In this document: one piece after another, positions 1-47,888 of the stretch | Layout: every line of letters starts with the position of its first letter | Position numbering within the stretch: position 1 is the stretch's first letter | NCBI GenBank assembly: GCA_947465495.1 | Contig: CANIAS010000018.1 | Coordinates: forward strand, 1 to 47,888 | DNA from: Candidatus Pollutiaquabacter sp. | GTDB taxonomy: Bacteria > Bacteroidota > Bacteroidia > AKYH767-A > 2013-40CM-41-45 | DNA length: 47,888 nt | Direction: 5' to 3' | Made by a program: the position numbers and the translations under genes | The notes under the pieces: generated by a model | Databases searched by the model: none | Told to the model about the DNA's origin: nothing | What the model saw: the letters and a program-made list of their open reading frames with translations, nothing else

Positions 1-2
1 CC

Positions 3-1586
3 CGACGCCGTGGTGATGGTTAATGTTACATCGTAAATCCCTGTTGAATTGAAAACATGGGTAGCGGATGTAGTGGAAAAATTGTGCGGACCACTACCAT
101 CACTAAATCGCCATTCATAATTAGTAATAATGGGGTCTCCGGGTGAATTAACGTAGGCTGTGAACGAAAAGGTGTCCCCAACGCATCCACTGTCTGGTCT
201 GCTAAAATCAAGGGTAGGTTTTGCAATGACAATGTAATTAGGAATACTATAGGTATTGTTGCAACCGTTGGCATCCGTGATGGTTAATGTGACGGGGTAG
301 GAGCCAAATGCATGATAGGTGTGCGCAGCGCTAAAGGTAGTTGCGGTATTCAAAGCTCCGCTTGACGGATCGCCGAAGTCCCAGCTCCAAGAGGTCATAC
401 TGCCACTGGAATCTGCAAATTGTACCGTAAAGGAGGTGTCGCAAGCAGTACGATCGTTCGCTCCGAAACGAACGGTAGGCCTTGGTAAGACGGTAACAGT
501 CTGTGTAGCTGTGTCAGAACAACCACTTGCTACAACCACCAAGGTTACGGTAAAGGTTCCAGGTGAATTGAAAGCATGAGCGGGTGAGGCAACTTGCGAT
601 GAATTACTAGATCCACTCAGGGGGTCGCCAAAATTCCAGTAGTACGAACCGGATGTTCCTGTCGAATTGAAGTAAATGGTAGCGTCACGACAAATCTGCA
701 CTTCAGAGGCGGTGAAAGCGGCTTGAGGTGTAGTTAACACGATGGTCTGTGTGTCACTGCTGTTACATCCAGGGACACCAGCTACCAGCACAACATCAAA
801 GGTTCCTGAACTTTGAAAGGTATGTGTCGGAGAGCCTGCCGAGGATGTGTTTGATCCACTGTTTGGATCGTCGAAATTCCAACTAAACGTAGTGGTAAGT
901 TGTGATGTGTTGTTGAATTGAATAGTGGCAGGGGCATTGCATCCAGTGTTGCCACTGAAATTAAATGACGCAACAGGTCGTGGGTAAACATAGATTGTAT
1001 CATTTGAAACGCTATTGCAACCATTGACATCGGAAACCAGTAGGTTGGGGTAGAATGTCCGAACGCTAGATGTGCCGTTGTTAAACGTGTGCTGGATAGA
1101 TGAGCATGCTGTGTCTGCCGGTGAACCATCGTTATAGGTCCAAAGACATTGTGTAATGTTCCCGCTACCTGAAGTGCAGGTACTGGTAAACGTTACCGGC
1201 GTTCCTTCACAGACGGTATCCCCGCTAGTGACATACGATGCAATAGGATTGGCATACACCGTGATGTATCCGGTTTTTGTCTCTACGTCGGATGCTGCTC
1301 CGTTAAATACAGTCAATGAAACGGAATAAATTCCTGCTACGGAGTAGGTATGCGATGGGTTATTTTGACTGGACGTACTGCCGTCGCCGAAATTCCAAAG
1401 GTAATTGGTGATGGTTCCAGTAGAAGAATTTGTAAAGTTCACCGTGAGGTATCCCGCACATCCACTTCTGTCGTTAGTAGAAAACCCAGCGGTCAACTGT
1501 CCGAAACTATCAAAGCAGATAATTGTCAGTAAAAAAACGCTAAATAGATAGCGGTGGGATAAAATATACTTCGGCAATTTTTTCAT
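3..1586 (-). CDS. Multi-PKD-domain secreted protein (3' end beyond window)
   Basis: This is an uninterrupted minus-strand frame of 528 codons that starts at ATG 1586 and leaves the window without a stop. Residues 1-30 form a Lys-rich n-region plus hydrophobic core ending near DSFGQ, a plausible signal peptide. I see at least six PKD-type immunoglobulin-like units, marked by the W-x-F-x-D signature: WNFGDGS near residue 64, LWTYNDGS near 150, WNFDDPNSGS near 238, YWNFGDPLSGS near 317, WDFGDPSSGA near 401 and WRFSDGSG near 492. Most end in the usual H-x-F/Y plus V-x-L strand. Proteins of this build in Bacteroidota are usually surface adhesins or extracellular proteins with a C-terminal T9SS sorting domain. 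That end is not visible, so export by T9SS is inference. A promoter sits just upstream at 1608-1635. Confidence 0.85.
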   Translation of the reverse strand, partial: MKKLPKYILSHRYLFSVFLLTIICFDSFGQLTAGFSTNDRSGCAGYLTVNFTNSSTGTITNYLWNFGDGSTSSQNNPSHTYSVAGIYSVSLTVFNGAASDVETKTGYITVYANPIASYVTSGDTVCEGTPVTFTSTCTSGSGNITQCLWTYNDGSPADTACSSIQHTFNNGTSSVRTFYPNLLVSDVNGCNSVSNDTIYVYPRPVASFNFSGNTGCNAPATIQFNNTSQLTTTFSWNFDDPNSGSNTSSAGSPTHTFQSSGTFDVVLVAGVPGCNSSDTQTIVLTTPQAAFTASEVQICRDATIYFNSTGTSGSYYWNFGDPLSGSSNSSQVASPAHAFNSPGTFTVTLVVVASGCSDTATQTVTVLPRPTVRFGANDRTACDTSFTVQFADSSGSMTSWSWDFGDPSSGALNTATTFSAAHTYHAFGSYPVTLTITDANGCNNTYSIPNYIVIAKPTLDFSRPDSGCVGDTFSFTAYVNSPGDPIITNYEWRFSDGSGPHNFSTTSATHVFNSTGIYDVTLTITTAS

Positions 1587-1591
1587 CGGTG

Positions 1592-1606
1592 AAGGAATAA
1601 TTCCTT
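1592..1606. repeat. Palindrome AAGGAATAATTCCTT over predicted start site
   Basis: This is a perfect inverted repeat with 7-nt arms around a central A. It lies between the predicted -7 box of the PKD gene and its ATG. The position suits an operator, but no bound factor can be named. Confidence 0.5.
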
Positions 1607-1607
1607 T

Positions 1608-1635
1608 CAAATGTAGTATTTTATTTTACCTGCAA
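1608..1635 (-). promoter_or_regulatory. Bacteroidota-type promoter of the PKD gene
   Basis: Read on the minus strand, TTG (1635-1633) is followed after 17 nt by TACATTTG (1615-1608). This matches the Bacteroidota pattern TTG / TAnnTTTG with an accepted spacer. The ATG lies 22 nt beyond the -7 box. A 15-nt palindrome (1592-1606) covers the expected transcription start. Confidence 0.6.
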
Positions 1636-1727
1636 TTGGAAGCTACTATTGTGAGTAAATGTGTTATTAACGAAGTTGCTCACATTGTCTTTATTGCAGC
1701 AAATTACTGTAACTCTGCATTCAAGCG

Positions 1728-2801
1728 ATGTATCGATTTTTGTTAACCCGGCTGCTGAATGGCATGTTGGTGCTCCTAGGCGTAGCCGTGGTCATCTTCG
1801 TGTTGTTTTCTGTATTGCCGGCAGATCCGGCAAGGATGATGCTAGGACAACGCGCAGACAGCGCATCGGTAGCTGTCATTCAACGTGACCTTGGTACTGA
1901 CCTGCCCGTTATGTTGCAGTTTGTAAAGTTTATGGATGACCTATCTCCGCTGTCGTATTACTCTTTACGCGCTGAAGATCCGCTGTATAGGGATCTACAA
2001 TCCATCCCGCATTTTCAGGTGTATGCTGCTTCTGAAGGAGTCCTTGTTTTTAAAATGCCCTATCTACGTAGGTCGTATCAGTCCAAACGGGAAGTTTCCT
2101 CCATGCTTTCAGAACGAATACCTGACACGGCAATTTTGGCCTTTGCTGCCATTCTCCTCGCTACGATGTTGGGAATCCTATTAGGCACTGTTGCTGCCTT
2201 ATATAAGGATTCATGGATCGACCGCAGTTGCATGTTTTTCTCCATCTTCTTTGTATCTCTTCCTTCGTTTTTTGCTGCCATACTTTTCGCTTGGTTGTTC
2301 GGTTATATCTTGAGCGGATGGACTGGATTGCAAATGACTGGTGGATGGAAAGAAATAGATCCTTTTACAGGTGAATATACATCGTGGAAAAACCTGATTC
2401 TTCCTGCAGTGGTCTTGGGCTTACGACCATTATCCATCATCATGCAGCTTACTCGCAGTTCGATGTTGGAAGTATTCAGCATGGATTTTATTCGAACAGC
2501 TCGTGCAAAAGGTTTAACAGGTAATGTTGTGCTAATTCGTCATGCGCTTCGGAATGCAATGAATCCAGTGGTCACCGCCATCAGCGGCTGGATGGGTTCT
2601 TTGCTGGCCGGTGCAGTTTTTATAGAATATATATTCGGTTGGAATGGAATCGGTAAGCTCACCGTTCAGGCGTTAGAAAATTACGATTTACCAGTCGTGA
2701 TGGGTGTAGTACTCTTTGTCTCCTTTCTTTTTATTCTATTAAATATCATAGCTGATATTATCAACGGCTGGCTGGATCCACGGATTCGAGTCAGTGGATG
2801 A
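1728..2801 (+). CDS. ABC transporter permease, OppB/DppB type
   Basis: This 357-residue inner-membrane permease belongs to the peptide/nickel (binding-protein-dependent) uptake family. A first membrane helix (about 10-30) is followed by a soluble insertion (about 45-130). Five more hydrophobic segments lie near 133-157, 165-195, 222-240, 283-303 and 325-347. The cytoplasmic EAA-like loop that docks on the ATPase is visible near 252-283 (RTARAKGL followed by HALRNAMNP). The family normally works with a second permease, a binding protein and ATPases, but none of these is encoded nearby. The next gene is tpiA, whose likely start lies 26 nt after this stop. The ATG at 1728 gives a normal N-terminus. 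The substrate cannot be told from the sequence; oligopeptide is the default guess. Confidence 0.9.
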   Translation: MYRFLLTRLLNGMLVLLGVAVVIFVLFSVLPADPARMMLGQRADSASVAVIQRDLGTDLPVMLQFVKFMDDLSPLSYYSLRAEDPLYRDLQSIPHFQVYAASEGVLVFKMPYLRRSYQSKREVSSMLSERIPDTAILAFAAILLATMLGILLGTVAALYKDSWIDRSCMFFSIFFVSLPSFFAAILFAWLFGYILSGWTGLQMTGGWKEIDPFTGEYTSWKNLILPAVVLGLRPLSIIMQLTRSSMLEVFSMDFIRTARAKGLTGNVVLIRHALRNAMNPVVTAISGWMGSLLAGAVFIEYIFGWNGIGKLTVQALENYDLPVVMGVVLFVSFLFILLNIIADIINGWLDPRIRVSG

Positions 2802-2827
2802 ATTCGGTCTTAACATCTATCTTGATC

Positions 2828-3583
2828 ATGCCACAAAAAATCATAGCAGGTAATTGGAAAATGAACTTGAATTATGCACAAGCCATGACGTTGGCGGATG
2901 CGATTGCCGCTGGAATTACTGGCGAATCTTCCTGCGAAGTTATTCTGGCTCCGCCGTCCATCTATCTTCACGATGTTCTTCGTCGAATTGGACATCATGA
3001 TCGAATTTCAGTGGCCTCTCAGAATTGTGCAGACCGTGAGCCTGGCGCTTATACTGGCGAATTATCCGCCATGATGCTTGCATCAGTAGGCATTGATTAT
3101 TCCATCATTGGACATTCTGAACGTCGTATTTATTTTGGTGAATCAGATCCTTTGCTGGCTCGCAAAGTGGATCAATGTTTCAAGTATGGTATCCTGCCGA
3201 TATTTTGCTGTGGGGAGACATTGGATGAGCGTGAACAAGGCGTGCAGTCGGAAGTAGTTGAACGCCAACTTCGACAAGGATTATTTCATTTGTCAGAAGC
3301 TGAGTTGTCAGACTGCATCATTGCCTACGAACCTGTTTGGGCTATCGGTACCGGAAAGACAGCCACTCCTGGTCAAGCTCAAGAAATGCATTCCCTCATT
3401 CGTCAGCTACTACGTGGCATTTCTGATTCTGTGGCTGAACGAGTTTCTATTTTGTACGGCGGTAGTGTAACACCTGCAACTGCCCAGGAAATGCTGGCAT
3501 CTCAGGATGTAGATGGAGCATTAGTTGGAGGAGCCTCCCTGAAAGCCGACGATTTCCTCTCTATCATACAAGCTTGTCGTTGA
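2828..3583 (+). CDS. tpiA: Triose-phosphate isomerase
   Basis: The enzyme interconverts dihydroxyacetone phosphate and glyceraldehyde 3-phosphate in glycolysis and gluconeogenesis. The TIM-barrel protein has 251 residues, the normal family length. The catalytic residues are visible: Lys11 in NWKMN, His96 in IIGHSERR and Glu168 in AYEPVWAIGTGK, which also holds the mobile lid loop. YGGSV near the end supplies phosphate-binding glycines. The frame is open from an ATG at 2798, which would overlap the permease stop. I chose ATG 2828 because the protein then begins MPQKIIAGNWKMN, the standard family start. No Shine-Dalgarno site supports either choice. The gene is cytoplasmic and probably cotranscribed with prmA, which starts 16 nt later. 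Confidence 0.96.
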   Translation: MPQKIIAGNWKMNLNYAQAMTLADAIAAGITGESSCEVILAPPSIYLHDVLRRIGHHDRISVASQNCADREPGAYTGELSAMMLASVGIDYSIIGHSERRIYFGESDPLLARKVDQCFKYGILPIFCCGETLDEREQGVQSEVVERQLRQGLFHLSEAELSDCIIAYEPVWAIGTGKTATPGQAQEMHSLIRQLLRGISDSVAERVSILYGGSVTPATAQEMLASQDVDGALVGGASLKADDFLSIIQACR

Positions 3584-3599
3584 TTTCAATTAAACTACT

Positions 3600-4430
3600 A
3601 TGGATTATTATTGCGCATCAATTCCCCTGGATTCTGTCAGCGAAGAAATTATCGTGGCATTTCTAGCTGAGGCTGGATTTGATATGTTTGAAAACGTTCC
3701 TGAAGGTTTGCGAGCGTTTATTCCTGCTGAAGGACATACCCGTGAATCCATCTTAGAACTCGTAAAGGATATTCCTGCTGAAATTATAGGCGAACATTGG
3801 TCGTTGGAATTTGTGCCTGATCAGAACTGGAACGAAACCTGGGAGAAAAGTTTTTCCCCCGTAATTATCGCTAGGCAAGTAGTAATTCGTGCTCCTTTTC
3901 ATGTATCACCAGATCCATCGTTGACGGAACTGATTATCGAACCCAAGATGTCATTCGGTACAGGACATCATCCTACCACAGCATTAATGGTCGAAGCCAT
4001 GTTAGCCGAAAAATGGTCCGATAAGCAGGTGTTGGACATGGGTTGTGGAAGTGGTGTATTGGCCATTCTTGCGGAAAAGTTAGGTGCAACCGCTGTGCTT
4101 GCGATTGATATTGATGATTGGGCGGTACAGAATACCGAAGAAAACGTAGAACGCAATCTATGCACTAGTATCTCCGTTCAAAAAGGGAATGCCGGATTGC
4201 TCTCCGCGTTGAAGTTTCATGCAATTCTAGCCAATATTAATCGTAACATCCTGCTTCATGATATTCCCTCGTATGCTGATGTATTGGAGCAGGGTGGAAC
4301 GCTTTTTATTAGCGGTTTTCTCGTTCAGGATGAAAGTATATTGGTGGAAAAAGCAGAGGCTGCAGGTTTATCCAAATCAGGTGCTCGTATCAGTGATCAA
4401 TGGATGATGTTGGAATTTGTTAAACAGTGA
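3600..4430 (+). CDS. prmA: Ribosomal protein L11 methyltransferase
   Basis: This SAM-dependent enzyme methylates ribosomal protein L11 in the cytoplasm. The 276-residue protein has a variable N-terminal substrate-recognition part (1-110) and a class I methyltransferase fold. FGTGHHPTT near 119 is the family-specific motif. DMGCGSGVLAI near 146 is the SAM-binding glycine-rich loop, ID-ID near 168 the acidic ribose-binding strand, and LANINRNIL near 210 the N-x-x-R/N motif of the active site. ATG 3600 gives the expected N-terminus. Its stop codon overlaps a GTG that opens the next reading frame, so translation of the two may be coupled. Confidence 0.95.
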   Translation: MDYYCASIPLDSVSEEIIVAFLAEAGFDMFENVPEGLRAFIPAEGHTRESILELVKDIPAEIIGEHWSLEFVPDQNWNETWEKSFSPVIIARQVVIRAPFHVSPDPSLTELIIEPKMSFGTGHHPTTALMVEAMLAEKWSDKQVLDMGCGSGVLAILAEKLGATAVLAIDIDDWAVQNTEENVERNLCTSISVQKGNAGLLSALKFHAILANINRNILLHDIPSYADVLEQGGTLFISGFLVQDESILVEKAEAAGLSKSGARISDQWMMLEFVKQ

Positions 4431-4441
4431 AGAAAATTACT

Positions 4442-7400
4442 ATGTATAAGATTTTTTCGTTCGTCATGTTCATCTTCGTTTGGATGTTCACTCTTACAGG
4501 AACAGCTCAGACGCTTCGTAATTTCACCTCGGAACCGGTTAAGTTTTCGCAGGAAATGCAGGCCTTCCTACAGGAAACGGATAAACGAGAAGGTCAACAA
4601 TTAATGGAAGCCTTTCTTCCTTCCTGGACCGGTGGCAAGTTTACCGCTTCTCAGCAGGAAGCCATCTATAAAACGTGCAATTCTATGTTGCGCAAGCGAA
4701 TGAAAGCATTTCCGGAATTCAGGAACTACATCGCTTCACTAACCAGTTTCGCTAATTCTGAACAATCGCAGGAGAGTTTTAATTCGTGGCAGACGAGCAT
4801 TGATAAATTGTTGCTATTACCAGCACGCTATTTTTCAAATTATATAAATGTTTGCAATTGGCTTTTCCGTGATAATACATTGTATGAATCCTCTTCCACA
4901 CGTTGGTATTCCTCCGAAAGAAATTACCGTTTTGAATTTGATTCTATTCCTAAAATTATTTTCCCTGTAACTTCAATTATTTGCACATCTAAAAATGATT
5001 CTTCGGTAATTGCCGCCACACAAGGGGTTTATTACCCTACCAAGCAGTCATTTTATGGACGGGGTGGAAAGGTCAATTGGATGCGCGCAGGTTTGGATGA
5101 GTCAAGTGCGCGGGCAGAGTTGTCTGCTTTTGTTATTGATGTAACTGGAAGCGATTTTAAGGCTGACTCTACCGTTTTTTATTTTCCAAAATATTTTAAG
5201 CAGCCGCTGATTGGACGCTATTCCGATAAACTGTTGGCCAACGTTACCACTGAAAATGCTACCTATCCACGCTTCGAATCGTATACCACTGAATTTCGCA
5301 TAAAGGATATTGTGCCTGGTATCGACTATTACGGTGGATATTCAATGGTTGGTGCAAGGATGGTCGGATCAGGTACTAAGGAGCAGAAAGCGATAATTTC
5401 AATTCAACGCTCGGGAAAACCCTTTTTCATGGCATACTCCAATGGTTTTTCCATTCGAAAAGATCGAATTACCAGTGATAATACAGCGGTGTGTTTTTAT
5501 TTAGCCAATGATTCGATTTATCATCCTAGTTTGACGTTGAAATACATGGTAGACGACAAGGAGTTAACCTTGATTCGAGCAGAAGAAGGTAAATCAAAGG
5601 CTCCTTATTGGGATTCCTACCATCAGGTTGATATGTATTTCGATGGATTGTATTGGAAGATTAATGAGCCGGTGGTCAATATGAAAATGATTAGTGCAGC
5701 CGACGAAAGCAAAGCAGTTTTTGAGTCAGCTAATTTTTTTAGGAAAAGTCGATTTGCGCAGTTGCAGGGAATTAGTCAAGTACATCCGCTTTTCATACTT
5801 AAACAATATTGCGATAATCATGCGACACGCGAAATTTATACCGAAGACCTTGCAAAGGAAATGCGGATGGCTCCAAGTGAAGTCAGGTCAATGTTCCTCA
5901 GTTTCTCTAACTATGGATTTGTCACATACGATGGTACAGATGACAAAGCAATTGTAAAGGACCGACTAATTTATTATTTACAGGCCAATGTGGGGAAAGT
6001 AGACTATGACGTATTGCAATTCGAATCAACCATTAAGGCTCTGCCAAATGCTAGTATTAACTTGTTGAACAATGAGATTACTTTGCGTGGATTAGCTCCC
6101 ATTGTTTTGTCTGATAGTCAAAATGTAGTCATTTTCCCGAAGGAGCAGGAAATTAAATTAGGTAAAAACAGAGACTTCACCTTTGCTGGTCGATTGAAAG
6201 CTGGTCGCTTTGAGTTTTATGGGAAACAATTTAGTTTCGACTACCAAAATTTCAAAGTGAATCTGGATAATGTGGATTCTCTAAGATTAAAAGTGGAAAG
6301 CGATAATCCGTCCGAAATGGATAACTACGGGAATCGTAAACTCGTCTTTGTGCGTAGCGTATTGGAGAATATCACCGGTGATTTGTTGATTGATAATCCG
6401 ATAAACAAATCTGGAAGGAAGGAGTATCCGGAATATCCAGTATTTAATTCGAAAAAAGATTCATACGTTTTTTACGATCGTACTTGGATTCAAGATGGGG
6501 TATACGACCGCGATAAATTTTATTTCCACTTGGATCCATTCTCCATCGATTCACTGGATAATTTCAGTCGCGCTGGGTTAAGTTTTGGTGGTGAATTTGT
6601 CTCGGCAGGTATCTTTGCAGACTTTCGAGATTCACTCAAATTACAAACGGACCTTTCACTTGGATTGATTCGCAGTACAGGATCCGCAGGCTGGCAGGCG
6701 TATGGTGGTAAAGGTAAATTCACCAACGAACTGCAACTGAGTAACCGCGGTTTATGGGGAGATGGCACCTTGGATTATTTGACTTCAGTGTCTGTGTCAG
6801 ATGCATTTCTTTTCTTGCCCGATTCCCTGAATGCGAATGTGTTTAAATTCACTAATCGAAAAGAAACACTGGCCAACGTAGAATTCCCGGGAGTTATCGG
6901 GGACTCCGTCTACTTACATTGGGAGCCGAAAAAAGATTTCATGGATATAAATCGTCGTCAAATTGATATTTTAATGTATGAACGGCAGGTGGCAATGACC
7001 GGAGACCTTACCTTGAGTCCTCCGGGAATGAGTGGTCGTGGAACCATGAAATTCGTTACTTCTGAACTTGATTCGAAACTGTTTAAATACAAGTCAAATG
7101 TGTTTGATGCTGACACGTCCAATTTTCGACTCAACTCTGATGATGCTGCAGCTTTGGCGTTTTCAACGGATAATATTCGTTCACACATTGATTTCGTAGG
7201 TCGATTTGGTGATTTTAAGTCGAATGGAGGAGGCACCTATGTGAAATTCCCGCTGAATCAATACATCAGTTTCATTGATCAGTTCAAATGGTACATGGAC
7301 CAGCAAGAACTCGAGTTGAGTTCGTCTGGAACTGTAGCATCTCAGCCAACAGCTAATGATACAACCGTTACGAACATTACGTTATCAGGTTCGGAATTTG

Positions 7401-8935
7401 TCAGTCTGGAAGCACGGCAAGATTCATTGCGTTTCAAAGCACCATTCGCTCGTTATTCGTTAAAGGATTATTTAATCAAGGCCGAACAGGTTGCCCTAAT
7501 TCAAACGGCTGACGCCTATGTAATACCTGATAGCGGAAAAGTAGTAGTTGAGCGTTATGCTAAAATGCGAACATTGAATCAGTCGCGCATTATTGCCAAT
7601 ACTACCACCAAGTACCATACAATTTACAATGCATCGGTGGATGTTTTAGGAAGAAAGAATTATACTGCTACCGGAGATTATGACTACATCGATGAGAAAA
7701 GTGTAAAACACCACTTTCATTTTGACAATATTCAGGTGGATACAGCCTATCAGACTATAGCTTCGGGTGAATTAACAGTGGAATCCGGATTTCCACTCAG
7801 TGCCAATTTTCTGTTCAAAGGAGGAGTGTTATTACAAGCATCGCACCAGTTTTTGACCTTCTCTGGATTCGCCAAGCCTAATTTCCAGTGTAGTAACGTT
7901 GAACGTAATTGGATTAAGTTTACCGGAGATATCAATCCAATGAATGTGGCTATTCCAATCAATGGACCTGTCACTGATGCCGGAAACAAGCTGGTAGCTT
8001 CAATTGCACAAGCAAGTGATAGTACAGGCATTTATGCAGCGTTTTTATTGCCTAAAGGCAAAGCCACGGATTTAGAAATTATCAGTGCTTCCGGAGTTCT
8101 ATATTTCGATAAGCCCACTGGTCAGTTTAGAATAACTACCCAAGAGCGATTGGAGAAACCAACGAATCCTGGTAACTTCTTGAGTTTGGACGATAAAAAA
8201 TGCCTGGTTTATGGAGAAGGCAGACTTGATTTCGGATCTCAGTTAGGTCAGATGGAACTCATTACTGTTGGTAATGTGACGAACAATCTAAACAATGATA
8301 GTACCCAACTGGATGTTTTAGCGGCAGTCGATTTTCCATTTGAGAATGACGCCTTGAAATCGATGGCAGAACAATTGGCTCAAAATCCATTGCTGGATCC
8401 GACAATAGATGTTGGACGTACAACCTTTGAACGTGGAATTACTGAATTAGCCGGCAAGGAGAAGGCCGAAAAGATACTGGCAGAACTTAACTTGTATGGT
8501 TCATTTAAAAAAATTCCGGAAGAGCTACGGCATACCTTGTTTCTTTCGGAGTTGAAGTTAGCTTGGGACAATAGCACAAAATCATATCGCTCCATAGGCC
8601 CGATTGGCTTGGGTAGTATTGAAAAGATTTCAGTCAATAAAAAGATGAAAGGATTCGTGGAAATCATTCACAAGCGAACCGGCGATGCGTTCAATGTGTA
8701 TTTAGAACCAGAAGATGGAACCTGGTATTATTTCAGCTATGCCCGTGGATTAATGCAAACCCTTTCGACCAATACTGCGTTCAACGAGTCAATTAATAAA
8801 CTAAAACCGGAAAAACGGGTATCCAAAGTGAAGGAGAAACCTGATTTTGAATACATGATCACCACTGACCGTGCTGTGCGTAACTTCCTGAAACGGATGC
8901 AACCACAACCGGAACCAGAACAGGATGGTCGATAA
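4442..8935 (+). CDS. Very large exported protein of unknown function
   Basis: I do not recognise this 1497-residue protein. It starts with a signal peptide (hydrophobic 5-20, cut likely after TGTAQ), and no further clear membrane helix follows. Residues about 30-140 look helical. A region near 440-530 (KQYCDNHATREIY, LAKEMRMAPSEVRSMF) resembles a winged-helix fold. From about 530 to 1400 there are short alternating strands rich in Asp, Ser and aromatic residues, as in long beta-solenoid, beta-propeller or AsmA-like periplasmic proteins. The C-terminus is charged and Pro/Glu-rich. I prefer ATG 4442; GTG 4427 overlaps the prmA stop and adds five residues (MKKIT) that would also suit a signal peptide. 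I see no lipobox and no T9SS sorting domain, so periplasmic or outer-membrane-associated location is inference. Base composition resembles its neighbours. Confidence 0.85.
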   Translation: MYKIFSFVMFIFVWMFTLTGTAQTLRNFTSEPVKFSQEMQAFLQETDKREGQQLMEAFLPSWTGGKFTASQQEAIYKTCNSMLRKRMKAFPEFRNYIASLTSFANSEQSQESFNSWQTSIDKLLLLPARYFSNYINVCNWLFRDNTLYESSSTRWYSSERNYRFEFDSIPKIIFPVTSIICTSKNDSSVIAATQGVYYPTKQSFYGRGGKVNWMRAGLDESSARAELSAFVIDVTGSDFKADSTVFYFPKYFKQPLIGRYSDKLLANVTTENATYPRFESYTTEFRIKDIVPGIDYYGGYSMVGARMVGSGTKEQKAIISIQRSGKPFFMAYSNGFSIRKDRITSDNTAVCFYLANDSIYHPSLTLKYMVDDKELTLIRAEEGKSKAPYWDSYHQVDMYFDGLYWKINEPVVNMKMISAADESKAVFESANFFRKSRFAQLQGISQVHPLFILKQYCDNHATREIYTEDLAKEMRMAPSEVRSMFLSFSNYGFVTYDGTDDKAIVKDRLIYYLQANVGKVDYDVLQFESTIKALPNASINLLNNEITLRGLAPIVLSDSQNVVIFPKEQEIKLGKNRDFTFAGRLKAGRFEFYGKQFSFDYQNFKVNLDNVDSLRLKVESDNPSEMDNYGNRKLVFVRSVLENITGDLLIDNPINKSGRKEYPEYPVFNSKKDSYVFYDRTWIQDGVYDRDKFYFHLDPFSIDSLDNFSRAGLSFGGEFVSAGIFADFRDSLKLQTDLSLGLIRSTGSAGWQAYGGKGKFTNELQLSNRGLWGDGTLDYLTSVSVSDAFLFLPDSLNANVFKFTNRKETLANVEFPGVIGDSVYLHWEPKKDFMDINRRQIDILMYERQVAMTGDLTLSPPGMSGRGTMKFVTSELDSKLFKYKSNVFDADTSNFRLNSDDAAALAFSTDNIRSHIDFVGRFGDFKSNGGGTYVKFPLNQYISFIDQFKWYMDQQELELSSSGTVASQPTANDTTVTNITLSGSEFVSLEARQDSLRFKAPFARYSLKDYLIKAEQVALIQTADAYVIPDSGKVVVERYAKMRTLNQSRIIANTTTKYHTIYNASVDVLGRKNYTATGDYDYIDEKSVKHHFHFDNIQVDTAYQTIASGELTVESGFPLSANFLFKGGVLLQASHQFLTFSGFAKPNFQCSNVERNWIKFTGDINPMNVAIPINGPVTDAGNKLVASIAQASDSTGIYAAFLLPKGKATDLEIISASGVLYFDKPTGQFRITTQERLEKPTNPGNFLSLDDKKCLVYGEGRLDFGSQLGQMELITVGNVTNNLNNDSTQLDVLAAVDFPFENDALKSMAEQLAQNPLLDPTIDVGRTTFERGITELAGKEKAEKILAELNLYGSFKKIPEELRHTLFLSELKLAWDNSTKSYRSIGPIGLGSIEKISVNKKMKGFVEIIHKRTGDAFNVYLEPEDGTWYYFSYARGLMQTLSTNTAFNESINKLKPEKRVSKVKEKPDFEYMITTDRAVRNFLKRMQPQPEPEQDGR

Positions 8936-8985
8936 TTGGTTGGTTTTAGTAAATTGCCATTCATTAACTGCGATTAAACGATATT

Positions 8986-9624
8986 TTGCTCACCTTTCAC
9001 AACATCCTGGGACTACTTGTGGCCTATCTGATAGGTTCTATACCATCTGCAGTTTGGGTGGGCAAATCGTTTTATGGGATTGACGTTCGTGAATATGGCA
9101 GTGGTAATGCAGGAGCTACGAATACCTTTCGTGTATTAGGAAAACGTCCTGGAACGGCCGTGCTGATCATGGATATATTGAAAGGATTTTTAGCTGTTAA
9201 GGTGGCTTATATTTTGGGAGATTATGAAACCCAGTCTCCAGAATTCATCGACTTTGAATTGGCACTCGCCGTTTGTGGATTATTGGGTCACGTTTTTCCG
9301 GTGTATGTCGGTTTCCGTGGCGGTAAAGGCGTTGCTACCATGTTGGGAATCCTGATTGGTGTACATCCTCCGGCTGCCGCTGTTTGCGCGGTGGTATTTC
9401 TGGTGTCTTTTGCAACATCTAGGTACGTTTCACTGAGTAGTATGTTGGCTGGGATTGCCTTCCCAGTGGTAATTATGGTTTTTTATTCCACGAATTCCAG
9501 TATCAACATCTTTTCCTTGGCTGTAGCCATCATGATTTTAGTGACCCACCAACGCAATATTGAACGGCTCTTCGCCGGTGAAGAATCGCGTGTCAATCTG
9601 TTCCGTCGAAAAGTTTCCAGCTAA
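8986..9624 (+). CDS. plsY: Glycerol-3-phosphate acyltransferase (acyl-phosphate type)
   Basis: PlsY transfers an acyl group from acyl-phosphate to glycerol 3-phosphate, the first step of phosphatidic acid synthesis, in the inner membrane. The 212-residue protein carries the three conserved loops: GSIPSAVWVGK near 17, GSGNAGATNTFRVLG near 37-51 and GHVFPVYVGFRGGKGVAT near 98-115. About five hydrophobic helices are present. An in-frame stop at 8965-8967 leaves no ATG; the TTG at 8986 is the best start and places the N-terminus where the family has it. The gene converges with the TPR gene, with only 2 nt between the stops. The 50-nt gap upstream holds no clear promoter. Confidence 0.94.
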   Translation: MLTFHNILGLLVAYLIGSIPSAVWVGKSFYGIDVREYGSGNAGATNTFRVLGKRPGTAVLIMDILKGFLAVKVAYILGDYETQSPEFIDFELALAVCGLLGHVFPVYVGFRGGKGVATMLGILIGVHPPAAAVCAVVFLVSFATSRYVSLSSMLAGIAFPVVIMVFYSTNSSINIFSLAVAIMILVTHQRNIERLFAGEESRVNLFRRKVSS

Positions 9625-9626
9625 AA

Positions 9627-10520
9627 TTATTGGCAGTATTGCATCATTCCATCGGAATGCTTTGCAAATGCACGGTCTAACACCAGCGCACGTTCAATAT
9701 CCGGACATATGCGTTTTTTATACCCTAAATAATTTCCAGCCAATGCACGGTAAAAGTACGCCTCAGCTAGGGTAGTATCCAATCGAATTGCATTTGTCAA
9801 ATCTTTACGTGCCGCTATCGCAGCATCACTGTCTAATTCACTATGCAATAATCGAATCTTCGCACGCGTGAGATACGATTGCGCCACAAATGGATCATTG
9901 TCAATGCTTTTATCAATGGCCTTTAAAGCTATAGGAATCTCGCGTAGGCTGTCAGCATGCAGCGCTTCTTGCAGCTCGGAGCTGGCAATGTCTTTATGAA
10001 TAGGACAGTTTTCGGCAATTAATTTCCAGGCTTTTTCATCCCCTTCGGAAAAATGGGTGGTCACATATGATTCGAAGGTGCTGGCGCGAAAAAATCGGTG
10101 AAAGGTGCCAGCCGGTAACAACGCAGTAAGTGCAGCAACTAACAGGATGGGCATCTTCCATGTCCAGCCGGTGATTTTTTTCAAAACACTATAGTTGCCT
10201 ATAACCAAGAAAGCCATTAGGATAAAACCCATCCAGGCTGTGACTATCCCTGTGTAGGACCTGCCTAATTTCTGCTGAAGCAGGAGTAATACAATGGCTG
10301 ATAATGCCAGGGAATAGGGAGGAGTCGGTCCTTTTTTCAGAAACCATCCCCACAGCAGTTGAATGAATGAGAAAAAACAAAAAGCCGTAGACAATATGTA
10401 AAGTAACCCAGTAAATGGTAGTCCGAAGGAACGTAATACTAGGGTCACCGTCCAGCTCCAAATTGCAATCTGGAGTAGTTTTTCCTTGGCATTTTTTGCA
10501 GAATCTGAACGGCGGTTCAT
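9627..10520 (-). CDS. Membrane protein with C-terminal TPR-like repeats
   Basis: This 297-residue protein has four or so hydrophobic segments in its first half (about 20-150). A soluble C-terminal part follows, with tetratricopeptide-like pairs: residues about 185-290 contain ALKAIDKSIDNDP, SYLTRAKIRLL, ARKDLTNAIRLD and AEAYFYRALAGNYLGY. TPR units bind partner proteins, and I cannot assign a specific partner. I chose ATG 10520; an upstream TTG (10538) would add six residues and run into the divergent gene's leader. The gene diverges from the glycosidase fusion with 53 nt between the two ATGs, so control elements must overlap there. Confidence 0.8.
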   Translation of the reverse strand: MNRRSDSAKNAKEKLLQIAIWSWTVTLVLRSFGLPFTGLLYILSTAFCFFSFIQLLWGWFLKKGPTPPYSLALSAIVLLLLQQKLGRSYTGIVTAWMGFILMAFLVIGNYSVLKKITGWTWKMPILLVAALTALLPAGTFHRFFRASTFESYVTTHFSEGDEKAWKLIAENCPIHKDIASSELQEALHADSLREIPIALKAIDKSIDNDPFVAQSYLTRAKIRLLHSELDSDAAIAARKDLTNAIRLDTTLAEAYFYRALAGNYLGYKKRICPDIERALVLDRAFAKHSDGMMQYCQ

Positions 10521-10573
10521 ACGTTTAATAATTGACAAAAAAGTGTAGTTGGTTTGTTAAAAGAATAAAAGTA

Positions 10574-13500
10574 ATGGTAGCTTCCGAAAGTAACAGAAAA
10601 TTACTTTTACAATCAATGTTGAACAATCGTTTTTCTCGCGGAACATATGTTTGGTGGATCTGCTTTTCTGCTGCCTATGTATTTTCAGTATCATCAAGTG
10701 CTGCAGTACCCTCCAAACTGCCGCCATTTATCCAGCCTGCTGCTGAGAAATGGGCAGATTCAGTAATAAGTACCTTAACTCCTGCTGAGCGAATTACACA
10801 ATTATTCATGGTCGCTGCATGGAGCAACAAGGATTCCACCCACATCCAGGAAATTACTAAGTTGATTCAAGATTGGGGAATTGGCGGATTGATATTTTTT
10901 CAAGGCGGACCTGTTCGTGAGGCACTGCTCACTAATTTTTATCAGTCGCAATCCAAAGTGCCGCTTCTGATTGGTATTGACGGCGAATGGGGATTACCCA
11001 TGCGACTCGATAGTTGCCTCCGTTTCCCCCGACAAATGACTGTCTCCGCTGCTTTAGACGACAGTCTGGTGTATGCCATGGGAACTGCGATTGCACACCA
11101 TTGTAAACGATTGGGGATACACATCAATTTTGCTCCTGATGCGGATATCAACAATAATCCATCGAACCCAATTATCGGTAGTCGATCCTTCGGCGATGAT
11201 CGGGAGATGGTCACCAGGAAAGCAATGCTCTACATGAACGCTTTGCAGGATCATGGGGTGATGGCTAATGGGAAACATTTTCCCGGACATGGTAATGCCG
11301 ATAGCGATTCTCACCTTACCCTTCCTTCCATACTGCAAACGCGTGAGGAAATGGATACGGTGGAACTAGCTCCATTTAAGGCGCTGATCAACCAAGGACT
11401 TTCCTCCATCATGGTTGCTCATCTAAATGTGCCTGCGCTGGATAAAACACCCGGACTTCCCTCTACGCTTTCGGCTCCAATTATTCAAGGTGTATTGCAG
11501 CAAGAACTTGGATTTAAGGGTTTGATTTTTACCGATGCGTTGAACATGAAAGGTGTCAGTGCGGCGTATAAACCGGGTATCCTAGACCGAACCGCGTTGT
11601 TGGCTGGCAACGATGTGATGTTGTATTCGGAGGATATTCACAAAGCAGTCGAAGAAATTCAATCGGCCATTGATTCTGGGTTTATTACCCAGACTGAAAT
11701 TGACCGTAGGGCTAAAAAAGTTTTAATGGCTAAGTATTGGTGCGGACTTAATGCGTATCAACCCATTGATACCTCGAATTTAATATTGGATTTGAATAGT
11801 CCGGAAGACATTGCGCTGCAGCACACGTTGTTTGAAAAATCAATCACGTTATTGGCTAATCATTCCGAGGTGCTGCCCTTGAAAGATGTCTACCAAAAGA
11901 AGTTAGCAGTTGTGTCTGTCGGAGCTCCCAAAGGAAATCGTTTTCAATCGGTCTTGTCGGATTATTTACGTGCTGATTTTTATGCTGCAGAGAAGGACGC
12001 AACCCAAAATGTCTTTGACGCACTTTTTGAATTTCTGAAAAATTATGACATCGTACTGCTTTCCTTGCATGGAACTACTATGAAGTTTCAGACTGGTTAT
12101 GGTATTCCGGAGAATGCACGTGCATTCATCGACTCGGTGATGCTGAAGTATCCCACCGTATTTGTTGATTTTGGGAATGCCTATACGCTCAGTCGATTTC
12201 GCCACCTTGACAAGGCGAAAGCAGTCGTTCTTGCCTACGAAGATTTTCCATTGCCGCAAGAATTAGCCGCTGAAGTAGTGGTCGGGGCATCTGTTGCAAG
12301 TTCCCGAATTCCGATTAATGCCTCCGCTGAATTTCGCAGGGGGCAAGGCATCGATGCTAGTACGACCTTTCGGCTGAAATTTTCGTCTCCCGAGGAAGTT
12401 GGATTGTCGTCTAAACGTTTTAACGCTATTGACTCTATTGTTGATGCTGCAATTACTGCAGGAGCAATGCCCGGATGTCAAGTATTAGTAGCTCGTTCGG
12501 GAAAGATTATTTACGATAAGGCTTTTGGTTTTCATACGTACGATTCGTTACAAGCTGTTCGAACGGATGATTTATATGACATCGCTTCTGTAACCAAAAT
12601 CGTCGCCACAGGATTGGCAACGATGAAAGTGTTCGAACAAGGCAAGCTTGATTTGAACGCTCCGCTTTCTAAATACCTCCCCAAATTAAAATCGACCAAT
12701 AAAAAAGGGTTGATCATCAAAGAAGTACTAGCCCATCAAGCTGGGCTTCCTGCCTGGATTCCTTTCTGGAAAAACACCATAGATTCCTTGTATACTGGAC
12801 CAGCCATTTATTCGGACATTCCTTCGGATGTATTTTCAATTCGTATCTGCGATAGTCTTTACATGCGGAATTCATTTTTGGATAGTCTGCAACAATGGGT
12901 ATTCAAAGCTCCGTTGGGCGAGCGAGGTAAATACGTTTACAGTGATCTGGGGCCAATTTTAATGCGGTGGGCGATTGAACATATTACCAATAAACCCTTT
13001 GATCAATACCTCGAAGAAGAGTTTTATGGCCCGTTGCAATTAAGTCGTTTGATGTTTCGTCCATATCAGAAATTTACGTTGGATGAGTTGGTGCCAACCG
13101 AGTTTGATCGCGAATATCGCCGTCGGTTGATTCACGGGGATGTACACGATCCTGCGGCTGCGATGCAAGGTGGTGTTTCAGGAAACGCTGGAATTTTTAG
13201 CAACGCGTTCGACCTGGCAGTTATCCTCCAAATGCTGTTGGAAGAGGGAACTTACGGTGGTCAGCAATTGTTGAAGCCGAATACCATCAGCATGTTCACT
13301 CGTCAGCAGTTTGTTCAAACTAAAAATCGCCGTGGACTACTTTTTGACAAACCAGAAACAGAAAAGGGAAAAGCCAGTCCGTGTTGTAGCTCAGCGTCCC
13401 CATTAGCTTTTGGGCATCAGGGGTTCACTGGCACCTGTGTGTGGGTAGACCCTCAGTATGATTTGATCTATATCTTCCTTTCTAATCGGGTTAATCCCGA

Positions 13501-13585
13501 TGCATCGAATGATAAATTAGTTAAAATGAATGTCAGGACGGCCATTCAGCAGGCCATCTACGATGCGGTTCAGAATGCCCGGTGA
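10574..13585 (+). CDS. GH3 beta-N-acetylglucosaminidase / serine hydrolase fusion
   Basis: This is an exported two-enzyme protein of 1003 residues. After a hydrophobic signal segment (about 25-45) comes a glycoside hydrolase family 3 domain. It has KHFPGHG at 234-240, the NagZ-type Asp-x-His dyad at Asp245/His247, and the likely nucleophile Asp321 in FTDALNMKG. A GH3 C-terminal-like part follows (about 420-580). The last 380 residues form a beta-lactamase/class C-type domain: Ser672-x-x-Lys675 in SVTK, Tyr789 in YSDLG, and His948-x-Gly in HQGFTGT in place of KTG. NagZ-type enzymes cut N-acetylglucosamine from muropeptides, and the serine hydrolase partner may act on peptide or amide ends. Together they suggest peptidoglycan turnover, which is inference. 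The start is uncertain: ATG 10574, ATG 10616 and TTG 10532 are all possible. Confidence 0.92.
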   Translation: MVASESNRKLLLQSMLNNRFSRGTYVWWICFSAAYVFSVSSSAAVPSKLPPFIQPAAEKWADSVISTLTPAERITQLFMVAAWSNKDSTHIQEITKLIQDWGIGGLIFFQGGPVREALLTNFYQSQSKVPLLIGIDGEWGLPMRLDSCLRFPRQMTVSAALDDSLVYAMGTAIAHHCKRLGIHINFAPDADINNNPSNPIIGSRSFGDDREMVTRKAMLYMNALQDHGVMANGKHFPGHGNADSDSHLTLPSILQTREEMDTVELAPFKALINQGLSSIMVAHLNVPALDKTPGLPSTLSAPIIQGVLQQELGFKGLIFTDALNMKGVSAAYKPGILDRTALLAGNDVMLYSEDIHKAVEEIQSAIDSGFITQTEIDRRAKKVLMAKYWCGLNAYQPIDTSNLILDLNSPEDIALQHTLFEKSITLLANHSEVLPLKDVYQKKLAVVSVGAPKGNRFQSVLSDYLRADFYAAEKDATQNVFDALFEFLKNYDIVLLSLHGTTMKFQTGYGIPENARAFIDSVMLKYPTVFVDFGNAYTLSRFRHLDKAKAVVLAYEDFPLPQELAAEVVVGASVASSRIPINASAEFRRGQGIDASTTFRLKFSSPEEVGLSSKRFNAIDSIVDAAITAGAMPGCQVLVARSGKIIYDKAFGFHTYDSLQAVRTDDLYDIASVTKIVATGLATMKVFEQGKLDLNAPLSKYLPKLKSTNKKGLIIKEVLAHQAGLPAWIPFWKNTIDSLYTGPAIYSDIPSDVFSIRICDSLYMRNSFLDSLQQWVFKAPLGERGKYVYSDLGPILMRWAIEHITNKPFDQYLEEEFYGPLQLSRLMFRPYQKFTLDELVPTEFDREYRRRLIHGDVHDPAAAMQGGVSGNAGIFSNAFDLAVILQMLLEEGTYGGQQLLKPNTISMFTRQQFVQTKNRRGLLFDKPETEKGKASPCCSSASPLAFGHQGFTGTCVWVDPQYDLIYIFLSNRVNPDASNDKLVKMNVRTAIQQAIYDAVQNAR

Positions 13586-13600
13586 TCCGGTTTATTTTCG

Positions 13601-13608
13601 TAATTTTG
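13601..13608 (+). promoter_or_regulatory. TAATTTTG -7 box upstream of bshA
   Basis: This octamer is an exact TAnnTTTG match, 23 nt before the bshA ATG, but no TTG lies at the proper -33 distance. It sits in the 46-nt gap after the glycosidase fusion and suggests that bshA can be transcribed on its own. Confidence 0.45.
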
Positions 13609-13631
13609 AGTTGGTTGTTTGACCGAATCCT

Positions 13632-14759
13632 ATGAAAATTGGTATACTATGTTATCCCACCTTTGGTGGAAGTGGAGTGGTGGCTACGGAGTTGGGCAAA
13701 GCACTGGCAGAGAAAGGTCATAGCATCCACTTTATCACCTATAGTCAGCCCGTTCGTCTCGAGCATTTTCAGGAAAATGTATTTTATCATGAAGTGACTG
13801 TAGCGGATTATCCGCTGTTTGAATTTGCTCCTTATGAAACGGCATTGACCAGCAAATTGGTTGACGTCGCTCGATTTGAGCAGCTGGATCTTGTTCATGT
13901 TCATTATGCAGTACCTCATGCGAGTGTTGCTTACATGGCTAAACAGATTCTGAAAGAACAAGGTATTCACCTGCCTTTCATTACTACCTTGCACGGTACA
14001 GACATAACGTTGGTGGGCAAAAATGAAAGTTACAGCCCCGTGGTAACCTTTGGTATCAATCAAAGCGATGCCGTTACCAGCGTTTCAGAAAGTTTGCGCG
14101 CAAGTACCTATCAGAATTTTAAGATTACCAAAGAGATAGAAGTTATTCCAAATTTCATCGACTTGCAGCGTTTTTCGAAGCTTAAAAAAGAACACTTCCG
14201 AAGAGCAATTGCTCCAAACAACGAGCGTATCATCATTCATGCTTCCAATTTCCGTCCAGTCAAACGCGTGAGCGACGTTGTTGAAGTTTTTAAACGCATC
14301 AACCAAGTTATTCCATCGAAGCTACTAATGATTGGTGATGGACCGGATCGGAGTAAAGTAGAAAAGGAATGCCGTGAATATGTGGCTTGTGATAGCATAC
14401 GTTTTCTAGGAAAATTAGAAGCGGTGGAAGAGGTATTGTCGGTCGGCGACCTCTTTATTCTTCCTTCCGAAAGCGAGAGTTTTGGGTTGGCGGCTTTGGA
14501 AGCAATGGCTTGTCAAGTACCGGTGATTTCTTCCAATACTGGTGGTATCCCTGAATTAAATGTTCATGGCGTTACAGGATTCATGAGTAATGTGGGTGAT
14601 GTAGATGATATGGCCAAGAATGCATTGTCGATACTGACGACTGATGCATCATTGACGGTGTTTAAGTCGAACGCACTTGAACAGGCTCGCAAATTTGATA
14701 TTCAACGTATCATGCCTTTGTACGAGCAATTGTATTTACGCGTGATTTCTGCCAAATGA
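13632..14759 (+). CDS. bshA: N-acetyl-alpha-D-glucosaminyl L-malate synthase
   Basis: BshA is the GT4-family glycosyltransferase that joins N-acetylglucosamine from UDP-GlcNAc to L-malate, the first step of bacillithiol synthesis. The 375-residue protein begins MKIGILCYPTFGGSGVVATELG, read here as a donor/acceptor-binding Gly-rich loop. HVHYAVPHA near 94 and TLHGTDITLVG near 118 are the family's characteristic segments. The C-terminal half carries the nucleotide-sugar signature ESESFGLAALEAM near 279-291 and NTGGIPE. BshB and BshC, needed to complete the thiol, are not in the window. The closely related GT4 enzymes of polysaccharide synthesis lack the YPTFGGSG and HGTDIT combination, so the call is firm. 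hemJ follows after 4 nt. Confidence 0.95.
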   Translation: MKIGILCYPTFGGSGVVATELGKALAEKGHSIHFITYSQPVRLEHFQENVFYHEVTVADYPLFEFAPYETALTSKLVDVARFEQLDLVHVHYAVPHASVAYMAKQILKEQGIHLPFITTLHGTDITLVGKNESYSPVVTFGINQSDAVTSVSESLRASTYQNFKITKEIEVIPNFIDLQRFSKLKKEHFRRAIAPNNERIIIHASNFRPVKRVSDVVEVFKRINQVIPSKLLMIGDGPDRSKVEKECREYVACDSIRFLGKLEAVEEVLSVGDLFILPSESESFGLAALEAMACQVPVISSNTGGIPELNVHGVTGFMSNVGDVDDMAKNALSILTTDASLTVFKSNALEQARKFDIQRIMPLYEQLYLRVISAK

Positions 14760-14763
14760 TGCC

Positions 14764-15300
14764 ATGAACTATTTGCTCTATATCAAAGCACTTCATATCA
14801 TTTTTGTGATCACCTGGTTCGCCGGACTTTTCTATATGGTACGGTTGTTTGTGTATCATGCCGAAGCAGCTCATGATGAAGAGTCAGGAAAAGAAATTCT
14901 AATTCGACATTTTAAAGGAGCGCAGTATAGGCTATGGTACGGCATTACCTGGCCATCCGCTATCCTTACCTGGATTTTTGGGCTGACTTTAGCCTATCAA
15001 TTTTATGGATTGGATTTTCCGGCATGGTTACAGGTAAAATTCCTATTTGTCATAGGACTTACCTTGTATCACTTGTGGTGCGGAAAAATTTTCAGTGAAT
15101 TCCGTAAGGATTCCATTCGATGGTCCGGGATGGCATTGCGAATATGGAACGAAGTAGCTACGGTCTTTATGGTAGCTATTGTCTTCGTGGTAGTATTGAA
15201 AGACAGCATGAGCTGGATCAATGGCGTACTTGGATTGGTGGTTTTTTCAGCGATTCTGATGGTCGCTATTCGCAGCTACAAACGCCTTCGCGGAAAATAA
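14764..15300 (+). CDS. hemJ: Protoporphyrinogen oxidase HemJ family
   Basis: HemJ oxidises protoporphyrinogen IX to protoporphyrin IX in the inner membrane, late in haem synthesis. The protein has 178 residues and four to five membrane helices (about 5-30, 60-80, 90-108, 125-145, 150-170). Family hallmarks are the first-helix motif LHIIFVITWFAGLFY with His11, Arg27 and His32 just after it, and Lys92 and His103 in VKFLFVIGLTLYH. His11 and Lys92 probably correspond to the conserved His/Lys pair proposed to hold haem. Some relatives are labelled CopD-family or UPF0093. The gene is cotranscribed with bshA (4-nt gap) and converges on yciH. Confidence 0.92.
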   Translation: MNYLLYIKALHIIFVITWFAGLFYMVRLFVYHAEAAHDEESGKEILIRHFKGAQYRLWYGITWPSAILTWIFGLTLAYQFYGLDFPAWLQVKFLFVIGLTLYHLWCGKIFSEFRKDSIRWSGMALRIWNEVATVFMVAIVFVVVLKDSMSWINGVLGLVVFSAILMVAIRSYKRLRGK

Positions 15301-15308
15301 TAGCTAGC

Positions 15309-15653
15309 TTATCCGCCTGCTCGCTTGGCCTTGTATTTTAAATCAAGCAAAAGTTGAAGAACCCGATCTCGGTGATCACCCTGGATTAATATTTCGCCAT
15401 CTTTCACGGAGCCACCAACGCCACATTTGCTCTTTAAAGTTTTGCCCAACGTTTCAAGATCAGAGGCTGTTCCAATGAAACCAGTGACTAAGGTAACAGC
15501 CTTTCCTGCTCGCTGTTTCTTATCCAGCTGAACCCTTATGTCTTGCTGCTGGGGAGGTAAGGTGACCTCGTCCTGTGTGGAATCAAATTCGTATCTGAAA
15601 TCAGGATTCGTGGAAAAAACGACACCGTGTGCACCCTTGTTTTTCTTGGACAT
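15309..15653 (-). CDS. yciH: SUI1/YciH-family translation factor-like protein
   Basis: This 114-residue cytoplasmic protein has the eIF1/SUI1 fold. A basic N-terminal tail (about 1-55) precedes the domain: AGKAVTLVTGF near 70, LGKTLKSKCGVGGSVKDGEILIQ near 88-108, then GDHRDRVLQLLLD. The Cys-Gly-x-Gly-Gly core is the family signature. The E. coli homologue YciH affects start-site fidelity in translation initiation, and its normal role is not well defined. It is the last gene of the operon that begins at 18805. Its ATG lies 3 nt after the dgkA stop, so the two are probably translationally coupled. Confidence 0.92.
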   Translation of the reverse strand: MSKKNKGAHGVVFSTNPDFRYEFDSTQDEVTLPPQQQDIRVQLDKKQRAGKAVTLVTGFIGTASDLETLGKTLKSKCGVGGSVKDGEILIQGDHRDRVLQLLLDLKYKAKRAGG

Positions 15654-15656
15654 AGA

Positions 15657-16013
15657 CTAATTTATTATTTCGAAAAAACGAGGAAGGAAAATGATGAGTC
15701 CGATGATGGCTGATATTACTGAAACCATCAGTACTGCTCCAGCGGCAATGTCTTTAGATCGACCAGCGATTTCATTCCACTCAGGGTGTGTCAAGTCAAT
15801 GTGGTTTTCCAGTGCCGTATTAAACAACTCTGCCGCCAGCACTGATCCAATACAAATAAGTATGATACACCATTCCACCAAACTGATTTGTAGAAAATAA
15901 CCCGTGAGAACAACTAGAAATCCTATTGAAAGGTGCAGGCGAAGATTCAGCTGACTTCTAAAAGCGTGAGCGATACCCTGAACGGCGTACTTAAAACCGG
16001 GCGAACGTTTCAT
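15657..16013 (-). CDS. dgkA: DgkA-type membrane diacylglycerol or undecaprenol kinase
   Basis: This small integral-membrane kinase (118 residues, three helices at about 30-47, 49-66 and 90-112) phosphorylates diacylglycerol or undecaprenol with ATP. The family signature is clear: AAELFNTALEN near 58-68 with the catalytic and metal-binding Glu residues, then AGRSKDIAAGAVL near 83-95. The N-terminal amphipathic helix (GFKYAVQGIAHAFRSQLNLRLH) is also typical. Substrate choice between diacylglycerol (E. coli type) and undecaprenol (Gram-positive type) cannot be read from the sequence. It lies 18 nt downstream of a second, unrelated lipid kinase and belongs to the same operon. Confidence 0.93.
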   Translation of the reverse strand: MKRSPGFKYAVQGIAHAFRSQLNLRLHLSIGFLVVLTGYFLQISLVEWCIILICIGSVLAAELFNTALENHIDLTHPEWNEIAGRSKDIAAGAVLMVSVISAIIGLIIFLPRFFEIIN

Positions 16014-16031
16014 TTCAAACTAGTCTAAAGG

Positions 16032-16907
16032 CTAATTTACAATTATTTTTAAAGATAATGGATCGATCTCCACCCTGAAATCACCTTGGATTTCCACCGG
16101 TTCGCCATCTACATGCGCCTTCATGATGCCGGGATTAATGACCTCGATTGATTTTCCTCGAATACATGAAAAATAGATCGAAGCGTTGAGCTTGTTTTTA
16201 GTAAGTCGGTAGATTAAGCCAGGAGCTGCTACCAATGGAAATGCACGTACTGTAGCGATGTCCAAAATGCCATCTTGGATATCTGCTGCAGGTGCAATAA
16301 CAGCGTTGTTTCCAAATTGCGAAGAATTAGCAAATGTCAATAGGAATGCATCCTTTTCCATTTTTAATCCATCTACATTGAGACTTATTTTTTGAGGTTG
16401 GTATCGGCTGAATTCACGCAAGACGAGCTTAACATAGGTCCAATAGCCGCGTTTCTTACTGAGCGAAAACAAGTGTGCAATGTGTGCATCGAAACCAATA
16501 CCAAACGTACCGATCGCAACGTGTTGGCCAGCCTTGAAGGTGTCAATAGGAATGGCATGTTGCTGGTTAATCAATTTGATTCCATCTGCGGTTGACAATG
16601 GAATTTTAAGATGCCTGGCAAGTCCATTGCCTGAGCCCGAGGGTAAGATTGCCAGGATGGTCGTACTGTGGAGCAGGGTGGAAGCGACCTCATTCACCGT
16701 ACCGTCGCCTCCTGCTACTGCAATTATTGGAAATCCTTCCGCTCTTCCTTTTCGACCCAAGTCGATGGCATGACCGGCGTATTCCGTAAAAACGAATTCG
16801 GGTTGAAACCGTTCGAGGTTAAGATGTTGAAGAATGAGTGCAGGCAGATTTTGTTTTGAGTGGGTGCCTGAACGAGGATTGATGATGAATAGGATCCGTT
16901 GTTTCAT
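16032..16907 (-). CDS. Diacylglycerol kinase catalytic-domain lipid kinase (DgkB/YegS family)
   Basis: This soluble or peripheral lipid kinase has 291 residues. The N-terminal domain has INPRSGTHSK near 9 and the ATP-binding GGDGTVNEVAS near 64-75. PSGSGNGLARHL near 88-100 completes the nucleotide and lipid site. The C-terminal beta-sandwich ends with HVDGEPVE near 266. Relatives include DgkB of Gram-positive bacteria, which recycles diacylglycerol released by lipoteichoic-acid synthase, and YegS of E. coli. Its ATG overlaps the stop of the LtaS-like gene by 4 nt (ATGA), which ties the two functions together. The specific substrate is inferred from this context, not proven. Confidence 0.92.
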   Translation of the reverse strand: MKQRILFIINPRSGTHSKQNLPALILQHLNLERFQPEFVFTEYAGHAIDLGRKGRAEGFPIIAVAGGDGTVNEVASTLLHSTTILAILPSGSGNGLARHLKIPLSTADGIKLINQQHAIPIDTFKAGQHVAIGTFGIGFDAHIAHLFSLSKKRGYWTYVKLVLREFSRYQPQKISLNVDGLKMEKDAFLLTFANSSQFGNNAVIAPAADIQDGILDIATVRAFPLVAAPGLIYRLTKNKLNASIYFSCIRGKSIEVINPGIMKAHVDGEPVEIQGDFRVEIDPLSLKIIVN

Positions 16908-18805
16908 GGCGTTCGCGGTGCGGTTGCAGTCATTTTATTTTCAAGCATGCAATTGTTGTACTGCTGGATAAGCGCTTTGATTCGTTGATCCATCGAGCGT
17001 GAAAGGATAATTTCAGTTTTGGAAATGTCCGACTGTTGAAGTGTATCCTTCGTAAGGTCAAAAAGTAAGGGGTGATCAATTGTGTCTAAAACGTAGGAGT
17101 AACCTTGGTCAATTAACTGATGACTTCCATGCAGGAAATTAATAGCGCCGGATGCTGTACTACTGTCGAATACGTTTCGGCCAATTGCAAAGTAGGAATG
17201 AGGAAAATGGAGATAACCAAGTACGCTGGGTAGTATGTCGATTTGCTGCGTGGTTTTAACAGATATGCCGACCAGCGAATCTCCAGGTGTGTAATAAATC
17301 ATCGGAATTGAGTAAATCCCTGCTCGTGATTGATAATAGCGTGATGCTGCCAAAGCGGTATGATCGGAGGTAATCACAAATAACGTTTGCTTGAACCAAG
17401 GTTGCTTTGCTGCTTTTGCGAAGAACGCACGAAGCGACTCATCAGCGTACCGTACACTTTTATGAATGGGTAAAGCGCCCTCCGGAAACTGATGGTCATA
17501 CGGGGCAGGAACAGCGTATGGGTGATGCGAAGAAAGTGTGAAGATGGTTCCAATGAAAGGGGTAGGCATTCGACTGAACTCGTCAACGGAACGCTGGAGA
17601 AAAGGAAAGTCGTAGATTCCCCAGGTACCATCAAAATCGGCATCGTTTGCATATTCGGTCCGACCAAAATAGCGGTCGTATCCGGCGACTAAACTGAAGC
17701 CATCAAAACCCATAGTTCCATTGGTGCCGCCGTGAAGGAATATGGAGCTGTATCCTTCGGCTTTCAACAGCGATGCAAGTGTGTTGATCTTGTTGCCTGC
17801 GTAGGGCGAAGTTATGAACGGTTGGTCCATGAGTGATGGGATTCCCGCCACCACTGCCGGAATGCCTTCGATTGATCGCTTCCCATTCGCATAGGCTTGC
17901 GTAAATACCAGCGAATGCTGCATGAGCGAGTCGAGGAAGGGAGTGTAGCCCGTTTGGTGATTCAAATAGCCAGAATATTCCTTGCCAATACCCTCCAGTA
18001 TGATGATGACAATGTTTTTGCGAATGAAGGAGGAGTCAACATCGGCTGTATGTATAACCGGAGCCAGTAGGTCAGTTACCGCTTTATCAAAATAATGAAC
18101 TGGTTTAATGGGCTCTTTTCCATAGGTTTTGATAATGGTGAAACTGCTGTTCAGGATAAGTGAAGTGGCCGCACCGTCAACGTAGTGGGCAGCAGTCAGC
18201 ACGGTAATCGGCTTGTATTGAAGTCCACCCCGAAATGATACTGTTGAGCAAGCGATGATGGAGAATATGGTGAGTAAATATCGGGGTAGCTGAAAAGGAT
18301 TCTTGGCTTTAGGCAAAAGAACAAGTGCCCACTTTCGATGGCCGAATTGCAGGAGATAGATAATGATTACGAATACCAACACCTCCGGCCAGAAATCGGT
18401 CAGCATTTTGGGCACCGTGTTGACAAAATCATCGCCCAATTCCAAGATGCTAAATATATCGGCCGTGAGCCGGCGAGCGGAAAACCGAAAGAGGCCGAGG
18501 TCAACACAATTGGCCAGCAGGAACGGGATATTCAGCAGGTAGAACAGGGCAGAAGCAATCCACGTAACCCGCTTTCTCATAAAAATGGATTCCGGCAGTA
18601 AATGGATGGCTATGATCGGAAGATTGATGATGGTGATGGCTACTATGTCGAACCGCCAGCCAATTACAAAAGCCAAAAAAATACCAGAAGTGGGTAGGCC
18701 CGAAAAGGCGCTGCTATTAAAAGCCAGAAAAAGTAGCCGCAGCAATGTATACATTGCCATCAGCAGCAGGATTTTCCGTACTAACGACCGGACAGGAACT
18801 GTCAT
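16904..18805 (-). CDS. LTA-synthase-like membrane sulfatase-fold phosphotransferase
   Basis: The 633-residue inner-membrane protein has about five N-terminal helices (about 10-195) and a periplasmic alkaline-phosphatase-fold domain (about 255-560). Metal and active-site residues are visible: Glu271 in IIILEGIG, Ser311 in NGKRSIEG at the nucleophile position (Thr in Gram-positive LtaS), a TLSSHHPY strand near 433, and Asp481-His482 in TSDHTA. Family members such as LtaS, OpgB and phosphoethanolamine transferases move phosphoglycerol or phosphoethanolamine from phospholipid to polymer, glucan or lipid A. The acceptor here is unknown. It heads a minus-strand operon with two lipid kinases and yciH. 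ATG 18805 is the natural start. Confidence 0.9.
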   Translation of the reverse strand: MTVPVRSLVRKILLLMAMYTLLRLLFLAFNSSAFSGLPTSGIFLAFVIGWRFDIVAITIINLPIIAIHLLPESIFMRKRVTWIASALFYLLNIPFLLANCVDLGLFRFSARRLTADIFSILELGDDFVNTVPKMLTDFWPEVLVFVIIIYLLQFGHRKWALVLLPKAKNPFQLPRYLLTIFSIIACSTVSFRGGLQYKPITVLTAAHYVDGAATSLILNSSFTIIKTYGKEPIKPVHYFDKAVTDLLAPVIHTADVDSSFIRKNIVIIILEGIGKEYSGYLNHQTGYTPFLDSLMQHSLVFTQAYANGKRSIEGIPAVVAGIPSLMDQPFITSPYAGNKINTLASLLKAEGYSSIFLHGGTNGTMGFDGFSLVAGYDRYFGRTEYANDADFDGTWGIYDFPFLQRSVDEFSRMPTPFIGTIFTLSSHHPYAVPAPYDHQFPEGALPIHKSVRYADESLRAFFAKAAKQPWFKQTLFVITSDHTALAASRYYQSRAGIYSIPMIYYTPGDSLVGISVKTTQQIDILPSVLGYLHFPHSYFAIGRNVFDSSTASGAINFLHGSHQLIDQGYSYVLDTIDHPLLFDLTKDTLQQSDISKTEIILSRSMDQRIKALIQQYNNCMLENKMTATAPRTP

Positions 18806-19155
18806 ATGCCATAAAAGTAGGGCAAATTGGGCAGTCGGCTACCTTGCTAAGCTTCGTTTTTCAACTAAAAAATCACTTATTATTGTTTACGATGATTTTC
18901 TTACAGAAATAAAAAGCTTGATTTTAAGCTAAAATCAATACTTTTATAGCATCCAATGATTTTTTGCAGGTTTTTCTGTGATTTTCGTAACCATTTCTCT
19001 TGTTTTTGGTAAAAGCCAACCAGTTCTTACAATTATTGTCCATTCTTGCTGCATCTTTTGCTGCATGAAACCTGAGAAAAGGATGTGCCAGCAGTGGACT
19101 TTGATCGAAGAAGAATTGTTAACAAGTGTTTTGTTAATTTTTTTTCAAGAAATGA
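18806..19155. other. AT-rich intergenic region with a hairpin and a direct repeat
   Basis: This gap of more than 300 nt separates the LtaS-like gene (-) from the lipoprotein gene (+). It holds a perfect 9-bp inverted repeat: arms TTGATTTTA (18918-18926) and TAAAATCAA (18930-18938) around AGC. TTGCTGCAT occurs twice 12 nt apart (19046-19054 and 19058-19066), close to one helical turn. An open frame crosses 18978-19211 but lacks coding character and overlaps the promoter. I see no tRNA or other RNA gene. Confidence 0.5.
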
Positions 19156-19185
19156 TTGTCAGATACATGAGAAACTATAATTTTG
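19156..19185 (+). promoter_or_regulatory. Strong Bacteroidota promoter of the Ala-rich lipoprotein
   Basis: TTG (19156-19158), a 19-nt spacer and TAATTTTG (19178-19185) match the TTG / TAnnTTTG consensus at its best spacing. This is the clearest promoter in the window. The ATG follows 38 nt after the -7 box, leaving a leader of roughly 30 nt. Confidence 0.8.
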
Positions 19186-19223
19186 CGCCCATTAAAATAA
19201 CAAACCCCTAACAAAACCAATCA

Positions 19224-19445
19224 ATGAAAAAAGTATTCTCTACCCTGTTGGCTGCCGGCTTTATCGCTTTGGTAGCTTGTGGCCCTAGCGCTGACGAAGC
19301 TAAGAACGCTGAGCAAGCTGCTGCTGATTCAATGGCTGCTGTTGCTGCTGCTGATTCTGCTGCTGCTGCCGCTGCTGCTGCTGCTGCTGTTGTTGACACA
19401 ACTGCTGCTATGGATTCTACTGCAGCTCCTGCTGAAGGAAAGTAA
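19224..19445 (+). CDS. Small alanine-rich lipoprotein
   Basis: This 73-residue protein has a textbook lipoprotein signal: MKK, a hydrophobic core, and lipobox LVAC with Cys19. The mature part of about 55 residues is mostly Ala with scattered Asp, Glu, Ser and Thr, including a run of ten Ala (codons GCT x3, GCC, GCT x6). It ends in Pro-Ala-Glu-Gly-Lys. It should form a long helix anchored in a membrane. The strong consensus promoter and a dedicated terminator suggest a short, abundant transcript. The size, helical nature and terminal Lys recall E. coli Lpp, but no heptad pattern is visible and I see no sequence relation. Function unknown. Confidence 0.85.
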   Translation: MKKVFSTLLAAGFIALVACGPSADEAKNAEQAAADSMAAVAAADSAAAAAAAAAAVVDTTAAMDSTAAPAEGK

Positions 19446-19467
19446 TCTAACAGATTGATCAAATAAG

Positions 19468-19497
19468 AAAGGGGTTCCTCGGAGCCCCTTTTTTATT
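19468..19497 (+). terminator. Rho-independent terminator, probably bidirectional
   Basis: AAGGGGTTCC, loop TC and GGAGCCCCTT form a 10-bp stem with one G-U pair, followed by TTTTTATTTT-like U-rich sequence. It lies 22 nt after the lipoprotein stop. On the minus strand it is followed by a U-rich stretch too, so it can also serve the small convergent gene ending at 19493. Confidence 0.85.
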
Positions 19498-19627
19498 TTG
19501 TGCATTTATCGCACCCATCTTTCGGTTTCGACAGTACGTGTCTCAACCTTTTGGCTATGTAAATGAATGCCACTGCTACCATCAGTAAAACAATCCATCC
19601 TTGCCAGTTGGTAATCCAGTGTCCCAT
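19493..19627 (-). CDS. Small membrane protein with C-terminal CxxC
   Basis: This 44-residue protein has one hydrophobic helix (about 10-26), a basic stretch (KRLRHVLSKPK) and a C-terminal Cys39-x-x-Cys42. The build resembles the FeoB-associated Cys-rich membrane proteins of Bacteroidota, but feoB is not nearby, so this is a tentative match. An ATG at 19675 would add 16 polar residues. I prefer 19627 because a TAAATTTA box at 19654-19661 lies just upstream of it and inside the longer version. It converges on the lipoprotein terminator. Confidence 0.6.
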   Translation of the reverse strand: MGHWITNWQGWIVLLMVAVAFIYIAKRLRHVLSKPKDGCDKCTK

Positions 19628-19653
19628 AACGTAAAGATACTTTACTATTTCCG

Positions 19654-19661
19654 TAAATTTA
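19654..19661. promoter_or_regulatory. Palindromic TAAATTTA box between divergent genes
   Basis: TAAATTTA is its own reverse complement and differs from TAnnTTTG only at the last base. It lies 27 nt before the short-form ATG of the minus-strand small protein and 30 nt before the E1 fusion ATG. One element could therefore serve as -7 box in both directions. No TTG at -33 is visible either way. Confidence 0.35.
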
Positions 19662-19691
19662 CCTTCGCTTTCCATCTATAGGGGCCTTACT

Positions 19692-21668
19692 ATGAAATAC
19701 TCCCGATCCGGTTGGACCGATGAACAATTGAAAGAGACGTATTACGAGCTCTTAAAACCTCGAATGATCGAGGAAAAGATGTTGGTGCTGTTACGTCAAG
19801 GACGTATTGCCAAATGGTTCTCCGGCATTGGTCAGGAAGCTATTTCAGTCGGTCTTGGATTGTCATTGCGCTCTGAAGAGTATATTCTCCCCATGCACCG
19901 TAATTTGGGCGTTTTTACCACTCGTAAGATTCCGCTCAATCGCCTTTTCTCGCAGTGGATGGGTAAGCCAGGTGGTTTCACCAAAGGACGTGATCGTTCT
20001 TTTCATTTCGGTACCCAGGAGTTTAAGATTATTGGAATGATCTCTCACCTAGGTCCACAAATGGGCGTGGCCGATGGTATCGCGCTAGGAAACCTGCTTA
20101 AAGATAATGGCCTCGTGACGGCCGTATTTACCGGCGATGGTGCTTCCAGCGAAGGTGATTTCCATGAAAGTTTAAATGTAGCAGCTGTCTGGAATCTACC
20201 GGTCATTTTTATTATTGAAAACAACGGGTATGGGTTGTCCACTCCTTCCAACGAGCAATTTAAGATGAAGCAATTCATTGATAAAGGCATCGGTTATGGC
20301 ATGGAAGCGATGCAAGTGGATGGAAACAATATTTTAGAAACCCGTAAGACTTTTACGGAACTCGCTGCTTCCATTCGTTCTAATCCTCGTCCGGTAATGG
20401 TCGAGTGCATGACGTTTCGTATGCGCGGACATGAAGAAGCTTCAGGAACCAAATATGTCCCGCCTCACCTCTTTGAAGAATGGGGAAAGAAAGATCCCGT
20501 CAATAATTTTGAGAATTTCCTGCTTACGGAAAAAGTAATCGATGAAGCTTATATTGCGCTTATTCGCAGAGAGATAAAGCAAGACATCGAAAGAAACTTA
20601 GAGGTCGCTTTTGCTGAAACTTCGCCGGCGCCAGACTCGCAGTTGGAGCTACACGACATGTACGATCGCCGTCCGGTTCCAATTATTCCACCGGCTGCAG
20701 CAATTTCTGAGATACGTTTTGTAGATGCCCTTTCTGACGGTCTGCGTGAGTCTATGCGAAAATTTAAAGACCTGGTCATTATGGGCCAGGATATTGCCGA
20801 TTATGGCGGGGTTTTTAAAGTGACTCAGGGTTTCTTAGAAGAATTTGGAAAGCCGCGAGTACGAAATACTCCGTTGTGCGAATCGGCCATCATAGGTACA
20901 GCTCAAGGTTTGGCCATTAACGGCATGAAGGCGATCGTTGAAATGCAGTTTGCAGACTTTGTGACCTGTGGATTCAACCAGATTGTGAATAATCTAGCTA
21001 AAACGCATTACCGTTGGGGACAAAATGTCGATGTCGTTGTACGCATGCCTACTGGTGCCGGAGTCAACGCCGGACCATTCCATTCACAATCCAACGAAGC
21101 CTGGTTTGTGCACACCCCAGGTCTAAAAGTAGTTTATCCGGCTTTTCCAGCTGACGCTAAAGGACTCATCACTGCATCCATCGAAGATCCCAATCCTGTA
21201 CTCTTCTTTGAACATAAAGCACTTTACCGCTCTATTTCCGGACCCGTTCCGGAAGGTTATTATACGATTGAAATTGGTAAAGCAGCTCGTATTAAAGAAG
21301 GTTCTCAGGTATCCGTCATTACTTATGGTCTGGGTGTACATTGGGCTTTAGAATGGATGTCAGAGCACCCTGAAGTCAACGTAGATCTTATTGACTTAAG
21401 GTCGCTATTGCCTTGGGATCAAGAAATGGTCGAAGAAAGTGTTCGTAAGACTGGACGAGTCATAGTGCTGCACGAAGACACGTTCACCGGTGGAATCGGC
21501 GGCGAAATTGCTGCACACATTGGTGACAAGTGCTTCCGGTACTTGGATGCGCCCGTGGTTCGTTGTGCCAGTATGGATACGCCAGTTCCTATGAGCCTCG
21601 AATTAGAGAACAACTTCTTGGCTAAGAACCGCCTCGATGAAGTTATGCAGCGCTTACTTTCCTACTAA
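19692..21668 (+). CDS. 2-oxoacid dehydrogenase E1, fused alpha and beta subunits
   Basis: This is the thiamine-diphosphate-dependent E1 of a pyruvate or branched-chain 2-oxoacid dehydrogenase complex, which decarboxylates the oxoacid and passes the acyl group to lipoyl-E2. The 658-residue chain has an alpha domain (1 to about 320) with the ThDP/Mg motif GDGAS near 148 ending in ENN near 178, and RMRGHEEAS near 240. A short linker follows. The beta domain (about 340-658) has GQDIADYGGVFKVT, FADF and RMPTGAGVNAGPFHSQ. Two-gene E1 enzymes are common, and this single-chain form is frequent in Bacteroidota. Substrate class cannot be fixed from sequence alone. E2 and E3 are not in the window. The 3' end overlaps the convergent patatin gene by 15 nt. 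Confidence 0.94.
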   Translation: MKYSRSGWTDEQLKETYYELLKPRMIEEKMLVLLRQGRIAKWFSGIGQEAISVGLGLSLRSEEYILPMHRNLGVFTTRKIPLNRLFSQWMGKPGGFTKGRDRSFHFGTQEFKIIGMISHLGPQMGVADGIALGNLLKDNGLVTAVFTGDGASSEGDFHESLNVAAVWNLPVIFIIENNGYGLSTPSNEQFKMKQFIDKGIGYGMEAMQVDGNNILETRKTFTELAASIRSNPRPVMVECMTFRMRGHEEASGTKYVPPHLFEEWGKKDPVNNFENFLLTEKVIDEAYIALIRREIKQDIERNLEVAFAETSPAPDSQLELHDMYDRRPVPIIPPAAAISEIRFVDALSDGLRESMRKFKDLVIMGQDIADYGGVFKVTQGFLEEFGKPRVRNTPLCESAIIGTAQGLAINGMKAIVEMQFADFVTCGFNQIVNNLAKTHYRWGQNVDVVVRMPTGAGVNAGPFHSQSNEAWFVHTPGLKVVYPAFPADAKGLITASIEDPNPVLFFEHKALYRSISGPVPEGYYTIEIGKAARIKEGSQVSVITYGLGVHWALEWMSEHPEVNVDLIDLRSLLPWDQEMVEESVRKTGRVIVLHEDTFTGGIGGEIAAHIGDKCFRYLDAPVVRCASMDTPVPMSLELENNFLAKNRLDEVMQRLLSY

Positions 21669-23945
21669 TCGATTGTTTTTAAGCAGCTGGGTCAATCGTT
21701 CAAAGGATTCCCGGTTATACGGTAATTCCGAGGATTTTACGACCAGTCTTCGCTCTTTGGTTGTCAGGTGAAAACTCAGTGATATGTCTTGCTCCTTGGT
21801 CGGTAACTCAAAGAGTACAAAATCAAACGGAGCTTTCATCCAACTTTTCGCATATTCGTAATTCTCATCTTGGTTGTAATCTTGAATGGTCAGCAGATTC
21901 TTATAGATGTTGCCCAAGGGTGTAGCAAGATTTTCCAGAAAACTAGGTTGTCCGCTGTCATCGATTACACGCTCTTTGTGAGAGTCCCGGATATCCACAA
22001 ATACAACACCGGAAGTGTTTTTCTCGATCCATTCGCGGTAGACATACAAGAATTTCAAGGAAGTTTTTAATCCGGTCACATCGCGAATACCAGCATCCAT
22101 AACCTTGATAGCTGGTTCTGTGGGTAAGGTGACTGCAGGAAGTATATACGGGAATGTCGCATTCATACGCAGCAGCGAAAGAAAGTGAATGCTGTCGGCT
22201 TGCTGATTTTTAAAGAGTCCATGGAAATCGATGGCGTCAATGGTGTTTGGAAAATGAAAGGCTGAATCCACGGCATGGGTAGTCAAATGCCGGATGGGCT
22301 GGGTGGATACCAGCAACTGACGACCGTCGTTCACAATGGTTGGCGAGAAAATCATCATGGGGACAATGGCATTCCGTTCGAACGGACGGTAGTAAGCCAG
22401 ATTTTGACTGTCCAAAATGCCAGTGGTGTTTTCGCTCAATTGTTTTTCAAAAGCATAAGCACGATCCTTATTAAATGTGTTGTTGCCAATGGAAAATCGT
22501 TGCAGGTTGAAAAACAGGTCGCTCACCGTAATGCTAAAAGTCACTGGATTCAAAAGATCTTGACCGATATTATTGAGATGCTCGACCAATTGCGGATTTG
22601 ATGGTTTTCCTTGTTTTTGACGCAGTGCTAACTCCCGGTAGTAGGATGCTCCCATCATTCCTCCCGAAGCACCGGTAATCAATTGACTGCTTTCCAGGAA
22701 ACAATAGTCGGTCAAACTATCGCTCAGTTGCATGACCCGATAAGCCCAGATGGATGCTCTCAATCCACCGCCTGAACAATTAATAAAAACCATTTTAGGT
22801 GGTATACTGTCGTCAAATTTGGAGCGCCAAGCACGTAGTACTTGCAACGTACTGTCGTAATCAGCGGCAGCAATTTCAGGTGACTCCAATTGGTGCAACG
22901 CATCCAGATTATACCTGGCTTTTCCGGATTCGTAATCCATGCCGTAGGCCTTGTTGGCTGAATAAAAAATGCCGTAAGACGAAAGCGCATTAACCACCAG
23001 CACAATTCCAAGGAATGCGGTGGTGGCCCATGATTTCAGCCAAAATCGAAATGCGCTACTAATCATAAGTAGCATGCAAAACGTCAACATTACACTTGCT
23101 GCAGCAGGGATCTTGAAAAAAGGAAATTCCTTGAAAAGTCCCATCAGAATGAACAAGCTGAATACAATGGTTTCGATGATGGCTGCATTTAGGTGATTTT
23201 GGCGGAATACCTTATTCAGCATTTCGCGGCTGTAGTGTCCGGTGCGACGTACTAATTTTACCTTTAATGGCTGACTGAGGTAGGTATCTACTCGCCATTC
23301 TCGCAGGTGTGGAAGCACACGACGCTGCTTACGCTCATGGCGGCCCCGGTGTTTTTCGTCCAGATGTTCTGCCACAGGTGCATTGGGGTCAGCATCGGAT
23401 GTAGCCATTCCAAACATCACAACGATGTCTTTGTTGGTTTGGAAAAAGTAAGTCAAGGTAGCCAGAATGACCATCGATACGCCGCCAAGAAATGCTAATG
23501 CGACCAGTAACACTTTCCAACTGCCTTGATATTCGTTGTCCAGCTGAAAGGAAACAATGTTCCAGCAATAGACGAGTAGGAAAATGACAGGTACAATGAA
23601 GTTATTAATGGTGTACTTCATGAACGGCCTTGAAAGCGTGGCGATAAACGGGAATCGCAATCCATTGATGATGTAACTGGAAATGTTAAACACCATGATG
23701 AAAGCGCCGGTCGCTAATCCCATCAGGAAAAAAGAAAGCACATTCACCTCGCCCATGTATTCCGGATCCAAAAACAGGAATGGTATTCCAAATGTTTTAG
23801 ACATGGAATTAGTTACCCACCCAAACAGAACTAGCCAGTAAATCAGTAGAATCTGGTTCCTCTTGAAAAGCACCACGACGAGTTGCACGGGAAAGGAATA
23901 GACCAGCCGTTGGATTGCTTTATTGGAAGACCAAGATTTTCTCAT
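21654..23945 (-). CDS. Membrane-anchored patatin-like phospholipase
   Basis: This 763-residue protein has about seven or eight hydrophobic helices in two groups (about 15-175 and 265-340). A patatin-like acyl hydrolase domain occupies about 385-760: CSGGGLRAS near 391 is the Gly-rich oxyanion loop, Ser427 in GASGG the nucleophile, and Asp617 in MDAGIRD the second dyad residue (DAG instead of the usual DG[GA]). Patatins cleave acyl esters of phospholipids or galactolipids. The catalytic domain probably lies on one face of the inner membrane, but which face is unclear. ATG 23945 starts with a basic n-region (MRKSWSSNK). The stop overlaps the end of the E1 gene by 15 nt. ftcD lies 68 nt upstream on the same strand. 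Confidence 0.87.
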   Translation of the reverse strand: MRKSWSSNKAIQRLVYSFPVQLVVVLFKRNQILLIYWLVLFGWVTNSMSKTFGIPFLFLDPEYMGEVNVLSFFLMGLATGAFIMVFNISSYIINGLRFPFIATLSRPFMKYTINNFIVPVIFLLVYCWNIVSFQLDNEYQGSWKVLLVALAFLGGVSMVILATLTYFFQTNKDIVVMFGMATSDADPNAPVAEHLDEKHRGRHERKQRRVLPHLREWRVDTYLSQPLKVKLVRRTGHYSREMLNKVFRQNHLNAAIIETIVFSLFILMGLFKEFPFFKIPAAASVMLTFCMLLMISSAFRFWLKSWATTAFLGIVLVVNALSSYGIFYSANKAYGMDYESGKARYNLDALHQLESPEIAAADYDSTLQVLRAWRSKFDDSIPPKMVFINCSGGGLRASIWAYRVMQLSDSLTDYCFLESSQLITGASGGMMGASYYRELALRQKQGKPSNPQLVEHLNNIGQDLLNPVTFSITVSDLFFNLQRFSIGNNTFNKDRAYAFEKQLSENTTGILDSQNLAYYRPFERNAIVPMMIFSPTIVNDGRQLLVSTQPIRHLTTHAVDSAFHFPNTIDAIDFHGLFKNQQADSIHFLSLLRMNATFPYILPAVTLPTEPAIKVMDAGIRDVTGLKTSLKFLYVYREWIEKNTSGVVFVDIRDSHKERVIDDSGQPSFLENLATPLGNIYKNLLTIQDYNQDENYEYAKSWMKAPFDFVLFELPTKEQDISLSFHLTTKERRLVVKSSELPYNRESFERLTQLLKNNRLVGK

Positions 23946-24013
23946 TGTGTTTGCTTCCTGGTGGAAAGCCGTTTCTACAAGATACGATGTATAATCATAT
24001 CGACGAACTGGAT

Positions 24014-25666
24014 TTATGATCCAATCTTACCTTCAACTACCTGCAGGATTTCTTGCTCGGCTAGTTTTGCTTGTTGACACAGTGTTTCGGCCTTGGCTAA
24101 AATATCAGCTGCGAAGGCTTTATCGGAAAGTCCGCTGGCATTGATCTTCACGTTCAGATAGGCACCGATCACAGCTGATCGGGCGCAAAGTGCACCCACA
24201 CCGGCATCTGTCACCGAATTTGGATTGCCTGTTTCCGCCATAGCTCGTATTAATTCGAACGTGTCATACGAAAGTTGCATGACCTTAAAAGGCACTTCCG
24301 TGGCATAGCGTGTCGCGGCTTGTATTTCGGTAGTCCGTGCCTTTTTTTCCTCTTCCGTGCCCTTTGGTAATGAGAATGCTTGCATTATCCGGTTGAATGA
24401 GTTGGTGTCTTCATCGACCATGGTCAATAAGGCATCCTTCAGCGCTTGTCCCTTATCCGCCCAATCGGAAAACTCTTTCCACCGTTCGTCCCAGCCTTTT
24501 TTGTGCGAGGAAAGATTGGCCACCATGGTGCCAAGAGAAACGCCCAGCGTACCTAAGTAGGCAGCAATTGATCCACCACCTGGCGCCGGTGATTCTGAAG
24601 CGGTCTCATCGGCAAAGGCAGTTAAGGTCATTCCCACCAGTCGTCCGGAAGAACGTTTAAGTCGGTATTCAATGATTCGCTCATCGGGATTGAATGGCCC
24701 CAACTCGTCAAGTCCCATCGATTTGATGGCAATCTTAATGAGTTCCCTTTCGGAAACACCGGTTGACCGTTGTTGCTTTTCCAGGAAGTACTTACCTGCA
24801 TCGGTCATGGCTTTTAAAGGAATCAAACCGACCAATTCGGAACCCGTTATACGCATTCCTCGACGATGAGCGCTCTTAACACACTCATCGAAGGCGATAT
24901 GTACAGGCGTAATAGCAATGTTGGTCAGGTTCATGCTCACTTGCGCAATCCCGTATTCATCTATGTACCAGCCAATGGCCTTCACCGATTTGCAAGCGCC
25001 CGGCTGTACAACATCTTCTCCTTTTTCATTTTTTACTTTGCGACCATTTTCCCGGACATCAAAGGCCACGGAATTTGCGCGTCGAACAGAAGTAGTATTC
25101 AGATTTGCATTGTAGGCGACCAAGAAATCTCTTGCACCAATTACCGTTGCTCCAGTCTTTGCAGGAAATTCAACAGGGCCGAAGTCGGGTTTCCATTCTG
25201 TTTTTTTGATCTTTTCAAAGAAGCCTTCGTATTCACCGGCACGGATGACTGATAGATTCTTACGAGCAGGATTTTGCTGCGCCTCTTCGTATAAGTAGAC
25301 TGGAATAGCTAATTCGTTACCTACACGGGCTGCCAGTTGTTGTGCCCATCGCGCAGTTTCTTCCATGCTGATACCCGCTATCGGAATGAGCGGACAAACA
25401 TCAGTAGCGCCCATTCGTGGGTGTTCTCCTTTGTGTCGACTCATATCGATCAGTTCCGCTGCTTTGCGGATACCCTGAAATGCAGCTTCAACAACCGCTG
25501 CTGGTTCGCCGACAAATGTGACAACCGTCCGATTAGTGGCTTTGCCTGGATCTACATTTAATAATTCAATGCCTTCCGTAGCAGAAATTGCATCGGTAAT
25601 TTGTCGAAGTAGTACAGGGTCGTTTCCTTCACTGAAATTAGGAACGCATTCGATGAGTTGTTTCAT
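24014..25666 (-). CDS. ftcD: Glutamate formimidoyltransferase / formimido-THF cyclodeaminase
   Basis: This bifunctional enzyme of histidine breakdown moves the formimino group of formiminoglutamate to tetrahydrofolate, then deaminates and cyclises it to methenyl-THF. The 550-residue protein has the transferase N-domain (about 1-180) starting QLIECVPNFSEG, with RHKGEHPRMGATDVCPL near 77 containing the catalytic His. The second transferase subdomain is about 181-300. The cyclodeaminase domain (about 340-545) begins FADETASESPAPGGGS. The full-length fusion is like the mammalian enzyme and many Bacteroidota. It follows hutI by 23 nt, so the two form a histidine-degradation unit. hutH and hutU are absent here. 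Confidence 0.95.
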   Translation of the reverse strand: MKQLIECVPNFSEGNDPVLLRQITDAISATEGIELLNVDPGKATNRTVVTFVGEPAAVVEAAFQGIRKAAELIDMSRHKGEHPRMGATDVCPLIPIAGISMEETARWAQQLAARVGNELAIPVYLYEEAQQNPARKNLSVIRAGEYEGFFEKIKKTEWKPDFGPVEFPAKTGATVIGARDFLVAYNANLNTTSVRRANSVAFDVRENGRKVKNEKGEDVVQPGACKSVKAIGWYIDEYGIAQVSMNLTNIAITPVHIAFDECVKSAHRRGMRITGSELVGLIPLKAMTDAGKYFLEKQQRSTGVSERELIKIAIKSMGLDELGPFNPDERIIEYRLKRSSGRLVGMTLTAFADETASESPAPGGGSIAAYLGTLGVSLGTMVANLSSHKKGWDERWKEFSDWADKGQALKDALLTMVDEDTNSFNRIMQAFSLPKGTEEEKKARTTEIQAATRYATEVPFKVMQLSYDTFELIRAMAETGNPNSVTDAGVGALCARSAVIGAYLNVKINASGLSDKAFAADILAKAETLCQQAKLAEQEILQVVEGKIGS

Positions 25667-25689
25667 AGGTTGTGTAAGAACTAAGTTGG

Positions 25690-26946
25690 TCAGAAATGTT
25701 GGGCGCCGTTGAGTATGACGTTTTTAATGAGTGGTTTTCCAAAATAATAGGGTAGGTAATCTGATGATGGTATTGGCTCGGTGATGAACAGATTAGCGAC
25801 CTTGCCAACGGCAATACTGCCGTGAGTATGACTAAGTCCCATGGCAAAAGCTGAATTGGTGGTTGCTGCTACAATCGCCTCGGCAGGTGTCATTTTGTAT
25901 AAAATACAAGCCAGGGAAACCATTTGGTTCATGTTGCCGGTCGGACTGCTTCCCGGGTTAAAATCTGTGCAAATTGCAACAGGCAAACCAGCATCAATCA
26001 TTTTACGAGCTGGTGGAGCTGGTAAACCAAGAAACAATTGAGCCCCGGGTAATAATACTGGCATGGTTTCGGAACTCTTGAGTAATTCAATATCATGCTC
26101 ATTGGCAAATTCAACGTGATCGACACTTGCAGCTCCCGATACAACTCCAGACTGAATACCTCCAGAATGAGATAATTGTTCGGCATGTACCTTGGGAATT
26201 AATCCGTAGTGTTTTCCGACTTCCAGAATTTCGATTGTTTCTTCAGCCGTGAAGTAGCCGTTTTCACAAAAGACATCGCAATAATCGGCTAGTTTTTCTT
26301 CAGCGATGCGTGGCATCAATTGATCTGTCAATAATCGGATGTACCCTGACTTATCATTTTTAAATTCCGCCGGTACCGCGTGTGCGCCCAGAAAGGTAGC
26401 TCGGATGGCTACGGGAACGGATGCATCCAACCGCCGTATGACGCGAAGCATTTTTAACTCACTTTCAACATCCAGGCCATATCCACTTTTTATTTCAATG
26501 GCTCCAGTTCCCATACGAATCATTTCATGTATGCGGAGGAAGGCAGCATCGAATAATTCTTCTTCGGAGGCGCTTCGCAAACGCATGGCGGAATTTAATA
26601 TTCCACCACCACGTGCTGCAATGTCCTGGTAGCTTAATCCGTTGATACGATCCACGAATTCACGTTCCCGGCTTCCTGCATAAACCAGATGGGTGTGAGC
26701 ATCGCACCAAGATGGAAAAACACTGCCACCTTGAGCATCCAGCTCCATCATCCCGGGATTATGCTTTCTAAGATCATTCATCCTTTCGGTAGTCTCTTTC
26801 CCAAATTCCTTGATCATCGAATCCTCTATCAGGATGTACGCATTATCAAGGAATTGCATATCATTCATCGCCATTCCACAAATTTTTGGAAGGGGAGTGG
26901 CTTCGGTATGAACCAGGGTTCGGATATTTCTTAAAAGAAGGGGCAC
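25690..26946 (-). CDS. hutI: Imidazolonepropionase
   Basis: HutI hydrolyses 4-imidazolone-5-propanoate to N-formimino-L-glutamate, the substrate of the downstream ftcD product. It is a cytoplasmic metal-dependent amidohydrolase of 418 residues. The His84-x-His86 metal pair is in CDAHTHLVYAGSRE. KSGYGLD near 154, VHAEQLSHSGG near 259-269 with further metal and active-site His, and CTDFNPGSSP near 337-346 with the metal-binding Asp complete the site. The frame has no ATG at the N-terminus; GTG 26946 is the start, and it gives the expected beta-sandwich strand. Upstream is a 198-nt divergent gap to aroC. Confidence 0.95.
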   Translation of the reverse strand: MPLLLRNIRTLVHTEATPLPKICGMAMNDMQFLDNAYILIEDSMIKEFGKETTERMNDLRKHNPGMMELDAQGGSVFPSWCDAHTHLVYAGSREREFVDRINGLSYQDIAARGGGILNSAMRLRSASEEELFDAAFLRIHEMIRMGTGAIEIKSGYGLDVESELKMLRVIRRLDASVPVAIRATFLGAHAVPAEFKNDKSGYIRLLTDQLMPRIAEEKLADYCDVFCENGYFTAEETIEILEVGKHYGLIPKVHAEQLSHSGGIQSGVVSGAASVDHVEFANEHDIELLKSSETMPVLLPGAQLFLGLPAPPARKMIDAGLPVAICTDFNPGSSPTGNMNQMVSLACILYKMTPAEAIVAATTNSAFAMGLSHTHGSIAVGKVANLFITEPIPSSDYLPYYFGKPLIKNVILNGAQHF

Positions 26947-27144
26947 AGGTGTATGATAAATTCGTTGCCGAAATTAGCAATAAAGATCAACTGTACGGAA
27001 ACGCTCTCGTGTATTTACCTTCAACCACCTTTGCAAAACTCTGATTTTGATCAGTAAGCGGACAATTTACATTAACAATCTTTCGTTAAAATTATACGGT
27101 GTACCCTGCCAAGAGCGGCAATGCATCCACTACCTTCACTTACT

Positions 27145-28263
27145 ATGGCAGGAAGTACGATTGGCACCTTGTTCCGTTTGACAACTTTTGGGGAGTCTCA
27201 TGGGTCCGCGATTGGCGGGATCATCGATGGATTCCCAGCGGGATTTAACATCGACCTCGACGCGGTCAACTTTGAAATGCAACGACGTCGCCCTGGTCAA
27301 TCATCCATTACTTCTCAGCGTAATGAAACTGATTGGGTCGAATTCCTATCGGGAATTAAAGACGGTGTGACGTTAGGCAGCCCCATTTCATTTATCATCC
27401 GCAATTCCGATGAGCGCTCAGCAGATTATGAAGCAATAAAAGATGTGTACCGTCCTTCACACGCAGACTACACCTACGAAGCAAAATACGGCTGGCGCGA
27501 CGAACGTGGTGGAGGAAGAGCCTCGGCGCGTGAAACTGCTGTTCGCGTGGCGGCCGGAGCGTTGGCAAAACAACTCCTGGCGGTATATGGAATTCATGTG
27601 GCAGCTTATGTCTCGCAAGTAGGTCACATTTCCTTGAAACGAGAACTTGGATTTCTTGAAATTAAAAATGTCGATTCACATCCTGTGCGCTGTCCAGATT
27701 CCGAGACTGCCGATGCTATGCAAGCCTACATTGAACATCAACGTGAATCAGGTGACACTTGCGGAGGCGTAATTTCAGCGGCAGTAACTGGAATTCCAGC
27801 TGGATTGGGTGAGCCGGTGTTCGATAAACTCTCTGCGACTTTGGCGGCAGCTTGCATGAGCATCAATGCCGCTCACGGATTCGAATACGGTAGCGGATTT
27901 TCCGGCGCCTCGATGAAAGGTAGCGATCATAACGATGTTTTTGTGCCGGGTTCAAATGGTAAACCGCTTACATTGACCAATCATTCTGGTGGAATTCAAG
28001 GTGGTTTGTCGAACGGGATGGAACTTTACTTTCGCGTGGCCTTTAAGCCGGTCTCCACCTTACTTCGACCACAACAAACAGTAAATACGTCCGGTGAAAA
28101 AGTGACTATTCATCCCGGTGGACGACACGATCCTTGTGTAGTGCCTCGAGCTGTGCCCATCGTCGAAGCCATGGCTGCTTTGGTAATCGCTGATCAGCTG
28201 CTGCGAAATACAGTTTCTAAGAAATCTAACCTCGATATCATCTATCGCTCTTCCAACACATGA
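27145..28263 (+). CDS. aroC: Chorismate synthase
   Basis: AroC converts 5-enolpyruvylshikimate 3-phosphate to chorismate, the last shikimate-pathway step, using reduced FMN. The protein has 372 residues from ATG 27145, which gives MAGSTIGTLFRLTTFGESHG, the standard start. ATG 27121 would add eight residues with no family counterpart. All signatures are visible: GESHG near 17, RRRPGQ near 48, the ERGGGRASARET segment near 125-136 and SDHND near 262. A second shikimate gene, aroE, lies at 39809-40564 on the other strand. The stop overlaps the AsmA-like start by 4 nt (ATGA). Confidence 0.96.
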   Translation: MAGSTIGTLFRLTTFGESHGSAIGGIIDGFPAGFNIDLDAVNFEMQRRRPGQSSITSQRNETDWVEFLSGIKDGVTLGSPISFIIRNSDERSADYEAIKDVYRPSHADYTYEAKYGWRDERGGGRASARETAVRVAAGALAKQLLAVYGIHVAAYVSQVGHISLKRELGFLEIKNVDSHPVRCPDSETADAMQAYIEHQRESGDTCGGVISAAVTGIPAGLGEPVFDKLSATLAAACMSINAAHGFEYGSGFSGASMKGSDHNDVFVPGSNGKPLTLTNHSGGIQGGLSNGMELYFRVAFKPVSTLLRPQQTVNTSGEKVTIHPGGRHDPCVVPRAVPIVEAMAALVIADQLLRNTVSKKSNLDIIYRSSNT

Positions 28264-30929
28264 AAAAAATCTTAACATGGAGTGGCATCGTTCTGCTCAT
28301 ACTACTGCTAATTCTTGTTTCGGTACCGTTTCTCTTCAAAGGTAAAATCATCCAATTGGTTAAACAGGAAGCGAACAACTCCCTACATGCACAATTGGAT
28401 TTTACAGATGTGGATGTTTCTCTCATCCGAAATTTCCCCAACCTGTCGGTACGACTAGAACAACTCTCGATCATCAATCAAGAACCCTTCCGTGGCGATA
28501 CGCTCTTGTCGGCTCAATCTCTTGGTGTAACCCTGGATTTAATGAGTGTCATTCAAGGGAAAACGATGGATATCCGCTCAGTCCTGCTTGATAAAGCGGT
28601 TATGAATTTTAAAGTGACAAAAGATGGCAAGGCCAATTGGGACATTGCTAAACCGTCGCAATCAGCAGCTCCTGGTGCACCGACCGCTTTTAAGGCATCG
28701 TTAAAAAAATACGAATTGAAAGATGCTAGAATCTTGTACGACGACCGGTCGTTGGATTTCTACCTCTTGTTGGAGCAGGTTAACCATTCCGGCTCAGGGG
28801 ATTTTACGCAGGATCTTTTCACGCTGGTCACAAAAACATCTGCAGCGGCTGCTACCATGAAATACGAAGGGGTTCCGTATATCGCTCATGCTAAAACGGA
28901 GATCGATGCTTCCCTTGAAATGGACATGAAAAATATGAAGTTCACTTTCAAGGAAAATAAAGCCGTACTGAATGAATTGAACATCACGGTGGATGGTTGG
29001 GTAGCCATGCCGGATACTAACATCGACATGGATATCAAATTTGCTACACCTTCCACCGACTTCAAGACCTTCTTATCGATGATTCCTGCTGTCTACTCAA
29101 AAGATTTTAGCAGTATCTCTGCATCAGGAAGTATGAAGCTCGATGGAAACATTACAGGTCGTTACAACGCAGTTTCAATTCCTGGATTTGGAATTAAATT
29201 ACTTATTGAAAATGGCCGATTTAAATACCCTTCTTTACCTGCTGAGGTGAAGGACGTTTTTGTGAAGCTGGACATTGCCAATCCAGATGGAGTTCCGGAT
29301 CATACGGTAATTGATCTTTCTCGACTTCATGCTAATTTAGCGGGGGATGTTGTCGATGCCCGATTATCCGTAAAGACTCCTTCGTCTGATCCTGACCTGG
29401 ATGTCTTCCTGAAAGGGCGCATCAATTTATCAAACGTATCGTCCTATTATCCGTTAGAGAAAGGAACTGATTTGACAGGCACTTTAGAAGCAGATGCTAA
29501 AGCGAAGGGCCGTTTGTCGGCAATGGAAAAACAGGATTTGGAGCATTTCGATGCTTCAGGTTCCTTGTACCTAAAAGGGGTACGATATACAGCAACCTCC
29601 CTGAAAAAGCCAGTTGATGTAGCAGAGCTTTCTGTTATTCTTGATCCTCAAGTAGTCAAATTAACAGCCCTGAAAATGACTGTCGGTAACACCGATTTGC
29701 AGGCGAATGGATCTTTGGAAAATGCCCTTGGGTACATGTTAAAAGGACAGGTGATTCGTGGCAATCTTAACCTTCGTTCTAACCGAATTGACCTGAATGA
29801 ATGGATGGCCGGCAGTACTACAAGTGATACAGTTACTACAGACTCCATTCCAATGTCTGTCTTTTTGGTGCCCGCCACGATTGATTTTGTCTTGAATGCT
29901 GACATTGGAACTTTGCAGTTTCAAGAAGTAGTAGTTAACGAATTTAAAGGAGAGTTGAAGGTTAAGGATCAAAAAGTATCCATGAATGGAGTTTCCATGA
30001 AATTGATGGATGGTTCAATACAACTCCGTGGTTCTTACGGAACATTAAATCCGAAAGCTCCTACTATCGACTTCGGCATGGAGATCAAAGATTTTGATAT
30101 CCAGAAAGTGGCTAATACTTTTTCATCGGTAGCAAAGATGGCTCCGTTGGCAAAACATTGTACCGGTAAATTTGGCACTATTATGTCTTTGACTGGTACA
30201 CTGGATGAACACATGAGTCCGGATCTTAATTCGCTTTCTGGTTCTGGAAAACTTTCCATGAATAACATCATCATTTCCAATTTCCCTGCCTTCGATAAAA
30301 TGGCTGATGCACTGAAAATGCCTTCTTGGAAAAAATGGGCATTACCTTCAATGAATCCTTCATTTAGATTTATGAACGGAAGGGTTTTTATCGATCCTGT
30401 TGATGTTGAAGTGAATGGCATTAAGACGAAGATCGCAGGATCAAATGGTTTCGATCAGTCCATTGATTATGTGATGAACGTAGAAATACCTCGAAGTGCC
30501 CTTGGCAATTCAGCAAACGCTTTAATCGATCAATTGGTAAGTAAGGCCAATGCCAAAGGTGCCAATGTTAAAGTTGGAGAAGTTATTCCGGTCACTTTAT
30601 TAATGAAAGGAACTGTAACGGATCCGAAGATTACCACCGACTTGAATCAGCAAGGCGCTAAGGCGATGGATGCATTGAAGGACGCAGCCAAAGCTGAATT
30701 TGAAAAACAAAAAGCCGCAGCGGAAGAAAAGGCCCGTGAAGAGGCCGCCCGTTTGAAAGCTGAAGCAGATGCGAGGATTGCTGCTGAAAAAGCCAAAGCA
30801 CAGGCAGAAGTGGATCGTCGGAGAAAAGAAATGGAAGCTCGTGCCAAGCAAGTGGCTGACAGTCTTAAGAAAGCCGCTGAGAATGAAGCTAAGAAAGCGA
30901 TTGATAAGTTTAATCCTTTTAAAAAGTAA
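28260..30929 (+). CDS. AsmA-family envelope protein
   Basis: This 889-residue protein is anchored by one N-terminal helix (about 7-27) with the bulk in the periplasm. The N-terminal domain has FTDVDVSLIRNFPNLSVRLEQLSI near 43-66, the hallmark of AsmA-like proteins, and a second conserved AsmA C-region lies at about 540-800 (repeated LxGxxxL and GSxxxxxG strands). AsmA, TamB and YhdP relatives form long beta-taco bridges that carry phospholipid between the membranes of diderms, so lipid transport is likely but unproven here. Residues about 805-885 form a highly charged Ala/Lys/Glu coiled coil (EKQKAAAEEKAREEAARLK), an unusual tail. Start and aroC stop overlap as ATGA, and the OmpA-like gene follows after 9 nt. 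Confidence 0.9.
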   Translation: MKKILTWSGIVLLILLLILVSVPFLFKGKIIQLVKQEANNSLHAQLDFTDVDVSLIRNFPNLSVRLEQLSIINQEPFRGDTLLSAQSLGVTLDLMSVIQGKTMDIRSVLLDKAVMNFKVTKDGKANWDIAKPSQSAAPGAPTAFKASLKKYELKDARILYDDRSLDFYLLLEQVNHSGSGDFTQDLFTLVTKTSAAAATMKYEGVPYIAHAKTEIDASLEMDMKNMKFTFKENKAVLNELNITVDGWVAMPDTNIDMDIKFATPSTDFKTFLSMIPAVYSKDFSSISASGSMKLDGNITGRYNAVSIPGFGIKLLIENGRFKYPSLPAEVKDVFVKLDIANPDGVPDHTVIDLSRLHANLAGDVVDARLSVKTPSSDPDLDVFLKGRINLSNVSSYYPLEKGTDLTGTLEADAKAKGRLSAMEKQDLEHFDASGSLYLKGVRYTATSLKKPVDVAELSVILDPQVVKLTALKMTVGNTDLQANGSLENALGYMLKGQVIRGNLNLRSNRIDLNEWMAGSTTSDTVTTDSIPMSVFLVPATIDFVLNADIGTLQFQEVVVNEFKGELKVKDQKVSMNGVSMKLMDGSIQLRGSYGTLNPKAPTIDFGMEIKDFDIQKVANTFSSVAKMAPLAKHCTGKFGTIMSLTGTLDEHMSPDLNSLSGSGKLSMNNIIISNFPAFDKMADALKMPSWKKWALPSMNPSFRFMNGRVFIDPVDVEVNGIKTKIAGSNGFDQSIDYVMNVEIPRSALGNSANALIDQLVSKANAKGANVKVGEVIPVTLLMKGTVTDPKITTDLNQQGAKAMDALKDAAKAEFEKQKAAAEEKAREEAARLKAEADARIAAEKAKAQAEVDRRRKEMEARAKQVADSLKKAAENEAKKAIDKFNPFKK

Positions 30930-30938
30930 TTGTTGGAT

Positions 30939-32867
30939 ATGCTTTCTGGAAATACAAGGATTAGCATCCTGATTGTATGTTGGTTAATAAGTCTACCGGC
31001 TTTACTGGTGCATGCTCAGCCTTCAACTTGTCCTAAATCTGAAAACAAGAAAGCAATAGCTGCTTTTGAAGAAGCTGGCTCACTCTTTAAGTCGCGTAAA
31101 TACGAAGACGCCCTGAAGCGCGTGGAAAAATCCATCGAAGCCGATCCTGAATTTGCAGATGCCTATTTCTTGCAAGGATCAATCGGCTTGAAACGAAAAG
31201 ATTATAAATTAATGGAAGAAAGCTATCAGCGTGCTATTGAACTTTGTGCGGACGTTGATCCTGAGCCGTACTTTCAGTTAGGTTGGTTGAAATACGATGA
31301 GAAGGATTGGAAAGAGGCCGAAAAGTACCTAAAGAGTTTTTTAGACTTTGACAAAATCAACGAAGAACATGGTATGCGCGCCGAATTGATGCTGATGCGC
31401 GCTAAATTGTACGCACACCCAGTACCGTTTGATCCTAGGCCAGTAAAATCCATTTCAACGGCAGATCCTGAATACTTGCCGTATATATCGCCGGATAATG
31501 AGATGGCATTTTTTACACGCCGTTTTGAAATGAAAGACAAAAACATGCTGGTTCCTCAGAGCGTGGAGAAGTTCATGATCGCTAAGCTCAAAGAAGATGG
31601 TACCTACGATACCGGACAGCCGATGGAATCACCGTTTAATCGTGGAATCAGTAATAACGAAGGTGGTGCAGCCATCACCATCGATAACAAGCACCTCTAT
31701 TTTACAGTTAATAGTAAAGGGAATTTTGATTTGTATACCTCGGATTTTGTAGATGGTAATTGGAGTGATATTCGACCGCTTGAAAACATCAACGACTCGC
31801 GGCAATGGGATTCTCAACCTACAATTTCCTCCGACGGCAAGACACTCTATTTTGCCTCTGCCAGAGATTCTGTGACGGGACTTGATATATATTATTCACG
31901 AAGGCAAGAGGATGGTAAGTGGTCAAGGGCTACTAAATTAGGCGCTATCATAAATACCAATGGCAACGAAAAATCGCCTTTCATTCATAGCGATAGCAAG
32001 ACACTTTACTTTGCCTCTGATAGTTTACCTGGTTTAGGCGGTTTTGATTTATTTGTCGTTCGTAAAGATGATCAAGGGAAATGGGGTAAACCAGTCAATT
32101 TGGGTTATCCCATCAATACTGAATCCGATGAGGTCGGTTTCTTCGTAAGCACCAATGGTAAAAAAGGGTATTTTGCTTCGAATAAATTGAATGGTAATTC
32201 CGGCTATGACATTTATTCGTTCGATTTATACCCGGAGGCACGACCTAATCAAGTTTATTTTCAAAAAGGCGATTTAAAAGTTGGAGAGGATGAAATTTCA
32301 CCTGCAACGATTGAAGTGCGGGATGTAGTTACCAATAAGTTAACCCGTATTGATGTTGATTCCGTAACTGGTGAATATGCCTTTGTGGTGAATTTTGATC
32401 ATGATTTAATGTTATCGGTAAAGAAGGAGGGCTTTGATTTTCAGTCGCAGTATGTTTCCACGAAGGATACCAATAATCTTCAACTACAAAAAAAGGAAAT
32501 CAAATTAAATTCATTAGAAGTAGGAGGTCAGTACACCATCAATGACATCCTTTTTTCATCTAATTCTGATGTGATAAATGACACCATCAAAGTTGTCCTC
32601 AATGAGTTTGCCGAGTATCTGGTGATCAACCCTAAGTTGAAATTGTCATTGCAAGGACACACTGATAACATTGGATCCCCAACTGCAAACATGCTATTGT
32701 CCGAAAGTCGTGCTAAAACTGTTCGCGATTATCTTTTGTCCCGAGGGATTGATAATGATCGACTTGCCTATAAAGGATTCGGAGAATCAAAGCCGATTGC
32801 ATCGAATGCTACGGAAGAAGGAAGGGCCAAGAATCGTCGTACTGTATTTGTTGTAACTCAGAAATAA
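30939..32867 (+). CDS. PorE-like TPR / beta-propeller / OmpA protein
   Basis: The exported 642-residue protein has four regions. After a signal peptide ending VHAQP come TPR helices (about 30-145). A PD40-type beta-propeller (about 160-420) follows, with repeats such as PTISSDGKTLYFAS and FIHSDSKTLYFAS. Next is a carboxypeptidase-regulatory-like beta domain (about 430-515). Last is an OmpA C-terminal peptidoglycan-binding domain (about 525-640) with LSLQGHTDNIGS and LSESRAKTVRDYL. This order matches PorE, a T9SS component of Porphyromonas gingivalis, though similar OmpA proteins occur in several copies in Bacteroidota. I chose ATG 30939; two TTG codons lie just upstream. It probably links an outer-membrane or periplasmic machine to the cell wall. 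The gene lies in an operon with the AsmA-like gene. Confidence 0.88.
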   Translation: MLSGNTRISILIVCWLISLPALLVHAQPSTCPKSENKKAIAAFEEAGSLFKSRKYEDALKRVEKSIEADPEFADAYFLQGSIGLKRKDYKLMEESYQRAIELCADVDPEPYFQLGWLKYDEKDWKEAEKYLKSFLDFDKINEEHGMRAELMLMRAKLYAHPVPFDPRPVKSISTADPEYLPYISPDNEMAFFTRRFEMKDKNMLVPQSVEKFMIAKLKEDGTYDTGQPMESPFNRGISNNEGGAAITIDNKHLYFTVNSKGNFDLYTSDFVDGNWSDIRPLENINDSRQWDSQPTISSDGKTLYFASARDSVTGLDIYYSRRQEDGKWSRATKLGAIINTNGNEKSPFIHSDSKTLYFASDSLPGLGGFDLFVVRKDDQGKWGKPVNLGYPINTESDEVGFFVSTNGKKGYFASNKLNGNSGYDIYSFDLYPEARPNQVYFQKGDLKVGEDEISPATIEVRDVVTNKLTRIDVDSVTGEYAFVVNFDHDLMLSVKKEGFDFQSQYVSTKDTNNLQLQKKEIKLNSLEVGGQYTINDILFSSNSDVINDTIKVVLNEFAEYLVINPKLKLSLQGHTDNIGSPTANMLLSESRAKTVRDYLLSRGIDNDRLAYKGFGESKPIASNATEEGRAKNRRTVFVVTQK

Positions 32868-32924
32868 TTATCAATCATAGCACGGTCTTTGATTTTAAAG
32901 CCGCGAAATCTTAAAACTCAACGT

Positions 32925-34532
32925 ATGTCACGTATCAGGATCACAGCACTATTTGTGCTAATTAGTGTCGTAACAATGGCACAACAAGAGAAACACTTGA
33001 AAGAATCAGTTGTCAAAAATGTCCGGGTGTATCAATCTGGTGCTCAGGTGGAACGCCAATTAACAGCCAATCTTGATGCAGGTACAACCACGCTTTTTGT
33101 GGAAGGTCTTTCTTCTTCCATTGATGCTAATTCTATCAGCGTAAGTGGTTCGGGTGATGCCTCCGTCATGGGCATCGCTTATCAGTTGGATTATTTGACG
33201 GGTGAGCGTAAGCCAGCAGAGATCGTACGATTAGAAGATAGTCTGATGTTGTTGAACTTAGATTTAGAAAAACTAAATGCTTTGGAGCAAGTCAACAATG
33301 ATGAAATTTCGTTACTCAATGCTAATAAATCTGTCAGTGGTGCCAACGTTGGTGTCGACATTGACATGCTGAAAGAAGTAGCGGAATATTATCGCACTCG
33401 AATGATTGAATTGAAGGTTAAGATGATTGATGTTCATTCGCAGCAAAAAAAAATAATAGAGCAGCAGGATCGATTAAAGCGGCAGTTGGCCGAACTGAAC
33501 GCCAAGAATAACCAGCCACAGGGAACCATTGTAATAACCATGGCTGCTAAGCAGTCGAGTCGAGTCAATTTGAAAGTCTCCTATTACACAAGTGGCGCGT
33601 CTTGGATGCCTGCATACGATATTCGAGCCACTTCGCTGAATGCTCCCATACAATTACAATATAAGGCCTTAGTTTCCCAACAATCCGGTGAGAGTTGGGA
33701 TAATGTTCATCTGGTATTATCCACCGGAAATCCTTCCATTGGAGGTACCAAGCCGGTATTGAATACCTGGTTCCTAGATTATTATTATCCAATTCCGGTG
33801 CAGAGTATGAACAAAGGTGCTTACCGTGAGCGGATGGATGCACCTGCTGCAATGTCCCAAGGTGTAGTAATGAATGATGTGCAAATTGGATCTAACCAAC
33901 AGTATGTCTCCGTGCAGGATGCTGCTCTGTCAACTGATTTTGATATTTCTATTCCTTATACTATCCGGGCTGATGGAAAATCCGTTTCTGTGGATGTTCA
34001 AAGCCACGACTTGCCGGCTGTTTTTACTTACTATTCTGTCCCTAAGTTGGATAAAGATGCCTTCCTATTAGCTCGCGTTAGTGGTTGGGAAGACTTGAAT
34101 TTGTTGCCTGGAGATGCCAAGATCTATTTTGAAGGGAATTATGTTGGAACTTCTTCCATTGACCCTTCAGCCACTTCTGATTCATTGGATCTTTCTCTGG
34201 GTCGTGATAAACGAATTGTGATTTCTCGCGAATTGAGGAAGGAGTTCAGTCAGGTGAAAAATGTTGGTGGAAATACGGTTAAAGAATCTATCTACGAGAT
34301 TACGGTCCGAAGTAATTTAAAAGTTCCAGCACGGTTAGTGCTGGAAGATCAGTTTCCGGTTTCAAAGAACAGTGAAATAAAAGTGACCCCTGGTGATTAT
34401 TCAGGCGGACAGTATGACGAATCTACTGGCAAGGTCACTTGGCATATGGACTTAGCTGCTGGCACGACCGAAAAGCGCAGTATCGGATTTTCCGTCAAAT
34501 CCCCCAAAGGAAAACCTGTACAGAATTTCTAG
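32925..34532 (+). CDS. MuiA-like DUF4139 exported protein
   Basis: This 535-residue exported protein has a signal peptide ending VTMAQ. A DUF4140-type N-terminal beta domain (about 25-110, with VRVYQSGAQVERQ) is followed by a coiled coil (about 95-195, with DRLKRQLAELNAKNN) and the DUF4139 beta-rich domain (about 200-530, with SYYTSGASWMPAYDIRA and RVSGWEDLNLLPG). The family is called mucoidy inhibitor A after a Rhizobium-type gene, but the biochemical role is unknown. I use ATG 32925 rather than an upstream TTG, since it starts directly at the signal peptide. It lies 57 nt after the PorE-like gene, and a strong terminator follows it, closing the aroC-AsmA-OmpA-MuiA run. Confidence 0.9.
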   Translation: MSRIRITALFVLISVVTMAQQEKHLKESVVKNVRVYQSGAQVERQLTANLDAGTTTLFVEGLSSSIDANSISVSGSGDASVMGIAYQLDYLTGERKPAEIVRLEDSLMLLNLDLEKLNALEQVNNDEISLLNANKSVSGANVGVDIDMLKEVAEYYRTRMIELKVKMIDVHSQQKKIIEQQDRLKRQLAELNAKNNQPQGTIVITMAAKQSSRVNLKVSYYTSGASWMPAYDIRATSLNAPIQLQYKALVSQQSGESWDNVHLVLSTGNPSIGGTKPVLNTWFLDYYYPIPVQSMNKGAYRERMDAPAAMSQGVVMNDVQIGSNQQYVSVQDAALSTDFDISIPYTIRADGKSVSVDVQSHDLPAVFTYYSVPKLDKDAFLLARVSGWEDLNLLPGDAKIYFEGNYVGTSSIDPSATSDSLDLSLGRDKRIVISRELRKEFSQVKNVGGNTVKESIYEITVRSNLKVPARLVLEDQFPVSKNSEIKVTPGDYSGGQYDESTGKVTWHMDLAAGTTEKRSIGFSVKSPKGKPVQNF

Positions 34533-34555
34533 TATATTTTGCCAACTCATTTATG

Positions 34556-34594
34556 GCAAAGGATTCCTTGATTTTGGAATCCTTTGCTCGTTTT
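34556..34594 (+). terminator. Rho-independent terminator after the MuiA-like gene
   Basis: GCAAAGGATTCC (34556-34567) pairs perfectly with GGAATCCTTTGC (34576-34587) around an 8-nt loop, followed by TCGTTTT. It lies 23 nt after the stop and marks the end of the preceding operon. Confidence 0.85.
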
Positions 34595-34665
34595 AAAGCT
34601 TTTCTTGACTTCATTGGTTATTCAGCCGATTATGGCGAAATTTGAATTCAATTAGCCCGATTGTT

Positions 34666-36306
34666 TTGAAAAGAACCAGACTTCATTTTATCCTTGTGTG
34701 GATTATTGGGTTAAGCCTCTTTGAAGCTTCTGGAAGTTGTCCTGGTGGCATTTCTGTTTATCCGTATGCTGAGAGTTTTGAAAGTGGTGCAGCTGGGTGG
34801 ACTAGCGGTGGAACCAACAACGACTGGCAATTAGGTACACCTGCTAAAGCTGTCATTAATGGTGCAGGCGACGGTATCACTAGTTGGATCACGGGAGGAT
34901 TGATAGGATCTGCGTATTCCTCTGCGGCTCGCTCATGGCTGCAGAGCCCTTGTTTTGATTTATCATCACTTTCACGTCCTGAAATTTCATTTTTAATATT
35001 TTGGGATACAGAATACCAGTACGACGGTGGCAATCTTCAGTACTCAACGAATGGAACAACATGGCAGACGCTAGGTCGTTCTACCACCGATGCATGCATT
35101 GCTGATAATTGGTACACCATAAATGCTATTAATAACCTGAGCGGATTAGCTACTACCACTTCGGGTTGGTCAGGTACGGTTCAAGCTACTTCTGGATCGT
35201 GTAGGGGTGGTAATGGTAGTGGTTCTTGGAAGCGTGCTCGCTATTGCTTGCAAGAATTGGCCGGGGAGAGCTCCGTTACTTTTCGATTTACTTTTGGTTC
35301 AGGCACGACGTGCAATGATTTTGATGGAATTGCCATGGATCTTTTTGAAGTCTACGATTTATCGGCAGCACCTACTTCCATATCCTTTCAATGTGTTTCT
35401 TCCCGCACTATTGTTTTTACGGATAATCAACTTAACTGTAGAGCCAGTCGATCATGGGATTTTGGCGATGGCAGTGTGGAGCCCAATAATGCATCTACTA
35501 TATCACATACTTATTCTTCCCAAGGATCTTGGAACGTAGTATTAACTGCCAACCACAGTTGTCGAGGCACGGAGACATCAATTCTTTCCGTATCTACGTT
35601 ATCCTTTTCCGCAGTCGTTACTCCTGTATCGTGTTTGGGTAGTTCGGATGGTGAAATCAATTTGCAACTTTCCCCAGCAACAGTGAGTGGGTTACAGGTG
35701 ACCTGGTCCGATCCACAGTTGTCCGGCTCATTTGTCAATGGACTCTCACCTGGTAATTACCCTGTTACTATTTCGGCGATGGATGCTTGCCCGATTACAG
35801 ATACAGTGTCCGTGCTACTTAATTCTACTGCTGCTGTGCAACCAGAATTGGGTCCTGATGGATTTTTCTGTCCTCAACGTCCTGGTTTATTAAATCCTTT
35901 AGGTACGTATTTCAGTTACTTATGGCAAAATGGTTCTAGCGATTCTGTTCTCGTTCCTAATCAAGAAGGCCAATACTGGGTGCGGGTTTCAAATGCACAA
36001 GGCTGCTTCGGTGCTGACACCGTTCAACTGGCATTAAACTGCCTGGATGAACCAGTGTTTCCGTCAGCGTTTACACCAAACGACGATATGCTCAATGATT
36101 TTTTTCAGTTGTATGTTGGTGCCACTACCTTGACGGCTTGGTATATATACGACCGTTGGGGTCATGTTATTTTTAAAAGTACGGATGCCGCTGATTCGTG
36201 GGATGGTAAAGGATTTCCAGAAGGTATTTATCTTTGTTTGGTAGAATACATCAGCAACGACGGATCTGCTAAGGAATTGACCGGACGAGTAACACTGATT
36301 CGATGA
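34666..36306 (+). CDS. Secreted MAM/PKD protein with gliding-motility C-terminal domain
   Basis: This is a T9SS-type cargo protein of about 546 residues. A signal peptide (KRTRLHFILVWIIGLSLF) is followed by a jelly-roll region resembling MAM domains (about 30-235: SPCFDLSSLSRP, FLIFWDTEYQYDGG, FDGIAMDLFEV). A PKD domain follows (about 255-315: SWDFGDGS). A SprB-like beta region (about 320-380) leads to the gliding-motility-associated C-terminal domain (about 470-546: FTPNDDMLNDFF, WYIYDRWGHVIF, FPEGIY). That last domain is the type B sorting signal of T9SS. No ATG is available: TTG 34666 starts exactly at the basic n-region, and TTG 34642 would add eight residues. The DUF2279 gene follows after 10 nt. 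Confidence 0.88.
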   Translation: MKRTRLHFILVWIIGLSLFEASGSCPGGISVYPYAESFESGAAGWTSGGTNNDWQLGTPAKAVINGAGDGITSWITGGLIGSAYSSAARSWLQSPCFDLSSLSRPEISFLIFWDTEYQYDGGNLQYSTNGTTWQTLGRSTTDACIADNWYTINAINNLSGLATTTSGWSGTVQATSGSCRGGNGSGSWKRARYCLQELAGESSVTFRFTFGSGTTCNDFDGIAMDLFEVYDLSAAPTSISFQCVSSRTIVFTDNQLNCRASRSWDFGDGSVEPNNASTISHTYSSQGSWNVVLTANHSCRGTETSILSVSTLSFSAVVTPVSCLGSSDGEINLQLSPATVSGLQVTWSDPQLSGSFVNGLSPGNYPVTISAMDACPITDTVSVLLNSTAAVQPELGPDGFFCPQRPGLLNPLGTYFSYLWQNGSSDSVLVPNQEGQYWVRVSNAQGCFGADTVQLALNCLDEPVFPSAFTPNDDMLNDFFQLYVGATTLTAWYIYDRWGHVIFKSTDAADSWDGKGFPEGIYLCLVEYISNDGSAKELTGRVTLIR

Positions 36307-36316
36307 GCAATTGTTT

Positions 36317-37270
36317 ATGAAAAAAATAGCAATCGCGCTCGTACTCTCCTTGTCTATTTTAACGCCTGTTTTCTCACAGGATTCCTTGGTGAATGGACGA
36401 ACTCCGCGTGTTACTATTAAATGGCTAGATCCTGCTCCCCAGCCGAATCGAACTAGAACTGTTGCATTGGCAGGAACCATCGGAGGACTTTACACGATAA
36501 GTATGGCCTGGTTGTATACCCAATGGTACCAGGATTATCCCTTGACAAATTTCCACACATTTGATGATCGCTATGAGTGGGAGCAAATGGATAAGTTTGC
36601 TCATGCATGGGATGCTTATTCAATTGCAAAGCCGGTGAGTCAGACATTCCGTTGGGCAGGTTATGGCAATAAACGATCAGCCTGGTACGGAGCAGGTGTA
36701 GCTTTTCTCTTTCAAACAACCGTAGAAGTTTTTGATGGCTTTTCGGAGGAATGGGGATTTTCATCCAGTGATATGTTGGCGAATACAATAGGTACAGGAC
36801 TGTTTCTTTCGCAACAACTTACTTGGGAAGAACAACGTGTCGTTTTGAAGTATTCCTTTCATACGACTACCTATGCGCAATATCGTCCTGACGTACTGGG
36901 TAGCACTATTCCCGAAAGGATACTGAAAGATTACAATGGGCTTACCTATTGGGCATCGGTGAATCCTGCTTCATTTTTGAAAAGCACCGATATCCATTTA
37001 CCGGCTTGGTTGAGTCTGGCAGTGGGTTTTGGAGCGGAAGGCATGACCGGTGGAGAAAGTAACCCCAACGAGGTGGATGGACAAGCATTACCATCCTTCA
37101 ATCGATACCGTCAATACTATGTAGGGATAGATTTTGACTTAGCTCGAATAAAAACGAAGAACCGTTTTTTGAAAGACCTATTCAGTATAATTAATATTGT
37201 TCACCTACCAGCACCTGCGTTGGAGCTTGCTCCAGGAAGGAAGCCGAGGTGGCACGCGCTCTACTTTTGA
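36317..37270 (+). CDS. DUF2279 family protein
   Basis: The 317-residue protein has a signal-like N-terminus (MKKIAIALVLSLSILTPVFSQ). The DUF2279 / YfiM-like core follows at about 45-175: GTIGGLYTISMAWLYTQWY, MDKFAHAWDAY near 90, FLFQTTVEVFDGFSEEWGFS near 130. Hydrophobic stretches suggest membrane association, perhaps at the outer membrane given the exported N-terminus. Its function is unknown in the family. It starts 10 nt after the T9SS cargo gene, so cotranscription is likely. T9SS type B cargo often has a PorP/SprF partner, but this protein does not resemble one. ATG 36317 is the start; a TTG two codons upstream is less likely. Confidence 0.85.
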   Translation: MKKIAIALVLSLSILTPVFSQDSLVNGRTPRVTIKWLDPAPQPNRTRTVALAGTIGGLYTISMAWLYTQWYQDYPLTNFHTFDDRYEWEQMDKFAHAWDAYSIAKPVSQTFRWAGYGNKRSAWYGAGVAFLFQTTVEVFDGFSEEWGFSSSDMLANTIGTGLFLSQQLTWEEQRVVLKYSFHTTTYAQYRPDVLGSTIPERILKDYNGLTYWASVNPASFLKSTDIHLPAWLSLAVGFGAEGMTGGESNPNEVDGQALPSFNRYRQYYVGIDFDLARIKTKNRFLKDLFSIINIVHLPAPALELAPGRKPRWHALYF

Positions 37271-37271
37271 T

Positions 37272-37589
37272 TTAATACAAATTGATCGATGGATCAATTT
37301 CTTGCGCATACGCGGTGATGCCGCCTTTGAGGTTATAGAGATTGGTAAAGCCGAATTGGCGTTCTAGTTCGTTGACCACAGCGGCGCTGCGACCTCCGGC
37401 TTTGCAATGAACAATGACTGGTTTTTCTTTTGATATCCGATCTACTTGCTCAAGGATGGATCCCATCGGAATCAATTCTCCCTGTAGATTACAAATGTCG
37501 AATTCCAATTCTTCTCGGACATCAATCAATTGAAAGTCCTCGTGATTGTCGATTTTTGCTTTTAGTTCCTGGACGGTAATTTCTTTCAT
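37272..37589 (-). CDS. Single-domain rhodanese-like protein
   Basis: This 105-residue cytoplasmic rhodanese domain has the active-site Cys62 in the loop HCKAGGRSAA and the N-terminal LIDVREELEF motif. Such proteins transfer sulfane sulfur to acceptors, and the true acceptor is unknown. NLYNLKGGITAY near the C-terminus is also standard. The loop contains Lys-Ala-Gly-Gly-Arg-Ser, which suits a sulfurtransferase rather than a phosphatase. It converges with the DUF2279 gene (1 nt between stops) and lies 84 nt downstream of uvrB. Confidence 0.92.
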   Translation of the reverse strand: MKEITVQELKAKIDNHEDFQLIDVREELEFDICNLQGELIPMGSILEQVDRISKEKPVIVHCKAGGRSAAVVNELERQFGFTNLYNLKGGITAYAQEIDPSINLY

Positions 37590-37673
37590 GATGGTAAAAT
37601 TAAAATAAAAATGGTCGACGTGGTACTTGGAAAGTGCGATTGTTTGCTAAAAAACACCTGATTTACCAATGAA

Positions 37674-39686
37674 TTATTTGCCCGTTCCCTTCAGCATTCG
37701 CTCCAATTCGAACATCTCATCCCGCAAACGAGCAGCTTCAATGAAGTCGAGTTCTTTTGCTGCTTTTTCCATGTTCTTCTTCGCTTGCCCGATTAGCTTT
37801 TTCAATTCATCTGGTTTCATGTATTGCAAAACTGGGTCGGCCGCCATAGAAGATATGGTTGATTCGACATATGGTTTTGGTTCTGCACCTTTTGACTGCT
37901 GCAAACTATGGTCGATTGATTTTACAATTTGTGTCGGGGTTATTCCATGCTGCTCATTGTACTTTAATTGCTTCTCTCGGCGCCGACTGGTCTCATCCAT
38001 CGTTTGCTGCATGCTTTCAGTTATCTTGTCTGCATAAAAGATGACTCGGCCGTTCACATTCCGGGCAGCACGTCCCGCAGTTTGTGTCAGCGAACGGTTG
38101 CTACGGAGGAAACCCTCCTTGTCTGCATCCAAAATGGCCACCAAGGAGACCTCCGGCAGGTCTAATCCTTCCCGGAGCAAATTGATTCCAATTAAAACGT
38201 CAAATTTGCCCAGACGAAGATCACGAAGGATTTCGACTCGTTCTAGGGTATCAACTTCAGAATGGATGTAACGACAATTGATATTCAATCCTGCCAGGTA
38301 TTTGGCAAGCTCTTCGGCCATTCGCTTGGTCAATGTAGTCACCAAGATGCGCTCTCCCTTTTTAATCGTCTTATTAATCTCATCCAACAAATCGTCAACT
38401 TGATTGATAGCGGGTCGCACATCAATGATGGGATCCAGTAGACCAGTTGGTCGGATCACTTGTTCGACCAGGACACCTTCGGATTGCTGTAGCTCGTAAT
38501 CCGCTGGCGTAGCACTCACATAAATGACCTGGTTGACAATAGATTCGAATTCTTCAAATTTCAAGGGACGATTGTCCAGTGCTGATGGCAGTCGAAATCC
38601 ATATTCCACCAGGTTCTGTTTGCGTGAGCGGTCGCCGCCGAACATGGCACGAATCTGCGGGACCGTTACGTGGCTTTCATCAATAACTAAGAGAAAATCA
38701 TCCGGGAAATAGTCGATGAGGCAAAATGGACGTTGGCCAGGATCCCTGCCGTCGAAATACCGGGAATAGTTTTCAATGCCAGAGCAGTATCCCAATTCCC
38801 GTATCATTTCTAAGTCGTACGTCACACGGTCCTCAAGGCGTTTTGCTTCCAGGTTTTGTCCAAGCGATTTCATGTAATCCACCTGTTTGACCATATCCTC
38901 CTGGATCTTCCAGATGGCCTCTAATTGACGTTCAGGGTTGGTCACGAATATATTTGCCGGATAGATGACCACACTCGCTTGTTTGTCGATGGTTTTTCCA
39001 GACAATGGATCAATGATGGTGATTTCTTCAATTTCATCGCCAAAGAAAAAGAAACGATAGGCAATATCACCGTAGGCCAAAAAAACATCTACTGTATCAC
39101 CACGGACACGGAACTTTCCACGATCGAATTCGGCTTCGGTGCGGGAGTATAATGAAGTTACCAGTTTGTGTAAGAAGGCGTTTCGTGAAACACGCTCACC
39201 TTCGCGAACACGCAAGGTATTTGCTTTGAAATCACTTGGATTACCAATGCCATAGATACAGGATACAGAACTTACAACCACAACATCTTCACGTCCTGAA
39301 AGTAATGCCGTTGTCGTGCTCAATCGCAATTTTTCAATTTCGTCATTGATGGCAAGATCCTTCTCGATATAGGTATTGGTGGACGGGATGAATGCTTCCG
39401 GTTGATAATAGTCATAATAGGAGACGAAATACTCCACGGCATTTTCAGGAAAGAACTGCTTGAACTCCCCGTATAATTGTGCAGCAAGTGTTTTATTGTG
39501 ACTAAGAATCAAGGTGGGTCGCTTGATTTCTTGAATCACATTGGCTACAGTAAATGTTTTGCCAGATCCTGTGACTCCCAGCAGTGTTTGGGCATGTTGG
39601 CCATCGTTTAGTCCTGCAACTAATTGCCGGATGGCCTCCGGTTGATCACCGGTTGGTTGGAATTCGGAGGTTAGTTTAAATGGCAT
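37674..39686 (-). CDS. uvrB: Excinuclease ABC subunit B
   Basis: UvrB is the damage-verifying helicase-like subunit of nucleotide excision repair, loaded by UvrA and joined by UvrC. The 670-residue length is normal. The start MPFKLTSEFQPTGDQPEAI is standard. Walker A GVTGSGKT lies near 38-45, the beta-hairpin YYDYYQPEAFIP near 92-103, and DEXX-type VIDESHVT near 335. SATPADYE and the helicase motif QTAGRAARN near 540 follow. The C-terminal UVR domain (about 630-665: KKNMEKAAKELDFIEAARLRDEM) binds UvrC. The upstream gap to aroE contains the terminator of that gene. Confidence 0.97.
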   Translation of the reverse strand: MPFKLTSEFQPTGDQPEAIRQLVAGLNDGQHAQTLLGVTGSGKTFTVANVIQEIKRPTLILSHNKTLAAQLYGEFKQFFPENAVEYFVSYYDYYQPEAFIPSTNTYIEKDLAINDEIEKLRLSTTTALLSGREDVVVVSSVSCIYGIGNPSDFKANTLRVREGERVSRNAFLHKLVTSLYSRTEAEFDRGKFRVRGDTVDVFLAYGDIAYRFFFFGDEIEEITIIDPLSGKTIDKQASVVIYPANIFVTNPERQLEAIWKIQEDMVKQVDYMKSLGQNLEAKRLEDRVTYDLEMIRELGYCSGIENYSRYFDGRDPGQRPFCLIDYFPDDFLLVIDESHVTVPQIRAMFGGDRSRKQNLVEYGFRLPSALDNRPLKFEEFESIVNQVIYVSATPADYELQQSEGVLVEQVIRPTGLLDPIIDVRPAINQVDDLLDEINKTIKKGERILVTTLTKRMAEELAKYLAGLNINCRYIHSEVDTLERVEILRDLRLGKFDVLIGINLLREGLDLPEVSLVAILDADKEGFLRSNRSLTQTAGRAARNVNGRVIFYADKITESMQQTMDETSRRREKQLKYNEQHGITPTQIVKSIDHSLQQSKGAEPKPYVESTISSMAADPVLQYMKPDELKKLIGQAKKNMEKAAKELDFIEAARLRDEMFELERMLKGTGK

Positions 39687-39749
39687 GGCTGCGTTGGTTA
39701 CTACGAAGGTACTTTTTTGAAAGCATTCCTTATCTACAGGTAAGCAGTA

Positions 39750-39786
39750 TAAAAAAAGAAACGGCTCGCATTAGCAAGCCGTTTCT
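39750..39786 (-). terminator. Rho-independent terminator of aroE
   Basis: Read on the minus strand, AGAAACGGCT and AGCCGTTTCT form a 10-bp stem around a 10-nt loop, followed by seven T. It starts 23 nt after the aroE stop and separates aroE from uvrB. Confidence 0.88.
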
Positions 39787-39808
39787 CCTGTAATAAGAAT
39801 ACGATGAA

Positions 39809-40564
39809 TTAAATAAGTGGTTGATTCCATACCTCCCAAGCTTTTTCAGCTTGCAAGCGTAGCATACGGAAACCATTGTGGATGAATGCACCGGCGTCTT
39901 TTGATTTTTCCAGGAAACGCGTCTGAGCCGGATTGTAAATTAAATCAAAGCAAAGGTGCTTGTGTGTCAAGAATTCATACGGAATATTTGGGTAGCCTTC
40001 TACGGAAGGATACATGCCGAGCGGTGTGGTATTGACAATCACCTGAAATGCTTTCATGGCATTTTCGTTGATATCGGCATAGCAGTAATGGAATCTAGAC
40101 TCTTCGCGGGTAACGAAGAAATGCTCAATGTTCAGTTTTCTGAAGACGTAACTGACAGCTTTCGCAGAGCCGCCTGTTCCAAGAATCAGAGCACGACGAT
40201 GGTGCGGACGCAAGATAGGGCGTATGGCCAGTTCAAAACCCCAGGCGTCTGTATTGTAGCCGTGTAGTTCGAAACGACCGCCTTCGAAGCGTTCGATGCG
40301 GACAACGTTAACAGCGCCAATCCGCTGTGAGATGTCATCCAAATTGTCAAGCAGCGGGATAATTTCCTGCTTGTAGGGAATCGTGATGTTTAACCCCATC
40401 AAATCGGGATTCTCCGAAACGATTTTTTTGAGGTCGTAAATGTTGTTGGTCTCGAAGTTTTCGTAGACACAATCGGTTCTCCCATCTCGTTCGAATTTCT
40501 CAGTAAAGAATTTCTTTGAAAACGAGTGCTCTAGCGGGTAACCGAATAATCCGAATTTTTTCAT
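39809..40564 (-). CDS. aroE: Shikimate dehydrogenase
   Basis: AroE reduces 3-dehydroshikimate to shikimate with NADPH in aromatic amino-acid synthesis. The 251-residue protein has the substrate-binding start FGYPLEHSFSKKFF, the catalytic Lys65 in NITIPYKQ and Asp106 in GYNTDAWGF. The dinucleotide loop GTGGSAKAV is near 129. It is slightly shorter than the E. coli enzyme but complete. The DedA gene lies 40 nt upstream on the same strand, so the two may be cotranscribed. The gene has its own terminator at 39750-39786. Confidence 0.95.
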   Translation of the reverse strand: MKKFGLFGYPLEHSFSKKFFTEKFERDGRTDCVYENFETNNIYDLKKIVSENPDLMGLNITIPYKQEIIPLLDNLDDISQRIGAVNVVRIERFEGGRFELHGYNTDAWGFELAIRPILRPHHRRALILGTGGSAKAVSYVFRKLNIEHFFVTREESRFHYCYADINENAMKAFQVIVNTTPLGMYPSVEGYPNIPYEFLTHKHLCFDLIYNPAQTRFLEKSKDAGAFIHNGFRMLRLQAEKAWEVWNQPLI

Positions 40565-40604
40565 TAATTGTTGCTCCAGTTTTTAGTTTAATTAGTTCGC
40601 AGTA

Positions 40605-41243
40605 CTATTTTTTCATTTTTTCACGAAGAAAGGCGATCAGCATGGGTAGCAAAGAGATCGCAATAATGGCAAGGATCACGGTGGAGAAGTTGTTCTTCAC
40701 CAAAGGGATATTTCCGAAAAGATATCCGGCTGTCGTGAACAGTCCGATCCAAAGTGTATTGCCTATGAGCGAAAAAGATAAAAAGCGTTTGTACTCCATG
40801 GCGCCCAATCCGGCAACGAAAGGCGCAAAGGTGCGCAGGATCGGCATGAAACGAGCCAATACGACTGTTTTGCCACCATGTTGGGCGTAGAAGTGATGTG
40901 TACGGTCCAGGTATTCCTTTCGAATCAGACTCTTTTTAGCCGAAATCAATCGTTGTCCAATCATTTTTCCGACAATGTAATTGCTGGAGTCTCCGAGTAC
41001 TGCCGCACAAAATAAAATAAGCAGTAGTAATGGTAGGCTCAATATTCCTTGGGAGGCGGAAAGCGCTCCTGCGGCAAATAGCAAAGAGTCGCCAGGAAGA
41101 AATGGCGTGAAGACTAAACCTGTTTCGCAAAAGATAATCAGGGCGAGTATGACATAGGTTAAATGTCTGTACTCTCCGACAATCTCCAACAGGTGGTGAT
41201 CTATATGTAAAATAAAGTCAATTAAATGACTAAAAAACTCCAT
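40605..41243 (-). CDS. DedA-family membrane protein
   Basis: The 212-residue inner-membrane protein of the DedA/VTT superfamily has hydrophobic helices near 28-45, 60-90, 145-165 and 185-205. Conserved family segments are FTPFLPGDSLLFAAG near 46-60, the acidic LGDSSNYIVGK near 84, and RFMPILRTFAPFVAGLGAM near 131-150. Several DedA relatives flip undecaprenyl phosphate or phosphatidylethanolamine across the inner membrane, so a lipid-translocation role fits, but the substrate is unknown here. A TATATTTG box (41306-41313) is placed for its promoter. Confidence 0.93.
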   Translation of the reverse strand: MEFFSHLIDFILHIDHHLLEIVGEYRHLTYVILALIIFCETGLVFTPFLPGDSLLFAAGALSASQGILSLPLLLLILFCAAVLGDSSNYIVGKMIGQRLISAKKSLIRKEYLDRTHHFYAQHGGKTVVLARFMPILRTFAPFVAGLGAMEYKRFLSFSLIGNTLWIGLFTTAGYLFGNIPLVKNNFSTVILAIIAISLLPMLIAFLREKMKK

Positions 41244-41305
41244 TAGCAGATAAGAATGAAAAAAAGCGAAGTAGCATACGTCGCAGTTTTAAGTAAGCTC
41301 CAATA

Positions 41306-41313
41306 CAAATATA
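41306..41313 (-). promoter_or_regulatory. TATATTTG -7 box of the DedA gene
   Basis: Read on the minus strand this is an exact TAnnTTTG match 62 nt before the DedA ATG. A clear TTG at -33 is missing, so only the -7 box is supported. Confidence 0.45.
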
Positions 41314-41349
41314 ACACATATTGAATGGTAATTTGATGAAGATTTCTGC

Positions 41350-41357
41350 TAATTTTG
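41350..41357 (+). promoter_or_regulatory. TAATTTTG -7 box of the DUF2027-Smr gene
   Basis: This is an exact TAnnTTTG match 19 nt before ATG 41377, leaving a short leader. It lies 36 nt from the minus-strand DedA box, so both promoters share this divergent gap. A TTG occurs upstream with a spacing of about 14 nt, shorter than ideal. Confidence 0.5.
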
Positions 41358-41376
41358 AAAGTATTAATAACTGATA

Positions 41377-42438
41377 ATGTTTAAAACAGGCGATAAAGTA
41401 CGCTTCTTAAATGATGCTATTGAAGGAACAGTTTTAGCAATAATTAGTGGAGATTTATTAGAAATCACCGATTCTTATGGCTTCACTCGTAGGATTTCCA
41501 AAAAAGAATTGGTTCGTGTTGAATCAAGCCTTGATTTAAGTTCAGCTAAACCTTCCATCGAGGATGTTAATATCCCTGCTTCTGTCTCCAATCAATTACC
41601 AATTAAGCAACTGCCGTTGATTAAAGACGGTGAGCGACTTTCTCGCGTTTTTGACCATGATGAGGCAATTCTCGCGGTCTTTGAAATGGTTCAACCCACA
41701 TCTCCCTTGACCTCTGACGTTGTAATTTCATTGGTTAACACTACCTCTCTGTATGTTTCTTTCTTGGCGGCTCGAGAACAGGGTGAATTTCGTTTAGTTC
41801 CGGTAGTAGGTCAAGTGGAACCACGAACAGGAGTGGAAATCGGTCGCTTTACTCAGGATCAATTAAACCGAATGGATGGACTGGAGTTTCAATTTATGTT
41901 TTATAATACTGTTGAATACAGGCCCCGACAACCACTGATGAAACACCTGGCAATTCGTCCATCAGATTTACTCGAAGTTGTAGCCAATGGAACTGGACCT
42001 CATCATGAACGTTTTCTGAAATCGCCATTGGTCGTTCTGAGAGAGGAACAGCTTGATGTGACTAAATTGTTGAAACGATTCTCCAGCGAAGCAGAAGAGT
42101 TACGGTTATCGAGTCATGCTAGAAAGCAAAAGTCTAAAGGAGATTTAGCCTTTTCCGCGCGACAGCGGATTGTGGACCTTCATATTGAAGAGCTGATCAA
42201 GGATCCGAAATCATTGTCAGCATCCCAGATTATTGCGCATCAGTTGTCTGTCTTCGATCGGGAAATGAACCAAGCGTTGCTGGAACATCTCAGCCGGATT
42301 ACATTTATTCATGGAGTAGGAAGTGGTGTCCTTCGAAGTTCTATTCGTGAAGCATTGAAAAAATTTGACCATATCCGTTTTTCCGATGCGCCCCCGGAAA
42401 AATTTGGTAATGGCGCCACCCAAGTCGATTTTACATGA
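41377..42438 (+). CDS. DUF2027 / Smr domain protein
   Basis: This 353-residue cytoplasmic protein starts with a small beta domain (about 1-50: FKTGDKVRFLNDAIEGTV) similar to the KOW-like part of MutS2. The DUF2027 beta-sandwich is about 80-220. A C-terminal Smr domain (about 263-345) has VDLHIEELI near 267 and FIHGVGSGVLRSSIREAL near 309-326. Smr domains bind or cut nucleic acids, and in MutS2/SmrB-type proteins they act on stalled ribosomes or branched DNA. The H-G-x-G-x-G loop is present. The exact role of the DUF2027 form is not known. Its stop overlaps the next start by 4 nt (ATGA). Confidence 0.92.
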   Translation: MFKTGDKVRFLNDAIEGTVLAIISGDLLEITDSYGFTRRISKKELVRVESSLDLSSAKPSIEDVNIPASVSNQLPIKQLPLIKDGERLSRVFDHDEAILAVFEMVQPTSPLTSDVVISLVNTTSLYVSFLAAREQGEFRLVPVVGQVEPRTGVEIGRFTQDQLNRMDGLEFQFMFYNTVEYRPRQPLMKHLAIRPSDLLEVVANGTGPHHERFLKSPLVVLREEQLDVTKLLKRFSSEAEELRLSSHARKQKSKGDLAFSARQRIVDLHIEELIKDPKSLSASQIIAHQLSVFDREMNQALLEHLSRITFIHGVGSGVLRSSIREALKKFDHIRFSDAPPEKFGNGATQVDFT

Positions 42439-43436
42439 GTCCGCATCAAGTCATCGCCGAAAACAAACATAAAATCGCTATCATGCGACGCGTCCTAGCT
42501 GTAGGATTCGTTTTAACGATTGCGAAATTCGTAGCATTTTGGTTAACCCATTCGAATGCCATACTTACCGATGCCTTCGAATCCATCATCAATATTCTGG
42601 CGGCAGCCTTTGGTTTGTATTCTTTGGTTTACGCCGCCAGACCAAAAGATGACGACCATCCCTATGGTCATGGTAAAATGGAATACCTGGCGGTGGGTTT
42701 TGAAGGTGGTCTCATCTTTTTTGCCGGGGGTGGAATGATTCTGAAAGCATTTTATTCCTTCTTTCATCCGATGCCTCTCTCCAAGCTGGACCTTGGATTA
42801 TGGATTACGCTAGTTACCGCTGTGGTGAATTTTATCATGGGAAAATACCTGCTTCGAAAAGGGAAGTCACTTCATTCATCGACGTTAACCGCTGATGGAC
42901 ATCATTTGCTATCAGATACGTGGTCGTCTGCTGGATTGGTAGTCGGTCTGGGTATGATGCTAATCACTGGATTAGCATGGTTGGATACAGTTTTTACTGT
43001 ATTGTTGGGTTGCTACATTTTAGTGGTTGGTTATCGTTTGGTACGAAACTCACTCTCCGGACTCATGGATGAAGCAGATTTTGTGAAGTTGGAAGAAATT
43101 GTTTCTGTCTTTAATCAGGAACGCAAAGATCGTTGGATCGATATCCATAATTTGCGCGTAGTTAAATACGGCGCGCATATTCATGTTGATGCACACTTAA
43201 CACTTCCTTGGTACGAGGATCTGGAAAAATCACACCGCGAAGTCAAAGAGTTGGAAAGGATTATCAACGGTCATTTTGGTAATCGGGTTGAGTTTTTTAT
43301 TCATACAGATCCATGCCTTCCAATTTCCTGTACTATTTGCACCATCAAGGATTGCGAAGTTCGTACCTTGCCCATGGTTCGAAAGCTGGACTGGAACATG
43401 AAATTGCTTTTGAAAAATCAGCCCCATTCGGCCTAG
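42435..43436 (+). CDS. Cation diffusion facilitator metal exporter
   Basis: This 333-residue inner-membrane antiporter of the CDF family probably exports Zn, Fe, Mn or similar divalent ions. Six membrane helices span about 15-205. Metal-site residues are Asp46 (with Glu49) in helix 2 (ILTDAFES) and His157-x3-Asp161 in helix 5 (DGHHLLSD). A cytoplasmic domain occupies about 210-300. The C-terminus holds four Cys in CLPISCTICTIKDC (about 294-307), which is unusual and may bind metal. Metal specificity cannot be given from these residues. ATG overlaps the Smr stop, so translation may be coupled. Confidence 0.92.
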   Translation: MSPHQVIAENKHKIAIMRRVLAVGFVLTIAKFVAFWLTHSNAILTDAFESIINILAAAFGLYSLVYAARPKDDDHPYGHGKMEYLAVGFEGGLIFFAGGGMILKAFYSFFHPMPLSKLDLGLWITLVTAVVNFIMGKYLLRKGKSLHSSTLTADGHHLLSDTWSSAGLVVGLGMMLITGLAWLDTVFTVLLGCYILVVGYRLVRNSLSGLMDEADFVKLEEIVSVFNQERKDRWIDIHNLRVVKYGAHIHVDAHLTLPWYEDLEKSHREVKELERIINGHFGNRVEFFIHTDPCLPISCTICTIKDCEVRTLPMVRKLDWNMKLLLKNQPHSA

Positions 43437-43479
43437 TACCGATTAGATCTTTCTCATTAGTTAACTGAATTTGCTATCC

Positions 43480-44472
43480 ATGAACGACTTTTTCATCGAC
43501 GCACGCAGTCCATCGGAATACGCACATGCGCATATTCCGGGTGCTGTCAATCTGCCGCTGCTCGATGATGAACAGAGGCGCATAATTGGTACAACCTATA
43601 AAAAAGAAGGTAGAGAGGCAGCGGTTTTAAAAGGGTTTGACTTGGTCGGACCTAAATTCGGGGACTTAGTGCGTCAGGCAAAAGGTATCACGGATTCTCG
43701 CAAAGTAACGGTCTATTGCTGGCGCGGTGGTATGCGAAGCAGCATTCTGTCATGGGTATTAAGCTTGTCTGGTTTTCATGTAACTATACGTAAAGGTGGA
43801 TACAAAGCATTCCGGCTCGAAATGCTAGCTGTATTGCAGGAGCCTCGGAAGATTTTGATTCTTGGAGGACGAACAGAAAGTGGAAAGACGGCTGTTTTGC
43901 ATGAGTTATATGCTGCCGGCGAGCAGGTTATTGACTTGGAAGCACTTTCGAATCACAAAGGATCTGCTTTCGGGTCGCTCGGACTACCGCCTCAACCTTC
44001 GAATGAGCAATTTGAAAATTTGATTGCGTTGCAATGGAAACAACTTGATCCCTCGCGTTTTTGTTGGCTGGAAAATGAAAGTCGAAGTATCGGTCGAAAT
44101 AAGATTCCTGATGTTCTATTTGAGCGAATGCGGATTGCCCCGGTGGTGGATGTTGTTGCGGATATGGAAGCAAGACGAGTGCGGATACTGGAAGAATACG
44201 GTACGTTCAATAAAGAGGAATTGGCCTCATGTACCTTGAAGCTCAGTGAACGGTTAGGTGGACTACGGTTGAAACAAGCACTTGCTGCGTTGGAAGAAAA
44301 TCGGATGAACGACTGGCTGGACATTCTACTTGTGTATTACGATAAGATGTACAATCATGGAAATTCACTTCGTGATCCATTATCGTTGCATGCAATGCCT
44401 TGGGAAAGTAGTCAATCCACTGCTTCCTTCGCCCAGCTACTTGTTAATTTTAAAAATAATATTCATGTCTGA
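43480..44472 (+). CDS. mnmH: tRNA 2-selenouridine synthase
   Basis: MnmH (SelU/YbbB) replaces the sulfur of 2-thiouridine at the tRNA wobble position with selenium, through a geranylated intermediate, using selenophosphate. The 330-residue protein has an N-terminal rhodanese domain (about 1-120) with Cys80 in VYCWRGGMRS, and a C-terminal P-loop domain. The Walker A stretch GGRTESGKT (129-137) has Thr-Glu where relatives usually have Thr-Gly. ENESRSIGR near 195-203 is a family motif. ATG 43480 is the start; a TTG three codons earlier is less likely. The selenophosphate supplier selD overlaps its 3' end by 8 nt. Confidence 0.94.
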   Translation: MNDFFIDARSPSEYAHAHIPGAVNLPLLDDEQRRIIGTTYKKEGREAAVLKGFDLVGPKFGDLVRQAKGITDSRKVTVYCWRGGMRSSILSWVLSLSGFHVTIRKGGYKAFRLEMLAVLQEPRKILILGGRTESGKTAVLHELYAAGEQVIDLEALSNHKGSAFGSLGLPPQPSNEQFENLIALQWKQLDPSRFCWLENESRSIGRNKIPDVLFERMRIAPVVDVVADMEARRVRILEEYGTFNKEELASCTLKLSERLGGLRLKQALAALEENRMNDWLDILLVYYDKMYNHGNSLRDPLSLHAMPWESSQSTASFAQLLVNFKNNIHV

Positions 44473-45544
44473 ATTACCTATTGGGGAAAACGTGCGCCTG
44501 ACTCAATTCTCAAAAGGGTCCGGCTGTGGCTGTAAGATTGCTCCGGCTATTTTGGAGAAAATGCTTTCAACTTCTGGAGCCCATCGTTCCTTTCCTGGGT
44601 TATTAGTAGGCAATGAAACTAGGGATGATGCAGCTGTATTGGAGCTGAGTGGTGGTCAATGCTTGATTAGTACCACTGACTTTTTTACTCCCATCGTAGA
44701 TGATGCCTTTGACTTTGGAAGAATTGCAGCGGCAAATGCTATCAGTGATGTGTATGCGATGGGAGGTAAGCCAGTGATGGCTGTGGCCATTCTTGGTTTT
44801 CCAGTCGAAAAATTACCCGTTGAATTGGCAGGTCGAATACTCGAAGGAGCCCATGCTGTTTGCCAGCAAGCTGGTATTCCCCTTGCCGGCGGACATAGTA
44901 TCGATACACCAGAGCCTATTTTTGGATTGGCTGTAAATGGATTGGTTGCCAAATCAAATTTAAAACGGAACAACACAGCAAAAGCCGGCGACCTTTTGTA
45001 CCTCACTAAGCCGCTGGGAGTAGGTATCCTAGCAGCGGCATCCAAACGAGGTAAAGCCAATGCTGCTGATTTGAAAGTAGCTATTAACGTGATGGCACAG
45101 TTGAATACTGTTGGAGAATCATTGGGCGAAATTCAGGAAGTGCATGCCATGACGGATGTGACTGGATTTGGGCTGCTGGGCCATCTAATGGAAATTTGCA
45201 AAGGATCAGCACTGATGGCAGAAATTGATCTGTCGTGTTTGCCAATCCTAGAACAAGCCAACACCTATCGCGAACAATTTATATTTCCAGATAATACCTA
45301 TCGGAATTGGAACGCTTACGAGAAGGAAGTGGTAGGAATTAACGGACCAGAATTCATTACATTATGTGATCCGCAGACGAGTGGGGGATTGCTGTTTGCT
45401 GTTTCTCCCGATCAACAAGAAGTGATAACGGAATTGCTTATTACTGCAGGATTGGATGCGCATGTGAAGCCAATCGGCAGGATGATTGAAAGAACAGATG
45501 CTATGAAGCAATCCGGTAGTTGGATTTCCGTTAAAAGCGATTGA
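44465..45544 (+). CDS. selD: Selenophosphate synthase
   Basis: SelD makes selenophosphate from selenide and ATP and supplies MnmH encoded just upstream. The 359-residue protein has the catalytic Cys21 and Lys24 in GSGCGCKIAP, aligning with E. coli Cys17 and Lys20, so this is a Cys rather than Sec form. Other family segments are DDAAVLEL, TTDFFTPIVDD near 74, GGHSID near 143, and CDPQTSGGLL near 306. The frame is open from 44330, but ATG 44465 gives the standard N-terminus (SELPIGENVRLTQFSKGSGCGC). No selA or selB is seen in the window, so the selenium use visible here is tRNA modification only. Confidence 0.96.
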   Translation: MSELPIGENVRLTQFSKGSGCGCKIAPAILEKMLSTSGAHRSFPGLLVGNETRDDAAVLELSGGQCLISTTDFFTPIVDDAFDFGRIAAANAISDVYAMGGKPVMAVAILGFPVEKLPVELAGRILEGAHAVCQQAGIPLAGGHSIDTPEPIFGLAVNGLVAKSNLKRNNTAKAGDLLYLTKPLGVGILAAASKRGKANAADLKVAINVMAQLNTVGESLGEIQEVHAMTDVTGFGLLGHLMEICKGSALMAEIDLSCLPILEQANTYREQFIFPDNTYRNWNAYEKEVVGINGPEFITLCDPQTSGGLLFAVSPDQQEVITELLITAGLDAHVKPIGRMIERTDAMKQSGSWISVKSD

Positions 45545-45560
45545 GTGTTTACTCCGTATT

Positions 45561-45576
45561 GCTATTAATTAATAGC
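45561..45576. repeat. Perfect 16-bp palindrome at convergent gene ends
   Basis: GCTATTAATTAATAGC is its own reverse complement and covers the stop of the arginine decarboxylase (45569-45571), 17 nt after the selD stop. It has no loop and no T-run, so it is a poor terminator candidate. A protein-binding site or chance are both possible. Confidence 0.35.
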
Positions 45577-46972
45577 CCAGAATCTTCAGCATGCTTTTAG
45601 CACTTTGCTCTTTAGCGAATAATCGTGTGGTGATTTCGCCGTCTTCATCGCGATCAATGATGACGTGTTTTGGAGCAGGAATCAAACAGTGTTGAATGCC
45701 ACCGTAGCCGCCAATACTCTCCTGATACGCGCCTGTGTGAAAGAATCCAATGAATAGGGGTGCTTCCGGATTTTTTTCTTCCGCAGGAAGGTAAACCTGA
45801 TTCACGTGCGACTCATTGTTGTAGTAGTCGTCGCTGTCGCAGGTTATTCCTCCGATGTTGACTCGCGTATAGTCTTTTTGCCAGTGGTTAATGGCTAGCA
45901 GAATGAATTTCTGCTTGATGCCCCAGGTGTCAGGTAACGTGGTAATAAACGAACTGTCAATCATGAACCATGTTTCGTTATCGTTCTGCTGCTTGCTGTC
46001 AACAATGGAGTAAAGTGTTGCACCGCTTTCGGCTACAGTGAAGCTACCAAACTCCGAAAAGATATTTGGCTCAGCTACGCCCTGAGATTTGCAAGCAGAT
46101 TTGATTTGACGGATAATCTGCTCGGCCATGTATTCATAGTCATAGTCGAATCCAAGGGAATGGCGGACCGGCCAGCCGCCACCAATATCAAGCGAATCCA
46201 GGGTAGGGCAAATCTTTTTTAATTCGCAATAGACGGACACGCATTTATTCAGTTCGCTCCAATAGTACGCAGTATCCTTGATGCCGGTATTAATGAAGAA
46301 GTGCAGCATCTTTAGTTGAAAACGAGGATGCTTCTTCAAGTGCTTCTGATAGTATTCAATGATCTCGTCGTAGCGAATTCCAAGTCTTGAGGTGTAAAAT
46401 TCAAAGTTTGGTTCTTCCTCAGCAGCAATGCGGATGCCAACATTGACTTTTTTCCGTCCTTTTATTTTTTTATCGTAGTTCGCTAATTCGTTTTTGTTAT
46501 CAAGAATCGGAATGACGTTTTCAAATCCATCGTTGATCAATCCTGCAATTCCATCGATGTATTGTGGTCGTTTAAATCCGTTACACAGAATATACACACT
46601 CTTATCAATTTTCTGATCTGCCAACAACGACCGAATAATCGGAATATCGTAGGCAGAGGAGGTTTCGAGGTGAATGTCGTGTTTCAGCGCCTCGTGGAGG
46701 ACAAAGGAAAAATGCGAGCTTTTGGTACAGTAGCAGTACGTGTAAGAACCCTTGTAATCAGATTTGGCAATGGCGACATTGAAAATCCGTTTCGCTTTCT
46801 TAATTTGTGATCCGATTTTAGGCAGGTAGGAGATCTTGAGCGGCGTGCCGTATTGCTTGATGATCTCCATGAGATCGATACCGTAGAAATGCAATTGATT
46901 GTCGATGACCTCGAAGCCCTCTTGAGGGAAGTAAAAGGTCTGCTCGATTAAGTCACGGTAAGTGTTCTTCAT
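45569..46972 (-). CDS. Arginine decarboxylase (fold III, PLP)
   Basis: This PLP-dependent alanine-racemase-fold decarboxylase has 467 residues and is the form annotated as arginine decarboxylase across Bacteroidota. Lys84 in YCTKSSHFSF is the PLP lysine. MLHFFINTGI near 218-227 lies in the barrel, and DSLDIGGGWP near 257-266 binds the PLP phosphate. The C-terminal beta domain has ITCDSDDYY near 377 and FIGFFHTGAYQ near 405, the second active-site half contributed in the dimer. The product agmatine would feed an ureohydrolase, and such a gene lies divergently at 47113. Substrate cannot be settled by motif alone (diaminopimelate and ornithine relatives exist), but length and context favour arginine. 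Confidence 0.86.
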   Translation of the reverse strand: MKNTYRDLIEQTFYFPQEGFEVIDNQLHFYGIDLMEIIKQYGTPLKISYLPKIGSQIKKAKRIFNVAIAKSDYKGSYTYCYCTKSSHFSFVLHEALKHDIHLETSSAYDIPIIRSLLADQKIDKSVYILCNGFKRPQYIDGIAGLINDGFENVIPILDNKNELANYDKKIKGRKKVNVGIRIAAEEEPNFEFYTSRLGIRYDEIIEYYQKHLKKHPRFQLKMLHFFINTGIKDTAYYWSELNKCVSVYCELKKICPTLDSLDIGGGWPVRHSLGFDYDYEYMAEQIIRQIKSACKSQGVAEPNIFSEFGSFTVAESGATLYSIVDSKQQNDNETWFMIDSSFITTLPDTWGIKQKFILLAINHWQKDYTRVNIGGITCDSDDYYNNESHVNQVYLPAEEKNPEAPLFIGFFHTGAYQESIGGYGGIQHCLIPAPKHVIIDRDEDGEITTRLFAKEQSAKSMLKILGY

Positions 46973-47007
46973 TTCTCTGCCAAATCAGGTAAAGTGGGCT
47001 GTTTTGC

Positions 47008-47015
47008 TAGTTTTG
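47008..47015 (+). promoter_or_regulatory. TAGTTTTG -7 box of the ureohydrolase gene
   Basis: This is an exact TAnnTTTG match 97 nt before ATG 47113; no TTG at -33 is seen. Transcription would begin inside the inverted repeat at 47018-47038, putting two hairpins in the leader. Confidence 0.4.
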
Positions 47016-47017
47016 AT

Positions 47018-47038
47018 CCATCCGACTCACTCGGATGG
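47018..47038. repeat. Inverted repeat CCATCCGA / TCGGATGG
   Basis: Perfect 8-bp arms (47018-47025 and 47031-47038) surround CTCAC. It lies between the divergent decarboxylase and ureohydrolase genes, and no T-run follows. An operator or a leader hairpin is more likely than a terminator. Confidence 0.55.
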
Positions 47039-47051
47039 GTTTATTCTTGCG

Positions 47052-47070
47052 AAAGTAAGTAACTTACTTT
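47052..47070. repeat. Inverted repeat AAAGTAAGT / ACTTACTTT
   Basis: Perfect 9-bp arms flank a single A, and the centre lies 33 nt from that of the first inverted repeat, about three helical turns. The near-continuous palindrome suits a dimeric regulator. It precedes ATG 47113 by 42 nt. Confidence 0.55.
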
Positions 47071-47112
47071 TTACTGCCTCGTACCACGATGACTTTTTGA
47101 TAAAAAATACGC

Positions 47113-47888
47113 ATGAAAAAGATCCGTTTCGTAGAAGTTAAGTCCGAGATAGGCGCAGGAACACGTGGCGCCAGCATGGGAGCGGATGCGATCAAAGTGG
47201 CTGCGTTGGATTATGGCAGCAACCTGTTTAAGAAAATTGAATCTGTTGAAGTCCAAACGGAAAATAAACTCCTCTTCGAATCGGCCGGAAGTCCCTATGC
47301 CAAACGAATCAAGGGAGTTCACCTGATGTTGGAGCGTGTCGCTAACGCTGTACGTAATTCTCTGAAAGGCAATGAATTTCCCATTGTATTGGCCGGCGAC
47401 CACAGTACAGCCGCGGGAACGATATCTGGGATTCGTATGGCCTTTCCAAAACAGCGCCTCGGTGTTATATGGATCGATGCCCACGCGGACTTGCATTCTC
47501 CCTGGACCACTCCTTCGGGGAACATGCATGGAATGCCGCTGGCGGCAGTGTTGGGTGAAGACAACGCCCAGAATAAGATGAATAAGCCTGATAAGGAGAC
47601 GTTGGAATGGTGGACTAAAATCAAAAAAATCGGCAATATTTATCCCAAGATTGATTACCGTGATCTGGTTTTCATTGCGTTACGTGACGTCGAGCCGGAA
47701 GAACAATACCTGCTGAAAAAGCATAAAGTCAAGATTTTCAGTTCGGCTGAAGTGAAGCGTAATGGCGTTGAAAAAATTGCCCGTGACACCTTGGCTCACC
47801 TTAATTCCTGCAGTTTGCTTTATATCTCCTTCGATGTGGATTCGATGGATTCCTCCATATCCAAAGGTACAGGTACACCAGTTCGCAA
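47113..47888 (+). CDS. Arginase/agmatinase-family ureohydrolase (3' end beyond window)
   Basis: This is a partial gene of 258 codons whose end lies outside. Ureohydrolases use two Mn ions to split urea from arginine or agmatine. The visible metal ligands are His97 in LAGDHS, and Asp122, His124 and Asp126 in WIDAHADLHSP. The last pair is in ISFDVDSMD near 240. The N-terminus KSEIGAGTRGASMGADAIK is of the kind seen in Bacteroidota arginases. The adjacent arginine decarboxylase favours agmatine as substrate, but the N-terminus favours arginine, so I leave it open. Start ATG 47113 has no Shine-Dalgarno site. Confidence 0.9.
   Translation, partial: MKKIRFVEVKSEIGAGTRGASMGADAIKVAALDYGSNLFKKIESVEVQTENKLLFESAGSPYAKRIKGVHLMLERVANAVRNSLKGNEFPIVLAGDHSTAAGTISGIRMAFPKQRLGVIWIDAHADLHSPWTTPSGNMHGMPLAAVLGEDNAQNKMNKPDKETLEWWTKIKKIGNIYPKIDYRDLVFIALRDVEPEEQYLLKKHKVKIFSSAEVKRNGVEKIARDTLAHLNSCSLLYISFDVDSMDSSISKGTGTPVR

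Follow-up and report, generated by a model that had tools for sequence, protein, structure and literature searches.

A widespread exported protein of Bacteroidota with predicted Lpt-type jellyroll modules, encoded beside plsY, as a candidate periplasmic lipid bridge

A 1497-residue exported protein, here called P1500, is encoded on the forward strand (positions 4442–8935) of the window analysed, a 47,888-nucleotide stretch of a Candidatus Pollutiaquabacter sp. genome. It has relatives across its class, its gene is often followed directly by plsY, and two of its four repeated modules are well supported, in structure models, as carrying the β-jellyroll fold of Lpt proteins; by sequence comparison, it is not a member of the OstA/LptA or TamB families. 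We lean, by a modest degree, towards reading P1500 as a soluble periplasmic lipid-carrying bridge that would combine four Lpt-type modules in one chain and act separately from LptA/OstA and TamB.

Export, family assignment and the winged helix

The reading frame can begin at a GTG at 4427 or an ATG at 4442 and stops at 8935, giving 1502 or 1497 residues; the GTG alternative overlaps the prmA stop codon as GTGA. As the original prediction held, this is the largest gene of the window, with the runner-up open reading frame reaching 1017 residues. A signal peptide is predicted at residues about 1–24 (4442–4513), with cleavage near TAQ. The proposal that the protein is exported was borne out across 53 aligned homologues: by a simple hydropathy criterion every one has a signal-peptide-like N-terminus, and 49 also carry an A-x-A-Q-like cleavage motif according to a simple motif test rather than a dedicated predictor. 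The lipobox pattern matched one of the 53 and was not found in the window protein; likewise, a second, later hydrophobic 19-mer above a loose threshold occurred in three, the window protein not among them. No N-terminal, uncleaved inner-membrane anchor helix was found, the signal peptide being of the cleavable type across these homologues. The long run of β-strands proposed earlier was also recovered—about 78 strands are predicted, and these are amphipathic, with faces that differ by 1.91 on average (compared with 1.31 ± 0.15; one of 2000 shuffles reached as much).

Searches of Pfam, NCBIfam and PHROGs with the window protein gave no usable match, and Pfam scans of two homologue sets (53 and 46 members) yielded only scattered weak matches, the winged helix excepted, with none to the OstA, LptC, LptD or TamB (DUF490) models. 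Sequence and profile searches of the PDB with whole P1500, both halves and one module (B2, below) stayed at chance level outside the winged helix and recovered no Lpt chain. On these scans and searches, assignment to a known family is rejected, in line with the initial view that none was recognisable; no profile search placed the protein in a characterised family, which had been named as the outcome that would overturn that view. When six parts of P1500 were compared by hhalign with OstA_2, all matches were non-significant (E 0.11 or worse), the best of them (E 0.11) falling in the region of the first jellyroll, B1; the same comparison with a TamB alignment of 30 shortened rows also gave E 0.11 or worse. 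An NCBIfam scan found no T9SS C-terminal sorting domain model in P1500, returning one sub-threshold, unrelated domain only. We found no recognisable description of the protein in the literature, where, lacking a locus name, one could have been missed.

The exception to these null results is a winged-helix domain, suspected near residues 440–530 and confirmed by profile and fold at about 431–521 (5732–6004). It matches two solved DNA-binding proteins by profile (Lmo0651, E 1.3e-4; TFE, E 4.3e-4), reaches Z 8.7 to Rio2 and about 7–8 to Csa3/MarR types in fold comparison, and corresponds to the Pfam TFIIE_alpha model in 6 of 27 members.

Internal duplication and predicted fold

Profile–profile comparison pointed to an internal duplication with the order B1-(winged helix)-A1-B2-A2, preceded by a helical domain. 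B1 (residues 183–423; 4988–5710) aligned to B2 (residues 746–968, with a fold match to about 1020; 6677–7345) with an hhalign score of 41.1 (E 1.1e-4; best of 60 column shuffles, 24.5), and A2 (residues 1001–1210; 7442–8071) to A1 (residues 535–737; 6044–6652) with a score of 44.2 (E 4.8e-5; best of 60 shuffles, 24.3). AlphaFold2 additionally predicts an N-terminal six-helix domain (residues about 32–144; 4535–4873) and a C-terminal helical and β region (residues about 1300–1489; 8339–8908). The protein was modelled as two overlapping fragments, residues 20–830 (pLDDT 90.6) and 530–1490 (pLDDT 89.6), the pTM of the latter being only 0.58.

Structural comparison of both models with VIA-align returned Lpt proteins first. 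For the N-terminal half, the top 14 matches were all LptA, LptH, LptC or LptD (Z 9.4–11.7), with the first non-Lpt match (Z 8.7) lying on the winged helix; for the C-terminal half, the top 18 were all from the same four proteins (Z 9.2–12.3), and the first unrelated one had Z 9.2 at an rmsd of 8.7. Scores were similar for B1 (residues about 277–431; LptD Z 11.7, LptC 11.5, LptA 11.3) and B2 (LptC Z 12.3 and 11.9, LptD 11.8, LptA 11.2), and both modules are predicted to share the fold of LptA, LptC, LptH and the LptD N-terminus (Z 11–12, rmsd 2.2–3.1 over about 120 residues). The LptC and LptA domains were covered nearly whole, with 119 of 125 LptC residues at 2.2 Å and 120 of 135 LptA residues at 2.9 Å. 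On the basis of these models, the Lpt-type fold is well supported for B1 and B2, and weakly for A1, which matched a single LptD chain (Z 9.1, rmsd 4.2). Foldseek, ranked by E-value alone, placed two teneurin chains above LptD for the C-terminal half and also listed ApoB100, at TM-scores of 0.04–0.16; its full-chain LptD alignments to the models had TM-scores near 0.1.

The folds put forward originally, AsmA-like, β-solenoid or β-barrel, thus gave way to the Lpt/OstA-type β-jellyroll as the best match. A barrel or solenoid was rejected, given that VIA-align places mostly the N-terminal jellyroll of LptD, not its barrel, on the models and that porins match the C-terminal half at Z below 5 only. 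TamB and AsmA chains were absent from the fold lists, an absence that does not exclude an AsmA-type β-groove (taco) fold.

Distribution, gene neighbours and coexisting envelope systems

Of 198 genomes of the host's class, 172 have a relative of P1500, mostly full length, as do 59 of its 66 sampled families; the full-length matches listed show 26–64% identity, and conservation is far above chance. A profile search of several families of complete genomes gave 0 of 20, and a phylum-wide sample contained matches in 11 of 247 genomes, one of them weak. The protein is common to many little-studied Bacteroidota and few of the best-sequenced ones, and its absence from several families of complete genomes means that it is not essential throughout the phylum. 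A PrmA tree of 53 rows, with many weak forks, shows six changes of P1500 presence, two of them forced.

Across 58 loci, neighbour counts are lower bounds, the flank available at many of them being limited to 1.5 kb. At least 40 have prmA (ribosomal protein L11 methyltransferase, PF06325; in the window 3600–4430, +) directly upstream and at least 33 have the conserved upstream neighbour tpiA (triosephosphate isomerase, PF00121; 2798–3583, +). These stable neighbours had been identified correctly, but the most informative one was missed: plsY (glycerol-3-phosphate acyltransferase, PF02660 and TIGR00023; 8986–9624, +), whose product is an acyltransferase of phospholipid synthesis, lies directly 3′ of the P1500 gene in at least 31 loci, at a median gap of 6 nt, an operon-like arrangement. 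Of 14 genomes without P1500, just one has PlsY in the vicinity of PrmA; at one P1500-less locus (L083), PrmA is followed directly by PlsY. A look for a substitute gene at the 14 loci of this kind found no P1500 homologue.

The host genome carries its own OstA_2 and TamB genes, making P1500 an additional system. Of the 198 class genomes, 187 encode OstA_2 proteins (PF13100), a family of the same phylum and Lpt-type by name; most P1500-bearing genomes are among them, and the usual bridge is therefore in place. The 30 extracted OstA_2 reading frames span 335–589 residues, compared with about 1500 in P1500. Two or more TamB matches were found in 20 of 26 genomes without P1500 and 44 of 172 with it, and, in a size-matched subset limited to genomes of at least 3.8 Mb, in 14 of 15 and 17 of 47, respectively, counts that may include split pieces of one gene and come from families that are not independent. 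Among five families of mixed P1500 status, one (f16) clearly fits the trend and four (f21, f24, f40 and f51) do not, and a second TamB is also found in many P1500-bearing genomes. Compensation for P1500 loss by TamB paralogues is therefore suggestive only, the trend being confounded by shared ancestry. Of the 198 class genomes, 191 encode SprA. P1500 is missing from five of the seven that do not, yet SprA is found in 21 of the 26 genomes lacking P1500, leaving no one-to-one link that would indicate T9SS dependence.

A candidate lipid bridge and its alternatives

We infer lipid transport by P1500 and picture it as follows. The B1-A1-B2-A2 series is a duplicated pair fused in one chain, its first copy interrupted by the winged helix; the four jellyrolls, if grooved and stacked end to end, may together form an extended slide that holds lipids and spans the periplasm, along which lipids would travel between the inner and outer membranes. 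The cargo would most likely be phospholipids, given the link to plsY. Because P1500 lacks an anchor in the membrane, its N-terminal helical domain, winged helix and C-terminal domain would dock it to membrane partners.

Among the nearest known systems, LptA is itself exported without a membrane anchor, as P1500 is predicted to be; unlike Lpt proteins, P1500 holds four modules in one 1497-residue chain together with helical, winged-helix and C-terminal domains, has no detectable sequence kinship to them and coexists with a separate OstA_2 protein. AsmA-like and TamB proteins (YhdP, TamB, YdbH) are large periplasmic proteins of long β architecture proposed to bridge lipids between the membranes, and P1500 resembles them in size, architecture, site and proposed activity; the Lpt/OstA-type jellyroll is functionally close to such bridges. 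Unlike them, P1500 has neither a TamB domain nor an N-terminal anchor helix, and TamB has its own gene in the genome.

Several observations sit uneasily with a lipid bridge—the lack of sequence kinship to Lpt/OstA or TamB, a winged helix that has no explanation in such a protein, and the 27 of 58 loci in which PlsY was not found downstream, partly owing to short flanks. The amphipathic strands would also fit ordinary solid β-sandwiches, and P1500 could then be a periplasmic scaffold or a polysaccharide or protein binder without a lipid groove; its winged helix and N-terminal helices do resemble protein-binding modules, and the lack of a sequence link to Lpt speaks for this reading too. We consider this unlikely, though the strongest of the alternatives, as the Lpt matches are specific and rank above the next unrelated ones, and the gene is linked to plsY.

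Slightly less probable again is that P1500 serves as a scaffold in the biogenesis of outer-membrane proteins or lipoproteins, guiding β-strands like a TamB-type chaperone and carrying no lipid. Multiple TamB matches in genomes without P1500 would fit, as would the reported finding that, in Bacteroidota, outer-membrane homeostasis depends on TamL and TamB while the lipidome changes little (PMC12045153). Against it stand the fold matches to lipid-slide domains, the lipid gene next door, and the missing TamB domain and anchor. The least probable reading, a lineage-specific substitute for or extension of the LPS route in which P1500 acts as an LptA analogue with LptB2FG and LptD, draws on the nearest folds (LptA, LptC and the LptD N-terminus) but is improbable, and as a replacement of LptA is rejected as the main reading, considering the near-universal OstA_2 in the class, the complete genomes that keep OstA_2 without P1500, and the ten window proteins scanned, among which no lpt gene was recognised.

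A bolder form of the lipid-bridge reading, offered only tentatively and with doubt, would make P1500 an independent envelope lipid bridge of a third kind, apart from both Lpt proper and AsmA/TamB. Its four covalently joined jellyrolls would form a slide reserved for phospholipids or other Bacteroidota lipids and supplied with newly made lipid at the PlsY step, and the protein would be ancestral in the class and lost several times where TamB paralogues are extra.

The delivery of phospholipids to the outer membrane is not yet fully understood, and, to our knowledge, nearly all of the work has dealt with Proteobacteria and their LPS (Lpt) and AsmA-like bridges. The rarity of P1500 among the complete genomes of the phylum-wide sample may be the reason that it is still unnamed. 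If the lipid-bridge reading is true, a widespread 1500-residue Lpt-fold protein beside plsY would be a concrete candidate for another, undescribed lipid route, and a single-chain, four-module bridge would offer a convenient structural object for the study of lipid movement along jellyroll slides.

Module layout of P1500

P1500, the exported protein of 1497 residues encoded at window 4442-8935 (+), belongs to a gene order read from a single strand: an oppB-like permease, tpiA, prmA, P1500, and plsY. The source assembly spans 2.72 Mb and is 97.8% complete; the window's nearest named relative, 78% identical over the best segment, comes from an uncultured Bacteroidetes bacterium (a contig of bin ErkenSummer). 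A GTG at 4427, in frame with P1500, overlaps the prmA stop codon (shared GTGA), so a coupled start could lie there or at 4442. Scanning for a simple sigma-70 consensus gave fewer promoter-like sites than shuffles and was uninformative. Elsewhere in the window are a 1017-aa ORF (10532-13585, +) fusing a glycosyl hydrolase family 3 (NagZ-like) domain to a beta-lactamase/PBP4B-like domain, a 658-aa ORF (19692-21668, +) uniting a dehydrogenase E1 component's alpha and beta parts in one chain, and a 303-aa ORF (9627-10538, -) for which Pfam gave no match at 0.001 and NCBIfam just a weak one of TPR type, relatives of which occupy the same place in loci L002 and L003.

We aligned 53 homologues (1405-1566 aa, the shortest truncated by a contig end) from end to end. 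All 53 carry a signal-peptide-like hydrophobic N-terminal segment, followed in 49 by an A-x-A-Q-like motif; a lipobox pattern matched in 1/53, and a weakly hydrophobic 19-mer beyond the N-terminus occurs in 3/53. AlphaFold2 models of two overlapping fragments—N-half, residues 20-830 (mean pLDDT 90.6, pTM 0.74), and C-half, residues 530-1490 (89.6, 0.58)—agree on the strands in their overlap. They place six helices at residues 32-144, beta module B1 at 183-423, a winged helix at 431-521, modules A1 (535-737), B2 (746-968), and A2 (1001-1210) followed by further strands, and a C-terminal helical and beta region at about 1300-1490.

In profile-profile comparisons of alignment parts, B1 matched B2 (205 columns, E 1.1e-4, score 41.1) and A2 matched A1 (173 columns, E 4.8e-5, score 44.2), above the maxima of 60 column shuffles each (24.5 and 24.3) and reversed controls (about 20.5). 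P1500 thus contains the B-A pair twice, and its first copy holds the winged helix as an insertion. The original prediction had guessed this winged helix correctly: a 27-sequence profile of residues 428-528 matched Lmo0651 at E 1.3e-4 and archaeal TFE at E 4.3e-4, the commonest Pfam match was TFIIE_alpha (6/27, best 1.1e-5), and fold matches of the model were to Rio2 and MarR-type domains. Since P1500 is exported, the target of this domain is probably a protein and not DNA.

Likeness to lipid-transport bridges

Structural comparison of the predicted models with VIA-align placed only LPS-transport (Lpt) proteins in the top 14 ranks for the N-half and in the top 18 for the C-half. B1 matched LptD (8h1r, Z 11.7), LptC (6mjp, 11.5), and LptA (2r1a, 11.3), and B2 matched LptC (6mjp, Z 12.3, rmsd 2.3 over 127 residues; 6mit, 11.9), LptD (11.8), and LptA (11.2); A1 gave a single LptD match (Z 9.1, rmsd 4.2). 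Since unmatched models typically reach Z 7-8, matches at 11-12 that cover LptA and LptC almost completely stand clearly above background. Pointing the other way, Foldseek E-values for the C-half placed two teneurin chains ahead of LptD and ApoB100 near the top, at TM-scores that were very low; we regard these as generic long beta alignments. The fold and layout described here are very probably correct, although model-based likeness alone proves no function.

No sequence kinship to TamB or to the Lpt-type family OstA_2 was detected in Pfam scans of homologues or profile-profile comparison. The source genome also encodes one TamB and one OstA_2 protein, found in 192/198 and 187/198 genomes of the class sample, respectively. 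Flavobacterium johnsoniae is described as having TamB, which is essential, TamB2, and five further AsmA-like proteins (PMC12045153). At least two TamB matches occurred in 20/26 P1500-less versus 44/172 P1500-bearing genomes, and in 14/15 versus 17/47 among genomes of at least 3.8 Mb; as means with each family taken once, the figures were 6/7 absent families versus 10/54. Among mixed families the trend was seen in f16 alone. The TamB surplus in genomes without P1500 is a lead.

Distribution and neighbourhood

Relatives of P1500, mostly full-length and co-linear, were found in 172/198 class genomes (150/175 of good quality; 102/121 genera) and in 59/66 families—54 always, 5 sometimes, and 7 never. 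Longer relatives (about 1675-1857 aa, against the usual 1500) occur at L088 and L089 (family f50) and L091 (f67). The P1500 profile found nothing in the 20 of 26 P1500-less class genomes searched (19 of good quality), while it matched strongly in 10 genomes of the phylum-wide sample; the absence is thus real. Matches in that sample numbered 11/247, ten from the same class and one weak (G267:C1:2482-2775, locus L070; E 3e-4, 98/950 positions, 737-aa frame), from the same phylum outside the class, which is either chance or a distant jellyroll. On the PrmA tree, parsimony places six changes of presence, at least two forced by well-supported branches, which suggests several changes; one of the families with P1500 (L036) clusters alongside a Crocinitomicaceae contig. 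In genome G026, two copies lie in tandem and abut at one coordinate (L055, 5197-9846 and 9846-14546, -), a separate gene duplication.

Of 58 loci, 40 have PrmA immediately upstream and 33 have TIM upstream, while in 31 PlsY comes next downstream (median gap 6 nt); these are minimum counts, because the flank was just 1.5 kb at many loci. Within the 17 kb covered around PrmA, PlsY was present in only 1/14 P1500-less genomes. In that genome, at locus L083 (8190 to ~9700, +), plsY comes straight after prmA, the same neighbours minus the big gene.

A possible periplasmic slide

The best-supported reading is that P1500 would form a soluble periplasmic slide of fused Lpt-type modules. Each module has roughly 14-20 predicted strands, whose faces are amphipathic beyond chance (reached by 1/2000 shuffles), a property needed for a groove and for a sandwich core alike. 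LptA bridges are stacks of single jellyrolls, whereas P1500 would carry four in one chain. As it lacks a membrane anchor, it would have to dock to partners, by way of the helical domain, the winged helix, or the C-terminal region. Lipid transport is slightly favoured as its function; phospholipid, proposed as cargo because plsY adjoins the gene, is a more tentative suggestion. Literature searches gave no recognisable description of P1500. It represents a real and widespread, though apparently undescribed, family of envelope proteins that, while no member of the Lpt or AsmA-type lipid bridges by sequence, most likely works like them.
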